Shown: positions 1-64,000 of the stretch, one piece after another
Layout: the number at the start of each line of letters is the position of its first letter
Numbering within the stretch: position 1 is the stretch's first letter
Assembly: GCF_014698845.1 (NCBI RefSeq)
Contig: NZ_JACJTV010000004.1
Span: forward strand, 186,001 to 250,000
Direction: 5' to 3'
Length of the DNA stretch: 64,000 nt
Source of the DNA: Coleofasciculus sp. FACHB-1120
Lineage (GTDB): Bacteria > Cyanobacteriota > Cyanobacteriia > Cyanobacteriales > FACHB-T130
Notes under the pieces: model-generated
Databases searched by the model: none
Told to the model about the DNA's origin: nothing
The model's input: only the letters and a program-made list of their open reading frames with translations
Translations under genes and position numbers: made by a program

Positions 1-329
1 GGATGATGGTGTTGCCAGAGGAATTTCAGTTTGGGTTTGAAGAGACACTAAGCCGTTACGAGGAGGAAAGGAGAATGCCGTTTATCACGCCAATTGAGCG
101 CAGAGGCATCCGCAAGGGAATCGTACAGAATTCTAGAGAGAATGTCATCGAAGTTCTGGAGACGCGGTTTGAAACCGTGCCTAGCCCAATTGTCGAGAGC
201 GTCAACGGAATAGACGATCCCGCTTTGCTAAAACAGCTTTTGAAGCAGGCAATTACCGTTAGCTCAGTGGAAGAATTCCAGCAAGCGATCGCGCTACTTA
301 GCTCTCAGGGAGAATCGGGAACAGTTTAA
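1..329 (+). CDS. C-terminal part of an Rpn-family (PD-(D/E)XK nuclease/transposase-like) protein, cut by the window edge
   Basis: The frame is open to the left edge, so only the last 109 or so codons are visible and the ATG at 3 is probably internal. The visible part is the charged helical tail common in cyanobacterial Rpn or DUF4351-type proteins: an Arg/Glu-rich stretch with ERRGIRKG, then a segment ending in LKQAITVSSVEEFQQAI. The nuclease core, if present, lies upstream. Family members are recombination-promoting nuclease homologues, often in many copies per genome. The assignment rests on tail resemblance alone; the family call is moderately sure, activity unknown. Confidence 0.55.
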   Translation, partial: MMVLPEEFQFGFEETLSRYEEERRMPFITPIERRGIRKGIVQNSRENVIEVLETRFETVPSPIVESVNGIDDPALLKQLLKQAITVSSVEEFQQAIALLSSQGESGTV

Positions 330-358
330 AGCCACAATTTTTAATTGGAGAGTAATTC

Positions 359-547
359 ATGCCAGACGAACCAATATTCAACATTAACGAAGAAATGTAT
401 GAGACGCTGCTAGAATTTCAGCAGCAAATTGAAGAAGGCGAAGTCGAATCGTCAGCGGAAACGACACAAGAGCAGCTCGACACAACTAGAGAATCTCTAG
501 AAAATGTTTACTTGGCCCAGAGCGGTCCAAAACACCCACTTGAGTAA
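359..547 (+). CDS. Small acidic hypothetical protein (62 aa)
   Basis: A 62-residue, strongly acidic, Gln/Glu-rich, probably helical protein starting MPDEPIFNINEEMYETLL. A GGAG ribosome binding site sits about 8 bases before the ATG, and the gene follows the Rpn-type gene by about 30 bases on the same strand, suggesting co-transcription. It has no membrane segment, signal peptide or Cys. I do not recognise the family. The good ribosome site and spacing favour a real gene over a chance frame. Confidence 0.5.
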   Translation: MPDEPIFNINEEMYETLLEFQQQIEEGEVESSAETTQEQLDTTRESLENVYLAQSGPKHPLE

Positions 548-567
548 AGCCAGTCGCAGAATGCGAT

Positions 568-655
568 AGCGAAGCGCCGACCTGTCGGTTCGCGCTTGTG
601 AGGCATGGGGAGAGCGAACCGACAGGTCGGCGCTAGGCTAACGCCTCGCTTCGCT
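568..655. repeat. Nested palindromic repeat element
   Basis: Perfect 20-base inverted repeats at 574-593 and 614-633 (GCGCCGACCTGTCGGTTCGC and its complement) are separated by 20 bases. Outer 9-base arms AGCGAAGCG (568-576) and CGCTTCGCT (647-655) enclose them. This is typical of the dispersed palindromic repeats of filamentous cyanobacteria. The rest of 548-840 holds no convincing gene; an open frame at 605-799 runs through the repeat and looks spurious. Confidence 0.75.
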
Positions 656-840
656 GTTTTTATGCCCAAAGGGCTGTACGTGATCGCACCCTTCCCGGCT
701 TCATCCGTCTGTTGCTTGCATAAAATTAACAGCAAATTTGTTCCAATGACGCCGTGCAAAAACGCCGAATTCAGAAGCGCTAAAAAATTAGCAAGATGAT
801 TGGGTGGATTTTGCGAAAAAAATATTTAATTGAATCGGAA

Positions 841-1128
841 ATGCAGAAAAAGCAAAAGTTCCCCTACCTAGTTGGTTCCAAATGGACAGCCCAGCAGAAA
901 ACGTGGGGATGGCGACATTTTCAGGTAGTTAATCGCAAAAACCAAGGCAAGTTTGTCTTTGCCGAGATGGTCGCTTCCTGTGACCCGAACGTGCGTTTTT
1001 GGATTAACGCCAAGCTGCTAAAAAACTCCTCTCAGTGGCAAGCAGGCTGGCAAACTCTACAAGAAATGGAAAAAAATGAGGAAAACAGTGAATTAGATAT
1101 AGAAAACTTAATTATCCATAATTTTTGA
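841..1128 (+). CDS. TIGR02450-family Trp-rich small protein
   Basis: About 95 residues with the family signature: LVGSKWTAQQ near the N-terminus, then WGWRHFQVV, and a second Trp-rich block WINAKLLK followed by WQAGW. Function is unknown; members are short soluble proteins found mainly in cyanobacteria and proteobacteria. I chose the ATG at 841 because homology begins about ten residues later; an in-frame ATG at 796 would add an unconserved basic extension. The acidic tail after residue 80 is not part of the family core. It precedes the ABC ATPase by 16 bases and may be co-transcribed with it. Confidence 0.75.
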   Translation: MQKKQKFPYLVGSKWTAQQKTWGWRHFQVVNRKNQGKFVFAEMVASCDPNVRFWINAKLLKNSSQWQAGWQTLQEMEKNEENSELDIENLIIHNF

Positions 1129-1144
1129 TTGTTAATCATTACGT

Positions 1145-1993
1145 ATGACTGCTGTTTCCCTTCAGAACGTCCGCAAACTCTATAACAAAGTCCCCGTCGT
1201 TAACGACCTCTCCTTTACGATTAAATCTGGAGAGATTTTTGGACTCCTTGGTCCCAATGGTGCGGGAAAATCCACCACAATTCGGATGCTGACTACATTG
1301 ACAAAACCCAGCGAGGGTCAAATTGAGGTCGCTGGTTATGATGTAGTACGACAACCTTTGCAGGTGAAACAAAATATTGGGGTGGTATTGCAACAAATCA
1401 GCGTGGATGCCGATTTAACAGTTTGGGAGAACATGGAACTGCATGGGCGGATGCACCATATTCCCCATCGTCAGCGACAGCAGGAGATCGAGCGATGGCT
1501 GGAATACATGGAACTGGCAGACAGGCGAGATAGCCTGGTAAAAACCCTCTCTGGCGGTATGAAGCGCCGATTGCAAATTGCCAGAGCCTTATTGCATAAT
1601 CCTTCTATTCTTTTTTTGGATGAGCCAACGGTGGGACTAGATCCGCAAACGCGCCGCCGTCTCTGGGAAATTATCCGAGATTTGAATAAGCAAGGGATGA
1701 CGATGCTGCTGACGACGCATTACATGGATGAGGTGGAATATTTGTGCGATCGCATTGGTATCATGGATGCCGGTCAGTTGATTGAACTTGGCACCTTGCA
1801 ACAGCTGCGGTCTAAACACGGCGAAGGGTTGGTGATGAAACAACAAGGAGATCGCTGGGAATATAAATTCTTTCCCAATCTGGAACAAGCCAACGCTTAT
1901 CTTGACGCTGCACCGGATAAAACTGGTATGATGGTTCGCCCGTCCAATCTAGAAGATATTTTCGTTGAACTCACAGGACGCCAGCTAGACTAA
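1145..1993 (+). CDS. ABC-2-type transporter ATP-binding protein (DrrA/CcmA-like)
   Basis: A 282-residue nucleotide-binding subunit of a drug/polysaccharide-type ABC exporter. Walker A is GPNGAGKST (about 36-44), the signature is LSGGMKRRLQIARAL (about 138-152), Walker B is ILFLDEPTVGLD, and a switch His follows in LLTTHYMDE. The end, SNLEDIFVELTGRQLD, is the typical tail of DrrA-like ATPases. It should energise a membrane permease, but none is adjacent: the next gene is scpB. Either the permease is elsewhere or this is a stand-alone ATPase. The substrate cannot be read from the sequence. Confidence 0.88.
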   Translation: MTAVSLQNVRKLYNKVPVVNDLSFTIKSGEIFGLLGPNGAGKSTTIRMLTTLTKPSEGQIEVAGYDVVRQPLQVKQNIGVVLQQISVDADLTVWENMELHGRMHHIPHRQRQQEIERWLEYMELADRRDSLVKTLSGGMKRRLQIARALLHNPSILFLDEPTVGLDPQTRRRLWEIIRDLNKQGMTMLLTTHYMDEVEYLCDRIGIMDAGQLIELGTLQQLRSKHGEGLVMKQQGDRWEYKFFPNLEQANAYLDAAPDKTGMMVRPSNLEDIFVELTGRQLD

Positions 1994-2000
1994 CCCATTC

Positions 2001-2078
2001 AGTCATTCGTCTTTTATTTAAAGTCTCTTCCCCATGACGAATGACTAATGACGAATGACTGACTAATGACGAATGACT
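2001..2078. repeat. Short direct and inverted repeats abutting the scpB start
   Basis: The 11-mer GACGAATGACT occurs directly three times (2036-2046, 2050-2060, 2068-2078) and once inverted (2001-2011). The last copy ends one base before the first possible scpB start codon, so the repeat array forms the whole 5' leader and no ribosome binding site is visible. Confidence 0.8.
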
Positions 2079-2079
2079 A

Positions 2080-2571
2080 ATGATGCCTCGCCTCGCCTCG
2101 AAAATTGAAGCCATTCTTTATCTCAAGGGTAAGCCGATCTCGGTTAGCGAAATTGCCGAATATGCGGAATGCGATCGCGATAATGCCGAAGATGCCCTGA
2201 TTGAACTGATGACTGACTATGCCCATCGGGATAGCGCTCTGGAAGTAGTGGAAACGCCCGAAGGCTTCACCTTACAATTGCGATCGCCCTTTCAAGGTTT
2301 GGTGGAGGCGTTAGTTCCGCTAGATTTAGGGGTGGGAGCCTTGAGGACGCTAGCAGCGATCGCCCTCAAAGGTCCCATTACTCAGTCTGAGTTAGTCGAT
2401 TTGCGCGGTTCAGGAGCTTATCAGCACGTTCAAGAACTGGTCGAACTGGGTTTTATCCGCAAGCGCCGACAAGCTGATGGTCGCTCCTACTGGTTACAGG
2501 TTACAGAAAAATTTCATCAATATTTTGAAGTCGAACAACTCCCCCAACTGACTCAGCAGGATGCACCGTAA
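2080..2571 (+). CDS. scpB: SMC-Scp complex subunit ScpB (chromosome segregation/condensation)
   Basis: A 163-residue winged-helix protein of the ScpB kleisin-associated family. It starts with LASKIEAILYLKGKPISVSEIAEYA (first winged helix), continues through the family core, and has a second winged helix around GPITQSELVDLRGSGAYQHVQELVELGFIRKRR. ScpB dimers bind ScpA and regulate the SMC ATPase during chromosome compaction. Length fits the short cyanobacterial form. Two adjacent ATGs (2080 and 2083) can start it; both sit directly after a repeat array with no Shine-Dalgarno sequence. scpA is not adjacent. Confidence 0.88.
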   Translation: MMPRLASKIEAILYLKGKPISVSEIAEYAECDRDNAEDALIELMTDYAHRDSALEVVETPEGFTLQLRSPFQGLVEALVPLDLGVGALRTLAAIALKGPITQSELVDLRGSGAYQHVQELVELGFIRKRRQADGRSYWLQVTEKFHQYFEVEQLPQLTQQDAP

Positions 2572-2712
2572 AACCTGCTACTTGGTGTTACAGAGAGCAT
2601 CTTTTTAAAAAAATCTCTCTATTGACTTACACCTAATAGCCAATAGTAAGGAGTAGCCAAACAACACAATCGTTTACAGTAGAGGGGAAGCTACTCAAAT
2701 CTTTTTATTCCA

Positions 2713-3072
2713 ATGGTGTTTAACCCTGAATTGTTCGACCGCGAGCCTGAAGATGTACAAGCCAATCAGCTCCTCCAATATATTCAGCACCAATCTCCAG
2801 AAGTTTTAGCGCGGGTTGCGAAGTCTGTTACGCCTGACATTAAGCAAATCATCTCGCAGAACGTTCAGGGACTGGTGGGAATGCTTCCCTCAGAGAATTT
2901 TAACGTTCAAATTACGACCGATAGAGAAAATTTAGCAGGTCTGTTGGCATCAGCAATGATGACTGGCTATTTCTTACGCCAGCTTGAACAACGGATGCAG
3001 CTGGATGAATCGTTGACTGGTTCTTCTTCCCTGTCTCATAAACCTTCTAACGGCGAAAAATTCGCCGATTAA
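2713..3072 (+). CDS. DUF760 domain-containing protein
   Basis: A 119-residue protein matching the DUF760 family of cyanobacteria and plastids. The start is FNPELFDREPEDVQANQLLQYI, followed by a helical LARVAKSVTPDIKQIISQNVQGLVGMLP block and the conserved LAGLLASAMMTGYFLRQLEQRM. The molecular function is unproven. It is soluble, without signal peptide, and ends in a short unconserved Ser-rich tail. It is a single-gene unit between intergenic regions. Confidence 0.8.
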   Translation: MVFNPELFDREPEDVQANQLLQYIQHQSPEVLARVAKSVTPDIKQIISQNVQGLVGMLPSENFNVQITTDRENLAGLLASAMMTGYFLRQLEQRMQLDESLTGSSSLSHKPSNGEKFAD

Positions 3073-3308
3073 GTCGAGTCAACTTAACCAGGGATATATC
3101 ATCTGCGATCGCATTTCTGTCTGCAATTCTATCTTTCGCCCAAGAGAGAGTCTTGTTTCGATGAGAAGTTATCGCCTATTTTTGGCATTTTAGGCGATCG
3201 CTTCAGTTAAACTTGCTCATTCCATTACCAACTTGCGATCGCATAGTTGGCACCTAGCCAATTGGCTTCCTGTTTCAGGGAATTTCCCCTCTGAGCCAAA
3301 AAATAGTT

Positions 3309-3404
3309 TTAGCCGCCAGCCGCAAAAGCAGCCAGTATCAAAATTGACAGTAAAAGACCCGGACTAAGCATCAGCGCTAAGGTTAAAATTTCATTAAATT
3401 CCAT
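3309..3404 (-). CDS. 31-residue hydrophobic membrane microprotein
   Basis: On the minus strand an ATG at 3404 opens a 31-codon frame ending in TAA: MEFNEILTLALML, then SPGLLLSILILAAFAAGG. An AGGAG ribosome binding site lies about 12 bases upstream of the ATG. The peptide is one membrane-spanning helix with an acidic N-terminus, of a size and layout like the small subunits of photosynthetic complexes (Psb, Pet, Psa, Ndh families), but it matches none that I can name. No other gene explains this stretch. It is likely real, function unknown. Confidence 0.55.
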   Translation of the reverse strand: MEFNEILTLALMLSPGLLLSILILAAFAAGG

Positions 3405-3506
3405 TTTATTGCACCACTCCTAAAGCTCACCTAACCGATAGCGATCCTAACACGACAACCAGGGTTTCAGAAGCAATAACCCCAATGAATAATCATTTCA
3501 AAATTT

Positions 3507-3557
3507 AATAATTTAGCAAATATTAAATATTTTAAATTTAATGTTTGCTAAATTATT
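3507..3557. repeat. Long AT-rich hairpin
   Basis: Arms 3507-3528 and 3536-3557 are 22 bases each, complementary at all but one position, with a 7-base loop. The stem centre reads TTTAGCAAAT / GTTTGCTAAA. There is no T-run after it. It may be an RNA structure, a protein site or a mobile repeat; nothing else in the sequence decides. Confidence 0.6.
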
Positions 3558-4110
3558 AGAGACTCCCACCAATACTTCTAATACCCAATCTGGTAGATTA
3601 TCTGCCATTCCTAGAATCCAACTTTACCCGGTCGTAGGGTAAGGTTATTTTAGGATGAGACAGAATTAATATAATTTAACGGTTTTACTCAACGCCAACC
3701 CCTAAATCTCCCATATTTGAGATTTTATTGGAGCGTTTTACCTCAATCAAATATTTGCTTGCACCGCCCTTTTTTTGAACTGCGGCTAAAGATTTCAAAT
3801 TTTTGTAAAAGTTTTTCTTCTAACCCCATTAAAATGCCTTGATTTAAGAGAATTTGGCATTTAAGCAAGATTAAAATTTTATAGAGAATATAAATCAAAA
3901 AATATTTAGTAATCAGAAAACAAGGAAAAAAATGTTTTAGGTTTTTTCTGTAATTGATAGCTAAATTTGACGGCTATTATTTTTAGGTAATTTGACCTAT
4001 ACAAATAGGCATAAATTTTGATACCTGTAAATACTTCATGTATAAAAATTTGCAAATCTTAAAAGTTCTTGTTAGATTTCAGAGAACGCCATAGAAGATG
4101 ATAGCCAGCG
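3558..4110. other. AT-rich intergenic region without recognised gene
   Basis: About 550 bases of strongly AT-rich sequence upstream of the rhodanese-like gene. I find no open frame with a ribosome site, no tRNA and no known RNA motif. It presumably carries the promoter of the gene at 4111. Confidence 0.5.
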
Positions 4111-4500
4111 ATGAATAAGCTCTTTTGGATTATTCCGACACCGCCAACGCTACAAGCCCAATCTCGTGTTTATGACCTGAAAGCGCGTCTAGATTGGGGT
4201 GAACCGGCTTTGACGATTATTGATGTGCGCGATCGCAGTCAATTTAATATTAGCCACATCATGGGAGCCATTCCCATGCCAATGAACGAATTAATAGACC
4301 GAGTCCTCACCAATGTGGAACTTACCCGCGATATCTACATTTATGGTGAAACCGATGACGAAACAGCAGTTGGTGCGGCAAAACTGCGTGCAGCTGGCTA
4401 TCAAAAAGTGTCTGAAATCAGAGGGGGCGTGGCGGCGTGGAAAGCAGTAGGCTATCCAGTTGAGACGATTCTGACTGTGTTAGCTGTTAACGAATCGTGA
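4111..4500 (+). CDS. Rhodanese-like domain protein lacking the catalytic cysteine
   Basis: A 129-residue single rhodanese domain. It shows the family blocks LTIIDVRDRSQFNISHIMGAI, the helix after PMPMNEL, and the C-terminal IRGGVAAWKAVGYPVE. The active-site loop, normally Cys-X3-5-Arg after a hydrophobic strand (as in VVYC), reads IYIYGETDDETA, with Gly in place of Cys and acidic residues in the loop; the whole protein has no Cys. It therefore cannot carry a persulfide in the usual way and may be a regulatory or binding domain. There is no signal peptide. Confidence 0.82.
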   Translation: MNKLFWIIPTPPTLQAQSRVYDLKARLDWGEPALTIIDVRDRSQFNISHIMGAIPMPMNELIDRVLTNVELTRDIYIYGETDDETAVGAAKLRAAGYQKVSEIRGGVAAWKAVGYPVETILTVLAVNES

Positions 4501-4610
4501 ATAATCTAATTGCGAAGCGCTTAGAAAGGTAGATTTATTAACCCCCTTTTCCTTACATAGGGGATCACATCTAATTAACTGACAAAACTCCTGAAACCCT
4601 TGATAAATTT

Positions 4611-4655
4611 TAGGTTGGGTAGGGGCATAGTATTGCCATGCCCCTACCCAACCTA
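4611..4655. repeat. Perfect 18-bp palindromic hairpin
   Basis: Arms 4611-4628 and 4638-4655 (TAGGTTGGGTAGGGGCAT and its complement) are perfectly paired with a 9-base loop. The core TAGGGGCAT...ATGCCCCTA recurs at 12559-12587, so this is a dispersed repeat family. It lies between the convergent rhodanese and exonuclease genes and could stop transcription from either side, though there is no T-run. Confidence 0.75.
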
Positions 4656-4694
4656 CAGGATGTGAATGAGTGTAAGTTATTTAGTTTTCATTTT

Positions 4695-5318
4695 TTAGTG
4701 TTCAAAAATATCCTTATATTGAAGCAAATCCAAAGTCACAATCGTGGGTAAACATTCAAAGCATTGTTGAGCTACTTCCCAGCGCCCTTCGCGTTGCAAC
4801 ATTGCAATTAGTTTTTCCCACACGCTGAGTAGATAACGAACATCATTTGCTGCATAGCGGAGTTGTTCTTCGGATAAGTTTGCAGCATTTCCCCAGTCTG
4901 AACTTTGAGCTGTTTTGTCAAGTTCTACCTTCTCTAGCTCTTGCACCAACTCCTTCAAACCGTGGCGGGAAGTATAGGTACGAGCAAGCTTGCTGGCAAT
5001 CTTAGTACAAAAAATCGGAGTTACATGGATGCCTAAATTTTGCCGTAGTTGGGCAACATCGAAACGGGCGAAGTGAAATAGTTTTAGGACATTGGTGGCT
5101 TCCATCAGTTGTTTTAAGTTGGGAGCCTCTATCTGTCCTTTGGCGATTCGCACGACTGTAACGCGGTTTTGAGCGTCACACAGTTGCACCAAGCATAAGC
5201 GATCGCGTTGGGGTATTAGTCCCATCGTTTCAGTATCCACAGCGATCGCTGACTCTTGCAGATATTGAGACAATATCTCCTCGGAAAGGTCGCGATCGCA
5301 TACCTGAAAATCTTCCAA
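4695..5318 (-). CDS. RNase D-like 3'-5' exonuclease (DEDDy family)
   Basis: A 207-residue exonuclease domain without the HRDC domains of full-length RNase D. The metal-binding residues are visible: Asp28 and Glu30 in VDTETMGL, Asp87 in FHFARFDV, and Tyr155 with Asp159 in YAANDVRYL, which defines the DEDDy subtype. It should trim RNA or DNA 3' ends in the cytoplasm. The CAP lipoprotein gene lies 10 bases upstream on the same strand, so they may be co-transcribed. Confidence 0.85.
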   Translation of the reverse strand: MEDFQVCDRDLSEEILSQYLQESAIAVDTETMGLIPQRDRLCLVQLCDAQNRVTVVRIAKGQIEAPNLKQLMEATNVLKLFHFARFDVAQLRQNLGIHVTPIFCTKIASKLARTYTSRHGLKELVQELEKVELDKTAQSSDWGNAANLSEEQLRYAANDVRYLLSVWEKLIAMLQREGRWEVAQQCFECLPTIVTLDLLQYKDIFEH

Positions 5319-5328
5319 TTCTCTCTCC

Positions 5329-5880
5329 TTAGCGGCGTTTAATGAATATTTGGGTTAAGTAATACTCGCCCTTTGCGTTTTTGGCAATACCTACCCCAGT
5401 TAAATCATACTGACCTTGAATATTTTTCAGATGACCGGGGCTTTTTAGCCAACCCTCTACTGCTTGCTTGGCTGGATCGCTAAAGCCTTGATTGTATGCC
5501 ACATTCTCAGATGCACCGCTATAAGAAATTGATTTATCAATTGCCTTAGCTCGCTGCTCAAATCCATTATGACTAAAAGGAACTGCACCATTTGCCATTG
5601 CCTGACTATGTGCCCTTGCCTCTTTGCTAATTCGAGGATCTAGCGTCAGAGGTGGCAAATTTTGGGACTTTCGATATTGATTGATGAGTTCGTGAGTATA
5701 CTCTTCCAAGGTTAGGAAATTACTGGAGGAACTGGACGATTTGGGGCTTGGGATGGCTGGTGATGTTTCATACGGCGAAATTTCGCCATCAAGATCAAGA
5801 TTAGGGATAAAATCGCAGCCTCCAGCTCCAACAGCCAGGACAAGCATTCCGAAAACAAGCCCCGCAGCTAATTTTTGCAT
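5329..5880 (-). CDS. CAP (SCP/PR1-like) domain lipoprotein
   Basis: A 183-residue exported protein. The N-terminus is a hydrophobic signal ending AGGC at Cys22, a plausible lipobox. A Ser-rich linker follows (about 48-55), then a CAP domain with HELINQYRK, SHNGF, SENVAYNQ, GWLKSPGHLKNI and TGVGIAKN. CAP proteins of bacteria are extracytoplasmic and of mostly unknown activity; some bind lipids or act as peptidases. The domain is complete at the C-terminus. It is encoded just upstream of the exonuclease gene. Confidence 0.85.
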   Translation of the reverse strand: MQKLAAGLVFGMLVLAVGAGGCDFIPNLDLDGEISPYETSPAIPSPKSSSSSSNFLTLEEYTHELINQYRKSQNLPPLTLDPRISKEARAHSQAMANGAVPFSHNGFEQRAKAIDKSISYSGASENVAYNQGFSDPAKQAVEGWLKSPGHLKNIQGQYDLTGVGIAKNAKGEYYLTQIFIKRR

Positions 5881-5992
5881 GAGTTTTGTATAGATTTGGG
5901 AATTAATTTGGCAATTCTTTTAGGATGAGAATATAAATTTTCACTATAGCAATTCTATATTTTTTCTAAGTTATCCCTTCAGATCCCCGCCT

Positions 5993-6871
5993 TCAGGTTG
6001 CCAAGAATTCATAGAGGGCAAGATAAGTTTCTTCTGGCGCTTCTTCGGGTAGAAAGTGGCCGCAATTGATAGGCTTACCGCGTACATTAATTGCGCGATC
6101 GCGCCAGGTTTCTAAAACATCGTATTTGCGCCCAATAATTCCTTTTCCGCCCCAAAGAGCCAGCACCGGACAGAGAATTTTTTTCTCCATATCTAGGTTA
6201 TCGTGTTCTAGATCGATGGTAGCAGCGGCGCGATAATCTTCGCAGGTGGCATGAATCGCAGCGCGATCACTAAAGCACCGAATATATTCAGCTAAGGCTT
6301 CCGGAACAAAGGCAGAAAAATCCTGACTCCATCTTTCTAAACAGGTACGTAGGTAATATTCAGGATTAGCGCCAATTAAGGTTTCGGGTAAACTATCGGG
6401 TTGAATGAGAAAAAACCAATGGTAGTAAGCCGTGGCAAAATCTTTATCGGTCGTCGCGTACATTTTATGGGTGGGCGCGATATCTAATAATGATAGTTTC
6501 GTAACTTGGTTAGGATGATCGAGCGCCATGCGATGAGCGACTCGTGCGCCTCTGTCATGACCGACTACATAAAATTCTTCATAACCTAATTTTGACATTA
6601 CCTCGACTTGATCCTGCGCGATCGCTCGTTTTGAATAATTCCGATGATCCGGTTCGCCTTCCGGTTTAGAACTATCGCCGTAGCCTCTCAAATCCGGTGC
6701 CACTACTGTAAAATTCTCAGCAAGACGAGGTGCTATTTTATGCCACATGACGTGGGTTTGAGGATAGCCGTGTAGCAAGAGCAGTGCAGGACCAGATCCC
6801 GCCTTAACCAAATGGATTCTTGCTTCAGTGGTATCAATTTCAGCCCCATCAAAATTAGCGAACATAGTCAT
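5993..6871 (-). CDS. Alpha/beta hydrolase, haloacetate dehalogenase-like
   Basis: A 292-residue alpha/beta hydrolase. The oxyanion motif HGYPQT is at about 34-39, RGYGDSSKP follows, and the nucleophile is Asp106 in GHDRGAR rather than Ser, as in fluoroacetate dehalogenases and epoxide hydrolases. The catalytic His is in CGHFLPEEAP near the C-terminus. The RxxR-type GHDRGARV plus the cap with HWFFLIQP are typical of haloacetate dehalogenases. The natural substrate is uncertain. It lies 7 bases from the next hydrolase gene upstream, on the same strand, probably in one operon. Confidence 0.82.
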   Translation of the reverse strand: MTMFANFDGAEIDTTEARIHLVKAGSGPALLLLHGYPQTHVMWHKIAPRLAENFTVVAPDLRGYGDSSKPEGEPDHRNYSKRAIAQDQVEVMSKLGYEEFYVVGHDRGARVAHRMALDHPNQVTKLSLLDIAPTHKMYATTDKDFATAYYHWFFLIQPDSLPETLIGANPEYYLRTCLERWSQDFSAFVPEALAEYIRCFSDRAAIHATCEDYRAAATIDLEHDNLDMEKKILCPVLALWGGKGIIGRKYDVLETWRDRAINVRGKPINCGHFLPEEAPEETYLALYEFLAT

Positions 6872-6878
6872 TTTTGAA

Positions 6879-8072
6879 TTAACGCAGTGCCCAATCTAAA
6901 AATCGCTCAGTATGATAAAGCGCTAACTGGTTGCTCAGCCCCTGAAAGACAGCATCAAAAGCATGTTCAGCCCAAGGAATTTCCAGCAAAACCGATGTAT
7001 TTCCATCTGCAAGCAGGCGTTGGTGCATTTGCTGGATAAATTTTAATTGCACTAAATTATCGCGGCTTCCATGCACCAATAATGTTGGCGGTAGCGATCG
7101 CCTAACATAACTAATCGGTGAAGCCAGACGATACCGATCGGGCATTGTCGCAGGCGTTCCACCCATAAATGTTTTTAAAACCGCTCGCGTATCGATGGGA
7201 TCGGGGCGTGGCGGGTCAGCATAGCCTCCAGGCAAATCAACCGGGCCATAATAGCTAACCACAGCTTTTACAGGCAGTGCATCCGGCTCATAAGCCGCCA
7301 GCATTGCTAGATGTCCGCCGGCGGAACGTCCAACGAATGCGATCCGTTCTGGGTTAGCCTCGTACTCGGCTGCATGTTGGTGGATGAAGGCTAAGGCAGC
7401 ACGCACATCATCTAACTGTGCGGGAAAACGGTAGCGCGGCGTGTGTCGGTAATCGATGGCAAAGACACTATAGCCCCTCGCCGCCATATAACGGCTGAAA
7501 TCAGCATTTTGGGTTGGGTCGCCACTCCGCCATGCTCCAGCGTAGATGATAATTAGCGCTGGATAAGTGCCAACTTGCGGCGGTCGGTAGAGATCCATGC
7601 TCAATGGGACACCATCTGGTTTTGAAAAGACGATGCCAGAGGTATAGCGACTCTCACCGGGATTGATGCCTCGAAACACATCAGCCAGCACGAAAGGTTG
7701 TTCGCGCATCCGTTTTTGCTGACGATTGGGCAAATTTACGCTGTAGTCGCCAAGACCGTCGCGCATTGCCGCTGCTAGATGCTGTTGTGTCGCTGGCATC
7801 TGCAACAGTGGCAAAACACTCAAAAGCAGTGCCAGCAAACTAGCAGCCAAAGCCAGAAATTGCCACGGAGTGCGACGGAGCATCACGAGTGCTAACAGAG
7901 TTGCGATCGCGTTTAGCATCACCAACCAAGGACTGACTTCCGGTGCCCCTACCCCTAAGGGCAGTAAGGACATTGTGGGCGCTGGAATCACAATCCAGGA
8001 ACTCAAGAAAAGTGCCGCGCCGCTCAAAAGCAAAACTAACGTCTGGGTAATTACTGCTAACCAATGGGACAC
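6879..8072 (-). CDS. Alpha/beta hydrolase/esterase with N-terminal membrane segments
   Basis: A 397-residue protein. The first about 95 residues carry three hydrophobic helices, and the rest is a BD-FAE/Aes-type esterase domain. The triad is readable as Ser in GRSAGGH, Asp in HGSRDNLV and His in WAEHAFD. The oxyanion block is YAGAW where many relatives have HGGG or HGGA. It is probably a membrane-anchored carboxylesterase or lipase-like enzyme. It sits between the dehalogenase-like gene (7 bases) and the ABC ATPase gene (10 bases), all on one strand, so the four genes from 9844 down to 5993 may be one transcript. Confidence 0.82.
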   Translation of the reverse strand: MSHWLAVITQTLVLLLSGAALFLSSWIVIPAPTMSLLPLGVGAPEVSPWLVMLNAIATLLALVMLRRTPWQFLALAASLLALLLSVLPLLQMPATQQHLAAAMRDGLGDYSVNLPNRQQKRMREQPFVLADVFRGINPGESRYTSGIVFSKPDGVPLSMDLYRPPQVGTYPALIIIYAGAWRSGDPTQNADFSRYMAARGYSVFAIDYRHTPRYRFPAQLDDVRAALAFIHQHAAEYEANPERIAFVGRSAGGHLAMLAAYEPDALPVKAVVSYYGPVDLPGGYADPPRPDPIDTRAVLKTFMGGTPATMPDRYRLASPISYVRRSLPPTLLVHGSRDNLVQLKFIQQMHQRLLADGNTSVLLEIPWAEHAFDAVFQGLSNQLALYHTERFLDWALR

Positions 8073-8082
8073 GATCGCTGCC

Positions 8083-8961
8083 CTATTGCCCCAAGTAAGC
8101 TTCTAAGACTTGGGGATTGCGCTGAATTTCAATCGGAGTCCCCACGGCGAGATTGCGACCTTCAGCGACAACCCAGACGCGATCGCACAATGACATGATT
8201 ACGTCCATATTGTGTTCAATAATCAAAAAGGTCATGCCCTCCTGATTCCATTGGGTGATGTAGTCGCAAATTTGTCTAATCAGCGTCGGATTCACACCAG
8301 CCGCCGGTTCATCCAATAAAATCAGCTTCGGCTGCGTCATCAAGGCCCGTGCCATTTCCAGCAGCTTGCGTTGCCCTCCAGAGAGCGCCCCGGCGTAATC
8401 CTGCGCCTTTGCTGCTAACCCCACCGATTCCAGCAGAATCGTGGCTCTTTCTCGCTGCTGCCGTTCTTCCTTAGCCACTAGATGGGGTTGAAAGCAAACT
8501 TTCCAAAAGTTTTCCCCCGTCTGTTTTTGAGCTGCCAACAGCATATTTTCCATAACCGAAAGCCGCGATAGCACCCGCGCGACCTGAAATGTACGAACCA
8601 TTCCCATCTGAGCAATTTGATAGGGCTGCAACGAATGAATCGGTTCGCCGTCAAAAATCACCCGCCCTTTATCTGGATGAATGAAGTTTGATAGGAGATT
8701 AAATAGCGTCGTTTTGCCAGCACCATTCGGGCCAATCAGTCCCGTGATACTGCCTTGCGGTACCATAATCTCGACATTATCGACAGCCCGAACTCCGCCG
8801 AAACTTTTACAGAGTCCGCTGGCAGCGAGTAAAGCGATTTCTGAGAGTGGGGATTTTGGGTCGGCTTCGACTAAATCGGGGCTTTCTTCGAGATGCTTTC
8901 CGCCCCCATTTAAAGACCCCTCAGACAACCGATTGGGCGGAATGTGCGAGTTATTTGCCAA
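8083..8961 (-). CDS. Branched-chain/neutral amino acid ABC transporter ATP-binding protein (LivG/NatA-like)
   Basis: A 292-residue ATPase. A non-conserved 40-residue N-terminal extension precedes Walker A GPNGAGKTT, signature LSGGQRKLLEMARAL, Walker B LILLDEPAAGVNP and switch His in IIEHNMD. The insert ending RTFQ after Walker A and the end NPQVLEAYLGQ are diagnostic of LivG-type subunits. In cyanobacteria this pairing with a LivM-type permease resembles NatA of the N-I neutral amino acid transporter. Its start overlaps the permease stop by 11 bases, so the two are translationally coupled. Binding protein, second permease and second ATPase are not in the window. Confidence 0.88.
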   Translation of the reverse strand: MANNSHIPPNRLSEGSLNGGGKHLEESPDLVEADPKSPLSEIALLAASGLCKSFGGVRAVDNVEIMVPQGSITGLIGPNGAGKTTLFNLLSNFIHPDKGRVIFDGEPIHSLQPYQIAQMGMVRTFQVARVLSRLSVMENMLLAAQKQTGENFWKVCFQPHLVAKEERQQRERATILLESVGLAAKAQDYAGALSGGQRKLLEMARALMTQPKLILLDEPAAGVNPTLIRQICDYITQWNQEGMTFLIIEHNMDVIMSLCDRVWVVAEGRNLAVGTPIEIQRNPQVLEAYLGQ

Positions 8962-9844
8962 GGGTCAGTTCCTCTTTTTTCCCTAAGATACCTTGTGGAC
9001 GCCAAACCATCAGCACCATCAGGATTAAACCAATCACCATGATTCTAAATGCCCCTTCCCGCGAGGCATCCAGTTGCACCAACTGAGGTAAGTAAAAGCG
9101 AGTCAAACTATCGTAACCCCAGAAAATCACTGCCCCCAGGATTGTGCCCAGGTTGTTCCCCGCACCGCCCAAGACAACAATCGTCCAAGCATAGAAAGTC
9201 GTTAGCGGCTCAAAGTTATTCGGGTAAACCGTTGTCGTCTGCCATGCCAAAAAAGCCCCAGCGACTCCGGCGATCGCGCCTCCTAGCATGAAAGATTGTA
9301 GTTTGTACCAAAAGACATTTTTGCCCAGCGCTTTGGGAATTTGCTCATCTTCTCGAATCGCTTTTAGCACTCGACCCCAAGGCGATCGCACCAACGTCTC
9401 CAGCAGCCAAAATGTCAGCCCCAATACCAGCAGCGACAACACCATCAAACCAAGCTTATCTCCCGGCGGCAAGGCATATCCATATACCCCAAACGATCCT
9501 TGCCGAAATTCTTTGCCCATTGGCAACGGCTGATTATTGACAACCAAACGGAGCAATTCGGAAACGCCGATGGTCACAATTGCTAGGTAATCCTCCCGCA
9601 ACCGCAGAGTGGATAAACCGATCAACAGCCCTAACAGTGCTGCTAAAACAGCACCGATAGCCACTCCGAAAATCAGGGGAACCCCCTGCAAGCTCAACAA
9701 CACTGTGGTATATGCACCGACGGTCATAAAGGCAATATGCCCAAAATTAATCAGTCCGGTGAAGCCCCACTGTAAATTTAAACCCAAGCTAAACAGGGCA
9801 AAAATTGCCGTAGAAATTGTCAAAAAAACGAGATAGCCAGCCAT
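8951..9844 (-). CDS. Branched-chain/neutral amino acid ABC transporter permease (LivM/NatC-like)
   Basis: A polytopic inner-membrane permease of about 297 residues with the family blocks LGLNLQWGFTGLINFGHIAFM, AIVTIGVSELLRLVVNN, PWGRVLKAIREDE (the ATPase-coupling EAA-like loop) and WTIVVLGGAGNNLGTILGA. I start it at the ATG at 9844 (MAGYLVFL), where homology begins; an in-frame TTG at 9898 with AGAAGGA before it would add 18 residues containing two Cys. It is followed directly by its ATPase and probably imports neutral or branched-chain amino acids. Confidence 0.87.
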   Translation of the reverse strand: MAGYLVFLTISTAIFALFSLGLNLQWGFTGLINFGHIAFMTVGAYTTVLLSLQGVPLIFGVAIGAVLAALLGLLIGLSTLRLREDYLAIVTIGVSELLRLVVNNQPLPMGKEFRQGSFGVYGYALPPGDKLGLMVLSLLVLGLTFWLLETLVRSPWGRVLKAIREDEQIPKALGKNVFWYKLQSFMLGGAIAGVAGAFLAWQTTTVYPNNFEPLTTFYAWTIVVLGGAGNNLGTILGAVIFWGYDSLTRFYLPQLVQLDASREGAFRIMVIGLILMVLMVWRPQGILGKKEELTLGK

Positions 9845-9954
9845 GCCACACTTGTGAGAGTCAATAAAACAATAAACTCTAAAGTTTAGATTGTCCAAGA
9901 TCCTTCTAACAAGAAGGCTCTGGGGAATTTTACTTTGTTCGCTGGTGTTTAACT

Positions 9955-10173
9955 ATGAATTTTCTCAGAGGTCGGTTACAACGCTTAACGGCTCAGCTGC
10001 CTCAGTTAATCAATGAACTCGCTGATGACAACCTGGATGACGCCTGGAAAGTTCTACAACAGATTTATTATGACCTGTATATACTCAAAGCCATCCAAGA
10101 GTCGAAACATATCGTACAGCCTGGGGAAACCCTAACTCGCGAAGAAGCGCTTCGGATGTTGCACTTTCCCTAA
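9955..10173 (+). CDS. Small helical protein, candidate antitoxin
   Basis: A 72-residue, mostly helical protein. The C-terminal IVQPGETLTREEALRML resembles the toxin-binding tails of small type II antitoxins. It lies 107 bases upstream of a RelE/ParE-like gene on the same strand. No recognisable DNA-binding motif is present. Antitoxin identity is inferred from the neighbour and size; I cannot assign a family from sequence. Confidence 0.5.
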   Translation: MNFLRGRLQRLTAQLPQLINELADDNLDDAWKVLQQIYYDLYILKAIQESKHIVQPGETLTREEALRMLHFP

Positions 10174-10280
10174 GTTCTCGCCTGTTCGTCGGCTGAATCA
10201 ACTGGTAAAAAGCCTTTTTATCCAAATTTCACAGTAAAAAGAAAAAGTATCTGCCATTTGGAGTATGAGCCAGTTACCCT

Positions 10281-10538
10281 GTGAAACTAGAAGTGCGCTA
10301 TGCCCGGTCTTTTCTACGAGACCTGAAGAACTTAGAATACGCAGCTAGAGAGCGGATCTATGATTTTGCTTTTGAGGAGTTTATGAGGATCGATCAAATT
10401 ACCGACTTGCCGGAACTCCGGAAAATCGGTTCTGATAATATCTTCTACCGCTTTACGATAGATGACTATCTGATTGCGATTGAAGTGACCGGGCATCTTG
10501 TTAAATTTCTGCGGGTTCTGCCCAAACCGCATCTTTAG
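10281..10538 (+). CDS. RelE/ParE-family toxin-like protein
   Basis: An 85-residue protein with the RelE/ParE fold pattern: VRYARSFLRDLKNL (helix 1), a second helix, then KIGSDNIFYRFTIDDYLIAIEV and a final strand VKFLRVLPKPHL. RelE-type toxins cleave mRNA on the ribosome and ParE-type toxins poison gyrase; which applies is not evident. The start is a GTG at 10281. The spacing of 107 bases from the putative antitoxin is larger than the usual overlap of a few bases. Confidence 0.7.
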   Translation: MKLEVRYARSFLRDLKNLEYAARERIYDFAFEEFMRIDQITDLPELRKIGSDNIFYRFTIDDYLIAIEVTGHLVKFLRVLPKPHL

Positions 10539-10791
10539 GAGGCTTTTGGGTTGAAAAGGAGGTTTTTAGGTTGAAGGTTGGTCGTTGTCGGGGCGGGTGG
10601 ATCGATCGGGTGGATTTTCCCGGCTATCTAAGCTCAATCCGCCCCTATAGGAGACTCAAGCAATTCTAAATCTCAATTCGGGGTGGAAGAATTGCACAAT
10701 AGCCGAATTTAGAAGCTAATTCGTCAAAAGTGATGCTGAAGCTTACCTTAAACTTGTGTTGACTGAAAACACGCTTATTTGAGATTTACTT

Positions 10792-12378
10792 ATGGATGCT
10801 GCTGCACTTTGGCAACGTTACCAAGAATGGCTTTACTACCATGAGGGGTTAGACTTTTACCTCGATGTCAGCCGGATGCGGTTTGATAATCAGTTTGTCG
10901 AGACGATGCAGCCGAGGTTTGAGAAGGCATTTAAGGAGATGGCTCAATTAGAGGGAGGCGCGATCGCAAACCCTGATGAAAACCGCATGGTGGGTCACTA
11001 CTGGCTGCGCGACCCGGATTTATCGCCCACTCCGGAAATCAAACAACAGATTGTCCAAACTTTAGAGCAGATTGAAGCATTTGCCCAAAAAATCCACAGC
11101 GGCGAAATTCATCCGCCCAATGCTCCAAAATTTACCGATATTGTTTCAATTGGTATCGGCGGATCGGCACTCGGTCCCCAATTTGTTGCCCAAGCGATCG
11201 CTCCAGACTTCCCACCCCTAGCAATTCACTTCATTGACAACACCGATCCGGCGGGCATTGACCGTATCCTCTCCCAGCTCAAAGATCGGCTGAACAGCAC
11301 TCTCGTCTTAGTCATCTCCAAATCTGGGGGAACGCCAGAACCCCGCAATGGCATGGTAGAAGTGCAAAAAGCCTTTGCTGAGCAAAATCTGAACTTTCCC
11401 CCCCAAGCTGTTGCCATCACTGGGGAAGACAGCAAATTAGATCGGCAGGCAAACTCAGAAGGCTGGTTGGCAACCTTCCCAATGGAAGATTGGGTGGGAG
11501 GACGTACCTCAGAGCTGTCAGCCGTAGGATTGCTCCCAGCCGCCTTGCAGGGCATTGATATCCGCGCCATGCTTGCCGGTGCCAAAGAAATGGACACTGC
11601 CACTCGCCTGCCCCAAGTCAAGAAAAATCCAGCCGCATTACTGGCAATGAGCTGGTACTTCGCCGGAAATGGCAAGGGCGAAAAAGATATGGTTGTGTTG
11701 CCCTACAAAGACAGCCTGCTACTATTCAGCCGCTATTTGCAACAGCTAGTCATGGAATCTTTGGGCAAAGAAAAAGACCTTGACGGAAATATCGTCTATC
11801 AAGGGATTGCTGTTTATGGCAACAAAGGCTCAACCGACCAACACGCTTACGTGCAGCAGTTGCGAGAGGGTGTCCCGAATTTCTTCCTCACCTTCATAGA
11901 AGTCTTAGAAGACCGGCAGGGTGACTCCCCCTTCGTCGAGCCGGAAGTTACATCCGGCGACTATCTCTCTGGTTTACTCCAGGGAACCCGACAAGCTCTG
12001 TATGAAAACCAGCGAGATTCTGTCACCGTGACGATTCCTCAGGTAAATCCCCGCATGGTAGGTGCGTTAATTGCTTTGTATGACCGAGCTGTCGGACTTT
12101 ATGGTTTCCTGGTCAATATCAATGCTTATCACCAGCCAGGGGTAGAAGCGGGTAAAAAGGCTGCCGCCGCCATTCTCGACTTGCAAAGACGAGTTTTGCA
12201 GGCAGTACAAGAGGAAGGCACGCCCCTTTCTTTGACTGAGTTGGCTCAGAAAGCGGGTGCCTCCGATCAAATTGAGGCAATCTACAAAATTCTGCGCCAT
12301 CTTGATGCCAATCAGCGGAGTGTTGTTTTACAAGGCAATTTGGGCGAACCCAGCAGTTTGAGGGTTGCCGCCATTTAG
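10792..12378 (+). CDS. pgi: Glucose-6-phosphate isomerase
   Basis: A 528-residue phosphoglucose isomerase, interconverting glucose 6-phosphate and fructose 6-phosphate in glycolysis, gluconeogenesis and the pentose phosphate routes. The sugar-phosphate site is visible as [22 protein letters not shown] and [11 protein letters not shown], and the active-site Glu region as [15 protein letters not shown]. Length fits the cyanobacterial form. It is a single-gene unit with about 250 bases of leader. A palindromic repeat lies about 180 bases downstream. Confidence 0.96.
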
Positions 12379-12558
12379 ATGGTTCTGAAAAATATCATAA
12401 ATTCAGCATTTTCCAGGGAAGACAAAGCTTCAACTTGAAGGGTGCTGAATGCATTTCTTGTCAAGGGAATTGAGATCCGTCCGCTAGCTTCATTCTGTGG
12501 AGAGGCGAGTAGCTAAGCTCGATTGCCCAATCAGTGCTTGAAACCTTTCTCGTTTTCA

Positions 12559-12587
12559 GTAGGGGCATGGCACTGCCGTGCCCCTAT
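12559..12587. repeat. Palindromic hairpin repeat, same family as 4611-4655
   Basis: AGGGGCATGGCA and TGCCGTGCCCCT pair with one wobble and one spacer base, forming a tight hairpin between pgi and the convergent dioxygenase gene. The AGGGGCAT core is shared with the copy at 4611-4655. The rest of 12379-12703 holds no gene that I can see. Confidence 0.65.
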
Positions 12588-12703
12588 GGCTAACAAGAAA
12601 GTTTAGGGACTCTACCTCTCAATGCCAAGATGATTGTGCAAGCTGCTAGAAACAGCAACTAAAAAAGCCCAGCCAAAACTGAGAAATGGGATTCTTCTCC
12701 CTC

Positions 12704-13375
12704 TTAATTTGTCAATAAGCTGGGGCAAGTCAGAACAAATACGTCCCTTGTTCCTTCACCATGAAATAGTGGCTGAATGGGAGTTGTATAGTGAAAAAAT
12801 TCCCGATCGTTGACTAATAGCAGTTCACCCGGCTGGAGAACTTTAGAAAAAACCGGGTCATGCTTTTTAGATTTGTAGAGATGGGTTTCCCCGCCTTGAA
12901 TATTTTCCCGTCCTACAGAAAATATGCCGACAAAATCAGTTCCATCCCGATGAATCCCTTCCGGGGCTGGGTTTCCATAATTATCTGGCGAACAGGTTGT
13001 TCTAATTTGGTGAACTCCTATTTCAACGGCTTCTGGGTCGAGTTGGCAGTAATCAATAAATGCCAAAACAAGTTTTTTAAAATCTTCAAGCTTAGTAATG
13101 GCATCATCTAGTTCGGCATACTCTCGCTTGATATCACCGACTAATGGATTGTATTGCTTGCTTTGGAAGAAGTAACCATGTGGTAGTTTGACAAACTCAT
13201 TTCCAAATACCTTGAACCGCGATAATCTTCTGAAACGATAATTGCTTTTGATGTAAGGGTCAACAGGAAGATCGCTAAAGAATGGCTTAAACCCTTCTAC
13301 TTTTACGGAATGGACTTTGTGTAAGGTAAACATCATGGCATAAGCCAAATCCGTCGATCCCGGTAGCGTTTGCAT
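12704..13375 (-). CDS. 2OG-Fe(II) dioxygenase family protein (PF10014-like)
   Basis: A 223-residue protein resembling the family of free-amino-acid hydroxylases such as isoleucine dioxygenase. The iron ligands are visible as the HxD pair in EGIHRDGTDFVG and a distal His, probably in EFFHYTTP; the 2-oxoglutarate-binding Arg is likely in GTRDVFVLT. FGNEFVKLPHGYFFQ near residues 57-71 is a typical N-terminal block. The substrate is unknown. A GGAG site lies 8 bases before the ATG. Single-gene unit. Confidence 0.82.
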   Translation of the reverse strand: MQTLPGSTDLAYAMMFTLHKVHSVKVEGFKPFFSDLPVDPYIKSNYRFRRLSRFKVFGNEFVKLPHGYFFQSKQYNPLVGDIKREYAELDDAITKLEDFKKLVLAFIDYCQLDPEAVEIGVHQIRTTCSPDNYGNPAPEGIHRDGTDFVGIFSVGRENIQGGETHLYKSKKHDPVFSKVLQPGELLLVNDREFFHYTTPIQPLFHGEGTRDVFVLTCPSLLTN

Positions 13376-13595
13376 CGCTTTTTCTCCAGTATGCTTCGAT
13401 CCCCAGTCTTCCTTCCTACTTTAGGAAGGTGATTCTTTAAGCATAAACTTATAATTTTTAATTTGGTTGTTTAAGATACAAAATTAATACAAATTTTTGA
13501 TAAAAATTTCCTCCCGATGACTCAGTGAAATGTAAAAATTTAGATATAGTTTTACATATTTCTTCCTTCTCTGGGATTTTACTGAATCGGGAACC

Positions 13596-14357
13596 TTAAG
13601 TTCGCACCGCTTTCACCAAAGCCTCGCAAGCTCGCAGGAAAATACCGACATCTACACCGAGAGTAATGTACTGAACTCCGGCATCAATCCACTGCTTCGC
13701 TGTTTCAGGATTATCGGCAAATGTGCCCGCAGATTTGCCCGCATTGCGAATTGTAGTGACGCATTTTTGCATCAGCTCGATCACGCGCGAGTCTTGGACT
13801 TGTCCCGGAATGCCCAAAGACTGCGACAAGTCATAGGGACCGAGAAAAATGACATCAATGTGAGGGACGCTGACAATTTCTTCAATATTTTCGACGCCGC
13901 GAATCCCTTCGACATGAACGATAATCAGAGATTCTTCGTTGAGCTGATTTGTAATTTGCGTCCCTGCTGCTGCGTACACGCCAGCACGGGTGTAAAATGA
14001 AAGTCCGCGCGAACCAAGAGGGCTATATTTGGCACCACGCACAACATCCGCTGCGTCGGACTGAGTTTCTATCTGAGGCACTTGAACACCGGCACTGCCG
14101 ATGTCCAGTGCCCGTTGAATTTGCGGTGCGTCGTTCTTGCGGATGCGTACAATCGGTGCCAATCCCACGCAGTCGGCTGCACGGCACAGGTCTTCGGCAA
14201 CCAGTGTGTTGAGGGCACCGTGTTCCATGTCAATCACGGCAAAGTCAAATCCTGCGTGTCCGCAGATTTCTATAAATGCCGGATAGGCGCAGTTGATGAA
14301 CGGGCCGAGGACAACCTCACCTCGCTTGAGTTTTCGTTTCAGTTGATTTTCACGCAT
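13596..14357 (-). CDS. HpcH/HpaI-family aldolase
   Basis: A 253-residue class II aldolase of the 4-hydroxy-2-oxoheptanedioate / 2-dehydro-3-deoxyglucarate group, which splits hydroxy-oxo acids to pyruvate and an aldehyde. The catalytic region is DMEHG (about 43-47) with the conserved Arg in VRIRKND. Metal ligands are expected at Glu in VHVEGIRG and in the GPYDLSQSLG block. The end carries TLGVDVGIF. The substrate in this organism is not evident. It is transcribed divergently from the Rre1-type regulator, with about 95 bases between the starts. Confidence 0.85.
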   Translation of the reverse strand: MRENQLKRKLKRGEVVLGPFINCAYPAFIEICGHAGFDFAVIDMEHGALNTLVAEDLCRAADCVGLAPIVRIRKNDAPQIQRALDIGSAGVQVPQIETQSDAADVVRGAKYSPLGSRGLSFYTRAGVYAAAGTQITNQLNEESLIIVHVEGIRGVENIEEIVSVPHIDVIFLGPYDLSQSLGIPGQVQDSRVIELMQKCVTTIRNAGKSAGTFADNPETAKQWIDAGVQYITLGVDVGIFLRACEALVKAVRT

Positions 14358-14452
14358 TGGTCAATTTTCACCTTAAGAGGCAGAACAGTGTTCCCACTTT
14401 TAGGATGGACTTGACCTATTCTAGGGGTTATGTACGCTCTTCCTCTGTGCCC

Positions 14453-15118
14453 ATGCCTTTGCTCATCGTGGTTGCCGATGACGATCCAGGAATTCGGCTT
14501 TCTATATGCGATTATCTGGAAATGTCTGGCTACTCAGTTATTACAGCTGAGGATGGTCAAGCAGCTCTCAGTTTAGTTGAGTCATATCATCCTCATTTGC
14601 TGGTAACAGACATTATGATGCCCCGGATGGATGGCTATGAACTGGTGCGGCGTCTCCGTCAACGCCCAGCGTTTCGTCTACTGCCGGTGATTTTCTTAAC
14701 GGAACGTGCGACGACCTCAGAACGGATTCGGGGCTACCAATTAGGCTGCGATCTGTATCTGCCCAAGCCGTTTGAGTTGGATGAGTTAGGGGCGGTGATT
14801 CGTAATCTTTTAGAGCGATCGCAAATGATTCAAGTCGAATGGCGATCGCTCATTCATGCTGTTGCCACACCAGAGAAGGAAATTGAAGCTCCTGGGCTTC
14901 CCCAACATGCTCCTTCAAACTCATTCAACTTGACTCCGCGAGAACAGGATGTTCTTGATTTACTCACCAAGGGTTTATCTAACGCCGACATCGGCAACGA
15001 GCTACACCTCAGTCATCGGACAGTGGAAAAGCACGTCAGCAACCTGCTGAGAAAAACGGAAACTAGCAACCGAGCCGAGCTGGTGCGTTTTGCCTTAGAG
15101 CATCATCTAGTGGAATAG
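14453..15118 (+). CDS. rre1: NarL/LuxR-type response regulator, Rre1/Ycf29-like
   Basis: A 221-residue regulator: receiver domain with acidic pocket DDD at 9-11, phospho-acceptor Asp53 in VTDIMMPRMDGYEL, Thr in FLTERA and Lys in YLPKPFE; then a linker and a LuxR-type HTH LTPREQDVLDLLTKGLSNADIG to VEKHVSNLLRKT. The pattern SICDYLEMSGYSV and AVIRNLLERSQ is close to cyanobacterial Rre1, the Hik2/Hik34 partner in stress responses. I take the ATG at 14453 as start because the receiver begins there; an upstream frame reaches 14357 but covers the divergent promoter region. Confidence 0.82.
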   Translation: MPLLIVVADDDPGIRLSICDYLEMSGYSVITAEDGQAALSLVESYHPHLLVTDIMMPRMDGYELVRRLRQRPAFRLLPVIFLTERATTSERIRGYQLGCDLYLPKPFELDELGAVIRNLLERSQMIQVEWRSLIHAVATPEKEIEAPGLPQHAPSNSFNLTPREQDVLDLLTKGLSNADIGNELHLSHRTVEKHVSNLLRKTETSNRAELVRFALEHHLVE

Positions 15119-15160
15119 TCAATTGCTAATCGATATTTGTTCAATTCGATTAGCAAATTG

Positions 15161-15640
15161 CTATTCCCTATTCGCATGACTCACGTGTTGTAGCAGACCC
15201 TCACAAGCATCTAAAAGTAAATCGATGACGTGGTTAAACCCCTCCGGCCCACCGTAGTAGGGGTCAGGCACCTCAGTCGCCGTATGGCGGGTGCAAAAGT
15301 CACACATCAGCCGCACCTTGTCCCGATATTTCCCTGATGGGTCAAGGGAGAGGATATCGTGGTAATTCTCCCGATCCATTGCCAAAATCAGGTCAAAATC
15401 CTCAAAGTCAGACTTTTGAAACTGCCGCGCTTGACCTTGGAGCTGAATCCCTCTGTCGGCTGCGGCTACTCCCATGCGTCGGTCGGGAGAACGACCAATG
15501 TGATAACCGGCTGTACCGGCAGAATCACAGATAATCCGTTCCCCTAAGTTTGCTTGTTCAACCAAATGGTTCATAATGTTCTCTGCCGCAGGCGACCGAC
15601 AAATATTTCCCAAGCAAACGAATAATAACTTGTAGGACAT
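15161..15640 (-). CDS. Low-molecular-weight protein-tyrosine phosphatase
   Basis: A 159-residue cytoplasmic phosphatase. The P-loop CLGNICRS (Cys9 to Ser16) at the N-terminus fits the C-X5-R-S motif, and the general acid Asp is in EVPDPYYGG near residue 130. Length is normal for the family. In bacteria these enzymes often act on tyrosine kinases of exopolysaccharide export, but the same gene type also appears alone, as here. It converges with the Rre1-type gene. Confidence 0.92.
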   Translation of the reverse strand: MSYKLLFVCLGNICRSPAAENIMNHLVEQANLGERIICDSAGTAGYHIGRSPDRRMGVAAADRGIQLQGQARQFQKSDFEDFDLILAMDRENYHDILSLDPSGKYRDKVRLMCDFCTRHTATEVPDPYYGGPEGFNHVIDLLLDACEGLLQHVSHANRE

Positions 15641-15970
15641 TTGATGCTAAGATGTCTAGTTTTGTACGTTTAATGATTGATACACTTCCCCATTCACAAG
15701 TCCCTAATTCCGCACCAGCATTAGAGGAAAGCCAATCGGTATAACCCATTCATCATAAGTGGTCATCTACCCCGGTGTTAAGTTTAGCAACGAAATTGCT
15801 GCATACTGGGATCGCAGTGGGATAACGGATGCCGGGATCGAGCTAATCTTTGGCTTTGTTATTCCGCCTTACTCCACCGGCAACTCATGAAAGCGAAAGG
15901 CAAACATTTAATCATCCCTTTTTTGCCTTTTACTTCCTTTGTTCGTTGGTCATTTGAGGTTCATTACTTG

Positions 15971-17341
15971 ATGTTTAAAAAGTCCCGCTACAGACCTTAC
16001 CAAAAACGCCGCCAGCCGCCTTCGATTCTTATCCTACTCCTGGCTTTGCCCCTGATTTTGATTCTCTTGGAACTGCTTGCACGGGTTGTTGTGAGCGTTG
16101 CGGGCAAAAATGCTGAATTGGCAGCCTATGAAGGTGAGCCAGCAGAAGTTACCGCCTACCGTCTCAAATTCCTCGACCAAAACCAGCAAACCTACGGGGG
16201 TTTACCAAATTCTGGGCGTCTGGTTGCTAAACGGCGTTTATCAGTGGGATATCAGCTGGCAGGAAAACAGCAAAGCAAATTCTGGCGCATTAACGAACAG
16301 GGTTTTCGTGATGACCAGCCGGTTTCTCAAGCGAAACCCAAAGATGAAATTCGGATTTTCATTTTGGGCGGTTCCACAGCTTTTGGTCAAATGAGTTCCA
16401 ATAACGCAACCACGTTTGCCCATAAGCTCGAAGGTAGTCTGAATATACGGGTAAAGCAGCAGAAAGCTTCTCCAGAGAAATTTCGCCCGGATTTCTTGCC
16501 CTACTACAAGCCAGAACGGGTGAAAGCACTTGCCTTGCCGCTACGGATTCGGGAAGGCAAGTATCGTGTCATTAACGCAGCGGTTCCCGGCTATACTTCG
16601 GGGAACGAACTGGCCGGGCTTGCCCTCCAAATTTTGCCTTACCAGCCTGATGCGATTGTGGTTTTGAATGGGTATGCAGATTTAATGCTACCCAGCACTG
16701 AAAACGAAACGGATATCCCTTATATAGAAAACTTTCTAAACAATGCAGCAGGGCATCTGTGGTTTGAGCTGACTCAGGACATGAATCGCTGGCTCAATCA
16801 GACCTATTTAGTGAAAGCAACACAGTATTGGGTGTTGAAACCACAACCGTCTGTGGAGCAGCTGACGATGGCAGTGAGTGAGGAAAGCGTGCCTTTAGCA
16901 CAACGTCTGCCAGCTAACACCGCTGAGCTGGAGCGTCGGGTCAAGCGTTATCAAAATCACCAGACACAGATGGTTCGTCTGACAGCAGCAGCGCAGATTC
17001 CTTTGGTTTTGGTGGTTCAGCCAGAAATCACGGGGCGCTCAACGAATAATCTTTCTCTCAGAGAACGGGAGCTTTTAAGCGAACTCGGTTCAACTTACAC
17101 TCAGCGAGTGCAAGTCGGTTATGGACAATTAGACACAAAGACTGGGCAGTTACAGAGAAGTTTTCCGCAAAATGTGAAAGTGCTGAATTTTTACAAGCTT
17201 TACCAGAATTTCCCAGGTCAGGCTTTTTCAGACGCCATTCACTTGACGGATGAAGCCAATACAGTAATGGCGGATCGGCTCTACAAAACGTTTTTGGAGT
17301 TACCAAGGCTACAGATACAGCCTGCAAAGCAGCCCCAATAA
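15971..17341 (+). CDS. Membrane-anchored SGNH/GDSL-hydrolase-like protein
   Basis: About 456 residues. A basic N-terminus is followed by one strong membrane helix (LILLLALPLILILLELLAR), and the bulk is predicted outside the cytoplasm. SGNH blocks are visible: RIFILGGSTAFGQ with the putative nucleophile Ser, NGYADLML, and the C-terminal DAIHLTDEANTVMADRL holding the Asp and His. It may deacylate or acylate a surface polymer. I start at the ATG at 15971, preceded by GAGGT; an in-frame ATG at 15887 has no ribosome site. Neighbours give no pathway. Confidence 0.75.
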   Translation: MFKKSRYRPYQKRRQPPSILILLLALPLILILLELLARVVVSVAGKNAELAAYEGEPAEVTAYRLKFLDQNQQTYGGLPNSGRLVAKRRLSVGYQLAGKQQSKFWRINEQGFRDDQPVSQAKPKDEIRIFILGGSTAFGQMSSNNATTFAHKLEGSLNIRVKQQKASPEKFRPDFLPYYKPERVKALALPLRIREGKYRVINAAVPGYTSGNELAGLALQILPYQPDAIVVLNGYADLMLPSTENETDIPYIENFLNNAAGHLWFELTQDMNRWLNQTYLVKATQYWVLKPQPSVEQLTMAVSEESVPLAQRLPANTAELERRVKRYQNHQTQMVRLTAAAQIPLVLVVQPEITGRSTNNLSLRERELLSELGSTYTQRVQVGYGQLDTKTGQLQRSFPQNVKVLNFYKLYQNFPGQAFSDAIHLTDEANTVMADRLYKTFLELPRLQIQPAKQPQ

Positions 17342-17558
17342 GCAGGAGAGCTAGGGAGCAGAGGAGACAACAAGTAGTGTAGAGCTAAATTCTCCTCTGT
17401 CCCTGAAGTTTTTGCGCTGATCTTAAAAGATTGCTAAACCTAGGAAATATTCTTGCCGTTTTGCCTGCTAGCCGTCTCCCTACGATAAGTAGGTGGCAGG
17501 CGAGAAGCCTGCCTAAGAAGAGCGGCAGATTATTGATGCCTGGGAAATCCCTTAAGGG

Positions 17559-17897
17559 TTACAGTGGCAAGTCGAGTCCACTGGTGAGGTCTTCCATCCG
17601 CGATCGCATTGTTGCCGTGGATTTTTCGTAAGCATCTCTCATTGCCGCTGTTACAAGTTCAGCCAGAGTATCTGCTCCCTGATTGTAGGCGTCTGCTGAA
17701 ATTTCCACCCGCAGAGGTTCTTGATTGCCGCTGAGGAAAACCTTAACGCTTCCACCGCTGCTCTCTCCCCCAATCTCCATTTGCTCCAATTCTTCTTGGA
17801 GTTTTTTTGCACCTTCTTGAACCTGCTGGGCTTTTTTAAAAGCTTCGGCTAGTTCTTTCATTTTGCCTAAGCCAAAGCCAAATCCTTTCTGTGTCAT
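17559..17897 (-). CDS. ebfC: YbaB/EbfC-family nucleoid-associated protein
   Basis: A 112-residue protein with the family layout: a Gly-rich start, a long N-terminal helix ([27 protein letters not shown]), a beta core with [21 protein letters not shown], and the C-terminal helix [22 protein letters not shown]. EbfC dimers bind DNA like tweezers. It lies 73 bases downstream of murB on the same strand. The downstream region holds a small GGCAGGC hairpin (17495-17513). Confidence 0.88.
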
Positions 17898-17970
17898 AAC
17901 TATTAATGCCGTATGCGATAGACTTGCAAGCCAATTTCAATCTTAGTATCCTTGGCGTCTGGCGACACCT

Positions 17971-18951
17971 TTAAGCAGGCTGAAACTCACCTAAGATTTT
18001 CACTTCTGGTTCTAAACACAGAGACCAATGCTGTTCTACTTGTTGCTGAACATAGCGAATTAGATGGAAAATATCGCTAGCTTTAGCACCGCCACAGTTG
18101 AGGATAAAGTTGGCATGGCGCTGGGCGACTTGGGCACCGCCAATCTGGTAGCCTTTGAGTCCGGTTTGCTCGATCAACCAGGCAGCTTTGTGAGAATCGG
18201 GATTGCGGAAAACGCTGCCGCAACTTGGTAAATGGTAGGGTTGAGTGGTTCGCCGTTGCTCTAGATGTTTGGCGGTTGTTGCCATGACTTGAGCTGGATC
18301 GGCTCCGGGTTGGAGTTGGAAGGTTGCCTGCGTCACCAAGCGATCGCCTCCTTGCAGCATTGAGGTGCGGTAGGCAAATCCTAGTTGTTGTGGTGTCAAA
18401 ATCTCAGCTTTTCCGCTGGGTGAGAGGGCTTGGACATTGACTAAAATATCAGCGGTACAGCTGGTATGAGCGCCTGCATTCATCACCACTGCGCCGCCGA
18501 CTGTACCGGGGATGCCAACAGCCCATTCCAACCCTTTCCAACCGCGTTCTGCTGCCTGCCATGCGAGGCGGGCGATGGGTTCTCCGGCACCTGCACTCAC
18601 CTGACCCGTTTCGGGGTCGAAGTTGGTGTGGCGGAGATGGCGAGTACAGATGGCTAAACCGGGAAGACCTTTATCACTCACCAGTAAGTTTGAACCGGCC
18701 CCCAAGAGCGTGATCGACAATTCTTGATACCGTGCCCACTCAAAACTGGCTTGCAGCTCTTCGGTGCGGCGGGGAGCTACATACCATTCGGCTGGCCCTC
18801 CCACTCGAAACGAGGTCAAGCTGGAGAGAGGAGCTTGCGATCGCACAATACAATCGGTTCCTGGTAGGTAAAGAGGGGAAGAAGACTTGGTGGATTTTTT
18901 CTGGGGGGAAGAAGCGTTTACAACGCTGGCTGGATCATAAGAGAGAGTCAT
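17971..18951 (-). CDS. murB: UDP-N-acetylenolpyruvoylglucosamine reductase
   Basis: A 326-residue flavoenzyme completing UDP-MurNAc synthesis for peptidoglycan. Recognisable blocks are [14 protein letters not shown] (start of the FAD domain), [40 protein letters not shown] with the proton-donor Ser, and [10 protein letters not shown] Ser/Lys-rich N-terminal tail of about 30 residues is not conserved. murC lies 139 bases upstream on the same strand, a common cyanobacterial arrangement. Confidence 0.95.
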
Positions 18952-19090
18952 ATCAATTCACAAATTTGAATGCCGAGACAGCTGAGGCCACAACATGAGT
19001 TTTGAGTAATTTTGAGTGAATCTGTTAGCTGGGAACTTCTTTACTTACCAGTACGACTTCAATGCAGCTAACGGATTCAGTCATCACCGA

Positions 19091-20632
19091 TTACTTGAGG
19101 CTGGCTTCGTCAGTTTTTTGATAGAACGCCATCACCTCAGGAATAATCTGATTTAGGTTGCCCGCCCCCAAAAACAGAGCCAAGTCGCCCGGTCGAAGGG
19201 TATCTGTAAGTAACTTACAGATGGACGGGAGAGACGGTTGGTAATGCACGTTCGGATGATTACCCGCCACTAATTCCGCGACTTGTTCACCGCTAATTTG
19301 CCCCAAATTAGGTTCTCCGGCGCTATAAATATCGCTGAGAATCACAATGTCGGCATCTTTAAAAGATTGAGCAAATTCCGGTAAAAAAGCGAGCGTCCGG
19401 CTGTAGCGGTGTGGTTGGAAAATAGCGACAAGCCTTCGCGGGGGCAACACTTGCAAGCGAGCTGCTGACAGGGTTGCCAGAAGTTCGCTGGGATGGTGGG
19501 CATAATCATCCACAAAGTAGATGCCATTGCGTTCGCCCCGCAACTCAAATCGGCGGCGGGCACCCTCGAAGGTAGCGATCGCCTCTGCAATTACCTCAAA
19601 ATCCATTCCCAACTGACGACCTACAGCCACGGCTGCTAGGGCATTGCTGAGATTGTGCTTTCCTAGCAGCTTTAAGGAGAGCGTCCCCAGAATTTCTCCT
19701 CGTTCCCAAACTTGTGCCTCTGTGCCATCCGCCCGATAATCTACCTGATCGACCGTATAATCAGCCCCAGAATCTCGCTGCAAGCTGTAGCCGATCGTGG
19801 GTTGCAGATAATCTCTGACTACAGCACAATCAATGCACCCCACCAAAGTCTTACAGCGTTTGGCAAATATCTGGAAGGTGGTAATCACCTCTTCGAGCGA
19901 TTCATAGTGATCTGGATGATCCAGCTCAATGTTTGTCACTACGCCAATTTCGGCTGAGAGTCTTGATAACGACCCATCTGATTCATCCGCTTCCGCGACC
20001 AGATAGGGGCCGTCTCCCAACCGTGCGTTGCCTCCCCAGGCATTCACTTCACCGCCTACCACAATTGTTGGGTCTAATCCGCCCTGTAGTAATAAATACC
20101 CAATTAAACTGCTGGTTGTAGTTTTCCCATGAGTACCAGCAACAGCAATACTTTGGTAATCCTGGATCAAAGCTGCTAATAAATCCGAACGATGAAAAAT
20201 CGGACAGCCTAATTCAATGGCTGCCCGATATTCAGAGTTTGCCGGATTGATTGCAGTTGAACAAATCACTTGGGGCAGAGCCATTGCCTTCAAGTTCCCA
20301 GATGACCCTCGATTACTCGACCGGGTTGCTCCAGTTTCCACAGGTTCTCTGGAGGGTTCCAGGCGATCGCTTATCCCAATGACTGCCGTTGGTAATGCCT
20401 CGTAGGCTGAGTCCTCGGCTGGTTGAAAAAATTCCAAGTTTGCGGCGTCTTGACTTCCAAAAACATGACTGCCAACGGCCTGCAAACGTTTAGTAATATG
20501 ACTGGAATGAATATCCGATCCAGATACAGGCAGCTTACGCTTGGCTAGAACGTAGGCCAGAGCTGACATTCCAATTCCACCAATGCCGATGAAATGAAAT
20601 GGCCTCCCCGTAAAATCAACAGTATTCGGCAT
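19091..20632 (-). CDS. murC: UDP-N-acetylmuramate--L-alanine ligase, with an insertion
   Basis: A 513-residue Mur ligase adding L-Ala to UDP-MurNAc. The nucleotide-fold start HFIGIGGIGMSALA, the P-loop VAGTHGKTTTSS (about 165-176), AEADESDGSLS and the VDDYAHHPSE block are intact. Between LEFFQ (about 70) and PQVICSTAIN (120) lies a Ser/Arg/Glu-rich stretch of some 48 residues, where relatives have a shorter, variable loop; the DNA there contains a HIP1 site. The enzyme should be active, since the insertion lies outside the motifs. murB follows. Confidence 0.95.
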   Translation of the reverse strand: MPNTVDFTGRPFHFIGIGGIGMSALAYVLAKRKLPVSGSDIHSSHITKRLQAVGSHVFGSQDAANLEFFQPAEDSAYEALPTAVIGISDRLEPSREPVETGATRSSNRGSSGNLKAMALPQVICSTAINPANSEYRAAIELGCPIFHRSDLLAALIQDYQSIAVAGTHGKTTTSSLIGYLLLQGGLDPTIVVGGEVNAWGGNARLGDGPYLVAEADESDGSLSRLSAEIGVVTNIELDHPDHYESLEEVITTFQIFAKRCKTLVGCIDCAVVRDYLQPTIGYSLQRDSGADYTVDQVDYRADGTEAQVWERGEILGTLSLKLLGKHNLSNALAAVAVGRQLGMDFEVIAEAIATFEGARRRFELRGERNGIYFVDDYAHHPSELLATLSAARLQVLPPRRLVAIFQPHRYSRTLAFLPEFAQSFKDADIVILSDIYSAGEPNLGQISGEQVAELVAGNHPNVHYQPSLPSICKLLTDTLRPGDLALFLGAGNLNQIIPEVMAFYQKTDEASLK

Positions 20633-20961
20633 CTTAGCTCCTTACACACCACACCACACCAGGCTGCACGGATAACACGCGCTATCATATCAAGAATTGA
20701 TTTTTCCTGATACAACCTTGCCAAGATTTACAGCACAATCCCAGAGCGCGATCGCAGAATATACTTTCGTTCGCTATAACTGCACTTTAGGTCATTCCTA
20801 AAAAGAGCGGCTTCTATCATGGGATGGTTTTTATCTTTACACGTCAAAATGCATTTCTGTCCGGAAACTTCTTGCAAAGACTAACACCAAGACAGTAGCA
20901 GATCATCCGCATTTTTACTGCTTAACCTGGAGAAGAGGAGACAATCCACAACGGATCTTGT
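20633..20961. other. Divergent intergenic region between murC and nadD
   Basis: About 330 bases with start sites on both sides. It holds a run of CACAC/CCACA repeats just upstream of murC and one HIP1-like site. I see no gene, tRNA or clear operator; it must contain both promoters. Confidence 0.5.
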
Positions 20962-21594
20962 ATGCAAAACTTGGGAATTTTGGGTGGCACCTTTGATCCC
21001 ATTCACTGGGGACACCTGTTGATGGCGGAAACTGCCTTCTCTCAGGCGGCTCTGAACCAAGTCATTTGGGTACCGAGTCGCCGTCCTCCCTACAAAGTGG
21101 CAGTGGAATTTGAGCATCGCGCTCAAATGGTGCAGCAAGCGATCGCAGACCATCCAAACTTTGTTTTTTCCCCTCTAGAGACAAATTGCACCCGTTCAGA
21201 TTATGCCATTCATACCCTCTTAGACCTCCAGATTCTCTACCCTGATAGCCGCTGGCACTGGATTATTGGCACGGACGCCTTCAGAACCTTACCCCGTTGG
21301 CATCGACGGCAGGAACTTGTCCCTGCTTGTGAATGGTTGGTGGCACCACGTCCAGAAGAACTGCCGATCCCGATGGATGATAACCGAGGAAATTTGCTCT
21401 GCCAGCAGATTGTTCAACAGCTTGCCACCCAAGATTTGACGATTCGCTGGCAGTTGTTGAAAATGCCGAAAGTGAGCATTTCATCAAGTTTGATTCGCCA
21501 GTATTGTCGCCAAGAACAGTCGATTCGTTATTTAGTCCCAGAAGCTATCAGAGTGTATATTTCCACTCACAACCTCTACGGAGGAGAGATTTGA
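20962..21594 (+). CDS. nadD: Nicotinate-nucleotide adenylyltransferase
   Basis: A 210-residue nucleotidyltransferase making deaminoNAD from nicotinate mononucleotide and ATP in NAD synthesis. The signature GGTFDPIHWGHL (8-19) binds ATP, RRPPYK follows, IIGTDAFRTLPRWHR is the conserved middle block and SISSSLIRQ is the C-terminal ATP motif. Length is normal. It is divergent from murC. Confidence 0.93.
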   Translation: MQNLGILGGTFDPIHWGHLLMAETAFSQAALNQVIWVPSRRPPYKVAVEFEHRAQMVQQAIADHPNFVFSPLETNCTRSDYAIHTLLDLQILYPDSRWHWIIGTDAFRTLPRWHRRQELVPACEWLVAPRPEELPIPMDDNRGNLLCQQIVQQLATQDLTIRWQLLKMPKVSISSSLIRQYCRQEQSIRYLVPEAIRVYISTHNLYGGEI

Positions 21595-21658
21595 ACTTAA
21601 TTTGAAATTGAAATAATGATTCAAAATTATGAGTCGTTTCTAATTTTGCAGCCTTAGT

Positions 21659-21817
21659 TTAATGATTCTTGAATGCCTCATAACTTCCCGATTCAGGCAA
21701 AGCATGCCCCTTCTCAAACAACGCTGACAGGCAATTTGGTTGGGGTTTAATGGCTTCGTCAGAGCAAGCGATCGCTTCTTGATACTGTCCTAAGCTACTA
21801 AGCGCATAGCAGTGTTT
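21659..21817 (-). pseudogene. Remnant of a TPR-repeat protein
   Basis: On the minus strand one frame from 21817 to the TAA at 21659 reads ALSSLGQYQEAIACSDEAIK, then PQPNCLSALFEKGHALPESG and SYEAFKNH: one and a half tetratricopeptide repeats. The frame opens right after an in-frame stop and has no start codon, so this is a fragment of a longer lost gene. TPR consensus residues (Gly, Tyr, Ala, Ala, Pro) sit in the expected places. Confidence 0.55.
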
Positions 21818-22393
21818 TTAACTGAAGTCAACCAGTGTCCGGGTAGAGATTGAACAACCAGTTAGATTAGATACTCGTATAAGAGCGAGTACCTTAGAAC
21901 TTACAATCTCTGTACTTCTTAGAGTGCCCAATGCGGCTACCGGCAAAAATTTGAAATTCTCCATTTTAGGCTTTTAAGCGCTATTCGGACTAAACAATAG
22001 CTAAAAGTTATTATTGGGACTAAAGAAGAATTAATAGATGAAATTAGCGATTTAAGAGCCTAAATAAGGGAAAATACTAATAAAATAATTGTTTAAGTAA
22101 AAATTGATCGCGCAAATGCCTCAAAACAGGTGAACTTCAGCTTCGACTGACGCTTCTTCCCATAGCCCCCGGCAGTAAAAGTTAAGCCAGGGTGGCAACG
22201 AGTACGTTTGCGATCGCGCTTGTCCTCTAGATTTTGTCCTTTTCCCAGTCAAGGACGATTCGTTTCGATCCCAACTAAATTCGATTGAGGAGAATCGCTG
22301 CAAACCACTAGGTAGAATTGTTCAGCCTTTGCGATATGATTGGGGTCATTAACAGGAAAATACTGTAGGTCACAAGATAGAGGGCAAGACGCT
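21818..22393. other. Intergenic region upstream of gap2, degraded
   Basis: About 575 AT-rich bases between the TPR remnant and gap2. Short frames are interrupted by stops and I recognise none. It looks like decayed sequence plus the gap2 promoter. Confidence 0.45.
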
Positions 22394-23407
22394 GTGATTA
22401 GAGTAGCGATCAACGGTTTTGGGCGCATCGGACGTAACTTTATGCGATGCTGGCTGGGTCGGGAAAATAGCCATATAGAAGTCGTCGCTATCAACGACAC
22501 TTCTGACCCAAAAACCAACTCCCACTTGCTGAAATATGATTCAATGATGGGGAAGTTTAACGCTGATATCAGTTACGATGACAACTCCATCACTGTTAAC
22601 GGCAAAACGATTAAATGCACATCGGATCGCAACCCAGAAAACTTGCCCTGGAAAGATTGGGAAATTGACCTGATTATCGAATCAACAGGCGTCTTTACCA
22701 GCAAGGAAGGGGCATCCAAGCATATAAAGGCTGGAGCTAAGAAAGTTCTGATTACCGCTCCCGGTAAAAATGATGACGGCACCTTTGTGGTAGGCGTCAA
22801 CGAGAAAGAATATGACCACGACAAGCATGTTGTGATCAGCAATGCTAGCTGCACCACCAACTGCCTAGCACCTGTTGCCAAAGTGCTGCACGAACAGTTC
22901 GGCATTATCAAAGGCACGATGACCACCACCCACAGCTATACCGGCGACCAGCGTTTACTGGATGCTTCTCACCGGGATTTGCGGCGGGCACGGGCGGCAG
23001 CGCTCAACATTGTTCCTACCTCAACGGGTGCCGCTAAAGCAGTTGCTTTGGTGTTGCCAGAGCTGAAGGGCAAGCTGAATGGGATTGCTTTGCGGGTGCC
23101 AACTCCAAACGTTTCCGTAGTGGATTTGGTGATTCAAGTCGAGAAGCAGACCTTCACTGATGAAGTGAACCAAGCGCTGAAAGCTGCCGCTGAAGGCCCA
23201 ATGAAAGGCATTCTGGAATACAACGAACTGGAGCTAGTCTCTAGCGATTATCGGGGTACCGATGCTTCTTCCATCGTGGATGCCAGCCTAACGATGGTTA
23301 TGGGCGGAGACTTGGTTAAAGTTATCTCTTGGTACGACAACGAGTGGGGTTACTCTCAGCGGGTTGTAGACTTGGCTGAACTGGTGGGTGAGAAGTGGAA
23401 AGCTTAA
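22394..23407 (+). CDS. gap2: NADP-dependent glyceraldehyde-3-phosphate dehydrogenase (Calvin cycle type)
   Basis: A 337-residue GAPDH. The Rossmann start [20 protein letters not shown], the catalytic Cys in [12 protein letters not shown], the phosphate-site [26 protein letters not shown] and the C-terminal [15 protein letters not shown] match the plastid-type Gap2 enzyme that serves both the Calvin cycle and gluconeogenesis. I start it at the GTG at 22394 with GAGGG about 10 bases upstream; a frame opening at 22340 adds an unconserved leader. Its stop overlaps the convergent thiL stop by 4 bases. Confidence 0.95.
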
Positions 23408-24420
23408 AAATGCTGAAAGCTTTGGCTTAGGGTGAGTTGTTGGTCGGGATAGATGCCGGTAGAGTCTCCTAATAAGACAGTTGAGCCGGTAGTAATTTTT
23501 CCGACCACAGCGGCTTCTTTGCCCAGTCGTTTGATTAACGCCTGGGCTTTTTCCAGAGGTAAGCACAGCACCAGTTCAAAGTCTTCACCACCGTATAAAG
23601 CCCAGTTCAGAGCTTGCTCGGCAGGCACAAGCTGGGTAAGGGCATGAGGGCGGGGAATTGCACTGCGTTCGACATGGGCACCCACTCGACTACACCGGCA
23701 GATTTGCACAATGGCATCTGCTAGACCGTCGCTGCTGTCCATGCCAGCCACGGGAATTTTAGATTTTGGATTTTGGATTTTGGGCGGGGAATCTAAAATT
23801 TCCCACAAAAACGGCAACACATCTAGCCTAGGTTTGGGACGCTGGTGAGTTTCGATTAAAGATGCTTTGTCAGTTTCACTGAGATGTTGACCAAACTCTG
23901 GGTGAAGCAGTAATTCTAGACCAGCTCGTGAGGCTCCGTGAACGCCAGTGACGATAATAGCATCCCCAACCTGAGCATTTGAGCGCCGAAGGATCTGAGT
24001 TGGGGAAGCTTGACCAAAGGCGGTAATCGCGACGGTAATCACCGATGAGCGGCAAATATCGCCGCCGACGATCGCTGTATTGTATTGTTGCAAGCATTCG
24101 GTGAGTCCCTGATAGAGTCGCTCAACCCAGGTGACAGATGTATCACCCGTGACGCTCAAACCTACGGTAATGCCTAGAGGCAGTGCCCCCATTGCAGCTA
24201 GATCGGATAAATTGGCAGCAGCAGCACGCCAGCCAGCATCTTCTGGGGAAGTGGTGCGATCGCTAAAATGAGTTCCATCTACCAGTACATCGGTCGTCAC
24301 TACCAATTCTTGACCGGGCTGAATGGTCATCACCGCCGCATCATCCCCCACAACTTCCGGCGGACAAAAGCGCTGCAATCGTTCTAATAAACCTTGTTCT
24401 CCAATATCTCGAATCTTCAT
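23404..24420 (-). CDS. thiL: Thiamine-monophosphate kinase, with a repeat-derived insert
   Basis: A 338-residue enzyme phosphorylating thiamine phosphate to thiamine diphosphate. It carries the family start [43 protein letters not shown], the IVGGDI metal site, and [11 protein letters not shown]. Between LWEIL (about 209) and GMDSS (226) sits KIQNPKSKI, encoded by the ATTTTGGATTTTGG repeat found between genes elsewhere in cyanobacteria (a palindromic copy is at 37537-37575). The enzyme motifs are intact. Convergent overlap of 4 bases with gap2. Confidence 0.93.
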
Positions 24421-24596
24421 GCATCTAAACTATTCAGTGTCTGATAGTTTAGCGGCTAGAAGAAACGCGATCGCTACAATCGACTCATCCAGCAATATAT
24501 TTCTCGTAGCTACCAGCAATTGTCTAGGCTTAGTCTCAAAATGATATTATTTGGGGTTCGGCAGTCTACCTCACCCGCAATTTTCTCTAAATTGGC

Positions 24597-24638
24597 AAAA
24601 AAATCGGGACTAGAAGCCTTGTTCAGCATCTAATCCCG
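24597..24638 (-). terminator. Intrinsic terminator downstream of the XDP2-like gene
   Basis: Read on the minus strand, CGGGATTAGA (24638-24629) pairs with TCTAGTCCCG (24614-24605) with one wobble, and a run of seven T follows (24603-24597). This is a textbook factor-independent terminator for the PEP-CTERM gene ending at 24672. Confidence 0.8.
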
Positions 24639-24671
24639 GCTAATCTGTGCATTGTTTAAAACAATGAAGAA

Positions 24672-25496
24672 TTAGGAAACTTTAGCAGCTTGACGGCGGC
24701 GGCGAGAAACTACTAAAGCACCTGCTACCATTCCTAAACCCGCAAGGCTTGCTGGTTCAGGCACGCTCACATTTTGAGCAACTACCTTAAAGTCAGGACC
24801 ATTATGACCCTTGAAGCTTGACAGGCGAAGACCCACAGCTTTCTGTGTCGCTTTCAGACCTAAAGAACCAACTTTCTGATTTTCGTTGATTTCTTTGGTG
24901 TTGATATCGAAGCCAGCATACTCCCACATATCTCTGGTAATCTTGAACGCCTCTAGCACGTTTCCAAATTTATCCAGAGACTCAACGAATAAATCGCTGT
25001 TTCCAGCTGTCTGAGTATCCCCAGCCTTTGGATTGCCTCGTTCCCAGAAGAAGAATGTGTCTGTTGCCTGCCCGAAGAAAACTTCGATTATAGATGTTGC
25101 ATAATCGTCTTCAGTATCAATGATGCTGTTGAGATTCAAGTTGCCTAAGCTAGCAACGATATCAGCAGCCGTGGGGTTTTCCTTTTTAGGTCCCTGCGGC
25201 AGAGAGGGGTCGCTGACTGTACCATCGCCGTGGTCGGAACTGGCTGGACCCTGCTGTTGACCAGTTGTATGGTCATTTTTGATGATTTTGGCATCTGTAA
25301 CCAGCAAGAAGTCTTTGATTGTAGCGCCATCAAAAGTAACTGCCTCTAGCTTGATATCCTTCTTGGGGTCAGCAGGCTTTGGAGAGAAGGTGGTGCCAAA
25401 ATCAAAAGGAGAGAAAGCTTGAGCCGAAGTTGCCGAAAAAGCTAGAAGGCTGCCAGCCACTAAGCTTATAAAAGCTGAAGTCTGTTGAAGTTTCAT
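24672..25496 (-). CDS. PEP-CTERM surface protein, XDP2-like
   Basis: About 274 residues. The signal peptide ends AQA before FSPFD. A cyanobacterial surface domain follows with LNLNSIIDTEDDYATS, TFFFWERGN, SLDKFGNVLEAFKITR and NGPDFKVVAQN. The PEP-CTERM anchor is VPEPASLAGLGMVAGALVV followed by RRRRQ, the sorting signal cleaved by exosortase. It is homologous along its length to the gene at 43242. The ATG at 25496 with AAGGTG before it is preferred; an upstream frame to 25562 lacks support. Its role at the surface is unknown. Confidence 0.85.
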   Translation of the reverse strand: MKLQQTSAFISLVAGSLLAFSATSAQAFSPFDFGTTFSPKPADPKKDIKLEAVTFDGATIKDFLLVTDAKIIKNDHTTGQQQGPASSDHGDGTVSDPSLPQGPKKENPTAADIVASLGNLNLNSIIDTEDDYATSIIEVFFGQATDTFFFWERGNPKAGDTQTAGNSDLFVESLDKFGNVLEAFKITRDMWEYAGFDINTKEINENQKVGSLGLKATQKAVGLRLSSFKGHNGPDFKVVAQNVSVPEPASLAGLGMVAGALVVSRRRRQAAKVS

Positions 25497-26207
25497 CTGG
25501 TTCACCTTAATTGATCCGAAGTTCAAGATTTTAAATGTCCGCATATTTAGCGTTTGAGTCATGTTGCTATTTTTTAGTTGAACCTAGTAGTTTACTTGAG
25601 TGTTACGGATGATTGCGTTGGAAACTACTTAAGCACCTGATGAACGAAGACTGGTTATCTAAGAAATGACTCTAGCTTTTAGTAGCAAACTCAGGAGACC
25701 GAGTAAATATGCTTGGCTTTGTTCTTCCTAAATATAGGGAATCTTTCGAGTAGATAGCAATCATTCGGACGTATCTTTACTGACTCTTTAACATCACCCG
25801 TAGTTTTTACAGAAACGTGTAAAGTTGGGGTGAAGTCAAGTTCTGGAACCAAGACTATGTATGTATCCTGATTTTCAACAACCAAATAAAAAAAATCTAT
25901 ATATTTTCCGTAGAAATACGGTTTACTAAAGTCTGGTTTAATGGATTAAAACTAAATCTGCGGGAAATTACTGAAAACCCAATACTCTAACTGCGGGGAA
26001 TACGCAGGAAATGGCTTAAAACAAACACTAAAGCTAACAGTTAGTAAGAAAAAATACTTAGAAAAGAGATGCGGGAACGGGCGAAGCTTTTCCCCTGTTG
26101 GAGGTAAATCTCTAGTTAACGATGAGGAAGGCTTCGCCCGTTTAACTTCCAGAAAAAAGCAGATTATATCAGCTTAGGGTAATTTTAGAGTGACTTTAAC
26201 CGGCTAT
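25497..26207. other. AT-rich intergenic region with a palindrome
   Basis: About 700 bases. A 64-codon minus frame at 25691-25885 has no ribosome site or family resemblance and I do not call it. Inverted 12-mers AACGGGCGAAGC (26076-26087) and GCTTCGCCCGTT (26131-26142) lie about 65-130 bases downstream of nblB and may end its transcript. Confidence 0.5.
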
Positions 26208-26873
26208 TTAAGCAGATTTTAAACAAGTTTGTGCTTCCTGAGCTACTTGCTCGACTTCATCTTTCGCTAGAGCTTCTAATATCGAGCGTGCTTCTGCGCC
26301 ACCTAGGCGATTGAGCGCCTGTACCACCCGGTAGCGGATCTGCCAATCCGAATGGGTAGAGTAGGGAGCAATCAGGGGAACTGCACGCGGATCTCCGAGT
26401 TCTCCCAGTGAAGAGATAGCAGCAGTTTGGACTAATTCGTTACCAGAGGTGAGGGCTTCTTCTAGGAGTTCAAACCCTCTGCTGTCGCCCATTTCTCCCA
26501 AAGCCGCAACAATGCTGAACTTAACGAGCCACTCTGGGGTTTGATTGTAAACTTGCTGCAAGTCCTCGAAAGCTTCTTTTAACTGTAGCGCTCCCAAAGC
26601 ATCAGCGGCAGCAGCTTGGACATCTGCTTCCGAGTCATTGAATAAGCGATCGCGCAAAACACTCAAAGATGTTTGTAAATCTTCTTGTCCCAGAGTATCC
26701 ATCTGGCTGACAGCAGCATATCTAACGCGAGTGTTGCTGTCTGTCACAGCGGGTTGCACCAGCTCAAACGCGATCGCCCTTTCCAGCTGGCGCAGCTGGT
26801 TAATGCCACGAATGCGATCGCCAAAATTTTCTGAACCCAGCAATTCTCTAACAGACTCAGGGGTAATGCTCAT
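26208..26873 (-). CDS. nblB: Phycobilisome degradation protein NblB (HEAT-repeat)
   Basis: A 221-residue protein built of HEAT-like repeats (VRYAAVSQMDTLG, VQAAAADALGAL, VKFSIVAALGEMGDSRG, VQTAAISSLGELGDPRAVPL, IRYRVVQALNRLG). The start ITPESVRELLGSENFGDRIRGINQL and overall pattern match cyanobacterial NblB, related to phycobilin lyases, which helps dismantle phycobilisomes during nutrient stress. It could also be a chromophore-lyase relative. It follows the CBS gene by 96 bases on the same strand. Confidence 0.78.
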   Translation of the reverse strand: MSITPESVRELLGSENFGDRIRGINQLRQLERAIAFELVQPAVTDSNTRVRYAAVSQMDTLGQEDLQTSLSVLRDRLFNDSEADVQAAAADALGALQLKEAFEDLQQVYNQTPEWLVKFSIVAALGEMGDSRGFELLEEALTSGNELVQTAAISSLGELGDPRAVPLIAPYSTHSDWQIRYRVVQALNRLGGAEARSILEALAKDEVEQVAQEAQTCLKSA

Positions 26874-26969
26874 TATTATTTGATTATTGATTAGTTTTCA
26901 GTTGTCACTTGTTATGAGTCATTAGTCATGAGTCCTTTGCGGCAAACTCCCAATGACTAATGACCAGGA

Positions 26970-27455
26970 TTAATCCACCTCAGATGCCATTGCTCGCACA
27001 ATATCCCCACGGGTGAGGATACCAATCACCTGAGCATTTTTATCAATCACCGGCAAGCGGCGAACATTTCGCTCGTGCATCAGCGCAGCGGCTTCCCGTA
27101 AAGGTTTTTCCTCGGTAATGGTAATGGCATCTTGGGTCATTACTTCCCCAACCGTTTGCCCCAGAGACTTGTGCAGGTCTCGTTCAAAAGTGGCTGGATT
27201 TTGCAGGTAAATCACGCTATCTAGAAACATGATGTAAGCCGGAGGAGTTACCCCTTTTTCTTGCCACATCAAGTCAGTTTCCGAGATAACGCCGACTAAT
27301 TTGCCAGTTTGTTCGACTACTGGCAGACCGCTGATGTGTCGTTCTGCCAAGATTTGGATTGCCTCCTTGAGAGGCGTTTCAGGCCGTACCACGATTGGGT
27401 CACGACTCATAACATCGGCTACAGTTTTGGGCATACAAGGCTTAACTGCTGTCAC
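26970..27455 (-). CDS. CBS-domain pair protein
   Basis: A 161-residue protein made of two CBS motifs: VADVMSRDPIVVRPETPLKEAIQIL...GLPVVEQTGKLVGVISETDLM and VGEVMTQDAITITEEKPLREAAALM...RLPVIDKNAQVIGILTRGDIV. Together they form a Bateman module that usually binds adenine nucleotides and regulates a partner. No catalytic domain is attached. It lies 49 bases downstream of the M42 peptidase gene and 96 bases upstream of nblB, all on one strand, so they may share a transcript. Confidence 0.9.
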   Translation of the reverse strand: MTAVKPCMPKTVADVMSRDPIVVRPETPLKEAIQILAERHISGLPVVEQTGKLVGVISETDLMWQEKGVTPPAYIMFLDSVIYLQNPATFERDLHKSLGQTVGEVMTQDAITITEEKPLREAAALMHERNVRRLPVIDKNAQVIGILTRGDIVRAMASEVD

Positions 27456-27504
27456 AGGATAACTGGCTTAATTGTAAGGAATTGCAGGGATCAATTGTCT
27501 TTTG

Positions 27505-28578
27505 TCAGTTATCAGTTGCTGTTGACGAAGGGCTAAAGTCGGTTTCGCAGTAGGCGCGAAGGATATGTGTACAGTTTGCGATCGCGCCTAAATGGGCAAT
27601 CTCGTAGCCATGTGTGTTTTGCGTCGGAAACGCCAGACACGCAGCACGGGCAACATGACCGAACTTCATTGCAATTGAGCCATCGCTGCCAAAACCGCTC
27701 AACGTCGCCAATTGCACGGGGATCTTCAGATTCTTGGCAACTTGCCGCAACTGATAATTTAAAGCTTCATCGTAGATCCCGTAACCATCTTGGGAAAGCA
27801 GCACCGGCGCGTTCCCATCGGCGATTGGGTATTCCGGAGCCAAAGGGCAGATTTCCAGCGCAATCAAAGCATCTACACGCTGCTTCTGAGTAAAGTACAT
27901 TGCGCCAATTGCGCCGACTTCCTCCTTCGCAGATGCCACCAGATAAATATCAACTGGTGGCTGTTTTACCGTTTCAGCCAGCGCTAACAAAATTGCGACG
28001 GACGCTTTATTATCCAGCGTGTAACTGGCAATCCAATCATTCAACCGCACCGGACGCTTACGATGCTTCCCGACTACCATTCGGGTTCCCGGTCGAATTC
28101 CAGCTATTTCTAATTCTTCGGAGGTGCATTTGGTTTCCACCCAAGCGTCTTCCCAGCGCACTGGTTTGTCTTCCTGCTGGGATTTTTGGGGAGATTCGTG
28201 GGAAATGTGGCGCGATCCAAAAGACAGAATCCCGGTAATCGTTTGTTCATCTCCCAGTAAATCTACAGCGCCCTCACCATAAACCCACGGAAACGCGCCT
28301 CCCAGCCTGCGGACTTCTACCCGTCCCTCGTCGCCGACTTGTTTGACAATTCCGCCAATTTCGTCTTTGTGGGCGGTGATAGCGATGCCTCTGTCTTGCT
28401 TTTGACCGGCAATTTTCGCAATGATATTCCCGGCATTATCCTGCCAAACTTCGACTCCCAGCGCTTTAAATCGACTCATCAACAATTGGTCAATTTCTTC
28501 TTCCGCACCGCTGGGAGAATGGTGCAGCACTAATTCTTCAATGGTGTTAAATAGATTGTCGTAATCCAACAAAGCCAT
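27505..28578 (-). CDS. M42-family metallopeptidase (aminopeptidase)
   Basis: A 357-residue dinuclear-metal aminopeptidase of the YsdC/FrvX/tetrahedral type. The first metal ligand is His in AITAHKDEIGG; the DNKASVAILLAL block supplies the bridging Asp; the catalytic Glu pair is in SAKEEVGAIGA; further ligands are in ALEICPLAPE and the late NTHGYEIAHLGA. These enzymes trim peptides in the cytoplasm. A 14-residue linker PQKSQQEDKPVRWE is less conserved. The CBS gene follows. Confidence 0.9.
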   Translation of the reverse strand: MALLDYDNLFNTIEELVLHHSPSGAEEEIDQLLMSRFKALGVEVWQDNAGNIIAKIAGQKQDRGIAITAHKDEIGGIVKQVGDEGRVEVRRLGGAFPWVYGEGAVDLLGDEQTITGILSFGSRHISHESPQKSQQEDKPVRWEDAWVETKCTSEELEIAGIRPGTRMVVGKHRKRPVRLNDWIASYTLDNKASVAILLALAETVKQPPVDIYLVASAKEEVGAIGAMYFTQKQRVDALIALEICPLAPEYPIADGNAPVLLSQDGYGIYDEALNYQLRQVAKNLKIPVQLATLSGFGSDGSIAMKFGHVARAACLAFPTQNTHGYEIAHLGAIANCTHILRAYCETDFSPSSTATDN

Positions 28579-28593
28579 GCCTAAAAGTATGAA

Positions 28594-28691
28594 GTGTGAA
28601 ATATCAAGGACGAAAGGTGAAATTTAGCCTTAACACGAACCTTTTCATCCTTGAGTCTTCATCCTTTATACTTCAGTCTTGATTGAGCTGG
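28594..28691. repeat. Duplicated 3'-flank, copy A (partner at 30521-30617)
   Basis: About 98 bases covering the last codons and downstream noncoding stretch of the GDSL gene at 28666 are nearly repeated at 30521-30617 beside its paralogue. Shared blocks include TTCATCCTTGAGTCTTCATC and ATTGAGCTGG. The duplication therefore carried its flank. Confidence 0.8.
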
Positions 28692-29790
28692 CTTTTGTCT
28701 GTTGGCGTTTCAGCACCAAACCCGCGCCTAAAGCACCAAACGCTAATATACCGAACGTAGAAGCCGGTTCAGGAACGCTTTTCTGGGAGTCGGAAACCAG
28801 TGCAGGCGTCAGCGTTGCAGAGGCGGATTGTCTTAATAGCTGATTATTACTAGCGATCGCAGATGCCTCAGTCTGTTGCCCTAGCACTGAAAAGGCATAT
28901 TTTCCTAATATCTTATGAGCAGTCGTCGTCGGATGGATGTTGTCCCAGAACAAAAACTTGTCTGCATTAACAGCACAGGCAAATAATTTGTCTAAACAAG
29001 CCTCAGTAACATTTCTCAAACCGAATTCGCTCGGATTAGCGATGACCCGATCGAATAGAAAATTAGCATCAAGGGAGATAATATTGATGCTGTCACCTAG
29101 GTTCTGGCTCAAACCATTGAGAGTTGCGGCTAACCCGGAGTTATGAGTTGCTGTCAAGGCGCTGAGATTGGCTGAATTCGAGTTTGTCCGGGTGTCCGGG
29201 AGTTTCCCCAAATCTGGCAAGTTGACCACCATGATATTTTTAGCGCCGAATGTAGCAAGTGACGTTACTGCCGTCGATAAATTTCCGACTGGTATGGCAG
29301 CATTAGTTACGCCACCACCGATGTAGTCATTGCCACCCGCCCATACGATATATAACGCATCCGGATTAGCCGGTAAATTGGCGTTTTTGAAGTTATTAAT
29401 CTGCTGCTGCAAGCCCGGTAAATTCAACACTACACGAGGAACGATATTGTTCAAAACGTTACTGTCTCCCGTAGTTGCACCACCGTAAGCGAGATTAATA
29501 TTGGAATTTGAGGTTAATCCTAAATATTGGGCGAGATAGTCTACCCAAACTGGGCCATTGGAAAAACGTCCATCCGAGTAAACCGGGCTTGTAGGAATAT
29601 ATCCTTTCGTAGTATCAAACAGATTTCCATCATCTGAAAGGCTGTCACCGAAAACATAAATTTCATTAAAATTCTGAGGCGATAAGCTTGCTGCTTTTAC
29701 TGCTGTTGGCAACCCAGCGATCGCGCTGAGGGGTAACGCACTCACAAGAAATACTACCCTCAGGCTAGAAAACACTTTTTGGAAGGACAT
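28666..29790 (-). CDS. PEP-CTERM GDSL/SGNH hydrolase
   Basis: A 374-residue secreted esterase-type protein. The signal ends VKA before ASLSPQ. Block I is YVFGDSLSDDGN with the nucleophile Ser, an N-terminal SNGPVWVDYLA follows, block III is WAGGNDYIGG and block V is WDNIHPTTTAHK with Asp and His. The end SVPEPASTFGILAFGALGAG plus LKRQQ is a PEP-CTERM sorting signal. It belongs to the phospholipase/lecithinase-like GDSL group; the substrate is unknown. The neighbouring gene at 30592 is its tandem paralogue. Confidence 0.87.
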   Translation of the reverse strand: MSFQKVFSSLRVVFLVSALPLSAIAGLPTAVKAASLSPQNFNEIYVFGDSLSDDGNLFDTTKGYIPTSPVYSDGRFSNGPVWVDYLAQYLGLTSNSNINLAYGGATTGDSNVLNNIVPRVVLNLPGLQQQINNFKNANLPANPDALYIVWAGGNDYIGGGVTNAAIPVGNLSTAVTSLATFGAKNIMVVNLPDLGKLPDTRTNSNSANLSALTATHNSGLAATLNGLSQNLGDSINIISLDANFLFDRVIANPSEFGLRNVTEACLDKLFACAVNADKFLFWDNIHPTTTAHKILGKYAFSVLGQQTEASAIASNNQLLRQSASATLTPALVSDSQKSVPEPASTFGILAFGALGAGLVLKRQQTKASSIKTEV

Positions 29791-30520
29791 TGTGTTTTTT
29801 CTGTAGTTAGGCTAGTGAATAAGTTTATTTGTCAATTAGTCTTTTACTAAATTGCTATTTGACAGCTAAAAACTTTTCTCTCTAAAGATACATTTTCTCT
29901 ACCATCGCTCTTCTGCCATTCTAGGTAGCAGACAATAGGAATTTTTACATTTGTAGAGGTGTAGGAACGCCCAAAACTTGTAATTTTTAATTAAATTATA
30001 TGAGTGGCAATTTTCAGTTAGTTCAACTATCTATCTCCAGCTATATCCAGCTTGGAGAAATTCTTCAATTTTTATAGGCTTCAAAGGTCAACGGTAGGAG
30101 AATTATGTCCATTACTCCATCAGATGCGATCGCTACAATCCCATTCTCAATCTTGCCTAGGTTTCTAATCTAAGACTGGTTTGACATCATCCATCTCATC
30201 TCTTTTTTTGCGGTCGCTTGTTTTATCAATTATTAGGATGATTTCTCGCCCATTTAAAACTTGCTAAATTAATTTAAACCCTTGATACCTCAACTGCTCT
30301 AACTGCTAGGAGAATGAGAAACATTTCATTATTTCCTTTCCCTGCAAATTATCTTTACTTAAAAGTTTTCCTGTTCAAGGATATAATATTTGTCGTGAGT
30401 TAAAGACATATCAGCACTCGCTTAAAACTAATACTAATTACGTAAATTATTGATAAGCTTATTTAATTTAGAAAATATATTATTTGAGGTCAGGAGTCCC
30501 TAAAATCTAAAAATTATCAA
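29791..30520. other. AT-rich intergenic region between the GDSL paralogues
   Basis: About 730 bases, AT-rich, with one HIP1-like GCGATCGC site. It holds no open frame that I can support and no recognisable RNA; it should contain the promoter for the downstream paralogue. Confidence 0.45.
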
Positions 30521-30617
30521 GTGTAAAACATCAAGGATGAACGGTGAATTTGGCTTTAACAGGAACGCCTTCATCCTTGAGTCTTCATCCTTTATCCTTC
30601 AGTTTTTATTGAGCTGG
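30521..30617. repeat. Duplicated 3'-flank, copy B (partner at 28594-28691)
   Basis: Second copy of the flank described at 28594-28691, differing at scattered positions and a few single-base gaps. Its existence beyond the stop codon shows segmental duplication, not just homologous coding regions. Confidence 0.8.
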
Positions 30618-31644
30618 CTTTTTTCGGTTTGTGTCGCCGCAGCGAACCTGCTCCTAAAGCCCCGAAGGCTAATATCCCTAATGCCGAAGCCGGTTCCGGA
30701 ACGCTTTTTTGAGGTTCGGATGCGGGTGTCAGCGCTGCAAATGCTAAGTCTGCCACTAGCTTATGACCAGCGGCTGTAGGATGGATTGCATCCCAGAACA
30801 AAAAACTGTCTGGGTTATCGCATACCTCGTAGTTTAAATCCAAGGGAGGAGCGTAGTTTTTTAGGCAAGAGTCAGTCACATTTGTGAAACCAAATTTCTC
30901 TTTATTTGTGATGGCATTGTTAAATAAAGAATTGACATCGAGGGATTTGAGGTTGATTCCCGTTAATGACTTGCTCAAACCAGCAAGAGTCCCGCTCAAG
31001 CCCAAGTTATGCAATTCGGTCAACTGGTTGAGACCGTTGGACACATTACTACCACCACTAAGACCGATGGGTGCCTTTCCCAAATCTGGTAAATTAGCCA
31101 CGAGGAAATTTCGAGCGCCAAGGTTGAAAAGCGATGTCACCGCCGCCGATATATTCTGGACTGGCTCAGCCGGATTTGTAACGCCACCGACGTAATCATT
31201 GCCACCCGCCCAGACTATATATAGAGCTTCTGAGTCAGCAGATTGATTGGTTTGCGCCAAAACACTCTTAAAGAAGTCGATTTCCGTCTGCAATCCCGGC
31301 AAAAGCGAATTAATAATGATGTTACTGGTTCCTGAGGTAGCACCACCGGAAGCGAAGTTAATGCCATCGCTAGAGCTAGCACCTCCCGCAAGGTTGGTAA
31401 ACAGAGCCGGAGCTAATCCCAACTTATCGGCTAAAGCCTCCACCCAGACTGGGCCATTAGAAAAACGTCCCTGATAGTAGGGTGGAGTTTGGGGAAAGAA
31501 TCCTTTTGTAAGATTGAACACATTGCCAGGATCTGAGAGGCTGTCACCAAAGACGTACATTTTATCAAAGGACGCCGCTACTGCTTTAAGTGGCAATAGG
31601 AAAGAAAAAAGCACAAATCCTGTGGCTAGAATTTGTTTTTTCAT
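30592..31644 (-). CDS. PEP-CTERM GDSL/SGNH hydrolase, tandem paralogue
   Basis: About 350 residues. The signal MKKQILATGFVLFSFLLPLK leads to AVAASF. The catalytic blocks YVFGDSLSDPGN, WAGGNDYVGG and WDAIHPTAAGHK and the anchor SVPEPASALGILAFGALGAG mirror the gene at 28666, including the tail KKASSIKTE. The ATG at 31644 has GGAG before it and begins the signal; an upstream frame to 31716 is unlikely. It has an internal Gly/Ser-rich segment (LAGGASSSDGINFASGG) missing in the paralogue. Confidence 0.87.
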   Translation of the reverse strand: MKKQILATGFVLFSFLLPLKAVAASFDKMYVFGDSLSDPGNVFNLTKGFFPQTPPYYQGRFSNGPVWVEALADKLGLAPALFTNLAGGASSSDGINFASGGATSGTSNIIINSLLPGLQTEIDFFKSVLAQTNQSADSEALYIVWAGGNDYVGGVTNPAEPVQNISAAVTSLFNLGARNFLVANLPDLGKAPIGLSGGSNVSNGLNQLTELHNLGLSGTLAGLSKSLTGINLKSLDVNSLFNNAITNKEKFGFTNVTDSCLKNYAPPLDLNYEVCDNPDSFLFWDAIHPTAAGHKLVADLAFAALTPASEPQKSVPEPASALGILAFGALGAGSLRRHKPKKASSIKTEG

Positions 31645-31941
31645 AGTTATCTTTTTCTCCGTATTTTCTCCAACTCTATAGAGTTTTGGATGAAGTTCTT
31701 GCAAACCTCTCGCCAAATAATATAAAGTTTATGTGAATTTAAGGCTAGTTTCAGTGAAAACCCACAGGGGCAGTATTATAATTTATTCTTTCAGATTTTT
31801 TAATAGATTCTGACACTGCCTCCACCTACGCTTCTCAAAGGGGAGCTGTTGTATTCCAAAGAAAGCACGAAGCGATCGCTTACCTCCAGTAAGGGCTTTG
31901 CCTAATTGCGATCGCTTCATTGACTGCTTTTAATTGTCAAG

Positions 31942-33402
31942 CTATTGATTAGCAGAACTTGACGGTGTAGGCTCCGGCGTAGATGTTGCTGATGGCTGGC
32001 TCTGTTGACGCTGGCTCTGCAAAGCATCTTGAGCAGATACCCCTTCACCTTCAGCGCCAAAGTACCAGACAGCCGCCGCAGCCTCAGCCCTCGTCACGGG
32101 TTTTTTCGGCTGGAACAGCGTCGTATACCCAAAAACCCGCCGGATATTTGCCAATTCCCCATTTTGAAAATCTGCCAATACTGCCCGCAACGCCTTCGGC
32201 TCAGTTTTACCTGCATCCTGAAATCCCCACGTTTGCTTCACCGCGTCAACCGAAGCCGTGGGCAAGGTCTGGCGGGTATCTAGGGGCACTTTCCAGAGAA
32301 TCAAGTTTTCGCGGGTAAGCGGTGCATCGGGGCGAAACAACACAGCGGTAGCATCACCCGTCAACCGACTGGGAATTAAACCTGCCTCCGCTAAACCTTG
32401 AATTGCAGGAAAATCAGGGTCGCTGCGGGGAATATCCTGGAAAGCCGGTTGGACATCTGTTGATGCTAAACGGATTTGCTTGCCCGGACTATTGCTATAA
32501 ATCTGATTATTCGCAGCTACCAACCAACGCGCATACTGGCGGCGGGTGATGGTTTTATTTGGCTCAAACTGTTCGCCTGCGGCTGAATTACTCTTGGAAC
32601 CACCAGAGTTGAGCGAAAGTACCCCCAACACTGCCAGGTTTTCTACGTACTGACGTAATTCTTGGGGTGCTTTGTTGATATCTGTAAATACAGAGGGTTG
32701 AGAAGGAGACCCCGGCTTGTCTGTTGTTGCCTCAGCCGTTGGCTGACTGGCGACCTCTGAGTTACTCGATGACGGTGCTGCTGCTGCGCTGCCGTCGCGG
32801 ACATACTGAATCGTAAATTGTGTGGTACTAGCTGCACTACTCGCTGGACTATTAGCAGCAGCCGCTGGAGTCGGTGAGGGTGTTGAGATAAAACTATTAC
32901 TACCCGAACCTGACTGGATGGAAACGGTAACTTTCAGGTTATTCTGGCGAGCTACTAAGGTATCTGTTGGAGGAACAGCACCCTCCTCAGTCTCAGTTGG
33001 CTGACTCACAATTTCCCAGTTATTCGATTGAAATTCCTTCTGGTAAAAGCTTTGGACAGAGTTGCTGGGGTCAGTAGTCGTCCAACGAAGGGTCTGTCCT
33101 TGATTGGGATCGGATGTTGATGGAGTGACTTCTTGCAGCTGAGCCTCTGGATAGACGGGAATCTCCGATGGGAAATCAGAGGGAAGTGCAACAAGCGTTT
33201 CGTTCGGAGAGTTATTTTGAGATGGCAACCCAAACGCAGCCGGATTGTCCTTAAGTTTAGGGTCTGCTGCGAGCGATCGCTCTAGTGCTTCACTGTTGGT
33301 ACTATTGGCGCAAGCACTTAAGGAAATCAGCAAGCAACCAATAAATCCGGTAAGTATAACAGGACGTTTAGAAAATAACACAGCAAAAACTGGAGAACAC
33401 AT
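31942..33402 (-). CDS. SLH-domain lipoprotein with Ser/Pro linkers
   Basis: 486 residues. The signal ends at the lipobox LSAC (Cys31). An N-terminal region (about 75-140) resembles a DUF4124-like/uncharacterised stress domain with IPVYPEAQL and SFYQKEFQSNNWEIV. A Ser/Ala/Pro-rich linker (about 170-240) follows. Three SLH-like segments then appear: FTDINKAPQELRQYVENLAVLGVL, FQDIPRSDPDFPAIQGLAEAGLI and WGFQDAGKTE to PVTRAEAAAAVWYF. SLH domains bind cell-wall polymers. The lipid anchor plus SLH would bridge outer membrane and wall. The N-terminal domain name is only a guess. Confidence 0.8.
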   Translation of the reverse strand: MCSPVFAVLFSKRPVILTGFIGCLLISLSACANSTNSEALERSLAADPKLKDNPAAFGLPSQNNSPNETLVALPSDFPSEIPVYPEAQLQEVTPSTSDPNQGQTLRWTTTDPSNSVQSFYQKEFQSNNWEIVSQPTETEEGAVPPTDTLVARQNNLKVTVSIQSGSGSNSFISTPSPTPAAAANSPASSAASTTQFTIQYVRDGSAAAAPSSSNSEVASQPTAEATTDKPGSPSQPSVFTDINKAPQELRQYVENLAVLGVLSLNSGGSKSNSAAGEQFEPNKTITRRQYARWLVAANNQIYSNSPGKQIRLASTDVQPAFQDIPRSDPDFPAIQGLAEAGLIPSRLTGDATAVLFRPDAPLTRENLILWKVPLDTRQTLPTASVDAVKQTWGFQDAGKTEPKALRAVLADFQNGELANIRRVFGYTTLFQPKKPVTRAEAAAAVWYFGAEGEGVSAQDALQSQRQQSQPSATSTPEPTPSSSANQ

Positions 33403-33492
33403 CTTCCTTCCTACGCTAGCGCAGATAGTGAAGACAGTTTCCAGTTCTTGGTTAAGTTCCTGTTAGTTGCTTTCAAAAGCCATAATCTTTTT

Positions 33493-34401
33493 CTAAGAGT
33501 CTAACTCTAGCGTCACTTTCTCGTGAAAACGCTTATGCAGTTGACTGCCTACAAACGCTAGAGCAACTAAAGCCATACCCGCAATTCCAGTAGGCTCTGG
33601 TACCTGGTGAGTTACTGCAACAACTGGCGCTGGTGGCAAAATTGCTCCAGCCAGTGCAACGCCATCATTGCCACACTCAAGAAACATGTTAGCAACGTAG
33701 TCTCCAAAGCCAAGAAGAGACTTGTTCAACTGGAACCCAATGGTTTGATCTCCACTTGCCAAAAAGTGACTAAAATCAAGCCCAGCGGCACTCAATGCAG
33801 AGGCGGTGAGCATGGTAATGTCACCCACTTTTGTACCTGAGCCAATTACATTGAGAATAGAACCTTCCCCGAAGTATGCATAAGCATCAGTTTTAGTAGC
33901 CAAGTCCGTCCCTTGAGTATTCTGTTTATTCCATCCAGAATCATAGTATTGCTTCAAACTGCTATATCCGTCGTTCGTTGCAGTGACGCTAGCAGCTTGG
34001 ACATTTTTGTAGACGCCAGTGCTGGAAACTATTGAGTCGTTAGTCCCAGCAAAGCGAATCCCAAACAAACTGTTTGCATCACTGGCAGCTTTAAAAGTTT
34101 TATCAGTGAAATTGAAGAATAAATCTCCCCAACCAATGTTTTTGTCAGCAGCGCCACTCGCGTAAGTTCCTGTCAAGGGCGTACCACCAGTCAGAGCGAC
34201 AAAAATGCTGTCACTGGTTTCCTTGATTGCCATCCCTTTAATTTCATAAGCTGACCCACCAGAGCCATCATTAAAGGCATCAATGCTATAGTTCCAATCT
34301 TTGTGTATTGTTCCCGCGTTAGCCTGCTGTCCAGTCATAGAAATAAAGCAGAGAGTCGCCGTAGCACCAGCCATTAAGGTTGCAATATTACGCAATTTCA
34401 T
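33493..34401 (-). CDS. PEP-CTERM surface protein, XDD3-like
   Basis: 302 residues. The signal ends ANA before GTIHKDW. The domain has GSAYEIKGMAIKETSDSIFVAL, GWGDLFFNFTDKTF and a long Ser/Ala region, resembling the cyanobacterial XDD3 exosortase-dependent family. The C-terminal VPEPTGIAGMALVALAFVGS followed by HKRFHEK is a PEP-CTERM signal, with a longer than usual tail after the basic cluster. Function unknown. AAGGAG lies 11 bases upstream of the start. Divergent from lepB. Confidence 0.78.
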   Translation of the reverse strand: MKLRNIATLMAGATATLCFISMTGQQANAGTIHKDWNYSIDAFNDGSGGSAYEIKGMAIKETSDSIFVALTGGTPLTGTYASGAADKNIGWGDLFFNFTDKTFKAASDANSLFGIRFAGTNDSIVSSTGVYKNVQAASVTATNDGYSSLKQYYDSGWNKQNTQGTDLATKTDAYAYFGEGSILNVIGSGTKVGDITMLTASALSAAGLDFSHFLASGDQTIGFQLNKSLLGFGDYVANMFLECGNDGVALAGAILPPAPVVAVTHQVPEPTGIAGMALVALAFVGSQLHKRFHEKVTLELDS

Positions 34402-34771
34402 ATTATGAAAACTCCTTTCGTTTGCCCTAAGTTTATGTCATTTCTTAATTTGTAACAGTAACTTTGTTGATTGTCTCTAGATAATTTCTCGGAAATTTTT
34501 GTTTTTGGCAAAACCTCAAAAACGCAAAGATTTTATAAAAGTGTATATATTAAGTCAGTATTTTTTTGTAAAAACATAAAGCTTAGTTTATAGACTCAGT
34601 AAATCCATTTAAATAAGCACAAGAAGAATCTTTAAAAATTGAGAAGTATTACAGTCTGCTTAAATCCAATGGATCTAAACCAGAGGTCGCGTGGTATCTT
34701 GGCTGAGAGCTGAAACAAGCCAAGACTGTCTCTGTGGCTAACAACGCCAGATATTTTTAGTTGAAACTTTT
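34402..34771. other. Divergent AT-rich region between the surface gene and lepB
   Basis: About 370 bases serving both start sites. No gene or RNA recognised. Confidence 0.45.
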
Positions 34772-35518
34772 ATGGCATCTGAGGAAAAGGATTTAGCCGC
34801 CGTCAACGAATCTCCACAATTTGCTACCTCAAACTCGACCCAACTGGGACTTCCGCCTGAGCTTCAGGCAGATGTTTCTTCCCAGGATGTAGTCAATCAA
34901 ACTGAGGCAGTTGTTGCTGAGAAGACAAACCAAGAGCAACCCAAACGGGTAGATTCCGGCGGACACAAAGAAAAAAATGCAGCAGGAGGGGGAATATGGG
35001 AACAATTAAGAGAAAACCTGCAAATTCTGTTGATTGCGCTATGTTTAGCTCTTTTTATCCGAACATTTGTTGCAGAACCCCGCTATATCCCCTCTGACTC
35101 TATGCTGCCGACCTTGCAAGTGGGCGATCGCTTGGTAGTGGAAAAAGTCTCTTATCGCTTTCAGGCACCCCACCTAGGCGATATCGTAGTTTTTGACCCT
35201 CCCCAGAAATTGCAAATTCAAGGCTACGCGAAAGACCAAGCCTTTATTAAACGGGTGATTGGCACACCGGGTCACGTCGTTAAAGTTCAAAATGGCAAGG
35301 TTTACGTGGATGACTCGCCTCTCCAGGAAGACTACATCGCAGAACCCCCAGAATATCAGTGGGGACCAGCGCTGGTGCCTGAAGACCAGGTATTAGTTAT
35401 GGGAGATAACCGTAATAACAGCAACGACTCCCACGTTTGGGGCTTCTTACCCCAAGAAAATATCATTGGTCGCGCCTTCTTCCGCTTCTGGCCTCTTAGC
35501 CGGATTAGCCGCACTTAA
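34772..35518 (+). CDS. lepB: Signal peptidase I
   Basis: A 248-residue type I signal peptidase, cleaving secretory signal peptides at the outer face of the cytoplasmic or thylakoid membrane. An unusually long polar N-terminus (about 80 residues, Glu/Gln/Ser-rich) precedes the membrane helix LQILLIALCLALFIRTFV. The catalytic Ser is in PSDSMLPTL, the Lys in FIKRVIG, and the box E motif MGDNRNNSNDSHVWG is present. The surface-protein cluster nearby suits such a peptidase, though it also serves all secretion. An inverted repeat with a T-run follows. Confidence 0.93.
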   Translation: MASEEKDLAAVNESPQFATSNSTQLGLPPELQADVSSQDVVNQTEAVVAEKTNQEQPKRVDSGGHKEKNAAGGGIWEQLRENLQILLIALCLALFIRTFVAEPRYIPSDSMLPTLQVGDRLVVEKVSYRFQAPHLGDIVVFDPPQKLQIQGYAKDQAFIKRVIGTPGHVVKVQNGKVYVDDSPLQEDYIAEPPEYQWGPALVPEDQVLVMGDNRNNSNDSHVWGFLPQENIIGRAFFRFWPLSRISRT

Positions 35519-35530
35519 GTCAAAGTTTTG

Positions 35531-35578
35531 AGTGATGAGTTTTATGTGTGTTCAATTCAAAACTGAAAACTCATCACT
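35531..35578 (+). terminator. Terminator between lepB and the convergent HHH gene
   Basis: 13-base arms AGTGATGAGTTTT (35531-35543) and AAAACTCATCACT (35566-35578) pair perfectly and are followed by TTTTCCC on the plus strand, suiting lepB. The loop is 22 bases, long for an intrinsic terminator. Confidence 0.6.
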
Positions 35579-35594
35579 TTTCCCAATAAGTTAT

Positions 35595-36170
35595 TCAAAA
35601 TCGCAAATAATGCATTAATTGGGCAGTTAGATTTCCAGGAAGCGATAGCCGTTGCTGGAAATCAACTAGGTTGCGGTACGACCCCGCAACGAGACGATTT
35701 TGCACTACTGTGACGGCGAGAACCGCGTCAATCAATGGAATCTGCATCAGTTCTTCGACAGACGCTGTATTCGGGTTGATGAGTTGCGGCGTTGCCAAAC
35801 TAGAGTCGTCGTAGTAACAAAATCTAATCACTGCCTCTAGAGGTTTTAGCCGAGCGGGTGGCATTCCTAGTGCTGCTGCAATATCCTCTATGCAGAAAAA
35901 TTGAACGCCAGATCGAGCAAGGGAAACGAGCGATCGCGCTTGATGAATTGATAACCCTGGTAATCTCAGCCAATCGTCTACACTTGCCTGATTTGCATCA
36001 ATCTTGATACCAAGTTCCGCTGCGATCGCAATTTCTTGAGTGGATTGCAGGCGGTAGTAGGGATCGTTCAAAATCCTGCCCCGAATTGACTGCAAATTTG
36101 GATTTAATCGAGCTGCGGGTGGTAGCCATTCAAACATTCCCATAAATGTCAAGCGATGCGATCGAGCCAT
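35595..36170 (-). CDS. ComEA-like helix-hairpin-helix protein
   Basis: 191 residues with two helix-hairpin-helix units: IDANQASVDDWLRLPGLSI and INPNTASVEELMQIPLID, each of the ComEA type that binds DNA without sequence preference. There is no signal peptide, so it is not a typical secreted DNA-uptake ComEA. The start at 36170 overlaps the end of the upstream TM2 gene by 22 bases; an alternative Met at 36143 would remove the overlap. The two are likely co-transcribed. Confidence 0.78.
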   Translation of the reverse strand: MARSHRLTFMGMFEWLPPAARLNPNLQSIRGRILNDPYYRLQSTQEIAIAAELGIKIDANQASVDDWLRLPGLSIHQARSLVSLARSGVQFFCIEDIAAALGMPPARLKPLEAVIRFCYYDDSSLATPQLINPNTASVEELMQIPLIDAVLAVTVVQNRLVAGSYRNLVDFQQRLSLPGNLTAQLMHYLRF

Positions 36171-36532
36171 TGACGGCGCTTTTGCTCAAATTCATATTCT
36201 GAGATCAGTCCCTCTTCCCGCAGGCTGTCCAGTTGGCGCAAGGCATCTGCGATCGCACCCACCCGATCGGGATCGACGCCGACGGAGGAGGCAGCCGGTT
36301 CCACGCCCAGATTAAAATTCCGGTCAAACTCATCCCCATCTTGCACTAAATACCAAAACCCTTCAATCGCGCTAGCAATCCGAGGAATCGGTGTCCCCCA
36401 CGACAAGAGCAAATAAGCCAGACCCCATACCGGCTGTCCCATATAAAACTTGTGGAATCCAGCAACGGGTATCACTGCCCCCACCAACGCCAAGATAGCT
36501 GCAACTTTTCGATTTTTTGCCTTTGTTAACAT
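36149..36532 (-). CDS. TM2/NINE-type membrane protein with C-terminal SHOCT-like segment
   Basis: About 127 residues. Two hydrophobic helices around AAILALVGAVIPVAGFHKFY and GLAYLLLSWGTP carry the TM2-type pattern GxHxFYxG. The C-terminal LREEGLISEYEFEQKRRQWL is a SHOCT-like short helical motif. TM2 proteins are small membrane proteins of unknown function. The ATG at 36532 starts at conserved residues; an open frame extends to 36604. It overlaps the HHH gene. Confidence 0.75.
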   Translation of the reverse strand: MLTKAKNRKVAAILALVGAVIPVAGFHKFYMGQPVWGLAYLLLSWGTPIPRIASAIEGFWYLVQDGDEFDRNFNLGVEPAASSVGVDPDRVGAIADALRQLDSLREEGLISEYEFEQKRRQWLDRIA

Positions 36533-36808
36533 GAACCGCACCACTCCATGACCCCTTGGCTCTTGCTTGCAGACTGATTTCCTGCTTCCTGAAGCTGCTG
36601 CCAAATTTTACTGCCAAATTTTCCGCAAAAAAGCTTAGGGAAAGCAGAGAATTTTCCTATCGAGACCATACTTGCGATGGAAGCAATTGTCTTCTTCCAT
36701 AATATTGATTTTCTCCCTTGAGAAGGCTTGCAGATGCTGGGCGCTGATGATTAGTCAAAAACTGGATATGCTTTACTAAAAGCTTGTCAATGGTAGGCAG
36801 GTGATAAG

Positions 36809-37105
36809 ATGCCATCTTGGACAATCGGTATTGCTATCTTACTCGGCTTGATTTTGCTGCTAGCTATTTTTTTCTGGCAGTTTCGCAACTTACAATCTTC
36901 AGCTAAACAATCATCCGTTAAGCAAAGTAAGCATCAGCGTCGCCAACCCACCATTAAGCTACAAAACAAGCTGCTGAGACTGTTGAGTGGGGATAGGGCA
37001 GCTGCGATGCGGCTAGTGGAGCGGGTAAAACAGAGGCATCCGGGTAAATCGGAGGAATGGTATTGGGAAAAAGCGATCGAGGATTTAGAGCGCGATCGCC
37101 GTTAA
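36809..37105 (+). CDS. Small membrane-anchored hypothetical protein
   Basis: 98 residues: an N-terminal membrane helix (IGIAILLGLILLLAIFFW), a basic Gln/Ser-rich linker, then a soluble helical domain LLRLLSGDRAAAMRLVERVKQRHPGKSEEWYWEKAIEDLERDRR. The latter pattern occurs in many cyanobacterial small proteins. Function unknown; probably a peripheral anchor. It precedes the DUF1825 gene by about 100 bases on the same strand. Confidence 0.65.
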   Translation: MPSWTIGIAILLGLILLLAIFFWQFRNLQSSAKQSSVKQSKHQRRQPTIKLQNKLLRLLSGDRAAAMRLVERVKQRHPGKSEEWYWEKAIEDLERDRR

Positions 37106-37212
37106 TACGGAAAACCGAATATAACGGAAACATTGGGCTGCACTAAAATGATACTCAAAGCAGTAAACTTCTCCTTGGCGGGGAAGCCCATTAACGGGAA
37201 AAATAAAAGGCT

Positions 37213-37536
37213 ATGGGATTTTTTGATTCAGAAATTGTTCAGCAAGAAGCCAAGCAGCTGTTTGAAGATTATCAATCCCTGATCCAACTGGGAAGCCACT
37301 ACGGCAAATTTGATCTGGAAGGAAAAAAGATTTTCATTGAGCAAATGGAAGCCATGATGGATCGCTATCGCGTCTTTATGAAGCGATTCGAGCTATCTGA
37401 TGATTTCATGGCTCAAATGACAGTACAGCAGCTACATACCCAGCTTGGTCAATTTGGCATCACTCCGGCTCAAATGTTTGACCAAATGAACCTCACTTTA
37501 GAGCGGATGAAATCCGAACTGTCCAGCCAACCCTAA
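37213..37536 (+). CDS. DUF1825 family protein
   Basis: 107 residues matching the cyanobacterial DUF1825 family: FFDSEIVQQEAKQLFEDYQ at the start, KIFIEQMEAMMDRYRVFMKRFELS in the middle and TVQQLHTQLGQFGITPAQMFDQM near the end. It is soluble and all-helical; the role is unknown. An AT-rich palindrome follows the stop. Confidence 0.85.
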   Translation: MGFFDSEIVQQEAKQLFEDYQSLIQLGSHYGKFDLEGKKIFIEQMEAMMDRYRVFMKRFELSDDFMAQMTVQQLHTQLGQFGITPAQMFDQMNLTLERMKSELSSQP

Positions 37537-37575
37537 AGATTTTGGATTTTGGATTTAATCCAAAATCCAAAGTCT
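37537..37575. terminator. Palindrome between convergent DUF1825 and PBP genes
   Basis: Arms 37541-37555 and 37557-37571 (TTTGGATTTTGGATT and its complement) pair perfectly around one base, and the palindrome extends with one wobble to 37537-37575. It is probably a bidirectional terminator. It belongs to the ATTTTGGATTTTGG repeat family that also sits inside thiL. Confidence 0.65.
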
Positions 37576-37579
37576 CAAG

Positions 37580-39496
37580 TTAGCGGGGTCGCTCAAATTT
37601 GGAAGGCGAGTGGAAGTATTGCACGGGTTCACCAGACATCGCCGTTGACATAAAATCGCGCCAAATTGGAGCGGCGTACTGACCCCCTGTGACACCACCG
37701 CCTAAGCTGCGGTTGTTATCCTTGCCAATCCAAACAGCCGTTGACATCTGCGGGACATAGCCCACAAACCAAACATCTTTCTCTAAAGAAGTCGTACCCG
37801 TCTTACCAGCAGCTGGACGACCTATTTGTGCAGCTTTCCCCGTACCGCCAGTGATTACCCCTTGCAGCACTTGAGTCAGAGATGCAGTCGCCCACTGGTC
37901 TAAAACCAAACGGCGTTTCGGAGTGTTATCAAGCAACACATTGCCTTGGCTGTCTGTTACCCGAACAATCATCGTGGTGTCGGAATGCCAGCCATTACTG
38001 GCAAACGTGGCATAGCCGCCAGCCATTTCTAAAGGCGTTACACCAATCGCTCCCAGAGGTAAGGAAATCACTGGCTCAATCGGACTCTTAAAACCAAGCG
38101 TCCGTAAGGTTTCAATCACCTTGTCCAGCCCCACAGACCGTCCAATTTTCACCGCAGGCACGTTAGCAGAGACGACGAGCGCTTGGCGAATGCTCATCGC
38201 ACCAGAGTAGCCGCCGCCATAGTTTTTGGGAGAGTAATAGCCCCCTCCATCTCGATAGCTGACTGGCGAATCGTAGACAGTAGAATAAGGCGAATATTTG
38301 CCAGTCGCGAACGCCGTGTAGTAAACAAATGGTTTAAAGGCAGATCCTGGCTGACGTAGCGATTGGGTTGCCCGATTAAACTTACTTTTTTTGTAATCAA
38401 CCCCGCCAACCAAAGCTTTCACAAAATGCGTCCGAGGATCGACTGCCACCAGAGCGATTTGGTTGTTATAAACTCCCCAACCCTGAAGTCTTCTATGCCA
38501 ACGACTAACCTTTTGTTCCGCCATCCGCTGGAATTTGTAGTCGATGGTAGTTTGGACTCGCATTCCCCCTTTTTCCACTGCATCTGAACCAAAGCGCTCT
38601 TTCAACTCAGCCACGACTGCATCTGTTATGTAAGGCAGTTCGCTGGTTTGCCAAGAAGTCAGCTGACCCTTTTTAATCGTTAGTTTGCGGGCGGCTGCTT
38701 CCTCTTGAGCTGTAATCCACCCCAACTCCCGCATCCGACCCAACACTTGCGCTTGCCGCTGTTTGGCGAGCTTGATATTGGTGAAAGGACTGTAATCTTC
38801 TGGAGCCTGAATCATCCCTGCCAACATTGACGCCTCTGCCAAGTTGAGGTCAGCAGCTTTTTTGCCAAAGTAGCTTTCAGATGCAGTTTGGACACCATAA
38901 TTGTTGTGACCCCAATACACCTGATTGAGGTACATTTCTAAAATTTGGTCTTTTTTAAAGATTTGCTCCAAACGAATTGCGAGTACAGCTTCAGCAATTT
39001 TGCGGCTAAAGGTACGCTTGCGAGAAAGAAATAGATTTTTCACCAACTGCATGGTGATTGTCGAACCGCCCTCTACAACCGCGCCCTTCTGCCAGTTTGC
39101 TCGGACAGCACGACCCACGCTGTTAGGGTTGATGCCTTGGTGGAAGTAAAAGTGACTATCTTCAATTGCGAGAACCGCCCGCTTTAGTTCGGGAGAAATT
39201 GCGTCAAGGGGGACAATTTCGCGGTTGGCTTCGCCGTGGAGACTGGCAAGGTGCTTGCCTTTAACATCGTAAATGTAAGACGTTTCCGTGGGTGTATAGC
39301 TGCGGAGAACGCGCACATCTGGCAAATTACGGAAGCTAATTGCTAATCCAACCAGTCCACCAGCGACTACCGAACTGGTAAGCATGGTGATGCCGAGGAG
39401 GGTTCCGCCCGTTGCTTTCCCGACTCCCTGCATGAACTTAAAAAGCGGTGGGACTGGCTCTCGCGGGTGTTTGTCTTGAATAGTGCTAGACGACAC
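37580..39496 (-). CDS. Class A penicillin-binding protein (PBP1A-type)
   Basis: 638 residues: a cytoplasmic tail, one membrane helix (about 28-52), a glycosyltransferase domain with EDSHFYFHQG and GGSTITMQLVKNLFLSRKRTFSRKI, and a transpeptidase domain with SxxK in GSAFKPF, SxN in VSANVPA and KTG in AGKTGTTS. It polymerises and cross-links peptidoglycan at the periplasmic side. All catalytic motifs are intact. Cyanobacteria encode several such enzymes; which paralogue this is cannot be told here. Confidence 0.93.
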   Translation of the reverse strand: MSSSTIQDKHPREPVPPLFKFMQGVGKATGGTLLGITMLTSSVVAGGLVGLAISFRNLPDVRVLRSYTPTETSYIYDVKGKHLASLHGEANREIVPLDAISPELKRAVLAIEDSHFYFHQGINPNSVGRAVRANWQKGAVVEGGSTITMQLVKNLFLSRKRTFSRKIAEAVLAIRLEQIFKKDQILEMYLNQVYWGHNNYGVQTASESYFGKKAADLNLAEASMLAGMIQAPEDYSPFTNIKLAKQRQAQVLGRMRELGWITAQEEAAARKLTIKKGQLTSWQTSELPYITDAVVAELKERFGSDAVEKGGMRVQTTIDYKFQRMAEQKVSRWHRRLQGWGVYNNQIALVAVDPRTHFVKALVGGVDYKKSKFNRATQSLRQPGSAFKPFVYYTAFATGKYSPYSTVYDSPVSYRDGGGYYSPKNYGGGYSGAMSIRQALVVSANVPAVKIGRSVGLDKVIETLRTLGFKSPIEPVISLPLGAIGVTPLEMAGGYATFASNGWHSDTTMIVRVTDSQGNVLLDNTPKRRLVLDQWATASLTQVLQGVITGGTGKAAQIGRPAAGKTGTTSLEKDVWFVGYVPQMSTAVWIGKDNNRSLGGGVTGGQYAAPIWRDFMSTAMSGEPVQYFHSPSKFERPR

Positions 39497-39823
39497 GGGG
39501 ATTTCACTTCCTCACTAAAAAATGTGGGACTTGGGTGTTGGGCAACTGGATAGGGCTTTGCTGATTGAAATTACAAAGGCTTTCCAGGGGCAGCCGGAGG
39601 GCGGACGATTTTAAAATCTGTCCGGGAATGCGGTCGGGAGGTCAGACCGGGGAGGAAACTGATCTGCTATAGCAGCATAAGTGCAGCCTGTTCCTGGAAT
39701 TTTTTAATCGGGCATGGAGATTTTAACAATTTTTGCAAATTATACTAATCTGATTTGCCTTGGACTTGCATTACATACAAATATAGTGATTAGTTACCAT
39801 ACCCGATTGAGTTTTGGCAAAGC
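39497..39823. other. Intergenic region between PBP and tyrS
   Basis: About 325 bases carrying divergent start regions. No T-box or other known leader structure is recognisable before tyrS, and no gene is seen. Confidence 0.45.
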
Positions 39824-41032
39824 ATGACCGCTAGTGTATCATCGGCAAAAACGCCTTCAGAAGCCCTCAGTTGGCTCTATCGCGGCGTCAGCGAAATTTT
39901 TCCCAATCAGCCTGATTCTTCTGACCCGGCGGAGAATTTGGCTCAACGGTTAGCGCAGACTGACCGACCTTTGCGGGTGAAGTATGGGATCGATCCGACG
40001 GGTGCAGAGATTCATCTCGGTCATACTATCCCGATGCGAAAGTTGCGATCGCTTCAGGATGCTGGTCACACGGCTGTTCTAATTCTGGGGGATTTTACGG
40101 CTCGGATTGGCGATCCGACGGGGAAGTCTGAGGTACGCCGCCAGCTGACAGCGGAGGAAGTGGCTCAAAATGCCCAGACGTATCTAGATCAGGTGCGTCC
40201 AATCCTAGATTTTGATACGCCGGGACGGTTAGAAATTCGTTACAACTCCGAGTGGCTTGGCAAACTGGATTTGGCAAAGATTCAGGAGTTACTCGCCACG
40301 ATGACGGTGGGACAGATGCTGGCGAAGGAGGGGTTTGCTCTCCGCTTTGAACAAGAAAATCCGATTTATCTGCATGAGTTTCTCTACCCATTAATGCAGG
40401 GTTATGATTCTGTGGCGGTAGAAGCGGATGTGGAGTTGGGAGGAACCGATCAGAAATTTAATATTGCCGTGGGGCGAGATTTACAGCGGCATTTTGGTCA
40501 GAAACCTCAGTTTGGGGTGTTGATGCCGATTTTGATCGGGACAGATGGCGTTCAGAAAATGTCGAAGTCTCTGGGCAATTATGTGGGGCTATCAGAACGC
40601 TCGACTCCGATGTATCAGAAGCTGGAAAAGATTCCAGATGAGCTGTTGGAGCAGTATTTTGAACTCCTGACGGATCTGCCTTTGGATCGGCTGCCAGAAA
40701 CTCCGCGCGATCGCCAGCAAGAACTTGCCTTCGAGATTGTGAGGCAATACCACGGTCAGCAAGCAGCGGAGGAAGCGAGGAAGGGAAAAACTGACGATGT
40801 ACCGGAATTTTCGCTTTCGAGCGTGCAATTTCCGGCTAAGTTTTTCTACATTGTCGGTGCTAGCGGTCTGTGTAAAAGTAGTTCGGAAGCACGGCAGCGA
40901 ATACAAGAGGGTGGCGTGCGACTAGATGGCGATCGCGTTGACACGATCGATCTCGTCTTTGATACGCCCGAACAACTAGCCGGACGCATCCTGAGTGTCG
41001 GTAAAAAGCGATTTGTCCGCCTTGTAAGCTAA
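39824..41032 (+). CDS. tyrS: Tyrosyl-tRNA synthetase
   Basis: A 402-residue class I synthetase charging tRNA-Tyr. HIGH is HLGHT in [13 protein letters not shown], the tyrosine pocket includes [25 protein letters not shown] is in [12 protein letters not shown], and the C-terminal S4-like RNA-binding domain begins at about [16 protein letters not shown]. Length and the ALSWLYRG N-terminal block fit the TyrZ-type enzymes of cyanobacteria. pyrF follows after 63 bases on the same strand. Confidence 0.95.
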
Positions 41033-41095
41033 TGTGAGCGAGTGAATTGAAATCACTCGGTTATCTAGTCGATTCTTCCAGCCTTACTCCTACCC

Positions 41096-41845
41096 GTGAA
41101 CCCAAATCCTACTCGCCTAAAATCCCCTAAGTCAGTCACAGAGCGCATCATCGTGCCACTGGATGTGCCGACAAAGGAAGCCGCGATCGCGCTGCTCGAT
41201 CAATTGCCCCAAGTATCATTCTGGAAGGTGGGGCTAGAGCTATTTGTCAGCACCGGCCCGGAAATCTTGACGGCGCTCAAAGACCGGAAAAAGCGAATTT
41301 TTTTGGATCTGAAGTTTCACGATATCCCTAACACCGTTGCTGGGGCTTGTCGCGCCGCTGCCCGCTACGGAGTGGATTTAGTCACCATTCATGCAACAGC
41401 CGGTCGCGGTGCCTTGCAGGGGGCAGTAGCAGGGGCACAGGAGGGCGCAGAGGAGGGAGGGGTGACACCCCCCAATTTAATTGCGATTACGTTATTGACC
41501 AGTCTCACCTCGCGTCAGCTAGCCTTTGAGCTAAAAATACCGCTAGAACTGCCAGAGTATGCCTTACAGATGGCGCTGCTAGCCAAAGAAGCGGGGCTGG
41601 CTGGGGCGGTTTGTTCCCCCCAAGAGGCAGAACAGCTGCGGCAGACTTGTGGCGATGATTTTCTGCTAGTGTGTCCGGGTGTGCGTCCCTCTTGGGCAGA
41701 AGCGGGAGATCAGAAGCGATCGCTTACCCCCGCCCAAGCCTTCCAAGCAGGCGCTGATTACCTAGTGATTGGGCGTCCGATTACCGCCGCCTCTGACCCC
41801 GTTGCGGCTTGGGCAAGAATTTGCGATGAGCTTACAGGGGTTTGA
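41096..41845 (+). CDS. pyrF: Orotidine 5'-phosphate decarboxylase
   Basis: A 249-residue TIM-barrel enzyme making [25 protein letters not shown], the catalytic [28 protein letters not shown] and YLVIGRPIT are intact. A Gly/Glu-rich insert ([15 protein letters not shown], about 112-126) is a little longer than usual. The start is a GTG at 41096. Its stop codon overlaps the next gene's ATG by one base, so the pair is translationally coupled. Confidence 0.95.
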
Positions 41846-42468
41846 TGAACTTAGGTCGAAAGCGTCAGTTGTCAGGAGTTAGGCGGTTACTTCTGGTTTC
41901 TAGCTGTTCTCTGTTCGCTGCACTCAGCCCTCAACAAGGTCAAGGAAACTCCGCCCTAGCACTCAACAGGGGCAGGGAAACCCTGTCCCTACAGCGTTCT
42001 GCTTGCCCCAATAATGTAGAAAGCCTCACACTTCTACTTCTTCGAGATTTACCCAGTTATGCGAACCGGGTCAATCAACGTGCCCGACGGCGCAGCAGAA
42101 AAGTTGACATTTCTTCGAGTTCTGTGATTGTCGCTGGACGCCCAGAATTTGAGCCGCTTAGCCTGGGGCCCGGTCAATATACCCCAACGACTCCAGCGGA
42201 ACTTGCCCCACCCTCCAAACAGGTCTTCATTACCACCTTGGAGCGACAATATACGGCTGGCAAGCTGATTGAATTACAGCAGTATCACTGGCTATTTCTG
42301 ACTCAAACTGACAGCGGTTGGGGCCTATCGCTTATGTTTTCTCGTACTGGCCCTTATCCGGGAGGACGACCCCCGACGCCGCCGCGCGATAGCAGTAATG
42401 GCATCGTTGGTCAGGCAATTCGGAATTGGTTGCAAGATTGCCGGGTGGGAAAAGTGCGATCGCTTTAA
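41845..42468 (+). CDS. Hypothetical exported protein coupled to pyrF
   Basis: About 207 residues. A basic N-terminus and a hydrophobic stretch (LLLVSSCSLFAALSP) suggest export. The body contains LLLLRDLPSYANRVNQRARR, VIVAGRPEFEPL and FLTQTDSGWGLSLMFSRTG, a pattern I have seen in conserved cyanobacterial proteins without known function. An imperfect palindrome (41968-41990) encodes RGRETLS after the signal and looks like an inserted repeat. The ATG overlaps the pyrF stop by one base (TGATG). Confidence 0.7.
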   Translation: MNLGRKRQLSGVRRLLLVSSCSLFAALSPQQGQGNSALALNRGRETLSLQRSACPNNVESLTLLLLRDLPSYANRVNQRARRRSRKVDISSSSVIVAGRPEFEPLSLGPGQYTPTTPAELAPPSKQVFITTLERQYTAGKLIELQQYHWLFLTQTDSGWGLSLMFSRTGPYPGGRPPTPPRDSSNGIVGQAIRNWLQDCRVGKVRSL

Positions 42469-43241
42469 ATCTCTGAACTCTCACAAATATGAGCAGTTCT
42501 CAAGCAGTTACCCTACAGTTTTGACCTCTTTTCAAGCCTCTTTGGGGGAATATTAGATTATTCCTTTAGAGAGATGTAGGAAGGGGGTTCGGAGGTTAAG
42601 TTTGGTCTGCATACCTCACCCAACTTAAAATAGCCGATAAGTGTGCGTTTTTAGGGGAAATCCTGTAACTACAATGGTGATTCAGCCAAATTTTATTTGA
42701 ATAATGGCTTTCCTCCCATGCGTCTCAGTCATTTTTCCTCAAACGTTATTTATAGGAAAGTTTTAAGTATGAGTAGTCAAACATAGCTTTTAAAAATGCG
42801 AGCGGTATCTATCTAAAGTTTTAAAAGTTTTACTTTCATAGATTACATAATTGATTCAAATCAAACTTTTGTATCCTTCACGACATTTGCCAATTATCCC
42901 GAAATTTTACGCACGTCGAGAAGCATCCTAATTTTATTTCCGTAATTTTAACGATGAACTTAATTAATCTTTACTATTAAGATGCGATGGTGTAAAATTG
43001 TTCTAAAGATTCAACCGAAAAGTGCTGAATTATTTGTCTGAAAATTGGCAACTTGACGGGGATGAAATGGCATTAAGTATGGAGCTTTAGTCATCTAACT
43101 CAAGTTTGAACTTAAAGCTGGATAACTAAAGTTGTAGCTTAACCCTTTGCTATATCTTAGGAGCATCCGTCAGTGAAAACCTTCGACTAATACCTTTCAT
43201 CAACGTTTCTAGATAGGTAACTACCCATGAGGATTAAAAGA
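42469..43241. other. Long intergenic region upstream of the second XDP2-like gene
   Basis: About 770 bases, AT-rich, holding no supported gene and no known RNA. It should carry the promoter of the PEP-CTERM gene at 43242; its length suggests regulated expression, but no motif is clear. Confidence 0.45.
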
Positions 43242-44108
43242 ATGAATTTTCAGCGTACATCAACTTTTCTATGCTTAGCTGCTGGAACAGTTTTAACGAT
43301 TTCTAGTTCAGCGCAAGCCGCAACCTTCCAAACTAACGTTAGCCAAAAAGGCGACCCTGAGGCAGATATTTTTCTTGAGTCTATTACTCAGAATGACATC
43401 ACATTTGATAGTTTTAATCTTGTAAAAGAGGCTGAAATCCTCTTTAATACTCCCATTAGTCTCACGGGTAAGAATGGAGAAACGTCTGATCCAGAAGCCG
43501 GTGGCTCCATCAATAACACGGGTGCCGCTAGCACGGACAAAGGCGATGAAGCGAGTACGCCAGACGGTGTTGAAGTATCTGGACTGGAAGACCCCACCGA
43601 CGCTGAAATTGCCGCTTATTTAGGCAACCAAAACCTCAACAACATTATTGATACTGAGGATGAGGATGAGGCTTCCTTTAGTATCAACCTTTTCTTCGAC
43701 AACCTAGTTAAGGCCGATAATACAGGATTAGACAACCTCTTTTTCTGGGAACGAGGCAAGAACAGCGATTTAGGTATTCAAGCAATTGACAAAGCTGGTA
43801 ACCTGATTGGTAATTTCCTCAAACTAAACCGAAACGATCAGTTTGCCGCAGGCTACAACATTGACACAATGGAACTTAGTAGAAATCAGCGAGTTGGTTC
43901 CTGGGGGGTTAGCTTAGAGGAATTAGGAATTACTTCTTTAGCGGGTATCCGAGTGACAGCAGATCCTAGTTACAATGGACCTGACTTTAAAGTAGTCGCT
44001 AGAGGACAAAACGAAGCAGTTCCTGAACCAGCCACGCTTGCTGGCTTGGGTTTGGTAGCCGGAGCGTTGATGACAGTTCGTCGGCGTCGAAGCAGCAAAG
44101 CTAGCTAG
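43242..44108 (+). CDS. PEP-CTERM surface protein, XDP2-like (second copy)
   Basis: About 288 residues, a paralogue of the gene at 24672. Signal ends AQAATFQ. Shared blocks are LNNIIDTEDEDEASF, LFFWERGKNSDLG, AIDKAGNLIGNFLKLN, GYNIDTMELSRNQRVGSWGV and NGPDFKVVARG; the anchor is VPEPATLAGLGLVAGALMTV then RRRRS. I prefer the ATG at 43242, which has GAGGA before it and aligns with the paralogue; 43227 would add five residues. It has an acidic insert (about 80-125) and its own terminator. Confidence 0.85.
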   Translation: MNFQRTSTFLCLAAGTVLTISSSAQAATFQTNVSQKGDPEADIFLESITQNDITFDSFNLVKEAEILFNTPISLTGKNGETSDPEAGGSINNTGAASTDKGDEASTPDGVEVSGLEDPTDAEIAAYLGNQNLNNIIDTEDEDEASFSINLFFDNLVKADNTGLDNLFFWERGKNSDLGIQAIDKAGNLIGNFLKLNRNDQFAAGYNIDTMELSRNQRVGSWGVSLEELGITSLAGIRVTADPSYNGPDFKVVARGQNEAVPEPATLAGLGLVAGALMTVRRRRSSKAS

Positions 44109-44150
44109 TTTTTAGAGACGATTTACGTTCATAAAGACTGAGTGGAAATG

Positions 44151-44197
44151 AAAATGAGGACTGCTAAAGTGGATAACGCTCTAGCCCTCATTTTTTA
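44151..44197 (+). terminator. Intrinsic terminator after the XDP2-like gene
   Basis: AAAATGAGG (44151-44159) pairs with CCTCATTTT (44186-44194), with inner GCTA/TAGC pairing possible, followed by TTTTTTATTT on the plus strand. It fits a terminator for the gene ending at 44108. Confidence 0.75.
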
Positions 44198-44576
44198 TTT
44201 CTTCGGATCTAACTTTCTTTTTCATCTCATCATATTTAAATATAAAATAATTGCACTGCTGGGATTTATCAATTTAGCTTCATTTTGATATTTCTATCAG
44301 TTTGGAATTTATCACATTACCCATCAACAATAGATTTTATCCTTATGTTTATCGGTTATTTTTATCACTTTGTCATAAAAAGGGTTTATTAACCGAATGA
44401 ACTTGTATACAGTTGTGGGCGGGCACAGGTTTTGTTCTATGAATGAGCGAAAAATCTAGTTTAAGTAGAGAAGGCCAGATAGCGATCGCGCTTGATAATT
44501 TCAGGAAATGCGATCGCATTAACGATTGTGCGTCTAGGTGCGATCGCGCAAGTTTTCAGCTATTGGTAAAAAGATA
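44198..44576. other. Intergenic region with clustered HIP1 sites
   Basis: Three GCGATCGC octamers lie at 44482-44489, 44510-44517 and 44540-44547, within 66 bases. The remaining sequence is AT-rich and holds no gene that I can support. Confidence 0.55.
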
Positions 44577-44771
44577 CTAAGAGCGTATCAATTCGCGAGA
44601 TTCTTGCTGCACACGACCAGCCATTGCTGCTTGCTGCAAACTCATAAAGGCATTTAGGTCTTCCCAGCTATATTTTGTTGTCTGTAAAAGCTGGCGTAGT
44701 TGAGACTCTGATGCTAACGTTAAATAACCTGTTGCCAAAGCCTTTTGGACTACTTCGCGGATCAAAACCAT
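44577..44771 (-). CDS. Small conserved-type hypothetical protein (64 aa)
   Basis: 64 residues beginning MVLIREVVQKALATGYLTL and containing LRQLLQTTKYSWEDLNAFMSLQQAAMAG. The pattern, all helices with a conserved Trp-Glu-Asp-Leu, occurs in many small cyanobacterial proteins of unknown function. It has no membrane segment. It stands alone between two surface-protein genes. Confidence 0.6.
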   Translation of the reverse strand: MVLIREVVQKALATGYLTLASESQLRQLLQTTKYSWEDLNAFMSLQQAAMAGRVQQESRELIRS

Positions 44772-44868
44772 ATCAACCTCTGAAACTGGTAGTGATAAAT
44801 ATTCTGGAGGGCGATCGGACTCGCTTCAGCAGAGGAAACAAGTGCGATCGCGTTTATTCTTGTATCAA

Positions 44869-45663
44869 TCAGCTGAGGCTGGAATCTAGAGCTTTCTGTT
44901 GCTGTTTGCGCTTCAGTACCGAACCGACACCGAAAGCACCAACCGCTAAGATACTGAATACAGAAGAAGGTTCAGGTACGGGTACTGTTTCCTTAGCTTC
45001 TTCAACTACAGGAAAATCAACTACAAAGACAACATCGTTGAAATCCCGGTCAGACCCTTCATTTCTACCTCCGGTTGCACCTTTTTCTCCAAACCAATCC
45101 TCAATACCAAGTACAACATAGCCTTTATATTCGTAGGCAATAAGGTGATCTAGTCCATCTGGATTAGAAGCTGGATTTGCACCATAAGTGTCTATTTGAC
45201 CATCAGTGTCATTTGTAGTTTCCAGTAGAAAGTCGAACAAGGTACCAGCTTTAAAAGAGCCTAAATTCACCCAGTCGCCTATATGGAGTGTTCCCTGTGT
45301 CTCCGGTAGTTGACACTCAGTGTCAATACAAGAGATATTTCCAAAAATCGATGCGGAAGGCTGAGTATTATAGCCATTTGCTATATATTTTAACTGATTA
45401 CTTAGTTTTCCGGCACCTTCATTGAGAAGGAAAATACGAATCTCATGGTCAATTGCTAGCTTCAACTTAGTGGGATCTAACTTACTTGCGTTTGGGTTAG
45501 GAATTGCAATACCTTCTTGCTGAACGAATGGCTTAAACTCATCAATCAATTTTTTAAAGCCAGTCGTGTCAGAGTTAATGTTTTTGATGTCATAAGCTGA
45601 GGCAGGTGCGGTGGTAGAAAACAAGGTAGCAACAACCGTCAAAATAAAAAGCTTAATTTTCAT
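44869..45663 (-). CDS. DUF4114-like PEP-CTERM protein
   Basis: 264 residues. The signal ends ASA before YDIKN. The C-terminal half has DHLIAYEYKGYVVLGIEDWFGE and GSDRDFNDVVFVVD, typical of DUF4114 surface domains, which may bind calcium through the acidic DRDFND motif. The anchor is VPVPEPSSVFSILAVGAFGVG then LKRKQQQ. AAGGAG precedes the ATG. Divergent from the STAND gene pair, with about 275 bases between. Confidence 0.83.
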   Translation of the reverse strand: MKIKLFILTVVATLFSTTAPASAYDIKNINSDTTGFKKLIDEFKPFVQQEGIAIPNPNASKLDPTKLKLAIDHEIRIFLLNEGAGKLSNQLKYIANGYNTQPSASIFGNISCIDTECQLPETQGTLHIGDWVNLGSFKAGTLFDFLLETTNDTDGQIDTYGANPASNPDGLDHLIAYEYKGYVVLGIEDWFGEKGATGGRNEGSDRDFNDVVFVVDFPVVEEAKETVPVPEPSSVFSILAVGAFGVGSVLKRKQQQKALDSSLS

Positions 45664-45939
45664 TCAAATACTCCTTTTAGAGTCTGTAGGTGTAGCCATG
45701 AGAACAAGTTAACTAGCGCGATCGGAATCGCTTTTTTGACAACAAACACAGTTGATTGGGACACTACGTTACTGGTGTTTTTGCGTGTCTATATCTATAA
45801 AAGCAAGCCACTCACTGAGATAACCCTGACTTTTGCTGAAATTGGCACTGAGAAATCAATAACTTGTCACGGACTTACAATTAAAGTAATATTTTTAACA
45901 AAGCTCATTAGGGTATAAGTTGTTTTCCAAGGGGTAGTC

Positions 45940-47259
45940 ATGTCGCAACGCTCCCTTATGGTGCGTTCGGAGTGTATCCAGCAAGCTAAATCTGCTTATC
46001 AGCGGAGTAGGTATGAAAGCCACAAGGATATTGCAGTAGATATCGGAGTATCACCAGATACAGTTCGCAAATTCTTCAATGGGAAACCTGTTGAGCGTAG
46101 GAATTTTTTGGAACTTTGCAATCTCTTGGATTTGGACTGGCAAGCGATCGCTGATTTAGACATTCAGGAAAGTGATATTCAACTTCCAGCTAGTGAATTA
46201 GAAATTCAAACAAAAATTAAAAGAAGATTAGAAGATAAAGCTAATATCTCCCAATCATTATTATTTGGTGTAGAAGAATATATAACAACGTTGAAAGAAT
46301 ATTTACAAGATAAAGAAGGTAGTTGGTTTATTAGTGTCGTCGGAACGGGAGGAGTTGGTAAGACATCTATTGTAGAGAAGTTAGTTAGAGAACATACAGT
46401 ACAGTCAGGGTTTATTGATCTGGCTTGGGTAACAGCTAAAAGAACTTATTTTAGAGTCGAAGAGCGCTCAATTAGAGATATAGGTACGGCTTTAAATGTT
46501 GATGCTTTAGTTTCTGAAATAGCAGAGCAGCTACAGATAAACTTACCACCAACCATAGACGAACATTTTTCATATTTACAAAGTCAGCTAAAGTCTGCTC
46601 CTTATCTAATTATTATAGATAATCTAGAAACTCTGCAAGACTACACTGAGCTACTAACCAGATTTGACCCTTATAGCAAAAGAAATAATTTACGACCTAG
46701 CAAGATTATCTTTACTTCCAGGCAAAAAATCCAGAAGCTAACGATGGAGGTGAGGGAAGTAGAACTTAAAGGTATAAGTGTCAATCCAACTTTAAAGTTA
46801 ATTCGATACAAGGGAGGACACATTCAACGTATTTATGATGCAAAAGATGATGAACTGTTACCAATATTTCATGCTACCAATGGTATTCCACTGATAATAT
46901 TACTTGTCGTTAGTCTGATAGCAATCGATGACTCACCGTTAGATGAAATTATTCAGTCACTCATTAATCAAGATGAGCTTTACAAATATTTGTATGAGGA
47001 AGCTCTATTTTCAATTTCAGATAATGCTCTAAAAGTTTTGAAGTCAATGACTCGCTTCAGTGAGAGTATTCCAGTTCCACGTCGTCTACTAAAGCAACAA
47101 GCTGAGCTTAGTGATGATGAATTCAAAGAATCTGTAGGTGAGTGCATTCAGCATTCGCTGCTTATAAGTATTTCTAGACTTTCAGATGAGCCACGTTATT
47201 CAATACACAACTTACTATACGAGTTTTTGAGGGAATTGCAATCCAGTGACCAAACTTGA
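45940..47259 (+). CDS. HTH plus NB-ARC-type STAND ATPase without sensor repeats
   Basis: 439 residues. An N-terminal XRE-like HTH (about 25-50, HKDIAVDIGVSPDTVRKFF) is followed by a P-loop NTPase: Walker A VGTGGVGKT (134-142), Walker B LIIIDNLE (223-230), sensor IIFTSRQ (256-262), a GLPL-like TNGIPLIIL (about 313-321), a winged-helix region and a MHD-like SIHNLLYEF (421-429). STAND proteins normally end in WD40, TPR or LRR repeats; this one stops instead and overlaps the next gene by 14 bases. It is AT-rich. It probably oligomerises on signal binding. Role inferred: defence, stress or cell-death switch. Confidence 0.82.
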   Translation: MSQRSLMVRSECIQQAKSAYQRSRYESHKDIAVDIGVSPDTVRKFFNGKPVERRNFLELCNLLDLDWQAIADLDIQESDIQLPASELEIQTKIKRRLEDKANISQSLLFGVEEYITTLKEYLQDKEGSWFISVVGTGGVGKTSIVEKLVREHTVQSGFIDLAWVTAKRTYFRVEERSIRDIGTALNVDALVSEIAEQLQINLPPTIDEHFSYLQSQLKSAPYLIIIDNLETLQDYTELLTRFDPYSKRNNLRPSKIIFTSRQKIQKLTMEVREVELKGISVNPTLKLIRYKGGHIQRIYDAKDDELLPIFHATNGIPLIILLVVSLIAIDDSPLDEIIQSLINQDELYKYLYEEALFSISDNALKVLKSMTRFSESIPVPRRLLKQQAELSDDEFKESVGECIQHSLLISISRLSDEPRYSIHNLLYEFLRELQSSDQT

Positions 47260-48601
47260 TGAGAAAATTAATAAGCGCCAACTTCTTAGGGAAAGACTAA
47301 AATCCCAGAAAAAGACAGGAGATACTGCTAAACTTCTGAACACTTGGCTTTCTGAAACTGAGTCTAGCACCGATCTCGCTCACGTTTTACAGTCACTACA
47401 GGACAATCGAAAAGATTCTGAACAGTTGCCAATACGTTGTAAGGTAATAGTTAAATTTACTAACAAAGCGCTCCAAACAAATCAAGCTTTTGACTGGCTT
47501 CAAGCAATTGAGCAATTACTCCAAGACAATCAGAAGGTTGGAAAAGTTATACCAGCCGAGTTGTATATTTCAAAATATCTTTGCTTAAAAAACTTCAAAA
47601 ACTTTGATCTGGAAGCTGAAAATTGCTTACATAGAGCAATTACGCTGTCTAACAATAATGAAGATAAAATTAAAGCCTACTTGGTGCTTGTCCTGTACTA
47701 TGACGATATTAGTGAATACAAGAAGATGAAAGATGTAATTATTAAATGTGAAGCTTTTTGTGAAAAATACTCAATTCCTGAGGAATATTTAGCTCGTACT
47801 TTGGTTTTACTGGGTCGCTACAATTTTCGTAGATTTAAATTTGCTAAATCAAAAAAGTATTTCATTCAAGCCCAATTAAAACTAGAGTTATTATGCAAAC
47901 AACAAAAATATAAATGGCTCCTCCGAACATTAAGCGAATGTTTACATTTCCTCGGCAGAATATATTTTGAGGAATATGAATTCATCAAATCTATTAACTT
48001 TTATGTTAAATCCCAAAAAGTTTTAGAAGAAGGCTGTGAGAAAAATAGTTTGACGCTAGATATTGGAGCAACTGCCTTCTATCACTTGCGACTAGGTCAG
48101 CTTCTTGAGGCTGCTCAAATTAAAGACAGTGCAAAATACCATTACGATAAAAGTCTACAACTCTTCATTGAGCATAATGGCGCACCATCTAGTTTAGTTC
48201 ATCTAAACCTAGCCCTAGCCAATCTAGTTGAAAATAAATCTGATAATTCATATTCTGCTAAACAAAATTCTCATAAACAGGAAAAACAAATAAAAGATGC
48301 TGCGGAAAAAGCATTAAAAACTGGTTATCATCGTGGCTACCTAATGGCACTTGTACAACTGCTTTCGCTCTATATGAAGAATCTAAAAATTCATTTAGCG
48401 CTGAAAGTGGTTTGGGATATCTTTATATCAAAGGAATTTCAGGAGTTAGGTGGTATAGTTTTTGTACTGGCTTTTATATACAAAATTTTCTTAAAGTTAT
48501 ATTACAAAATAAAATACAATTTTTACAAAAAGTTTAAATATGATAAAATTCTCTATAGATGTCTTTGTTTAGATCCTAAATGCAAGTTAAATAACAAGTA
48601 A
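47246..48601 (+). CDS. TPR-like protein with C-terminal membrane segment, partner of the STAND ATPase
   Basis: 451 residues, mostly helical repeats resembling degenerate TPRs (for example YLARTLVLLGRYNFRRFKFAKSKKYF, FLGRIYFEEYEFIKSINFYV, LRLGQLLEAAQIKDSAKYHYDKSL). A hydrophobic helix near 402-420 (GGIVFVLAFIYKIFLKLYY) is followed by a Lys/Tyr-rich tail ending RCLCLDPKCKL. The start is a GTG inside the end of the ATPase gene, so the two are coupled. It probably supplies the sensor and membrane end of a split STAND protein. The sequence is AT-rich. The membrane segment and coupling are seen; the effector role is inferred. Confidence 0.72.
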   Translation: MTKLDEKINKRQLLRERLKSQKKTGDTAKLLNTWLSETESSTDLAHVLQSLQDNRKDSEQLPIRCKVIVKFTNKALQTNQAFDWLQAIEQLLQDNQKVGKVIPAELYISKYLCLKNFKNFDLEAENCLHRAITLSNNNEDKIKAYLVLVLYYDDISEYKKMKDVIIKCEAFCEKYSIPEEYLARTLVLLGRYNFRRFKFAKSKKYFIQAQLKLELLCKQQKYKWLLRTLSECLHFLGRIYFEEYEFIKSINFYVKSQKVLEEGCEKNSLTLDIGATAFYHLRLGQLLEAAQIKDSAKYHYDKSLQLFIEHNGAPSSLVHLNLALANLVENKSDNSYSAKQNSHKQEKQIKDAAEKALKTGYHRGYLMALVQLLSLYMKNLKIHLALKVVWDIFISKEFQELGGIVFVLAFIYKIFLKLYYKIKYNFYKKFKYDKILYRCLCLDPKCKLNNK

Positions 48602-48702
48602 TACCGAAGCAAGTTGATAAATGCTAGGGACAATGGAAAGTAGAGTATGAAAGATCGCATCCTCACTACAAAAATGCGAGCGCTCTCTTTCCTCACTTCA
48701 CG

Positions 48703-49014
48703 CTAATTTCTGTCTGAAGCAGAATCCCGCTTCAGCTTAGGAAAGCGGTAAAAGGTATCTCCATCAGCATCTACTTCTGGCAGCACTCCAAACATCTGCA
48801 CCTGACGATCCAGGTATTCCTTTGCCAACGGGACATCTACTCTTGCCGCTGCTGTTAGTTGAATGAGCGAAATACAACTATCTTGAGCTTCTAGCAATTG
48901 ATAAAAAGCATTTTCTAGCTGCATCTGCTGCTGTCGTTGCTGGGAGGCATTGTAAAACAACAAACCCGCCATCACACTGGCGGTGATGATAAAGATTACC
49001 TCAAAAATCGCCAT
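48703..49014 (-). CDS. Membrane-anchored hypothetical protein
   Basis: About 103 residues. One membrane helix (VIFIITASVMAGLLFY) is followed by a helical domain with AFYQLLEAQDSCISLIQLTAAARVDVPLAKEYLD and a final DGDTFYRFPKL, resembling a small winged helix that ends in the conserved Phe-Tyr-Arg-Phe. The ATG at 49014 matches the start of the helix; a longer frame to 49077 includes Cys/His-rich extra residues. Function unknown. It lies 99 bases downstream of the cyclophilin gene on the same strand. Confidence 0.65.
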   Translation of the reverse strand: MAIFEVIFIITASVMAGLLFYNASQQRQQQMQLENAFYQLLEAQDSCISLIQLTAAARVDVPLAKEYLDRQVQMFGVLPEVDADGDTFYRFPKLKRDSASDRN

Positions 49015-49113
49015 AAATTTCCCGATTTTATAGCACAGAGGGTGAGCGATCGCGCAATGCTGGCATTGCTGTCCCACCCACCCTATTAATAGCTCTTTAT
49101 TGGAGCTGGATGT

Positions 49114-50250
49114 TTATGCAGTTTGTGGCGGAATTAAATTCTCCGTCCCCTGGATTACCTTAGCCGAGACAATCTTGTCACCTGCATCGAGTTTTTCCAG
49201 CACTTCTTTACCCTTGGTTAAATAGCCAAAAACTGAATATCTCCCATCCAACAGGTTGCGACCCGCTGGGGTCAATTCTGGCTCAAACAGGAAGAAAAAG
49301 AACTGAGAAGAACCTCCGTTGGGTTCTGTTTCCGGACGAGCCATTGCTAAGGCACCATAAGCTGAGAAGGGAAGCACGGGCAGGTCAAGGTAACGTCCTG
49401 CGTCTTCTAAGGTGATGCCATAGGTGGGTTCTTTGTCGCCTCTCGCTAGCACTTCTAAAGGAACTGCCCGGTATTTACCAGTTTCTGGGTCAATAAACCC
49501 TTGATCTGGGCCAGGAGGATCTCCCACTTGCAGCACGTAGGAGTCTTCGGCGCGGACAAATTCTAGCCCGTTATAGAAACCACGCTGGACTAAATCCACA
49601 AAGTTACCCGCAGTCACGGGCGCACTGTAACCGTCTACTACTAGGGTCAGGGGGCCTTTCTCTGTTGTCATTTCTATGGTGGCGCGTCCCTTGAGTTGAG
49701 GCAGATTACTGTAGGCTGAGGGCACCTCGAAGGGGAATCCCGGCACCATTAGCTCTTCTAGCTGACCCACGAGATCGAGAACGTTGCCCCGTTCCGCCTG
49801 AGTTTGTTCTTTATCTTTGGCTTCCACGGTTTCTCGAAGCTTCCCGAATTGGTCTTCTATCTTCGCAATTAGGGCTTCTGCTTGAGATTTTTGCGACGGA
49901 GAGACGCCCGCGAGCAAGTCGGAGGAGCGATCGCTTAAAATTCGAGATGCCTTGCTAACATCGCTGGCGATCGCACTCCAACGCTTACTTCGCAGTTGTA
50001 TGGAAATATCTTCTAAATCGGCTTGCATTTCCCGCACTGCTTGATTGTCAATGGGTAGGGCATACCGTAACAAAGCTTTACCATCTGTGATGGCATTTCC
50101 CGATGGCAATCCACTATCACGGGCAGTTTTGCCAGAATCCCACCAAGCAGCGCTGAGTCCTGCTGAGAGTGTCATCATCAGCACTACTAAGACGCCTGTT
50201 AAAGCCAAGCGTTTGAACCAATCGAGCGTGGAACGGTTTGAATCAAGCAT
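49114..50250 (-). CDS. Thylakoid-lumen cyclophilin-type peptidyl-prolyl isomerase (CYP38/TLP40-like)
   Basis: 378 residues. A membrane/signal segment (LALTGVLVVLMMTLSAGLSAAWW) leads to a helical bundle (about 60-170, with DLVGQLEELMVPGFPFEVP), then a cyclophilin domain: GPLTLVVDGYSAPVTAGNFVDLVQRGFYNGLEF, VLQVGDPPGPDQG, SQFFFFLFEPELTPAGRNLLDGRYSVFGYLTKG. The layout equals that of CYP38/TLP40, needed for photosystem II assembly; the isomerase site is degenerate in that family. Likely lumenal or periplasmic. Confidence 0.88.
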   Translation of the reverse strand: MLDSNRSTLDWFKRLALTGVLVVLMMTLSAGLSAAWWDSGKTARDSGLPSGNAITDGKALLRYALPIDNQAVREMQADLEDISIQLRSKRWSAIASDVSKASRILSDRSSDLLAGVSPSQKSQAEALIAKIEDQFGKLRETVEAKDKEQTQAERGNVLDLVGQLEELMVPGFPFEVPSAYSNLPQLKGRATIEMTTEKGPLTLVVDGYSAPVTAGNFVDLVQRGFYNGLEFVRAEDSYVLQVGDPPGPDQGFIDPETGKYRAVPLEVLARGDKEPTYGITLEDAGRYLDLPVLPFSAYGALAMARPETEPNGGSSQFFFFLFEPELTPAGRNLLDGRYSVFGYLTKGKEVLEKLDAGDKIVSAKVIQGTENLIPPQTA

Positions 50251-50445
50251 AAATTAATTCCTGCATGCTGCTTTCCCGACTGCGGTTGAAGCTTTCACGC
50301 TTACCAAAAACTCCATTTTTAATCTTGCCACACGGGTGTCCCGACCCAGCGACATTAGACGCAGCCGATCGATCTACGAGTAATAGGAAGAACCTCCGCT
50401 CGCGGTAAAATGAGGTGCCGATTGTTCTCCCCTAGATAAAGATTC

Positions 50446-51003
50446 ATGATTTCGAGTAACGACTTTAGAACTGGCGTCACCATTGAATTAGATGGAGCTG
50501 TGTGGCGGGTAGTAGAATTTCTCCACGTTAAGCCAGGGAAAGGAGCTGCGTTTGTCCGCACTAAGCTAAAAAATGTGCAGTCAGGCTCCGTTGTGGAACG
50601 AACCTTCCGAGCCGCAGAAACGGTGCCCCAGGCAAATCTGGAAAAGCGCACGATGCAGCATACCTACAAAGAAGGCGACCAGTTCGTGTTTATGGACATG
50701 GAAACCTATGAAGAAGCAAGCCTGAATGCGGTTCAGATTGGCGATCGCGTAAAGTACCTTAAGGAAGGCATGGAAGTGAACGTCATCAGCTGGGGCGAGC
50801 AGATCATGGAAGTGGAACTGCCCAACTCCGTAGTGCTGGAAGTGACGCAAACCGATCCCGGTCTCAAAGGCGATACCGCCACTGGCGGCTCGAAACCCGC
50901 AATCGTGGAAACAGGTGCCCAGGTGATGGTTCCCCTGTTTATCACGGTCGGAGAGCGGATCAAGATTGATACCCGTAGCGATACCTATCTGGGTCGAGAA
51001 TAA
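50446..51003 (+). CDS. efp: Elongation factor P
   Basis: 185 residues, three OB-like domains. The N-terminal KOW-like region contains [17 protein letters not shown], whose Lys loop tip stimulates proline peptide bonds on the ribosome; the middle has [16 protein letters not shown]; the end is [20 protein letters not shown]. Normal length. accB follows after 145 bases, the common cyanobacterial order. Confidence 0.96.
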
Positions 51004-51148
51004 TGCAAAAGTTTTTAGTCAGTGGTCAGGGGTCAGCGGTACAGAAGAAACAACCAACAACCAACAACTGACACTGACCTTGAGACGAGATTTACCCTTG
51101 TCTCTACCAAGCAACAATTAATCCCTGACTACTGACATCCTTTTTCTC

Positions 51149-51667
51149 ATGTCCATAGACTTCAACGATCTCCGTGAACTGCTGGCAGCGATCGCGCAAA
51201 CCGATATTACAGAGTTGACACTCAAAAGCGCTGATTTTGAACTCACCGTGCGGAAAGATCCGCGCGGAGGTTTGCCGGTCTTGCCACCCGCCCTGGCAGG
51301 GAGTGGGAGTCCCGAAGTCTCGGCTCCCCCCTCCCAGGCATCTCCGTCCATGCCGTCCAGCCCGAACTTAGAGGCGGTGCCACGAACTGCCCCGCCGACC
51401 ACTGCTGGTTCTCCCATTGATAGAAGACTCGAAGATGTCAAATCACCGATGGTGGGGACGTTTTATCGCGCTCCCTCACCGGATGATTCTCCATTTGTGG
51501 AAGTGGGCGATCGCATCCGTACCGGACAAACCGTCTGCATCATTGAGGCAATGAAGCTGATGAATGAAATTGAAGCCGAGGTGTCCGGTACAGTGATAGA
51601 AGTTTTGGTTCAAAACGGCGAACCGGTTGAGTATGGTCAACCGCTAATGCGGATTAATCCCGAATAA
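51149..51667 (+). CDS. accB: Biotin carboxyl carrier protein of acetyl-CoA carboxylase
   Basis: 172 residues. An N-terminal domain ([23 protein letters not shown]) is joined by a Pro/Ser-rich linker (about 50-90) to a biotinyl domain with the biotinylated Lys in [16 protein letters not shown]. It carries carboxyl groups between AccC and AccA/AccD in fatty acid synthesis. Motifs intact. It sits downstream of efp. The intervening sequence is repeat-rich (AACAACCAACAACC-like). Confidence 0.95.
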
Positions 51668-52008
51668 CTTTAGCATTTGTCGCCGTTGTACGGAGGCATC
51701 TGTGATGAATCCTTCAAAAAGTTTATTTCCAAAATTTACTATTTTTGGAGTAAACTTTTTTGTATAATTTAATTCTCTAAAAATTGCCTCTTAATAATGG
51801 AAATATCGATTAGGTTTTCTAATTACGCATATTTCCATTATTTAATTCTCCAGAATTTACTTTAGCAAATCATCTCTAAAGCTGCCCAGGTTTCTACCCT
51901 AATAGGTCTGACAAATTTAATAATTATTCATAGTTATAATGACTTAATAGCTATTAAGCAAAAAACATCATATATAATCAGGTTGAACTATCATTTCTGG
52001 TTAGTCTC
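51668..52008. other. AT-rich intergenic region with a 14-bp inverted repeat
   Basis: Arms AATAATGGAAATAT (51793-51806) and ATATTTCCATTATT (51829-51842) are perfect with 22 bases between, about 165 bases before the ArsR gene. They could be an operator or hairpin. No gene is seen. Confidence 0.5.
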
Positions 52009-52377
52009 ATGCGACAAGCTTTGTCTGTACCACCAGAATCTGTACCGTCAGAAGTTGTACAACAACTTGCAGAATACTTCAGCATCTTGAGCGAACCAAT
52101 GCGGTTGCGGATTTTGAACTTCCTACGCGACGACGAGAAATGCGTACAAGAATTGGTTGAGGCAACACAAACCAGTCAGGCTAACGTTTCTAAACATCTA
52201 AAAGTGATGATGCAAGCCGGTATCCTGAGTCGCCGCAGCGAAGGGACATCGGCTTATTACAAAGTGGAAGATGAGTTGATTTTTGAATTATGCAACTTAG
52301 TTTGCGATCGCCTTGCCGCTCGGATTGAACAGCAAGCCCGCCACTTCCGTGACTTTAGCTTAAGCGCCAGAAAGTAA
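52009..52377 (+). CDS. ArsR/SmtB-family transcriptional regulator
   Basis: 122 residues with a winged-helix fold: LSEPMRLRILNFLRDDEKCVQELVEAT, recognition helix TSQANVSKHLKVMMQAGIL, wing SRRSEGTSAYYKV, and helix 5 ELCNLVCDRLA. Three Cys (in EKCVQEL and ELCNLVC) could sense metals or reactive sulfur, as in other family members, but the exact ligand set is not evident. No transporter or sulfur gene is adjacent, so it may act on a distant target or itself. Confidence 0.85.
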   Translation: MRQALSVPPESVPSEVVQQLAEYFSILSEPMRLRILNFLRDDEKCVQELVEATQTSQANVSKHLKVMMQAGILSRRSEGTSAYYKVEDELIFELCNLVCDRLAARIEQQARHFRDFSLSARK

Positions 52378-52385
52378 ACAAAGCC

Positions 52386-53051
52386 CTACAAATCAAAATT
52401 TTTCTCAAAGTTTTGGCGAGTCAGAGGTTGATTGAGTTCCAACCCTTCACCGCCCAAAACTTCCAACCGTTTTCCCTCTACATCAATCCAAACATTGGTA
52501 TTGGGATTGATACTGGTGGCCGTATAGAGGATTTGCGCCACGCGACCTGTCATCGAGGCACTACCGCCACCAGCAGTAAATTCTTCGGACAAATCTACAT
52601 GAATACCATCCTCCCGAACATCCAGATTTCGTAGCTGCGTTCCCTTGGGAATCGTGCTGCTGTAAGCCGGATCGTTCGGGCCTGCTAACAAGCGATTGAA
52701 CGCACCTTCTAGAATGTTCTCAGACTTGACTCCTGCCTGTATTTTGACCGGAGCGGGCACCACCTCAATCTTGCTACCACTACTCTTGAGCCAGTAGACT
52801 TGAACCGTCTTCTGACTAGATAGTTGCTGAGCGGACGGCTTCACAGAGGGTTGCACAGATGGCTGTACAGATGGCTGCACAGATGCCTGAGGCGCAGTAG
52901 TCGGTTGGATAGCCGTAGAAACTGACGGTGTTGGAGAAGAGTCTGTATTTGCTGCCTGTTGCTCCCCTGGGCTACAAGCCGCCAAAGCCATCGCCAAAAC
53001 ACTAACGGCGATGCCAATACCGATTCGACGGCCTGATTGTTGAACTTTCAT
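52386..53051 (-). CDS. GerMN-domain lipoprotein
   Basis: 221 residues. The lipobox LAAC (Cys26) ends the signal. A low-complexity linker with repeated QPSV (about 58-70) follows, then a GerMN domain (about 82-200): VYWLKSSGSKIEVVPAPVKI, LEGAFNRLLAGP, GIHVDLSEEFTAGGGSASMTGRVAQILYTAT and NVWIDVEGKRLEVLGGEG. GerMN proteins bind or scaffold cell-wall partners in other bacteria. Located between the ArsR and DUF2993 genes; function unknown. Confidence 0.85.
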   Translation of the reverse strand: MKVQQSGRRIGIGIAVSVLAMALAACSPGEQQAANTDSSPTPSVSTAIQPTTAPQASVQPSVQPSVQPSVKPSAQQLSSQKTVQVYWLKSSGSKIEVVPAPVKIQAGVKSENILEGAFNRLLAGPNDPAYSSTIPKGTQLRNLDVREDGIHVDLSEEFTAGGGSASMTGRVAQILYTATSINPNTNVWIDVEGKRLEVLGGEGLELNQPLTRQNFEKNFDL

Positions 53052-53140
53052 ATCAATTTCCCTCCTTAAAATTTATTTGGATGCTGGTGAGGAGGTTTTG
53101 TTGAGGAATACAGTGAAGATGAGCGCTGCTCCGGATAATT

Positions 53141-53959
53141 CTAACGTTGAGTAGATGCGGAAGCAGTGTCTAGCTTTTCTACTCTTACAAATGCAGCTAA
53201 CTCTAGTTGTTCCTTATTTAAATCTAATTTTAGGAGTCGGGCAGCAATCCCTCTATCCTCCAAGGTGCGGAGATCCAAGCGGCTATTGAGACCGGACACG
53301 AAAGAGGCAACCAGGAGGGGTGGCACTGGCATCCCATTGACCAAGACATTTGGCTCGATCAATTGCAACTGATGCTCAGACACGATACCTAGCCCTGATT
53401 CCACCGAGACAACCAGTTTATCTGCATTTCCCGGCTCCTGCAATTCCAACTGGAAACGCAGCCGGTTATCTCCCAGAAATTCCACTTGAGGATTGACAAA
53501 CTCATAGCGCTGAACCAGCATATCAGCGTTGCTGCCAAGAATGCGGCTTCCCAGTTTACGCAATTGAGCGCTGACGGCGGGTGACTGTAAAGCTTGATTG
53601 ATATCTTGCTGGGTAATCACCAAACGCACCCCAGCTTGTAAAGGTTGCTTCAACAATTCAGTCGGTCGCACTCTCTTCTGCCGGAGACGCGCCACATCCA
53701 GGTTAATGGGGTCGGTTTCCATTTCCAGCGCTGCAATCCGAAATTCTGGCGTCACCCACAACCCTCGCCCACCAATCCGCACTCGTTGGACTTTTCCTCG
53801 CACGATTTGGAAATTTGGAGCATTGTCAACGCGGACTTGCAACTGCTCCACTTTATCAAACCGTGAACGAATGGCATTCGCAGCGATACGGTCGATGGCG
53901 AAATTAACAGGGGAAACTAGAGTAAGCAAACCAGATAGAAAAATTGCTATAAATTCCAT
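53141..53959 (-). CDS. DUF2993 (LmeA-like) membrane-associated protein
   Basis: About 272 residues. A hydrophobic N-terminal segment (FIAIFLSGLLTLVSPVNFAIDRIAANAI) anchors or exports it. DUF2993 marks are VEQLQVRVDNAPNFQIVRGKVQRVRIGGRGL and VITQQDINQALQSPAV. The family includes proteins of the cell envelope; function is mostly unknown. I prefer the Met at 53959, before the hydrophobic stretch, over an open frame to 54019. Confidence 0.8.
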   Translation of the reverse strand: MEFIAIFLSGLLTLVSPVNFAIDRIAANAIRSRFDKVEQLQVRVDNAPNFQIVRGKVQRVRIGGRGLWVTPEFRIAALEMETDPINLDVARLRQKRVRPTELLKQPLQAGVRLVITQQDINQALQSPAVSAQLRKLGSRILGSNADMLVQRYEFVNPQVEFLGDNRLRFQLELQEPGNADKLVVSVESGLGIVSEHQLQLIEPNVLVNGMPVPPLLVASFVSGLNSRLDLRTLEDRGIAARLLKLDLNKEQLELAAFVRVEKLDTASASTQR

Positions 53960-54089
53960 AGTTCTCGCTTGAATTTTCTGGATTTGCACAATGACACGAT
54001 TTTCTGAAATCTCGCGCACAGACGCATAGTTTTTAGGAGTGATAAAAGCGCCTTGGCATCAAATATCATCTAAGTGTTTTTTTGAAACA

Positions 54090-54137
54090 CAAAGGCACAA
54101 AGACACAGAATGAGAATCTTGTATCTTTGTGCCTTTG
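54090..54137. repeat. Inverted repeat downstream of proS
   Basis: 14-base arms CAAAGGCACAAAGA (54090-54103) and TCTTTGTGCCTTTG (54124-54137) pair perfectly around 20 bases. It is a common cyanobacterial intergenic repeat and may terminate proS. Confidence 0.65.
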
Positions 54138-54147
54138 GGGTGAATTG

Positions 54148-55956
54148 TTATTGATTTAAAGCAGCATCAATCTGCTGCTTTAAGGTAGTCACAACTTCCT
54201 CCACAGGAATTTCCTGGGATTTGCGAGTCGCCCGTTCAACGACTTCCACTTTGCCACTATTGAGCGATCGCCCGGTTACGATTCGATAGGGTATCCCAAT
54301 TAAATCGGCATCTTTGAACTTTACGCCCGCTCGTTCATCGCGGTCATCCAAAAGGGTTTCGATTCCCGCTTGATTCAACTGGGTGTATAGTTTTTCGGCA
54401 ACTTCCACTTGTTGGGCATCGCTAGTGTTGGGAACTGAGATGATGACGTGATAGGGCGCGATCGCAACAGGCCAGATAATTCCATCTTTGTCATAAGATT
54501 GTTCTACTGCTGCCTGCGCTAACCGCGAAACCCCAAGACCATAACAACCCATCACCAGAGGAATTTCCTCCCCTTGTTCGCTAGTGTAAGTGGCTCCCAT
54601 CGCTTGAGAATACTTATTACCTAGCTGGAAAATGTGTCCTACTTCAATACCTCGGGCAGTTCGGAGCGTTTGAGCGGGATCGTGCATCGCGCGATCGCCC
54701 GGTCGTGCCTTGCGGATATCTACAACCCCTTCTGGTAACTTAAATTGCTCGCCCCAATTAGCACCCACAACGTGGTATTCCAAGTCGTTAGAACCTGTGA
54801 CGAAGTTTTTTAGCTCGACCGCAGTGTTATCGACCAATCGCAAAAACCGGGGAGCCAAATTTTTAGCCGAACAGATGTAATCGTCTGCGATATCGGGAGC
54901 GATATAGCCCAAAGGTAGGGGTCTGGTCGCCCATAGTTGCTGAAGCGCCGCCGCTGGCACCTCTACAGATAGCACCGTTTTAGCTTGGTATTCTGGTGCC
55001 AGTTTTGCCAGAGCGTTGTGTAACTTTACCTCATTAACTTCTTGGTCGCCCCGGATACTAATCAGTACCAGCACCGTCAAGCCATTGTCATAAACTGCCT
55101 GGTAGAGAACGTTTTTCACCACTTGAGTCGGCGAACACTTGAGGAATCTACAGAGTTTATCAATGGTATCGGCGTCCGGCGTCTTCCGCTTCTCATAAGT
55201 CTTAAACGGAGAGGGTTCGATGTCAGCAGGTAAAGAAACCGCTTTTTCTACATTAGCGGCGTACTTGCCATCTTCGGTGTAAAGAACCTCATCTTCCCCA
55301 GCTTCAGCCAGCACCATAAATTCTTGAGAACCAGACCCCCCAATCGCGCCAGAGTCAGCTTCTACAGCACGGAAGGCTAAACCAGTCCGGCTTAACATCT
55401 TGCTGTAAGCATGGTGCATATCCTGATAAGTTTTTTTCAAGCTTTCTTCATTGACGTGGAACGAATAGCCATCCTTCATGATGAATTCCCGTCCTCGCAT
55501 TAAACCAAACCGGGGGCGAATTTCATCCCGAAACTTCGTTTGAATTTGGTAGAGGTGCAGAGGCAACTGGCGGTAGGAGCGAATCGTATCACGAGCGATC
55601 GCTGTAATTACTTCCTCATGCGTTGGCCCCAGCCCCAGTTCCTGCTCTCGGCGGTCTGTCAGGGCAAACATGATCCCTTCCGCTTTGGTATAAGTATCCC
55701 AGCGCCCCGACTGCTGCCACAATTCAGCGGGTTGTAGTTGCGGGAGTAGACACTCTTGTGCGCCGGTTGCATTCATCTCTTCCCGCACAATATGAGAGAT
55801 TTTTTGCAGCACCCGCCACATGAAGGGTAAATAGGCGTAGATACCGCTCCCGATGCGACGAATGTAGCCTGCACGGAGCAGTAATTTATGGCTGGGGATT
55901 TCCGCTTCCGCCGGTTCTTCCCGCAGAGTGACAAAAAACATTTGTGACAGTCGCAT
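54148..55956 (-). CDS. proS: Prolyl-tRNA synthetase (bacterial type with editing domain)
   Basis: 602 residues, class II. The motif 1 region is [28 protein letters not shown], motif 2 [25 protein letters not shown], then a YbaK-like insertion domain (about 245-395, [17 protein letters not shown]) that edits mis-acylated Ala-tRNA-Pro, motif 3 [12 protein letters not shown], and the anticodon-binding end [22 protein letters not shown]. All parts are intact. Confidence 0.96.
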
Positions 55957-56046
55957 CGCTGGTTCCCTCTACAGATTGGATAATCGATATCTCAGTTAAG
56001 TCTAGAATGTCCACAAGTTCACAAGAAAACCACTTTGCCCGATTTA

Positions 56047-57474
56047 ATGAGTCCGGCTCAGCCTCCTCTAGAATTTATTCCACCGGCGCTCAACCCCCTG
56101 GTTTTACGAGCCGCCCAACAAGTGCTACCTGGCTGCATACGTTCCCAAACAGCGATTACCCAAATTCAAGCAGAAAACGTTGAGATTTTAGTCGATTTAT
56201 ATCGCCAATTTCAGGATGGGAAGATCCGCTTTATGATGGCATTTCGCCATCCCAGAGTTGAAGATCCGCTGTGCATGAGCTATCTGCTTTGGAAATTAGT
56301 ACCGCGGCTGGCACGAGAAAAGGGTATCTCACTACAGCACCCGATTCATGCCCACTTTCTTTATGACCGAGGGATTCCTTTATGGGCGGGAGCGCACATG
56401 GGCTGGCTCTATTCTCGCTTAGGTGGTACCCCTATCCATCGCGGTAAGGCAGACTGGACGGGATTGCGTTCGGCTCGTGACCTGTTTGCCAATGCTCGGT
56501 TTCCGATAACCGCTTCCCCAGAAGGAGCCACCAATGGTCACAACGAGATTATCAGCCCCCTAGAACCAGGAATTGCACAATTAGGCTTTTGGTGTGCTGA
56601 AGATTTGCAGAAGGCTGGACGAGGGGAGCAAGTTTTAATTTTGCCAGTGGGAATTAAATACCGTTACGTCGAAGCTCCCTGGAAAGAGATAGAAAAGCTT
56701 TTAGGCGAATTGGAAGTAGCGAGCGGTTTGCCAGAAGGAAAGTTAAAGGGTGAATTGAAAGGCGAATTACAGGGTGAAAATTTAAATCCATCTGCTAACC
56801 TGCAACCTTTCCAAGCTTCTCTCTATCAGCGGCTGTGTCGTTTAGGCGAACATTTACTCTCTTTGATGGAGGAGTTTTACACCCGGTTTTATCATCAAAC
56901 TTTGCCGACTGTAGAAGCATCCCCCAGCAATGCGAATGAAGCTTTGGCGATTCGACTTCAAGCACTACTGAACGTGGCACTACAGGTAGCAGAGGAGTAT
57001 TTTAACCTACCATCCAAGGGAAGTGTGATTGACCGTTGCCGTCGTCTAGAGGCGGCTGGCTGGAATTACATCTATCGGGAAGACCTGAAGAATATTAAAG
57101 CGCTGTCTCCTCTAGAACGCGGATTGGCGAATCGAATTGCTGAGGAAGCCAGCCTTCGGATATGGCATATGCGGTTGGTCGAAACTTTTGTAGCCGTAAC
57201 TGGACAATATGTTCTGGAGAAACCAACCGTAGAGCGGTTTGCCGAGACGACCTTACTTTTATGGGATATGGTAACTCGAATCAAAGGCAGCAATCCCTTC
57301 CAGCGTCCTCGATTAGGTAGGCAACGAGTAGAGATGAGTGTAGGGCAACCCATCTCGGTTTCAGAACGCTACCCGGTCTATCAGGCAAATCGGCACGGTG
57401 CGAGACTTGCGGTGGCTGATTTAACTAAAGATTTGCAACACGCGATGGAAGGTTTGATTGCTTCGGCTGGATGA
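56047..57474 (+). CDS. 1-acyl-glycerol-3-phosphate acyltransferase-like (PlsC domain)
   Basis: About 475 residues, larger than typical PlsC. The HX4D motif is FRHPRVED (about 63-70), a middle block GIPLWAGAHMGWLYSRLGGTPIHRGK holds the substrate site, and SPEGATNGHNE resembles the EGTRS block. The C-terminal half is a helical extension of unknown role, with KLKGELKGELQGE repeated. It probably acylates lysophosphatidate or a related lipid. I start it at the ATG at 56047; a TTG at 56035 would add four residues. Confidence 0.78.
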   Translation: MSPAQPPLEFIPPALNPLVLRAAQQVLPGCIRSQTAITQIQAENVEILVDLYRQFQDGKIRFMMAFRHPRVEDPLCMSYLLWKLVPRLAREKGISLQHPIHAHFLYDRGIPLWAGAHMGWLYSRLGGTPIHRGKADWTGLRSARDLFANARFPITASPEGATNGHNEIISPLEPGIAQLGFWCAEDLQKAGRGEQVLILPVGIKYRYVEAPWKEIEKLLGELEVASGLPEGKLKGELKGELQGENLNPSANLQPFQASLYQRLCRLGEHLLSLMEEFYTRFYHQTLPTVEASPSNANEALAIRLQALLNVALQVAEEYFNLPSKGSVIDRCRRLEAAGWNYIYREDLKNIKALSPLERGLANRIAEEASLRIWHMRLVETFVAVTGQYVLEKPTVERFAETTLLLWDMVTRIKGSNPFQRPRLGRQRVEMSVGQPISVSERYPVYQANRHGARLAVADLTKDLQHAMEGLIASAG

Positions 57475-57499
57475 AATCCCAAGTTCCTGAATAAGTTAG

Positions 57500-57689
57500 C
57501 TCGTGGTTGGCTCGTGAAAATCCGCAGGATGACACTGATAAAATCTTGCGGATTACGAGTAACAATTTCATCCAGATTATTCATGATTGCTGTACTCAGA
57601 ACAAATGCAATTAATTTCCCAAATGGATACTGAACAAGGGTTTCAGTATTGATTTTCCTCGTGTTTTCCAAACCTGCGAAAATCTCCAA
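57500..57689 (-). pseudogene. Relic resembling the C-terminal end of a PIN-domain toxin
   Basis: On the minus strand, a frame from 57689 contains MNNLDEIVTRNPQDF (about 57584-57540), close to the end of PIN-domain toxins where a DAIVTRNPKDF-type motif is usual. The rest does not align and the frame runs on into the acyltransferase gene, so this is at best a fragment. Low to moderate certainty. Confidence 0.35.
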
Positions 57690-57928
57690 GTTTATTACAT
57701 CCGGCTATTTAATAGCGAATAACGACTTCCCCGATTACGTCTTCCTTTAGTTAGAAATCTTGTGACATTTTTGCCATCTTATTGATGGATTTGTAATGGG
57801 GATCATATCTGTCTTCAGCAGGGTTAAACTTACATCGTTTATTCGTTAATTTTCTTTAAGTAAGTGAAAAGCAGTTTCCTGAAGAACTGAGGAAACAAAG
57901 CAATTATTAGTTTTCCGGAGGGTTAATT

Positions 57929-58408
57929 ATGACATCTAGCACCATGAATGCCTACGATCAAGGTAAACAAGCTTTTCAAGGCATGGACGTAGACCAGCAG
58001 CTTGCCGTGCTGTGGTTTGTATACACCAAGATGGGCAAATCTATTACACCAGCCGCTCCAGGTGCTTCTGGTTCTGATATTGCTCAAGGATTGTTCAATC
58101 AAGTAAAAGAACTATCTCAAGAAGAACAACTACAAGTTCAGCGTGACATTGCTTCTAAAGCGAATACACAAATTAGTCGTGAATATGGTTCTCTGAGTCC
58201 AGAAACCAAACTAGCATTTTGGTACTTTTTAGCGCAGGGAATGGACAATGGCACTATCATTCCGATGCCTCCGAACTATGAACTTTCCCAAGCTGGGAAA
58301 GACTTATTAGGACGAATTGAAGGAATGGACTTTCAGCACCAAATCGATTTTCTACGCGGTGCGGTGCTACCGATGGGTGCCGAGGCAGCTCCTGGTTCTG
58401 ACATCTAG
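57929..58408 (+). CDS. Helical carotenoid protein (HCP; OCP N-terminal domain homologue)
   Basis: 159 residues corresponding to the N-terminal domain of orange carotenoid protein, without the C-terminal NTF2-like domain. Seen are GMDVDQQLAVLWFVYTKMGKSITPAAPGAS (first four-helix half, with Trp and Tyr that line the carotenoid tunnel), EEQLQVQRDIASKANTQISREYGSLSPETKLAFWYFLAQGMDNGTIIP, and FQHQIDFLRGAVLPMGAEA. HCPs bind carotenoid; some quench singlet oxygen or phycobilisomes. GGAGG lies 7 bases before the ATG. It has its own terminator, so it is monocistronic. No frp or carotenoid gene is adjacent. Confidence 0.9.
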   Translation: MTSSTMNAYDQGKQAFQGMDVDQQLAVLWFVYTKMGKSITPAAPGASGSDIAQGLFNQVKELSQEEQLQVQRDIASKANTQISREYGSLSPETKLAFWYFLAQGMDNGTIIPMPPNYELSQAGKDLLGRIEGMDFQHQIDFLRGAVLPMGAEAAPGSDI

Positions 58409-58448
58409 AAAGCATATTAACTTTTTGTTGAATTCCTCCTCTATATGC

Positions 58449-58482
58449 CCCGCTATATTGTTAAGCAATTAGCGGGTTTTTT
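58449..58482 (+). terminator. Intrinsic terminator after the carotenoid protein gene
   Basis: CCCGCTA (58449-58455) pairs with TAGCGGG (58470-58476), with inner ATTG/CAAT pairing, followed by six T. It is placed about 40 bases after the stop. Confidence 0.88.
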
Positions 58483-58623
58483 GAATCACTAATCGTTTGC
58501 ACCAACCGGATAGCTAGCCCAGAATTCAAATTCCGGGCTAATCACTCAAGTCCATTGAAATGGGCTAAAAGCCTTGATATATTGGAATTTTAGCCCCGAT
58601 AAAGTCTGAGTAGACGGATTTGG

Positions 58624-58662
58624 TTTGTATAGCTCACAGGTGAAAACCTGGAGCTATACAAA
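58624..58662. repeat. Strong hairpin upstream of the end of the convergent decarboxylase gene
   Basis: 12-base outer arms (TTTGTATAGCTC and complement) plus inner CAGGT/ACCTG around a GAAA loop. It lies between convergent genes. The tetraloop suggests an RNA hairpin; it may terminate the minus-strand gene, though no T-run follows. Confidence 0.6.
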
Positions 58663-58683
58663 GTTTCGCAAGAAGTTTAGTTT

Positions 58684-59364
58684 TTAAGGGTAGCTAAATT
58701 CAACTTCCCTAGCTGTTACTGTTGTGCCTACTGCTTCTGGCGCACCGACTACTAAATTCATCTGGTCGCAATAAACAGTTAGCAAAGGCTGACCTAAGTT
58801 TAACTGGGAAAAAGGGCTTGCTGCTGGGATTTCTAGCTTGCCGCTCATTGCCTTCAGTTGAGATTCAAACTGACTTTTGAAGAAAAGCAAATTGTAATTT
58901 TGGCTACTAAACGCAGTCCCCATTAATGGCTGTCGCCACCATGTAGAGATAGGTAATAAGGCATCTGTGTAGCTGAGACTGCATAGTAATTGATCGCCTT
59001 GGCGGACGGTGACACCAGCGCGATCGCCTTTTTCCCAGGTAAACTCAGCAAGTTCCTTCGGTAAACCCCAGATTCTTCTCCCACCAGCAACAGAATCTGC
59101 ATTATCTACATAGATGTGGGACACCCAACCGCCGAATTTGTCTTCATATTTGACCATCGCTGGGATAACAATTAACTCGCTATACTCCAGCACGGAACCC
59201 GATCCGTAATAGGAAAGATAAACCCCGCCTAGGGTTTTTCCAGGGAAAACTGAGACGATTTCTAACTCTGGAGGGATGAATGGACGCGATCGCTCAACAT
59301 CTATCAAGTGCAGGGTTTGTAGCGCGTAACCCTGGAGCGTCCAAGGTGCTTGTGGATATGACAT
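58684..59364 (-). CDS. Acetoacetate decarboxylase-family protein
   Basis: About 226 residues of the ADC fold. Seen are PFIPPELEIVSVFPGKTLGGVYLSYYGSGS, ELIVIPAMVKYEDKFGGWVSHIYVD, and VAGGRRIWGLPKELAEFTW. In true acetoacetate decarboxylase a Lys forms the Schiff base; the Lys in GLPKEL is the candidate, but family members include other activities. Start at the ATG 59364 with AGGAG before it; a TTG two codons upstream is possible. Isolated gene. Confidence 0.8.
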   Translation of the reverse strand: MSYPQAPWTLQGYALQTLHLIDVERSRPFIPPELEIVSVFPGKTLGGVYLSYYGSGSVLEYSELIVIPAMVKYEDKFGGWVSHIYVDNADSVAGGRRIWGLPKELAEFTWEKGDRAGVTVRQGDQLLCSLSYTDALLPISTWWRQPLMGTAFSSQNYNLLFFKSQFESQLKAMSGKLEIPAASPFSQLNLGQPLLTVYCDQMNLVVGAPEAVGTTVTAREVEFSYP

Positions 59365-59394
59365 TTTCAACTCCTACAATCCTATTCATTTTTA

Positions 59395-60798
59395 TTAAGA
59401 CTTTTTCTTAAACAAATAAACATCATCACGTTGATAGGTTAATTGAAATTCTGGGGTATTTTTTAGTTGATTTGCCAGCTTAGCAGCAAATTCTTGGCTA
59501 ACAGTTCCGCCAGCACCGCCTGGGTAACGCACATTGAGCAATATATACTCAAAAGGAGACAGATCGGCAGGGAGCGGACTCAGATCGTCCACTAGATTGA
59601 TTGTCTGGCGGTGGGTTAAATGGGGTGTAATCCGATTGGTGGTTAACACACCGCCTTTCGTTTGCACTTGAGCGATCGCTTCTCGCGCTGCTTGCCACGT
59701 ATCAACGGAATTTTGATATTTCGACCAAAAATAGCCATACTTTCCTAACGCTAAGAAAGCTACTAGCGACCACACAATTATTGCCCGTTTGTTTCGCAGC
59801 CAACTTCGATTTGCGGCAAGGCTGGAAATGACAACGAGCATCAAAAAAGGCAGAATTGGCAAAGAATATTGGTGGAGTAAATCCCGTTGGTGTGGTTTGT
59901 CGGAAAGAATGTTTAACGCCAACGCAGGAATCGCACTGATTAGAGGCGTCATGTGGCGGGGAGAAAGTCCCCAAATTACCGGCAAAACCAATAGCGCCAA
60001 ATATTCAAGTGTCTTGAATGAAAAAATTCTTCCCAATATCAACCCAGGCTTAAACAGCAGATTTCTAGCAATATCTAGAACTGAGTCACCGAGATAGCTG
60101 TAACGTGACACAGCGGCTACTTCGCTACCACTGAAAGATGGAATAATTAGCTGAGTTGCAATTAGGAACCAAGCGATACCAGCACAAAGGGCAAATGCAC
60201 CATATAAACGCCGCTTCTCAAACACCAGCAACCAAATTCCCATCGCCGATACAGTCAGAGATAAAACAGCTTTACACCCCAAAATAAAAATAATACTGGT
60301 ACAAAACCACCCAATTCGATTTTGCCTAGCACACCATACCGCTGCTAAGAAGGCAGGAACAGCCATCACTTCCGGGTGGAATTCAAACAAATTTGCATTA
60401 AAAATTAGCGGGTAAAGTAAGTAGACTGCTGATATTACGATTGCTTGCGATTCTTTCAACCCCGCTTGACGCGCTAGGTGCCACATTGGTAAAGCACCTA
60501 AAGATAAAGCGACGGCTTGTACTACTAACAACCAATGAACATTGGGATAAATTTTGTACAGGAAAGACAGTAGATAAACCGCCCAAGCAGCATGGTTCCC
60601 CATGTGATGAAAGCCAAGAATCGAAGAAATTGGCGGCTGTCCTTGGCTCATTAAATAAACTACTTGGTCATAAATTCCTAGGTCATAAGCCCCCGATTGA
60701 AACATAGAGTGTCGTAGACTACTGCACGCAAATAGTATTACGGTACTTGCGCCAATCATCAATGACAGGGCACTCGGCTTGATTCGTTTTTTTTTCAT
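59395..60798 (-). CDS. DUF2079 polytopic membrane protein
   Basis: 467 residues with about ten hydrophobic helices. DUF2079 marks are SGAYDLGIYDQVVYLM, HMGNHAAWAVYLLSFLYKI and LFEFHPEVMAVPAFLAAVWCA, which resemble the catalytic loops of GT-C glycosyltransferases with conserved acidic residues. It probably transfers sugars from lipid carriers. The C-terminal part includes GGVLTTNRITPHLTHR. It is near a methyltransferase gene and a mannosyltransferase-like gene on the same strand. Confidence 0.8.
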   Translation of the reverse strand: MKKKRIKPSALSLMIGASTVILFACSSLRHSMFQSGAYDLGIYDQVVYLMSQGQPPISSILGFHHMGNHAAWAVYLLSFLYKIYPNVHWLLVVQAVALSLGALPMWHLARQAGLKESQAIVISAVYLLYPLIFNANLFEFHPEVMAVPAFLAAVWCARQNRIGWFCTSIIFILGCKAVLSLTVSAMGIWLLVFEKRRLYGAFALCAGIAWFLIATQLIIPSFSGSEVAAVSRYSYLGDSVLDIARNLLFKPGLILGRIFSFKTLEYLALLVLPVIWGLSPRHMTPLISAIPALALNILSDKPHQRDLLHQYSLPILPFLMLVVISSLAANRSWLRNKRAIIVWSLVAFLALGKYGYFWSKYQNSVDTWQAAREAIAQVQTKGGVLTTNRITPHLTHRQTINLVDDLSPLPADLSPFEYILLNVRYPGGAGGTVSQEFAAKLANQLKNTPEFQLTYQRDDVYLFKKKS

Positions 60799-60885
60799 AA
60801 GATGTTTTTCCCGCAGAGAACGCAGAGAATTAGCTATTGCTGGATACTTTACGTCCTAATCCCAACCCAGCCTAAAAGTCGATTG

Positions 60886-61866
60886 CTAAATCTTTTTGCA
60901 TTTTAAATAGAAAGAATATCCTTCATCAGGGTATTCGCTCAGTCCCACTGAATCAATCAGTTCTAGGCGGCTAAATCTTCCTGTTCTTAAACTAAAAGGC
61001 ATCGGGGAGACAGCCTTTTTATCTACGACTTTAAACCCAAATTTTTCTATGTTGTTAATTAAATCTTCTGGGCAGTATTCAATTTTATGTTCCGGATGAA
61101 CAAAGCCCATTTTAACTTGTAAACGAGTAAGTTTTCGATTGGGAGTATCCAAACAAAAATAGCCTCCCGGTTTTAGGACACGATGAACCTCCATATATAC
61201 TTTTTCAGCTTCGTTTTCTGTAATGTGTTCAATACTCTGTCCTGACCAAACCAAATCAATTATTTCATTCTCAAAATTAGATAAATCCGTCATGGATTGA
61301 TAATAATAGGTTACTTTAGTGCCTTGAGGCGTTGTTACTTCATTCGTAGGCAGGATAGCGGAACCGAACATTCTTTGTTCAGGAGGCAAATCAATAATAT
61401 GGACTCGATCGGGAATAGAAGGATACCCCATCGCCAGTAAGCTTCCTTCTACGAGATGACCAGCAGCGCCCCCAAGATCCAAGATTACCTTAGCAGGAGG
61501 GAGATGTTCTTGGACAAGGGTTAAACGCGCTAAATGGTGGGAAAGGATTCCATTCGTTTTGAATAACTTTCTTTCAGTTTCAGCAGGAATCATCAAAAAC
61601 GAAAAAATTAATGATGTTCGTGTTATTTCACCAGAATCTAGTTTCTTTAAATAAAATTGAACTTCTTCTTCTAAAGGAGGTGAATTAATTAAATATTTAT
61701 AAAGATTAATTATATAGGTTTCATTATTCGTTTGAATCTTGGTTAGCTGATAGAAGGAATTAATTGTTAAGAAGCTTGAAATTAAAAGTAAGTCGAAGGG
61801 ATAAAATATTAAATATCTAAAAACTTTAAAAGCTAGAAGCTTTTTGTTTTGTAATGAATTTTGCAT
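60886..61866 (-). CDS. Class I SAM-dependent methyltransferase
   Basis: 326 residues. A hydrophobic N-terminal stretch (YLIFYPFDLLLISSFLTI) precedes the methyltransferase core: motif I VILDLGGAAGHLVEGS, IIDLPPEQ, DLVWSGQSIEHITENEAEKVYMEVHRVLKPGGYFCLDTPN. The substrate is unknown; in such surroundings it may modify a surface glycan. AT-richer than its neighbours. Transcribed in line with the DUF2079 gene. Confidence 0.83.
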   Translation of the reverse strand: MQNSLQNKKLLAFKVFRYLIFYPFDLLLISSFLTINSFYQLTKIQTNNETYIINLYKYLINSPPLEEEVQFYLKKLDSGEITRTSLIFSFLMIPAETERKLFKTNGILSHHLARLTLVQEHLPPAKVILDLGGAAGHLVEGSLLAMGYPSIPDRVHIIDLPPEQRMFGSAILPTNEVTTPQGTKVTYYYQSMTDLSNFENEIIDLVWSGQSIEHITENEAEKVYMEVHRVLKPGGYFCLDTPNRKLTRLQVKMGFVHPEHKIEYCPEDLINNIEKFGFKVVDKKAVSPMPFSLRTGRFSRLELIDSVGLSEYPDEGYSFYLKCKKI

Positions 61867-62106
61867 ATTTTAATTAAATATTAATCAAAAACAATTCAGG
61901 TTCAAATTAGGGCTATATCAAGTCATCGGATTAGTTTATTGTGAATTTAGCATAATTGTCAGAGTTCTTGTAAAACTTGGTTTAGTGAATGTTGATTTTA
62001 TTTTGATAGTGCAAAAAGCACAGCATTTTAGGGTAACTTAATAGCTGGGCGATCGCATTTGTAAGGGCGAAGGTTTCGACCCTGCTTTTACCTTTTGCTA
62101 TTTTTC

Positions 62107-63396
62107 TTATCCTGCCCAAAGGTGTTGGGCAAATCGAATGGATAGCGGAACAAGTAAGACGGTAAAAAAGCCGATTGTGGCATATCCCCAACGCGGGTGA
62201 CGGGAAAGTAATAAGCCAAGCGCGATCGCAAGTGACACAATGCCGTAAGCAATCCGCCCAATCGACCAAGTTCCTCCAGAGGACAAAATTAAACCCAAGC
62301 CGCAAAATCCATAAATTACGGTTACTAAACTGAGTTGATTCCGGAAGTGCCATAACAAGTAGCCACCCCCCACTAACGAAACCGTATTAATTAATGGATC
62401 GCCTGCTTGTAACCACAAAATTAACCATAAAACACAAAAGCCGTATCCAACTTTAACCGAACCTAATTTTTGCCGGAATCGCCACAGTAAATAGCCACAG
62501 CCGACAAGGATTAAAAATAGCAGCGGATGCCAAGGATCTTTAATCCCGCCATACTTCCAATTGGCAGTGCCAATCGAAATTTGCATTAGCATTTTCCACC
62601 AACCCTGCCAATCAAATCCGACTGAAGGTCGCCATCCTCGCTGTGCGTGAATAAACGCTAAAGGGTCTGCAAATCGAATCCAGCAATACAAACTAAATAG
62701 AAGTAACCCTCCAGCAGTCGCTAGACTGGCAACGTAGGCGATGAGGGGTCTGCGTTCTTTCCAGGCGGCAATCAGAAAGGCGGGGATGAGGGCGATTCCG
62801 GTGGGACGGGTGGCAGTTGCTAATGCACCGCACAGGGATAACCAGGCATATTGACGTTTATCAAAGGCTCGTAAAGCCGCAGTGCTGAAGAATAAAAATA
62901 GCCCTTCCGTGTAAATTACGGTTCCAAATAGGGAAAACGGACACCAAGCCAATACCGCACTTGCCCACCGTGCAGCACTTCTACCATGACGTTCTTCGAC
63001 CCAAAAGTATACAAGGGCGATCGCTCCTAATAATGCCAAATTATTTACTAGCGTGCCCGCAACTTCAAACGGCAAGCCGAGGGTCATTACTCCCCGGATG
63101 AGTAAAGGGAAAACGGGGAAAAAGGCAACATTATGTCCTTGTCCGTCATTCGCGTATTCGTAACCAGAGACAGCGATCGCTCGATAATGAATGCTATCCC
63201 AGCCCTCAAAAACTCCCCAACCAGATGTAGGCATCATGTTTGAGGGACTTGGAAGTGCAGGCGCAACCACCATCATTGCGATCGCAATGATGAGTCGGCT
63301 GCATAGCCACATTGCTGTTGCAAAGACGAACCCATTCGTGCTTATGTCTTTTTTTTCAACAGCAGCAGCTTCCACAGTTGCAGCATATTTTTCCAT
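62107..63396 (-). CDS. PIG-V-like mannosyltransferase-type membrane protein
   Basis: 429 residues, about ten membrane helices. The N-terminal loop GWDSIHYRAIAVSGYEY holds the acidic residue typical of GT-C enzymes related to PIG-V. HNVAFFPVFPLLIRG and LATATRPTGIALIPAFLIA are further family blocks. Two segments, 297-327 and 341-371 (LVGCGYLLWRF... and LVGGGYLLWHF...), agree in about 21 of 31 residues, an internal duplication. Probably adds a sugar to a surface glycan or lipid. Confidence 0.78.
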   Translation of the reverse strand: MEKYAATVEAAAVEKKDISTNGFVFATAMWLCSRLIIAIAMMVVAPALPSPSNMMPTSGWGVFEGWDSIHYRAIAVSGYEYANDGQGHNVAFFPVFPLLIRGVMTLGLPFEVAGTLVNNLALLGAIALVYFWVEERHGRSAARWASAVLAWCPFSLFGTVIYTEGLFLFFSTAALRAFDKRQYAWLSLCGALATATRPTGIALIPAFLIAAWKERRPLIAYVASLATAGGLLLFSLYCWIRFADPLAFIHAQRGWRPSVGFDWQGWWKMLMQISIGTANWKYGGIKDPWHPLLFLILVGCGYLLWRFRQKLGSVKVGYGFCVLWLILWLQAGDPLINTVSLVGGGYLLWHFRNQLSLVTVIYGFCGLGLILSSGGTWSIGRIAYGIVSLAIALGLLLSRHPRWGYATIGFFTVLLVPLSIRFAQHLWAG

Positions 63397-63565
63397 AGAT
63401 GCCCCACTCAGTTGCTCTTCCCAATCTTACTCATTGACACTCATCTGGCCCACGATTGAGCGCTTATGGTGAGTAATAATACCCCGATCTTTATCAATCC
63501 GCTCAGATGAGATGTGAAGGATGAACCCCAAGCAATTTATAGTGGAATTGCCCCTGAATCCTTAA

Positions 63566-64000
63566 ATGATTGTGAAAGCGATTACTCTCCTTGGCTCCAC
63601 TGGCTCTATCGGGACTCAGACGCTAGATATTGTGGCTCAAAACCCGGAAAAGTTCAGAATCGTGGGGTTGGCAGCAGGGCGCAACGTGCCGATGCTTGCC
63701 GCACAGATTCGGCAGTTCCGACCGAAAATTGCCGCTATCTGTCAAGAAGACAAATTGTCTGAACTGAAAGAAGCGATCGCAGACCTCGACCCCCAACCAA
63801 TCCTGTTAAGTGGGGAAACTGGGGTCGTTGAAGTCGCCCGCTACGGCAATGCAGAAACGGTCGTCACCGGAATTGTGGGCTGTGCGGGGTTATTACCGAC
63901 CATTGCCGCGATTGAAGCCGGGAAAGATATTGCTTTGGCGAATAAGGAAACTTTAATTGCGGGTGCCCCCGTGGTTCTGCCGCTGGTAGAGAAACACGGT
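63566..64000 (+). CDS. dxr: 1-deoxy-D-xylulose 5-phosphate reductoisomerase, cut by the window end
   Basis: The first 145 codons of dxr, reading to the last base. The NADPH-binding start [31 protein letters not shown], the [19 protein letters not shown] block and [12 protein letters not shown] are intact. The enzyme makes methylerythritol 4-phosphate in plastid-type isoprenoid synthesis, feeding carotenoids and chlorophyll. I start at ATG 63566; a GTG at 63572 is also possible. The rest lies beyond the window. Confidence 0.95.

Follow-up and report, generated by a model that had tools for sequence, protein, structure and literature searches.

The small subunits of photosystem I, photosystem II and the cytochrome b6f complex consist of one helix, and NdhP and NdhQ are short single helices of cyanobacterial NDH-1. 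Helices of the KdpF, AcrZ and MgtS type act as regulators of a single transporter, protease or translocase. Two further cyanobacterial small proteins are SliP4 and Norf1, the latter of which we take to be AtpTheta. Residue counts given in PMC5126843 put PsbT, PsaM, PetL, PetM and PetN at 29–36 (PsbT and PsaM at 31 each, Table 2), NdhP and NdhQ at 40 and 46, and Norf1 at 48, while SliP4 has 37 (PMC12850537). The first five are thus close in length to the protein studied here, Norf4 with 31 residues, whereas NdhP and NdhQ are longer. SliP4 and Norf1 are tied to energy metabolism and resemble Norf4, at the level of their descriptions in these sources, as small cyanobacterial proteins.

Norf4 of Synechocystis sp. 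PCC 6803 was described by Baumgartner et al. in 2016 as a protein of 31 amino acids with one predicted membrane span and unknown function, which was FLAG-tagged and detected on Western blots (PMC5126843). As stated in passages of the same paper, its transcript overlaps gap1 and was proposed to have a dual role, its expression rises mildly when nitrogen is removed and is low in the dark, and homologues are found in 51 genomes including UCYN-A. A search by name found no later study of Norf4, although its coverage of subscription papers was thin and a later study may exist; no other description of the protein was present among the matches listed in broader literature searches.

Identity and coding nature of the frame

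The window analysed here, the whole stretch of 64,000 nucleotides of Coleofasciculus sp. FACHB-1120, contains a 31-residue frame that a sequence-only reading had called an unnamed membrane microprotein. The frame and its surroundings comprise the following features.

3309..3404, minus strand: norf4 orthologue (almost certainly), 31 codons plus TAA stop; translation, family conservation, published Norf4 primers
3321..3398, minus strand: predicted single hydrophobic helix, residues 3–28; AlphaFold2, hydropathy, 100-degree periodicity
3417..3421, minus strand: AGGAG, 12 nt ahead of the ATG and possibly a ribosome-binding site; sequence, sister-genome comparison
3405..3459, minus strand: upstream stretch, putative 5' UTR or promoter; sister-genome alignment
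2713..3072, plus strand: convergent neighbour gene of the DUF760 family; Pfam, E 1.8e-32
3065..3091, minus strand: terminator-like stem-loop and T run where norf4 and DUF760 converge; consensus scan only
4111..4500, plus strand: rhodanese-domain gene on the other flank; window ORFs, Pfam

Translation of minus-strand positions 3404–3309 gives MEFNEILTLALMLSPGLLLSILILAAFAAGG, followed by TAA, in a gap of approximately 1 kb between the DUF760 gene and the rhodanese-domain gene. Because 98 ORFs of at least 25 amino acids lie wholly or partly within the first 9 kb of the window, frame length alone is no evidence, and it is conservation of the family that establishes the frame as real. A peptide search of 40 related genomes gave matches in 38 at E ≤ 10, of which 37 are convincing (E ≤ 0.003) and the remaining one, in G031, is at chance level (E 2.5); all 30 loci taken from this search have exactly 31 residues and a stop. 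The full alignment holds 123 loci (99 distinct nucleotide sequences and 86 distinct proteins, with some genomes represented twice), from which 26 loci with chance-level matches, L103–L128, were excluded. The stop falls at the same codon in 123/123 loci, and the start is ATG in 120, GTG in two and TTG in one. Pooled dN/dS is 0.23, not near one, over 36 disjoint close pairs, not all of which are phylogenetically independent and many of which are near saturation. The open-frame control separates the coding frame less well than these tests: across the 99 distinct sequences, one antisense frame over norf4 stays open 59 times and one other sense frame 34 times. Taken together, comparative sequence analysis confirms norf4 as a genuine, very widely conserved cyanobacterial membrane microprotein.

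The window and its sister genome differ at four coding positions of norf4 (2.5 synonymous and 1.5 nonsynonymous differences). Nucleotide conservation in this pair alone does not single out the coding frame, since the non-coding stretch 3' of norf4 (window 3130–3308) is nearly as conserved. By eye, this stretch holds a GGGAAATTCCC palindrome and GCGATCGC sites, and it is possibly a long 3' UTR.

The published norf4 primers correspond to the protein ends MTADQLL and MGSFAKGG (PMC5126843). Both are exact in L129 (Synechocystis salina) and in L075, while the forward primer has exact matches in L074 and L057 as well; the window copy and the primer-matched loci match one profile. The window copy is 48% identical to L036 and 45% to L057, which are taken to be Synechocystis-type members, and it agrees with Synechocystis Norf4 in its 31 residues, one membrane span and sequence family. 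From these comparisons the window gene is almost certainly a Norf4 orthologue, and the protein is not unnamed. Its neighbour is different, with DUF760 adjoining norf4 in the window and gap1 in Synechocystis. Translation of Norf4 has been shown in Synechocystis by others (PMC5126843), and would apply to the window copy by homology.

The sequence-only reading, which knew no match for the peptide, was right in this respect, though the family had already been named: searches of Pfam, NCBIfam, PHROGs, Rfam and the PDB gave nothing usable, with no significant match in Pfam, NCBIfam or the PDB. The best candidates were rejected as not significant, namely a tRNA-modifying enzyme in the PDB (8iey, E 0.087, profile positions 13–29), DUF3675 in Pfam (E 0.091, in 5/30 members) and phrog_9177 (E 0.0021, in 2/30 members, window residues 1–19). 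As no Pfam, NCBIfam or PHROGs model gives a significant match, annotation may plausibly pass Norf4 over. A tblastn search of annotated phages with a single Prochlorococcus-type peptide (E ≤ 10), a 31-residue query of little power, found no cyanophage copy, and none was confirmed with a nine-member Prochlorococcus-type alignment among 27 IMG/VR pattern matches.

Upstream of the frame the earlier claims held in part. The AGGAG is present at 3421–3417, but its distance of 12 nt before the ATG is farther than usual, and it is not kept in the sister genome, which reads AGTAG. Across the family an SD-like tetramer is enriched, occurring upstream in 35/99 sequences against a shuffled mean of 9.5 and a largest shuffled value of 17, yet this is a minority of the sequences. 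Counted by eye in the alignment, 48 of the 55 upstream bases (3405..3459) are identical with the sister genome, and the consensus scan reported no sigma-70-like site on the minus strand there. The NtcA-type box has the consensus GTAN8TAC; none lies beside norf4, and the window as a whole holds seven against six expected.

Distribution and gene neighbourhood

A profile search was performed over 386 genomes of the phylum, comprising 186 Cyanobacteriia and 200 from other classes. norf4 was found in 168/186 Cyanobacteriia genomes with a per-genome best E of 5.2e-8 or better. Three of the other 200 genomes match at E 0.02–0.09; these were counted as chance, leaving 0/200 convincing. A broader profile gave no convincing match at E ≤ 10 in the 18 class genomes without norf4, the completeness of this tally being deduced from the kinship order of the listing. 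Family f41 was sampled with 57 genomes, every one of which matches. In addition to psbB and psbC, G140 carries eight other CP43-like chlorophyll-binding genes, as SS120 does, and from this gene set we infer that f41 is the Prochlorococcus/marine Synechococcus group. The 2016 paper states that alpha-cyanobacteria lack Norf4 homologues (PMC5126843), whereas 57/57 genomes of the presumed alpha group match here; judged by these profile matches, norf4 is more widely distributed than was then described. In the family holding Synechocystis and Crocosphaera, 49/50 genomes match, and the sole miss is 79% complete.

Thirteen genomes without norf4 carry both the psaA/B and psbB/C families, among them G117, which we take to be Thermosynechococcus BP-1, and G261, presumably Gloeomargarita. 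As the BP-1-type genome is without norf4, the gene is dispensable. A further one of the 13, G300, belongs to family f40 with the Thermosynechococcus-type genomes; one of its psaA/psaB-family genes (C5:11966-16361) appears as two overlapping matches broken by a stop, through sequencing error or a true break. G084 has neither norf4 nor DUF3082, while G253 of the same genus has norf4. The 2.3 kb surrounding norf4 in G253 matched nothing in the DNA of G084, so deletion and decay are indistinguishable there.

Gene neighbourhoods were compared at 41 loci (the window and 40 others) using mechanically called ORFs of at least 70 amino acids, not all of which can be genuine genes. The most widespread neighbour cluster occurs in 11 loci, and none occurs in all 41. 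The order ispE-DUF3082-norf4-pdhB-secD-secF is found in 9/11 f41 loci, with ksgA before the block in eight, and this shared order supports norf4 orthology within f41; L043 has DUF3082 nearby and pdhB-secD-secF as in the f41 block. In six loci a PF02636 methyltransferase lies upstream, and in five of these a 3-hydroxyisobutyrate dehydrogenase-like NAD-binding dehydrogenase lies downstream. The norf4 blocks are thus lineage-specific and, because gene context varies, no operon points to one complex. Among the 18 norf4-minus class genomes 17 have DUF3082 and 17 have DUF760, so neither gene tracks norf4. The tail-to-tail arrangement with DUF760 recurs at 7/41 loci, from four families and including the window, and an eighth locus has DUF760 divergent upstream; by comparison of coordinates, the two genes are also tail-to-tail in all six symbiont-type genomes considered below.

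The helix and its conserved face

The single hydrophobic helix proposed from the sequence was borne out by AlphaFold2, which models one helix over residues 3–28 (mean pLDDT 95, a confidence reached for almost any hydrophobic 31-mer), and by a 19-residue hydropathy above 1.6 in 86/86 distinct proteins. Its acidic start also proved general, with an acid within residues 2–6 in 84/86 distinct proteins, and only one of the 86 has a basic residue in positions 2–8. Position 29 is K or R in 31/86 and D or E in 6/86. The acids near the start together with the basic residue at position 29 suggest an N-out, C-in topology, in which the acidic N-terminus would probably face the lumen or periplasm and the GG end the cytosol.

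The conservation moment over residues 6–28, scanned on a 5-degree grid from 60 to 180 degrees, reaches its maximum of 9.8 at 100 degrees (shuffled mean 3.9, p 0.003), the period that one continuous helix with one buried face would give. Residues L9, L13, G16, S20 and F27 form the conserved face, with L12 and M24 at its edges, and constitute a new candidate contact face. L9, L13, P15, L19, S20, F27, G30 and G31 are invariant in 86/86 distinct proteins and G16 is kept in 85/86; G16xxxS20 is a small-xxx-small motif, and the P15-G16 step lies within the helix. P15, L18, L19 and A28 are conserved yet off the centre of the face.

Retention without photosystems and possible partners

Four genomes of the spheroid-body type (G171, G206, G288 and G436) were matched by coordinates to EtSB, RgSB, EcSB and uoEpiScrs1. 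The first three are named diatom endosymbionts (of Epithemia turgida, Rhopalodia gibberula and Epithemia clementina) and the last is not so named; together with two UCYN-A-like genomes (G407 and G408) they make up the symbiont-type set. norf4 is intact and open in all six. Among the four spheroid-body-type genomes, psaA/psaB are absent in two, the other two having only fragments of them that mostly carry stops, and psbB/psbC are absent in one and fragmented in three. The UCYN-A-like genomes keep psaA/B and neither has intact psbB/psbC. G408 contains, despite this, an open 347-codon CP43-like (IsiA/Pcb-type) chlorophyll-binding gene at C1:1021868-1022659; in G407, of the same genus, the psbB/psbC family is represented by one broken fragment only.

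Compared with a free-living relative, the four spheroid-body-type norf4 copies show 1–4 nonsynonymous and 13–19 synonymous differences. In simple neutral simulations with equal rates for all changes and a capped distance for uoEpiScrs1, 0/20,000 runs per genome were as conserved as the observed gene. The youngest symbiont pairs give synonymous to nonsynonymous ratios of 4:1, 6:3 and 6:2, from small counts. Since norf4 is intact and constrained where psaA/B and psbB/C are lost or fragmented, these comparisons argue strongly against a photosystem role, contradicting the hint of a photosystem subunit in the sequence-only reading. Loss of the photosystems with respiration and thylakoids kept is described in passages of PMC5638926 and PMC11070190, the latter reporting that diazoplasts retain respiratory electron transport and thylakoids without photosystems.

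Marker genes were tested in 14 genomes, namely the six norf4-plus symbiont-type genomes, six norf4-minus genomes, the window genome and one Prochlorococcus-type genome. Both petD and ndhA are present in 14/14, with and without norf4, and COX1 is present in the six symbiont-type and the six norf4-minus genomes; in the symbiont-type six, all three are open. As norf4-plus and norf4-minus genomes keep all three, the presence profile cannot choose among the corresponding complexes, including the cytochrome b6f complex hinted at in the sequence-only reading, and a partner of Norf4 may work without it.

The explanation we favour, at a probability of roughly 0.45 for the whole, is that Norf4 would be one transmembrane helix whose L9-L13-G16-S20-F27 face docks on a larger membrane protein, which Norf4 would assist or stabilise as a subunit, or regulate. 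The partner would belong to machinery common to respiration and photosynthesis in the thylakoid or cytoplasmic membrane, as suggested by the survival of norf4 after loss of both photosystems. The helix-packing mode is probable, with the reservation that the high conservation of P15, L18 and A28 off the face speaks against packing onto a partner and that the face could also serve homo-oligomerisation. Placing the partner among electron-transport or ATP-synthase complexes is tentative; within these we would rank NDH-1 and terminal oxidase first, followed by cytochrome b6f or ATP synthase. Structures of b6f have been solved from lineages expected to bear norf4, and the PDB sequence search found no such chain, which is why NDH-1 and the oxidase are preferred; PetG, PetL, PetM and PetN showed no significant Pfam or PDB match to Norf4. 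Structures of NDH-1 come from Thermosynechococcus, of which the BP-1-type genome has no norf4. An NDH-1 small subunit would fit the retention of norf4 with ndhA, although NdhP and NdhQ show no sequence match. That Norf4 is an overlooked accessory helix of a respiratory or cyclic electron-transport complex, NDH-1 or the aa3-type terminal oxidase, is on its own rather unlikely. If true, such a helix would occur almost everywhere from Prochlorococcus to the diatom endosymbionts that have lost photosynthesis, and would have gone unseen in structures because the usual source of NDH-1 lacks the gene.

Norf4 may instead regulate a single transporter, protease or translocase without being an electron-transport subunit, which is possible but somewhat more doubtful than an electron-transport or ATP-synthase partner. 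Its absence from 18/186 class genomes is as expected of a modulator and it lies just before pdhB-secD-secF in 9/11 sampled f41 loci, but pdhB is near in only 10/41 loci and secD/secF in only 11/41, and no neighbour is universal. Self-association of single helices into an oligomer, acting as a pore or through curvature or lipids, is improbable: the G16xxxS20 motif, the conserved face and the conserved P15-G16 would all suit it, whereas the invariant L9, L13, F27 and terminal GG of the 86 proteins would be at least as compatible with a fixed heterologous partner. It is very improbable that conservation here mainly reflects an RNA antisense to a convergent gene, the peptide being incidental. The gap1 overlap and dual role proposed in Synechocystis (PMC5126843), the convergence with DUF760, where a terminator-like stem marks the junction, and the conserved 3' stretch point that way; against them stand the dN/dS of 0.23, the fixed frame and stop in 123/123 loci, different neighbours in different lineages, the protein seen on Western blots (PMC5126843) and the absence of an Rfam match within 2500–4200. 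Least credible is the reading of Norf4 as a small subunit belonging to either photosystem or to their antenna, for which the PsbT- and PsaM-like size, the restriction to the oxygenic class in our sample and the low expression in darkness (PMC5126843) might speak, since norf4 stays intact in the four spheroid-body-type genomes without intact psaA/B or psbB/C (and under constraint there) and in the two UCYN-A-like ones without intact psbB/psbC, is absent from the 13 genomes with both photosystem gene families (the split gene of G300 noted), and no photosystem or b6f small subunit gives a significant PDB or Pfam match.

Norf4 is thus a very short, highly conserved cyanobacterial protein of a known family. 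For the favoured docking helix, the conserved face supplies residues to test, and because norf4 persists where both photosystems are gone, its candidate partners narrow to machinery that outlasts photosynthesis. Prochlorococcus-type genomes of 1.6–1.8 Mb keep norf4, which, if their identity is confirmed, speaks for a housekeeping function among the phototrophs that are most streamlined.
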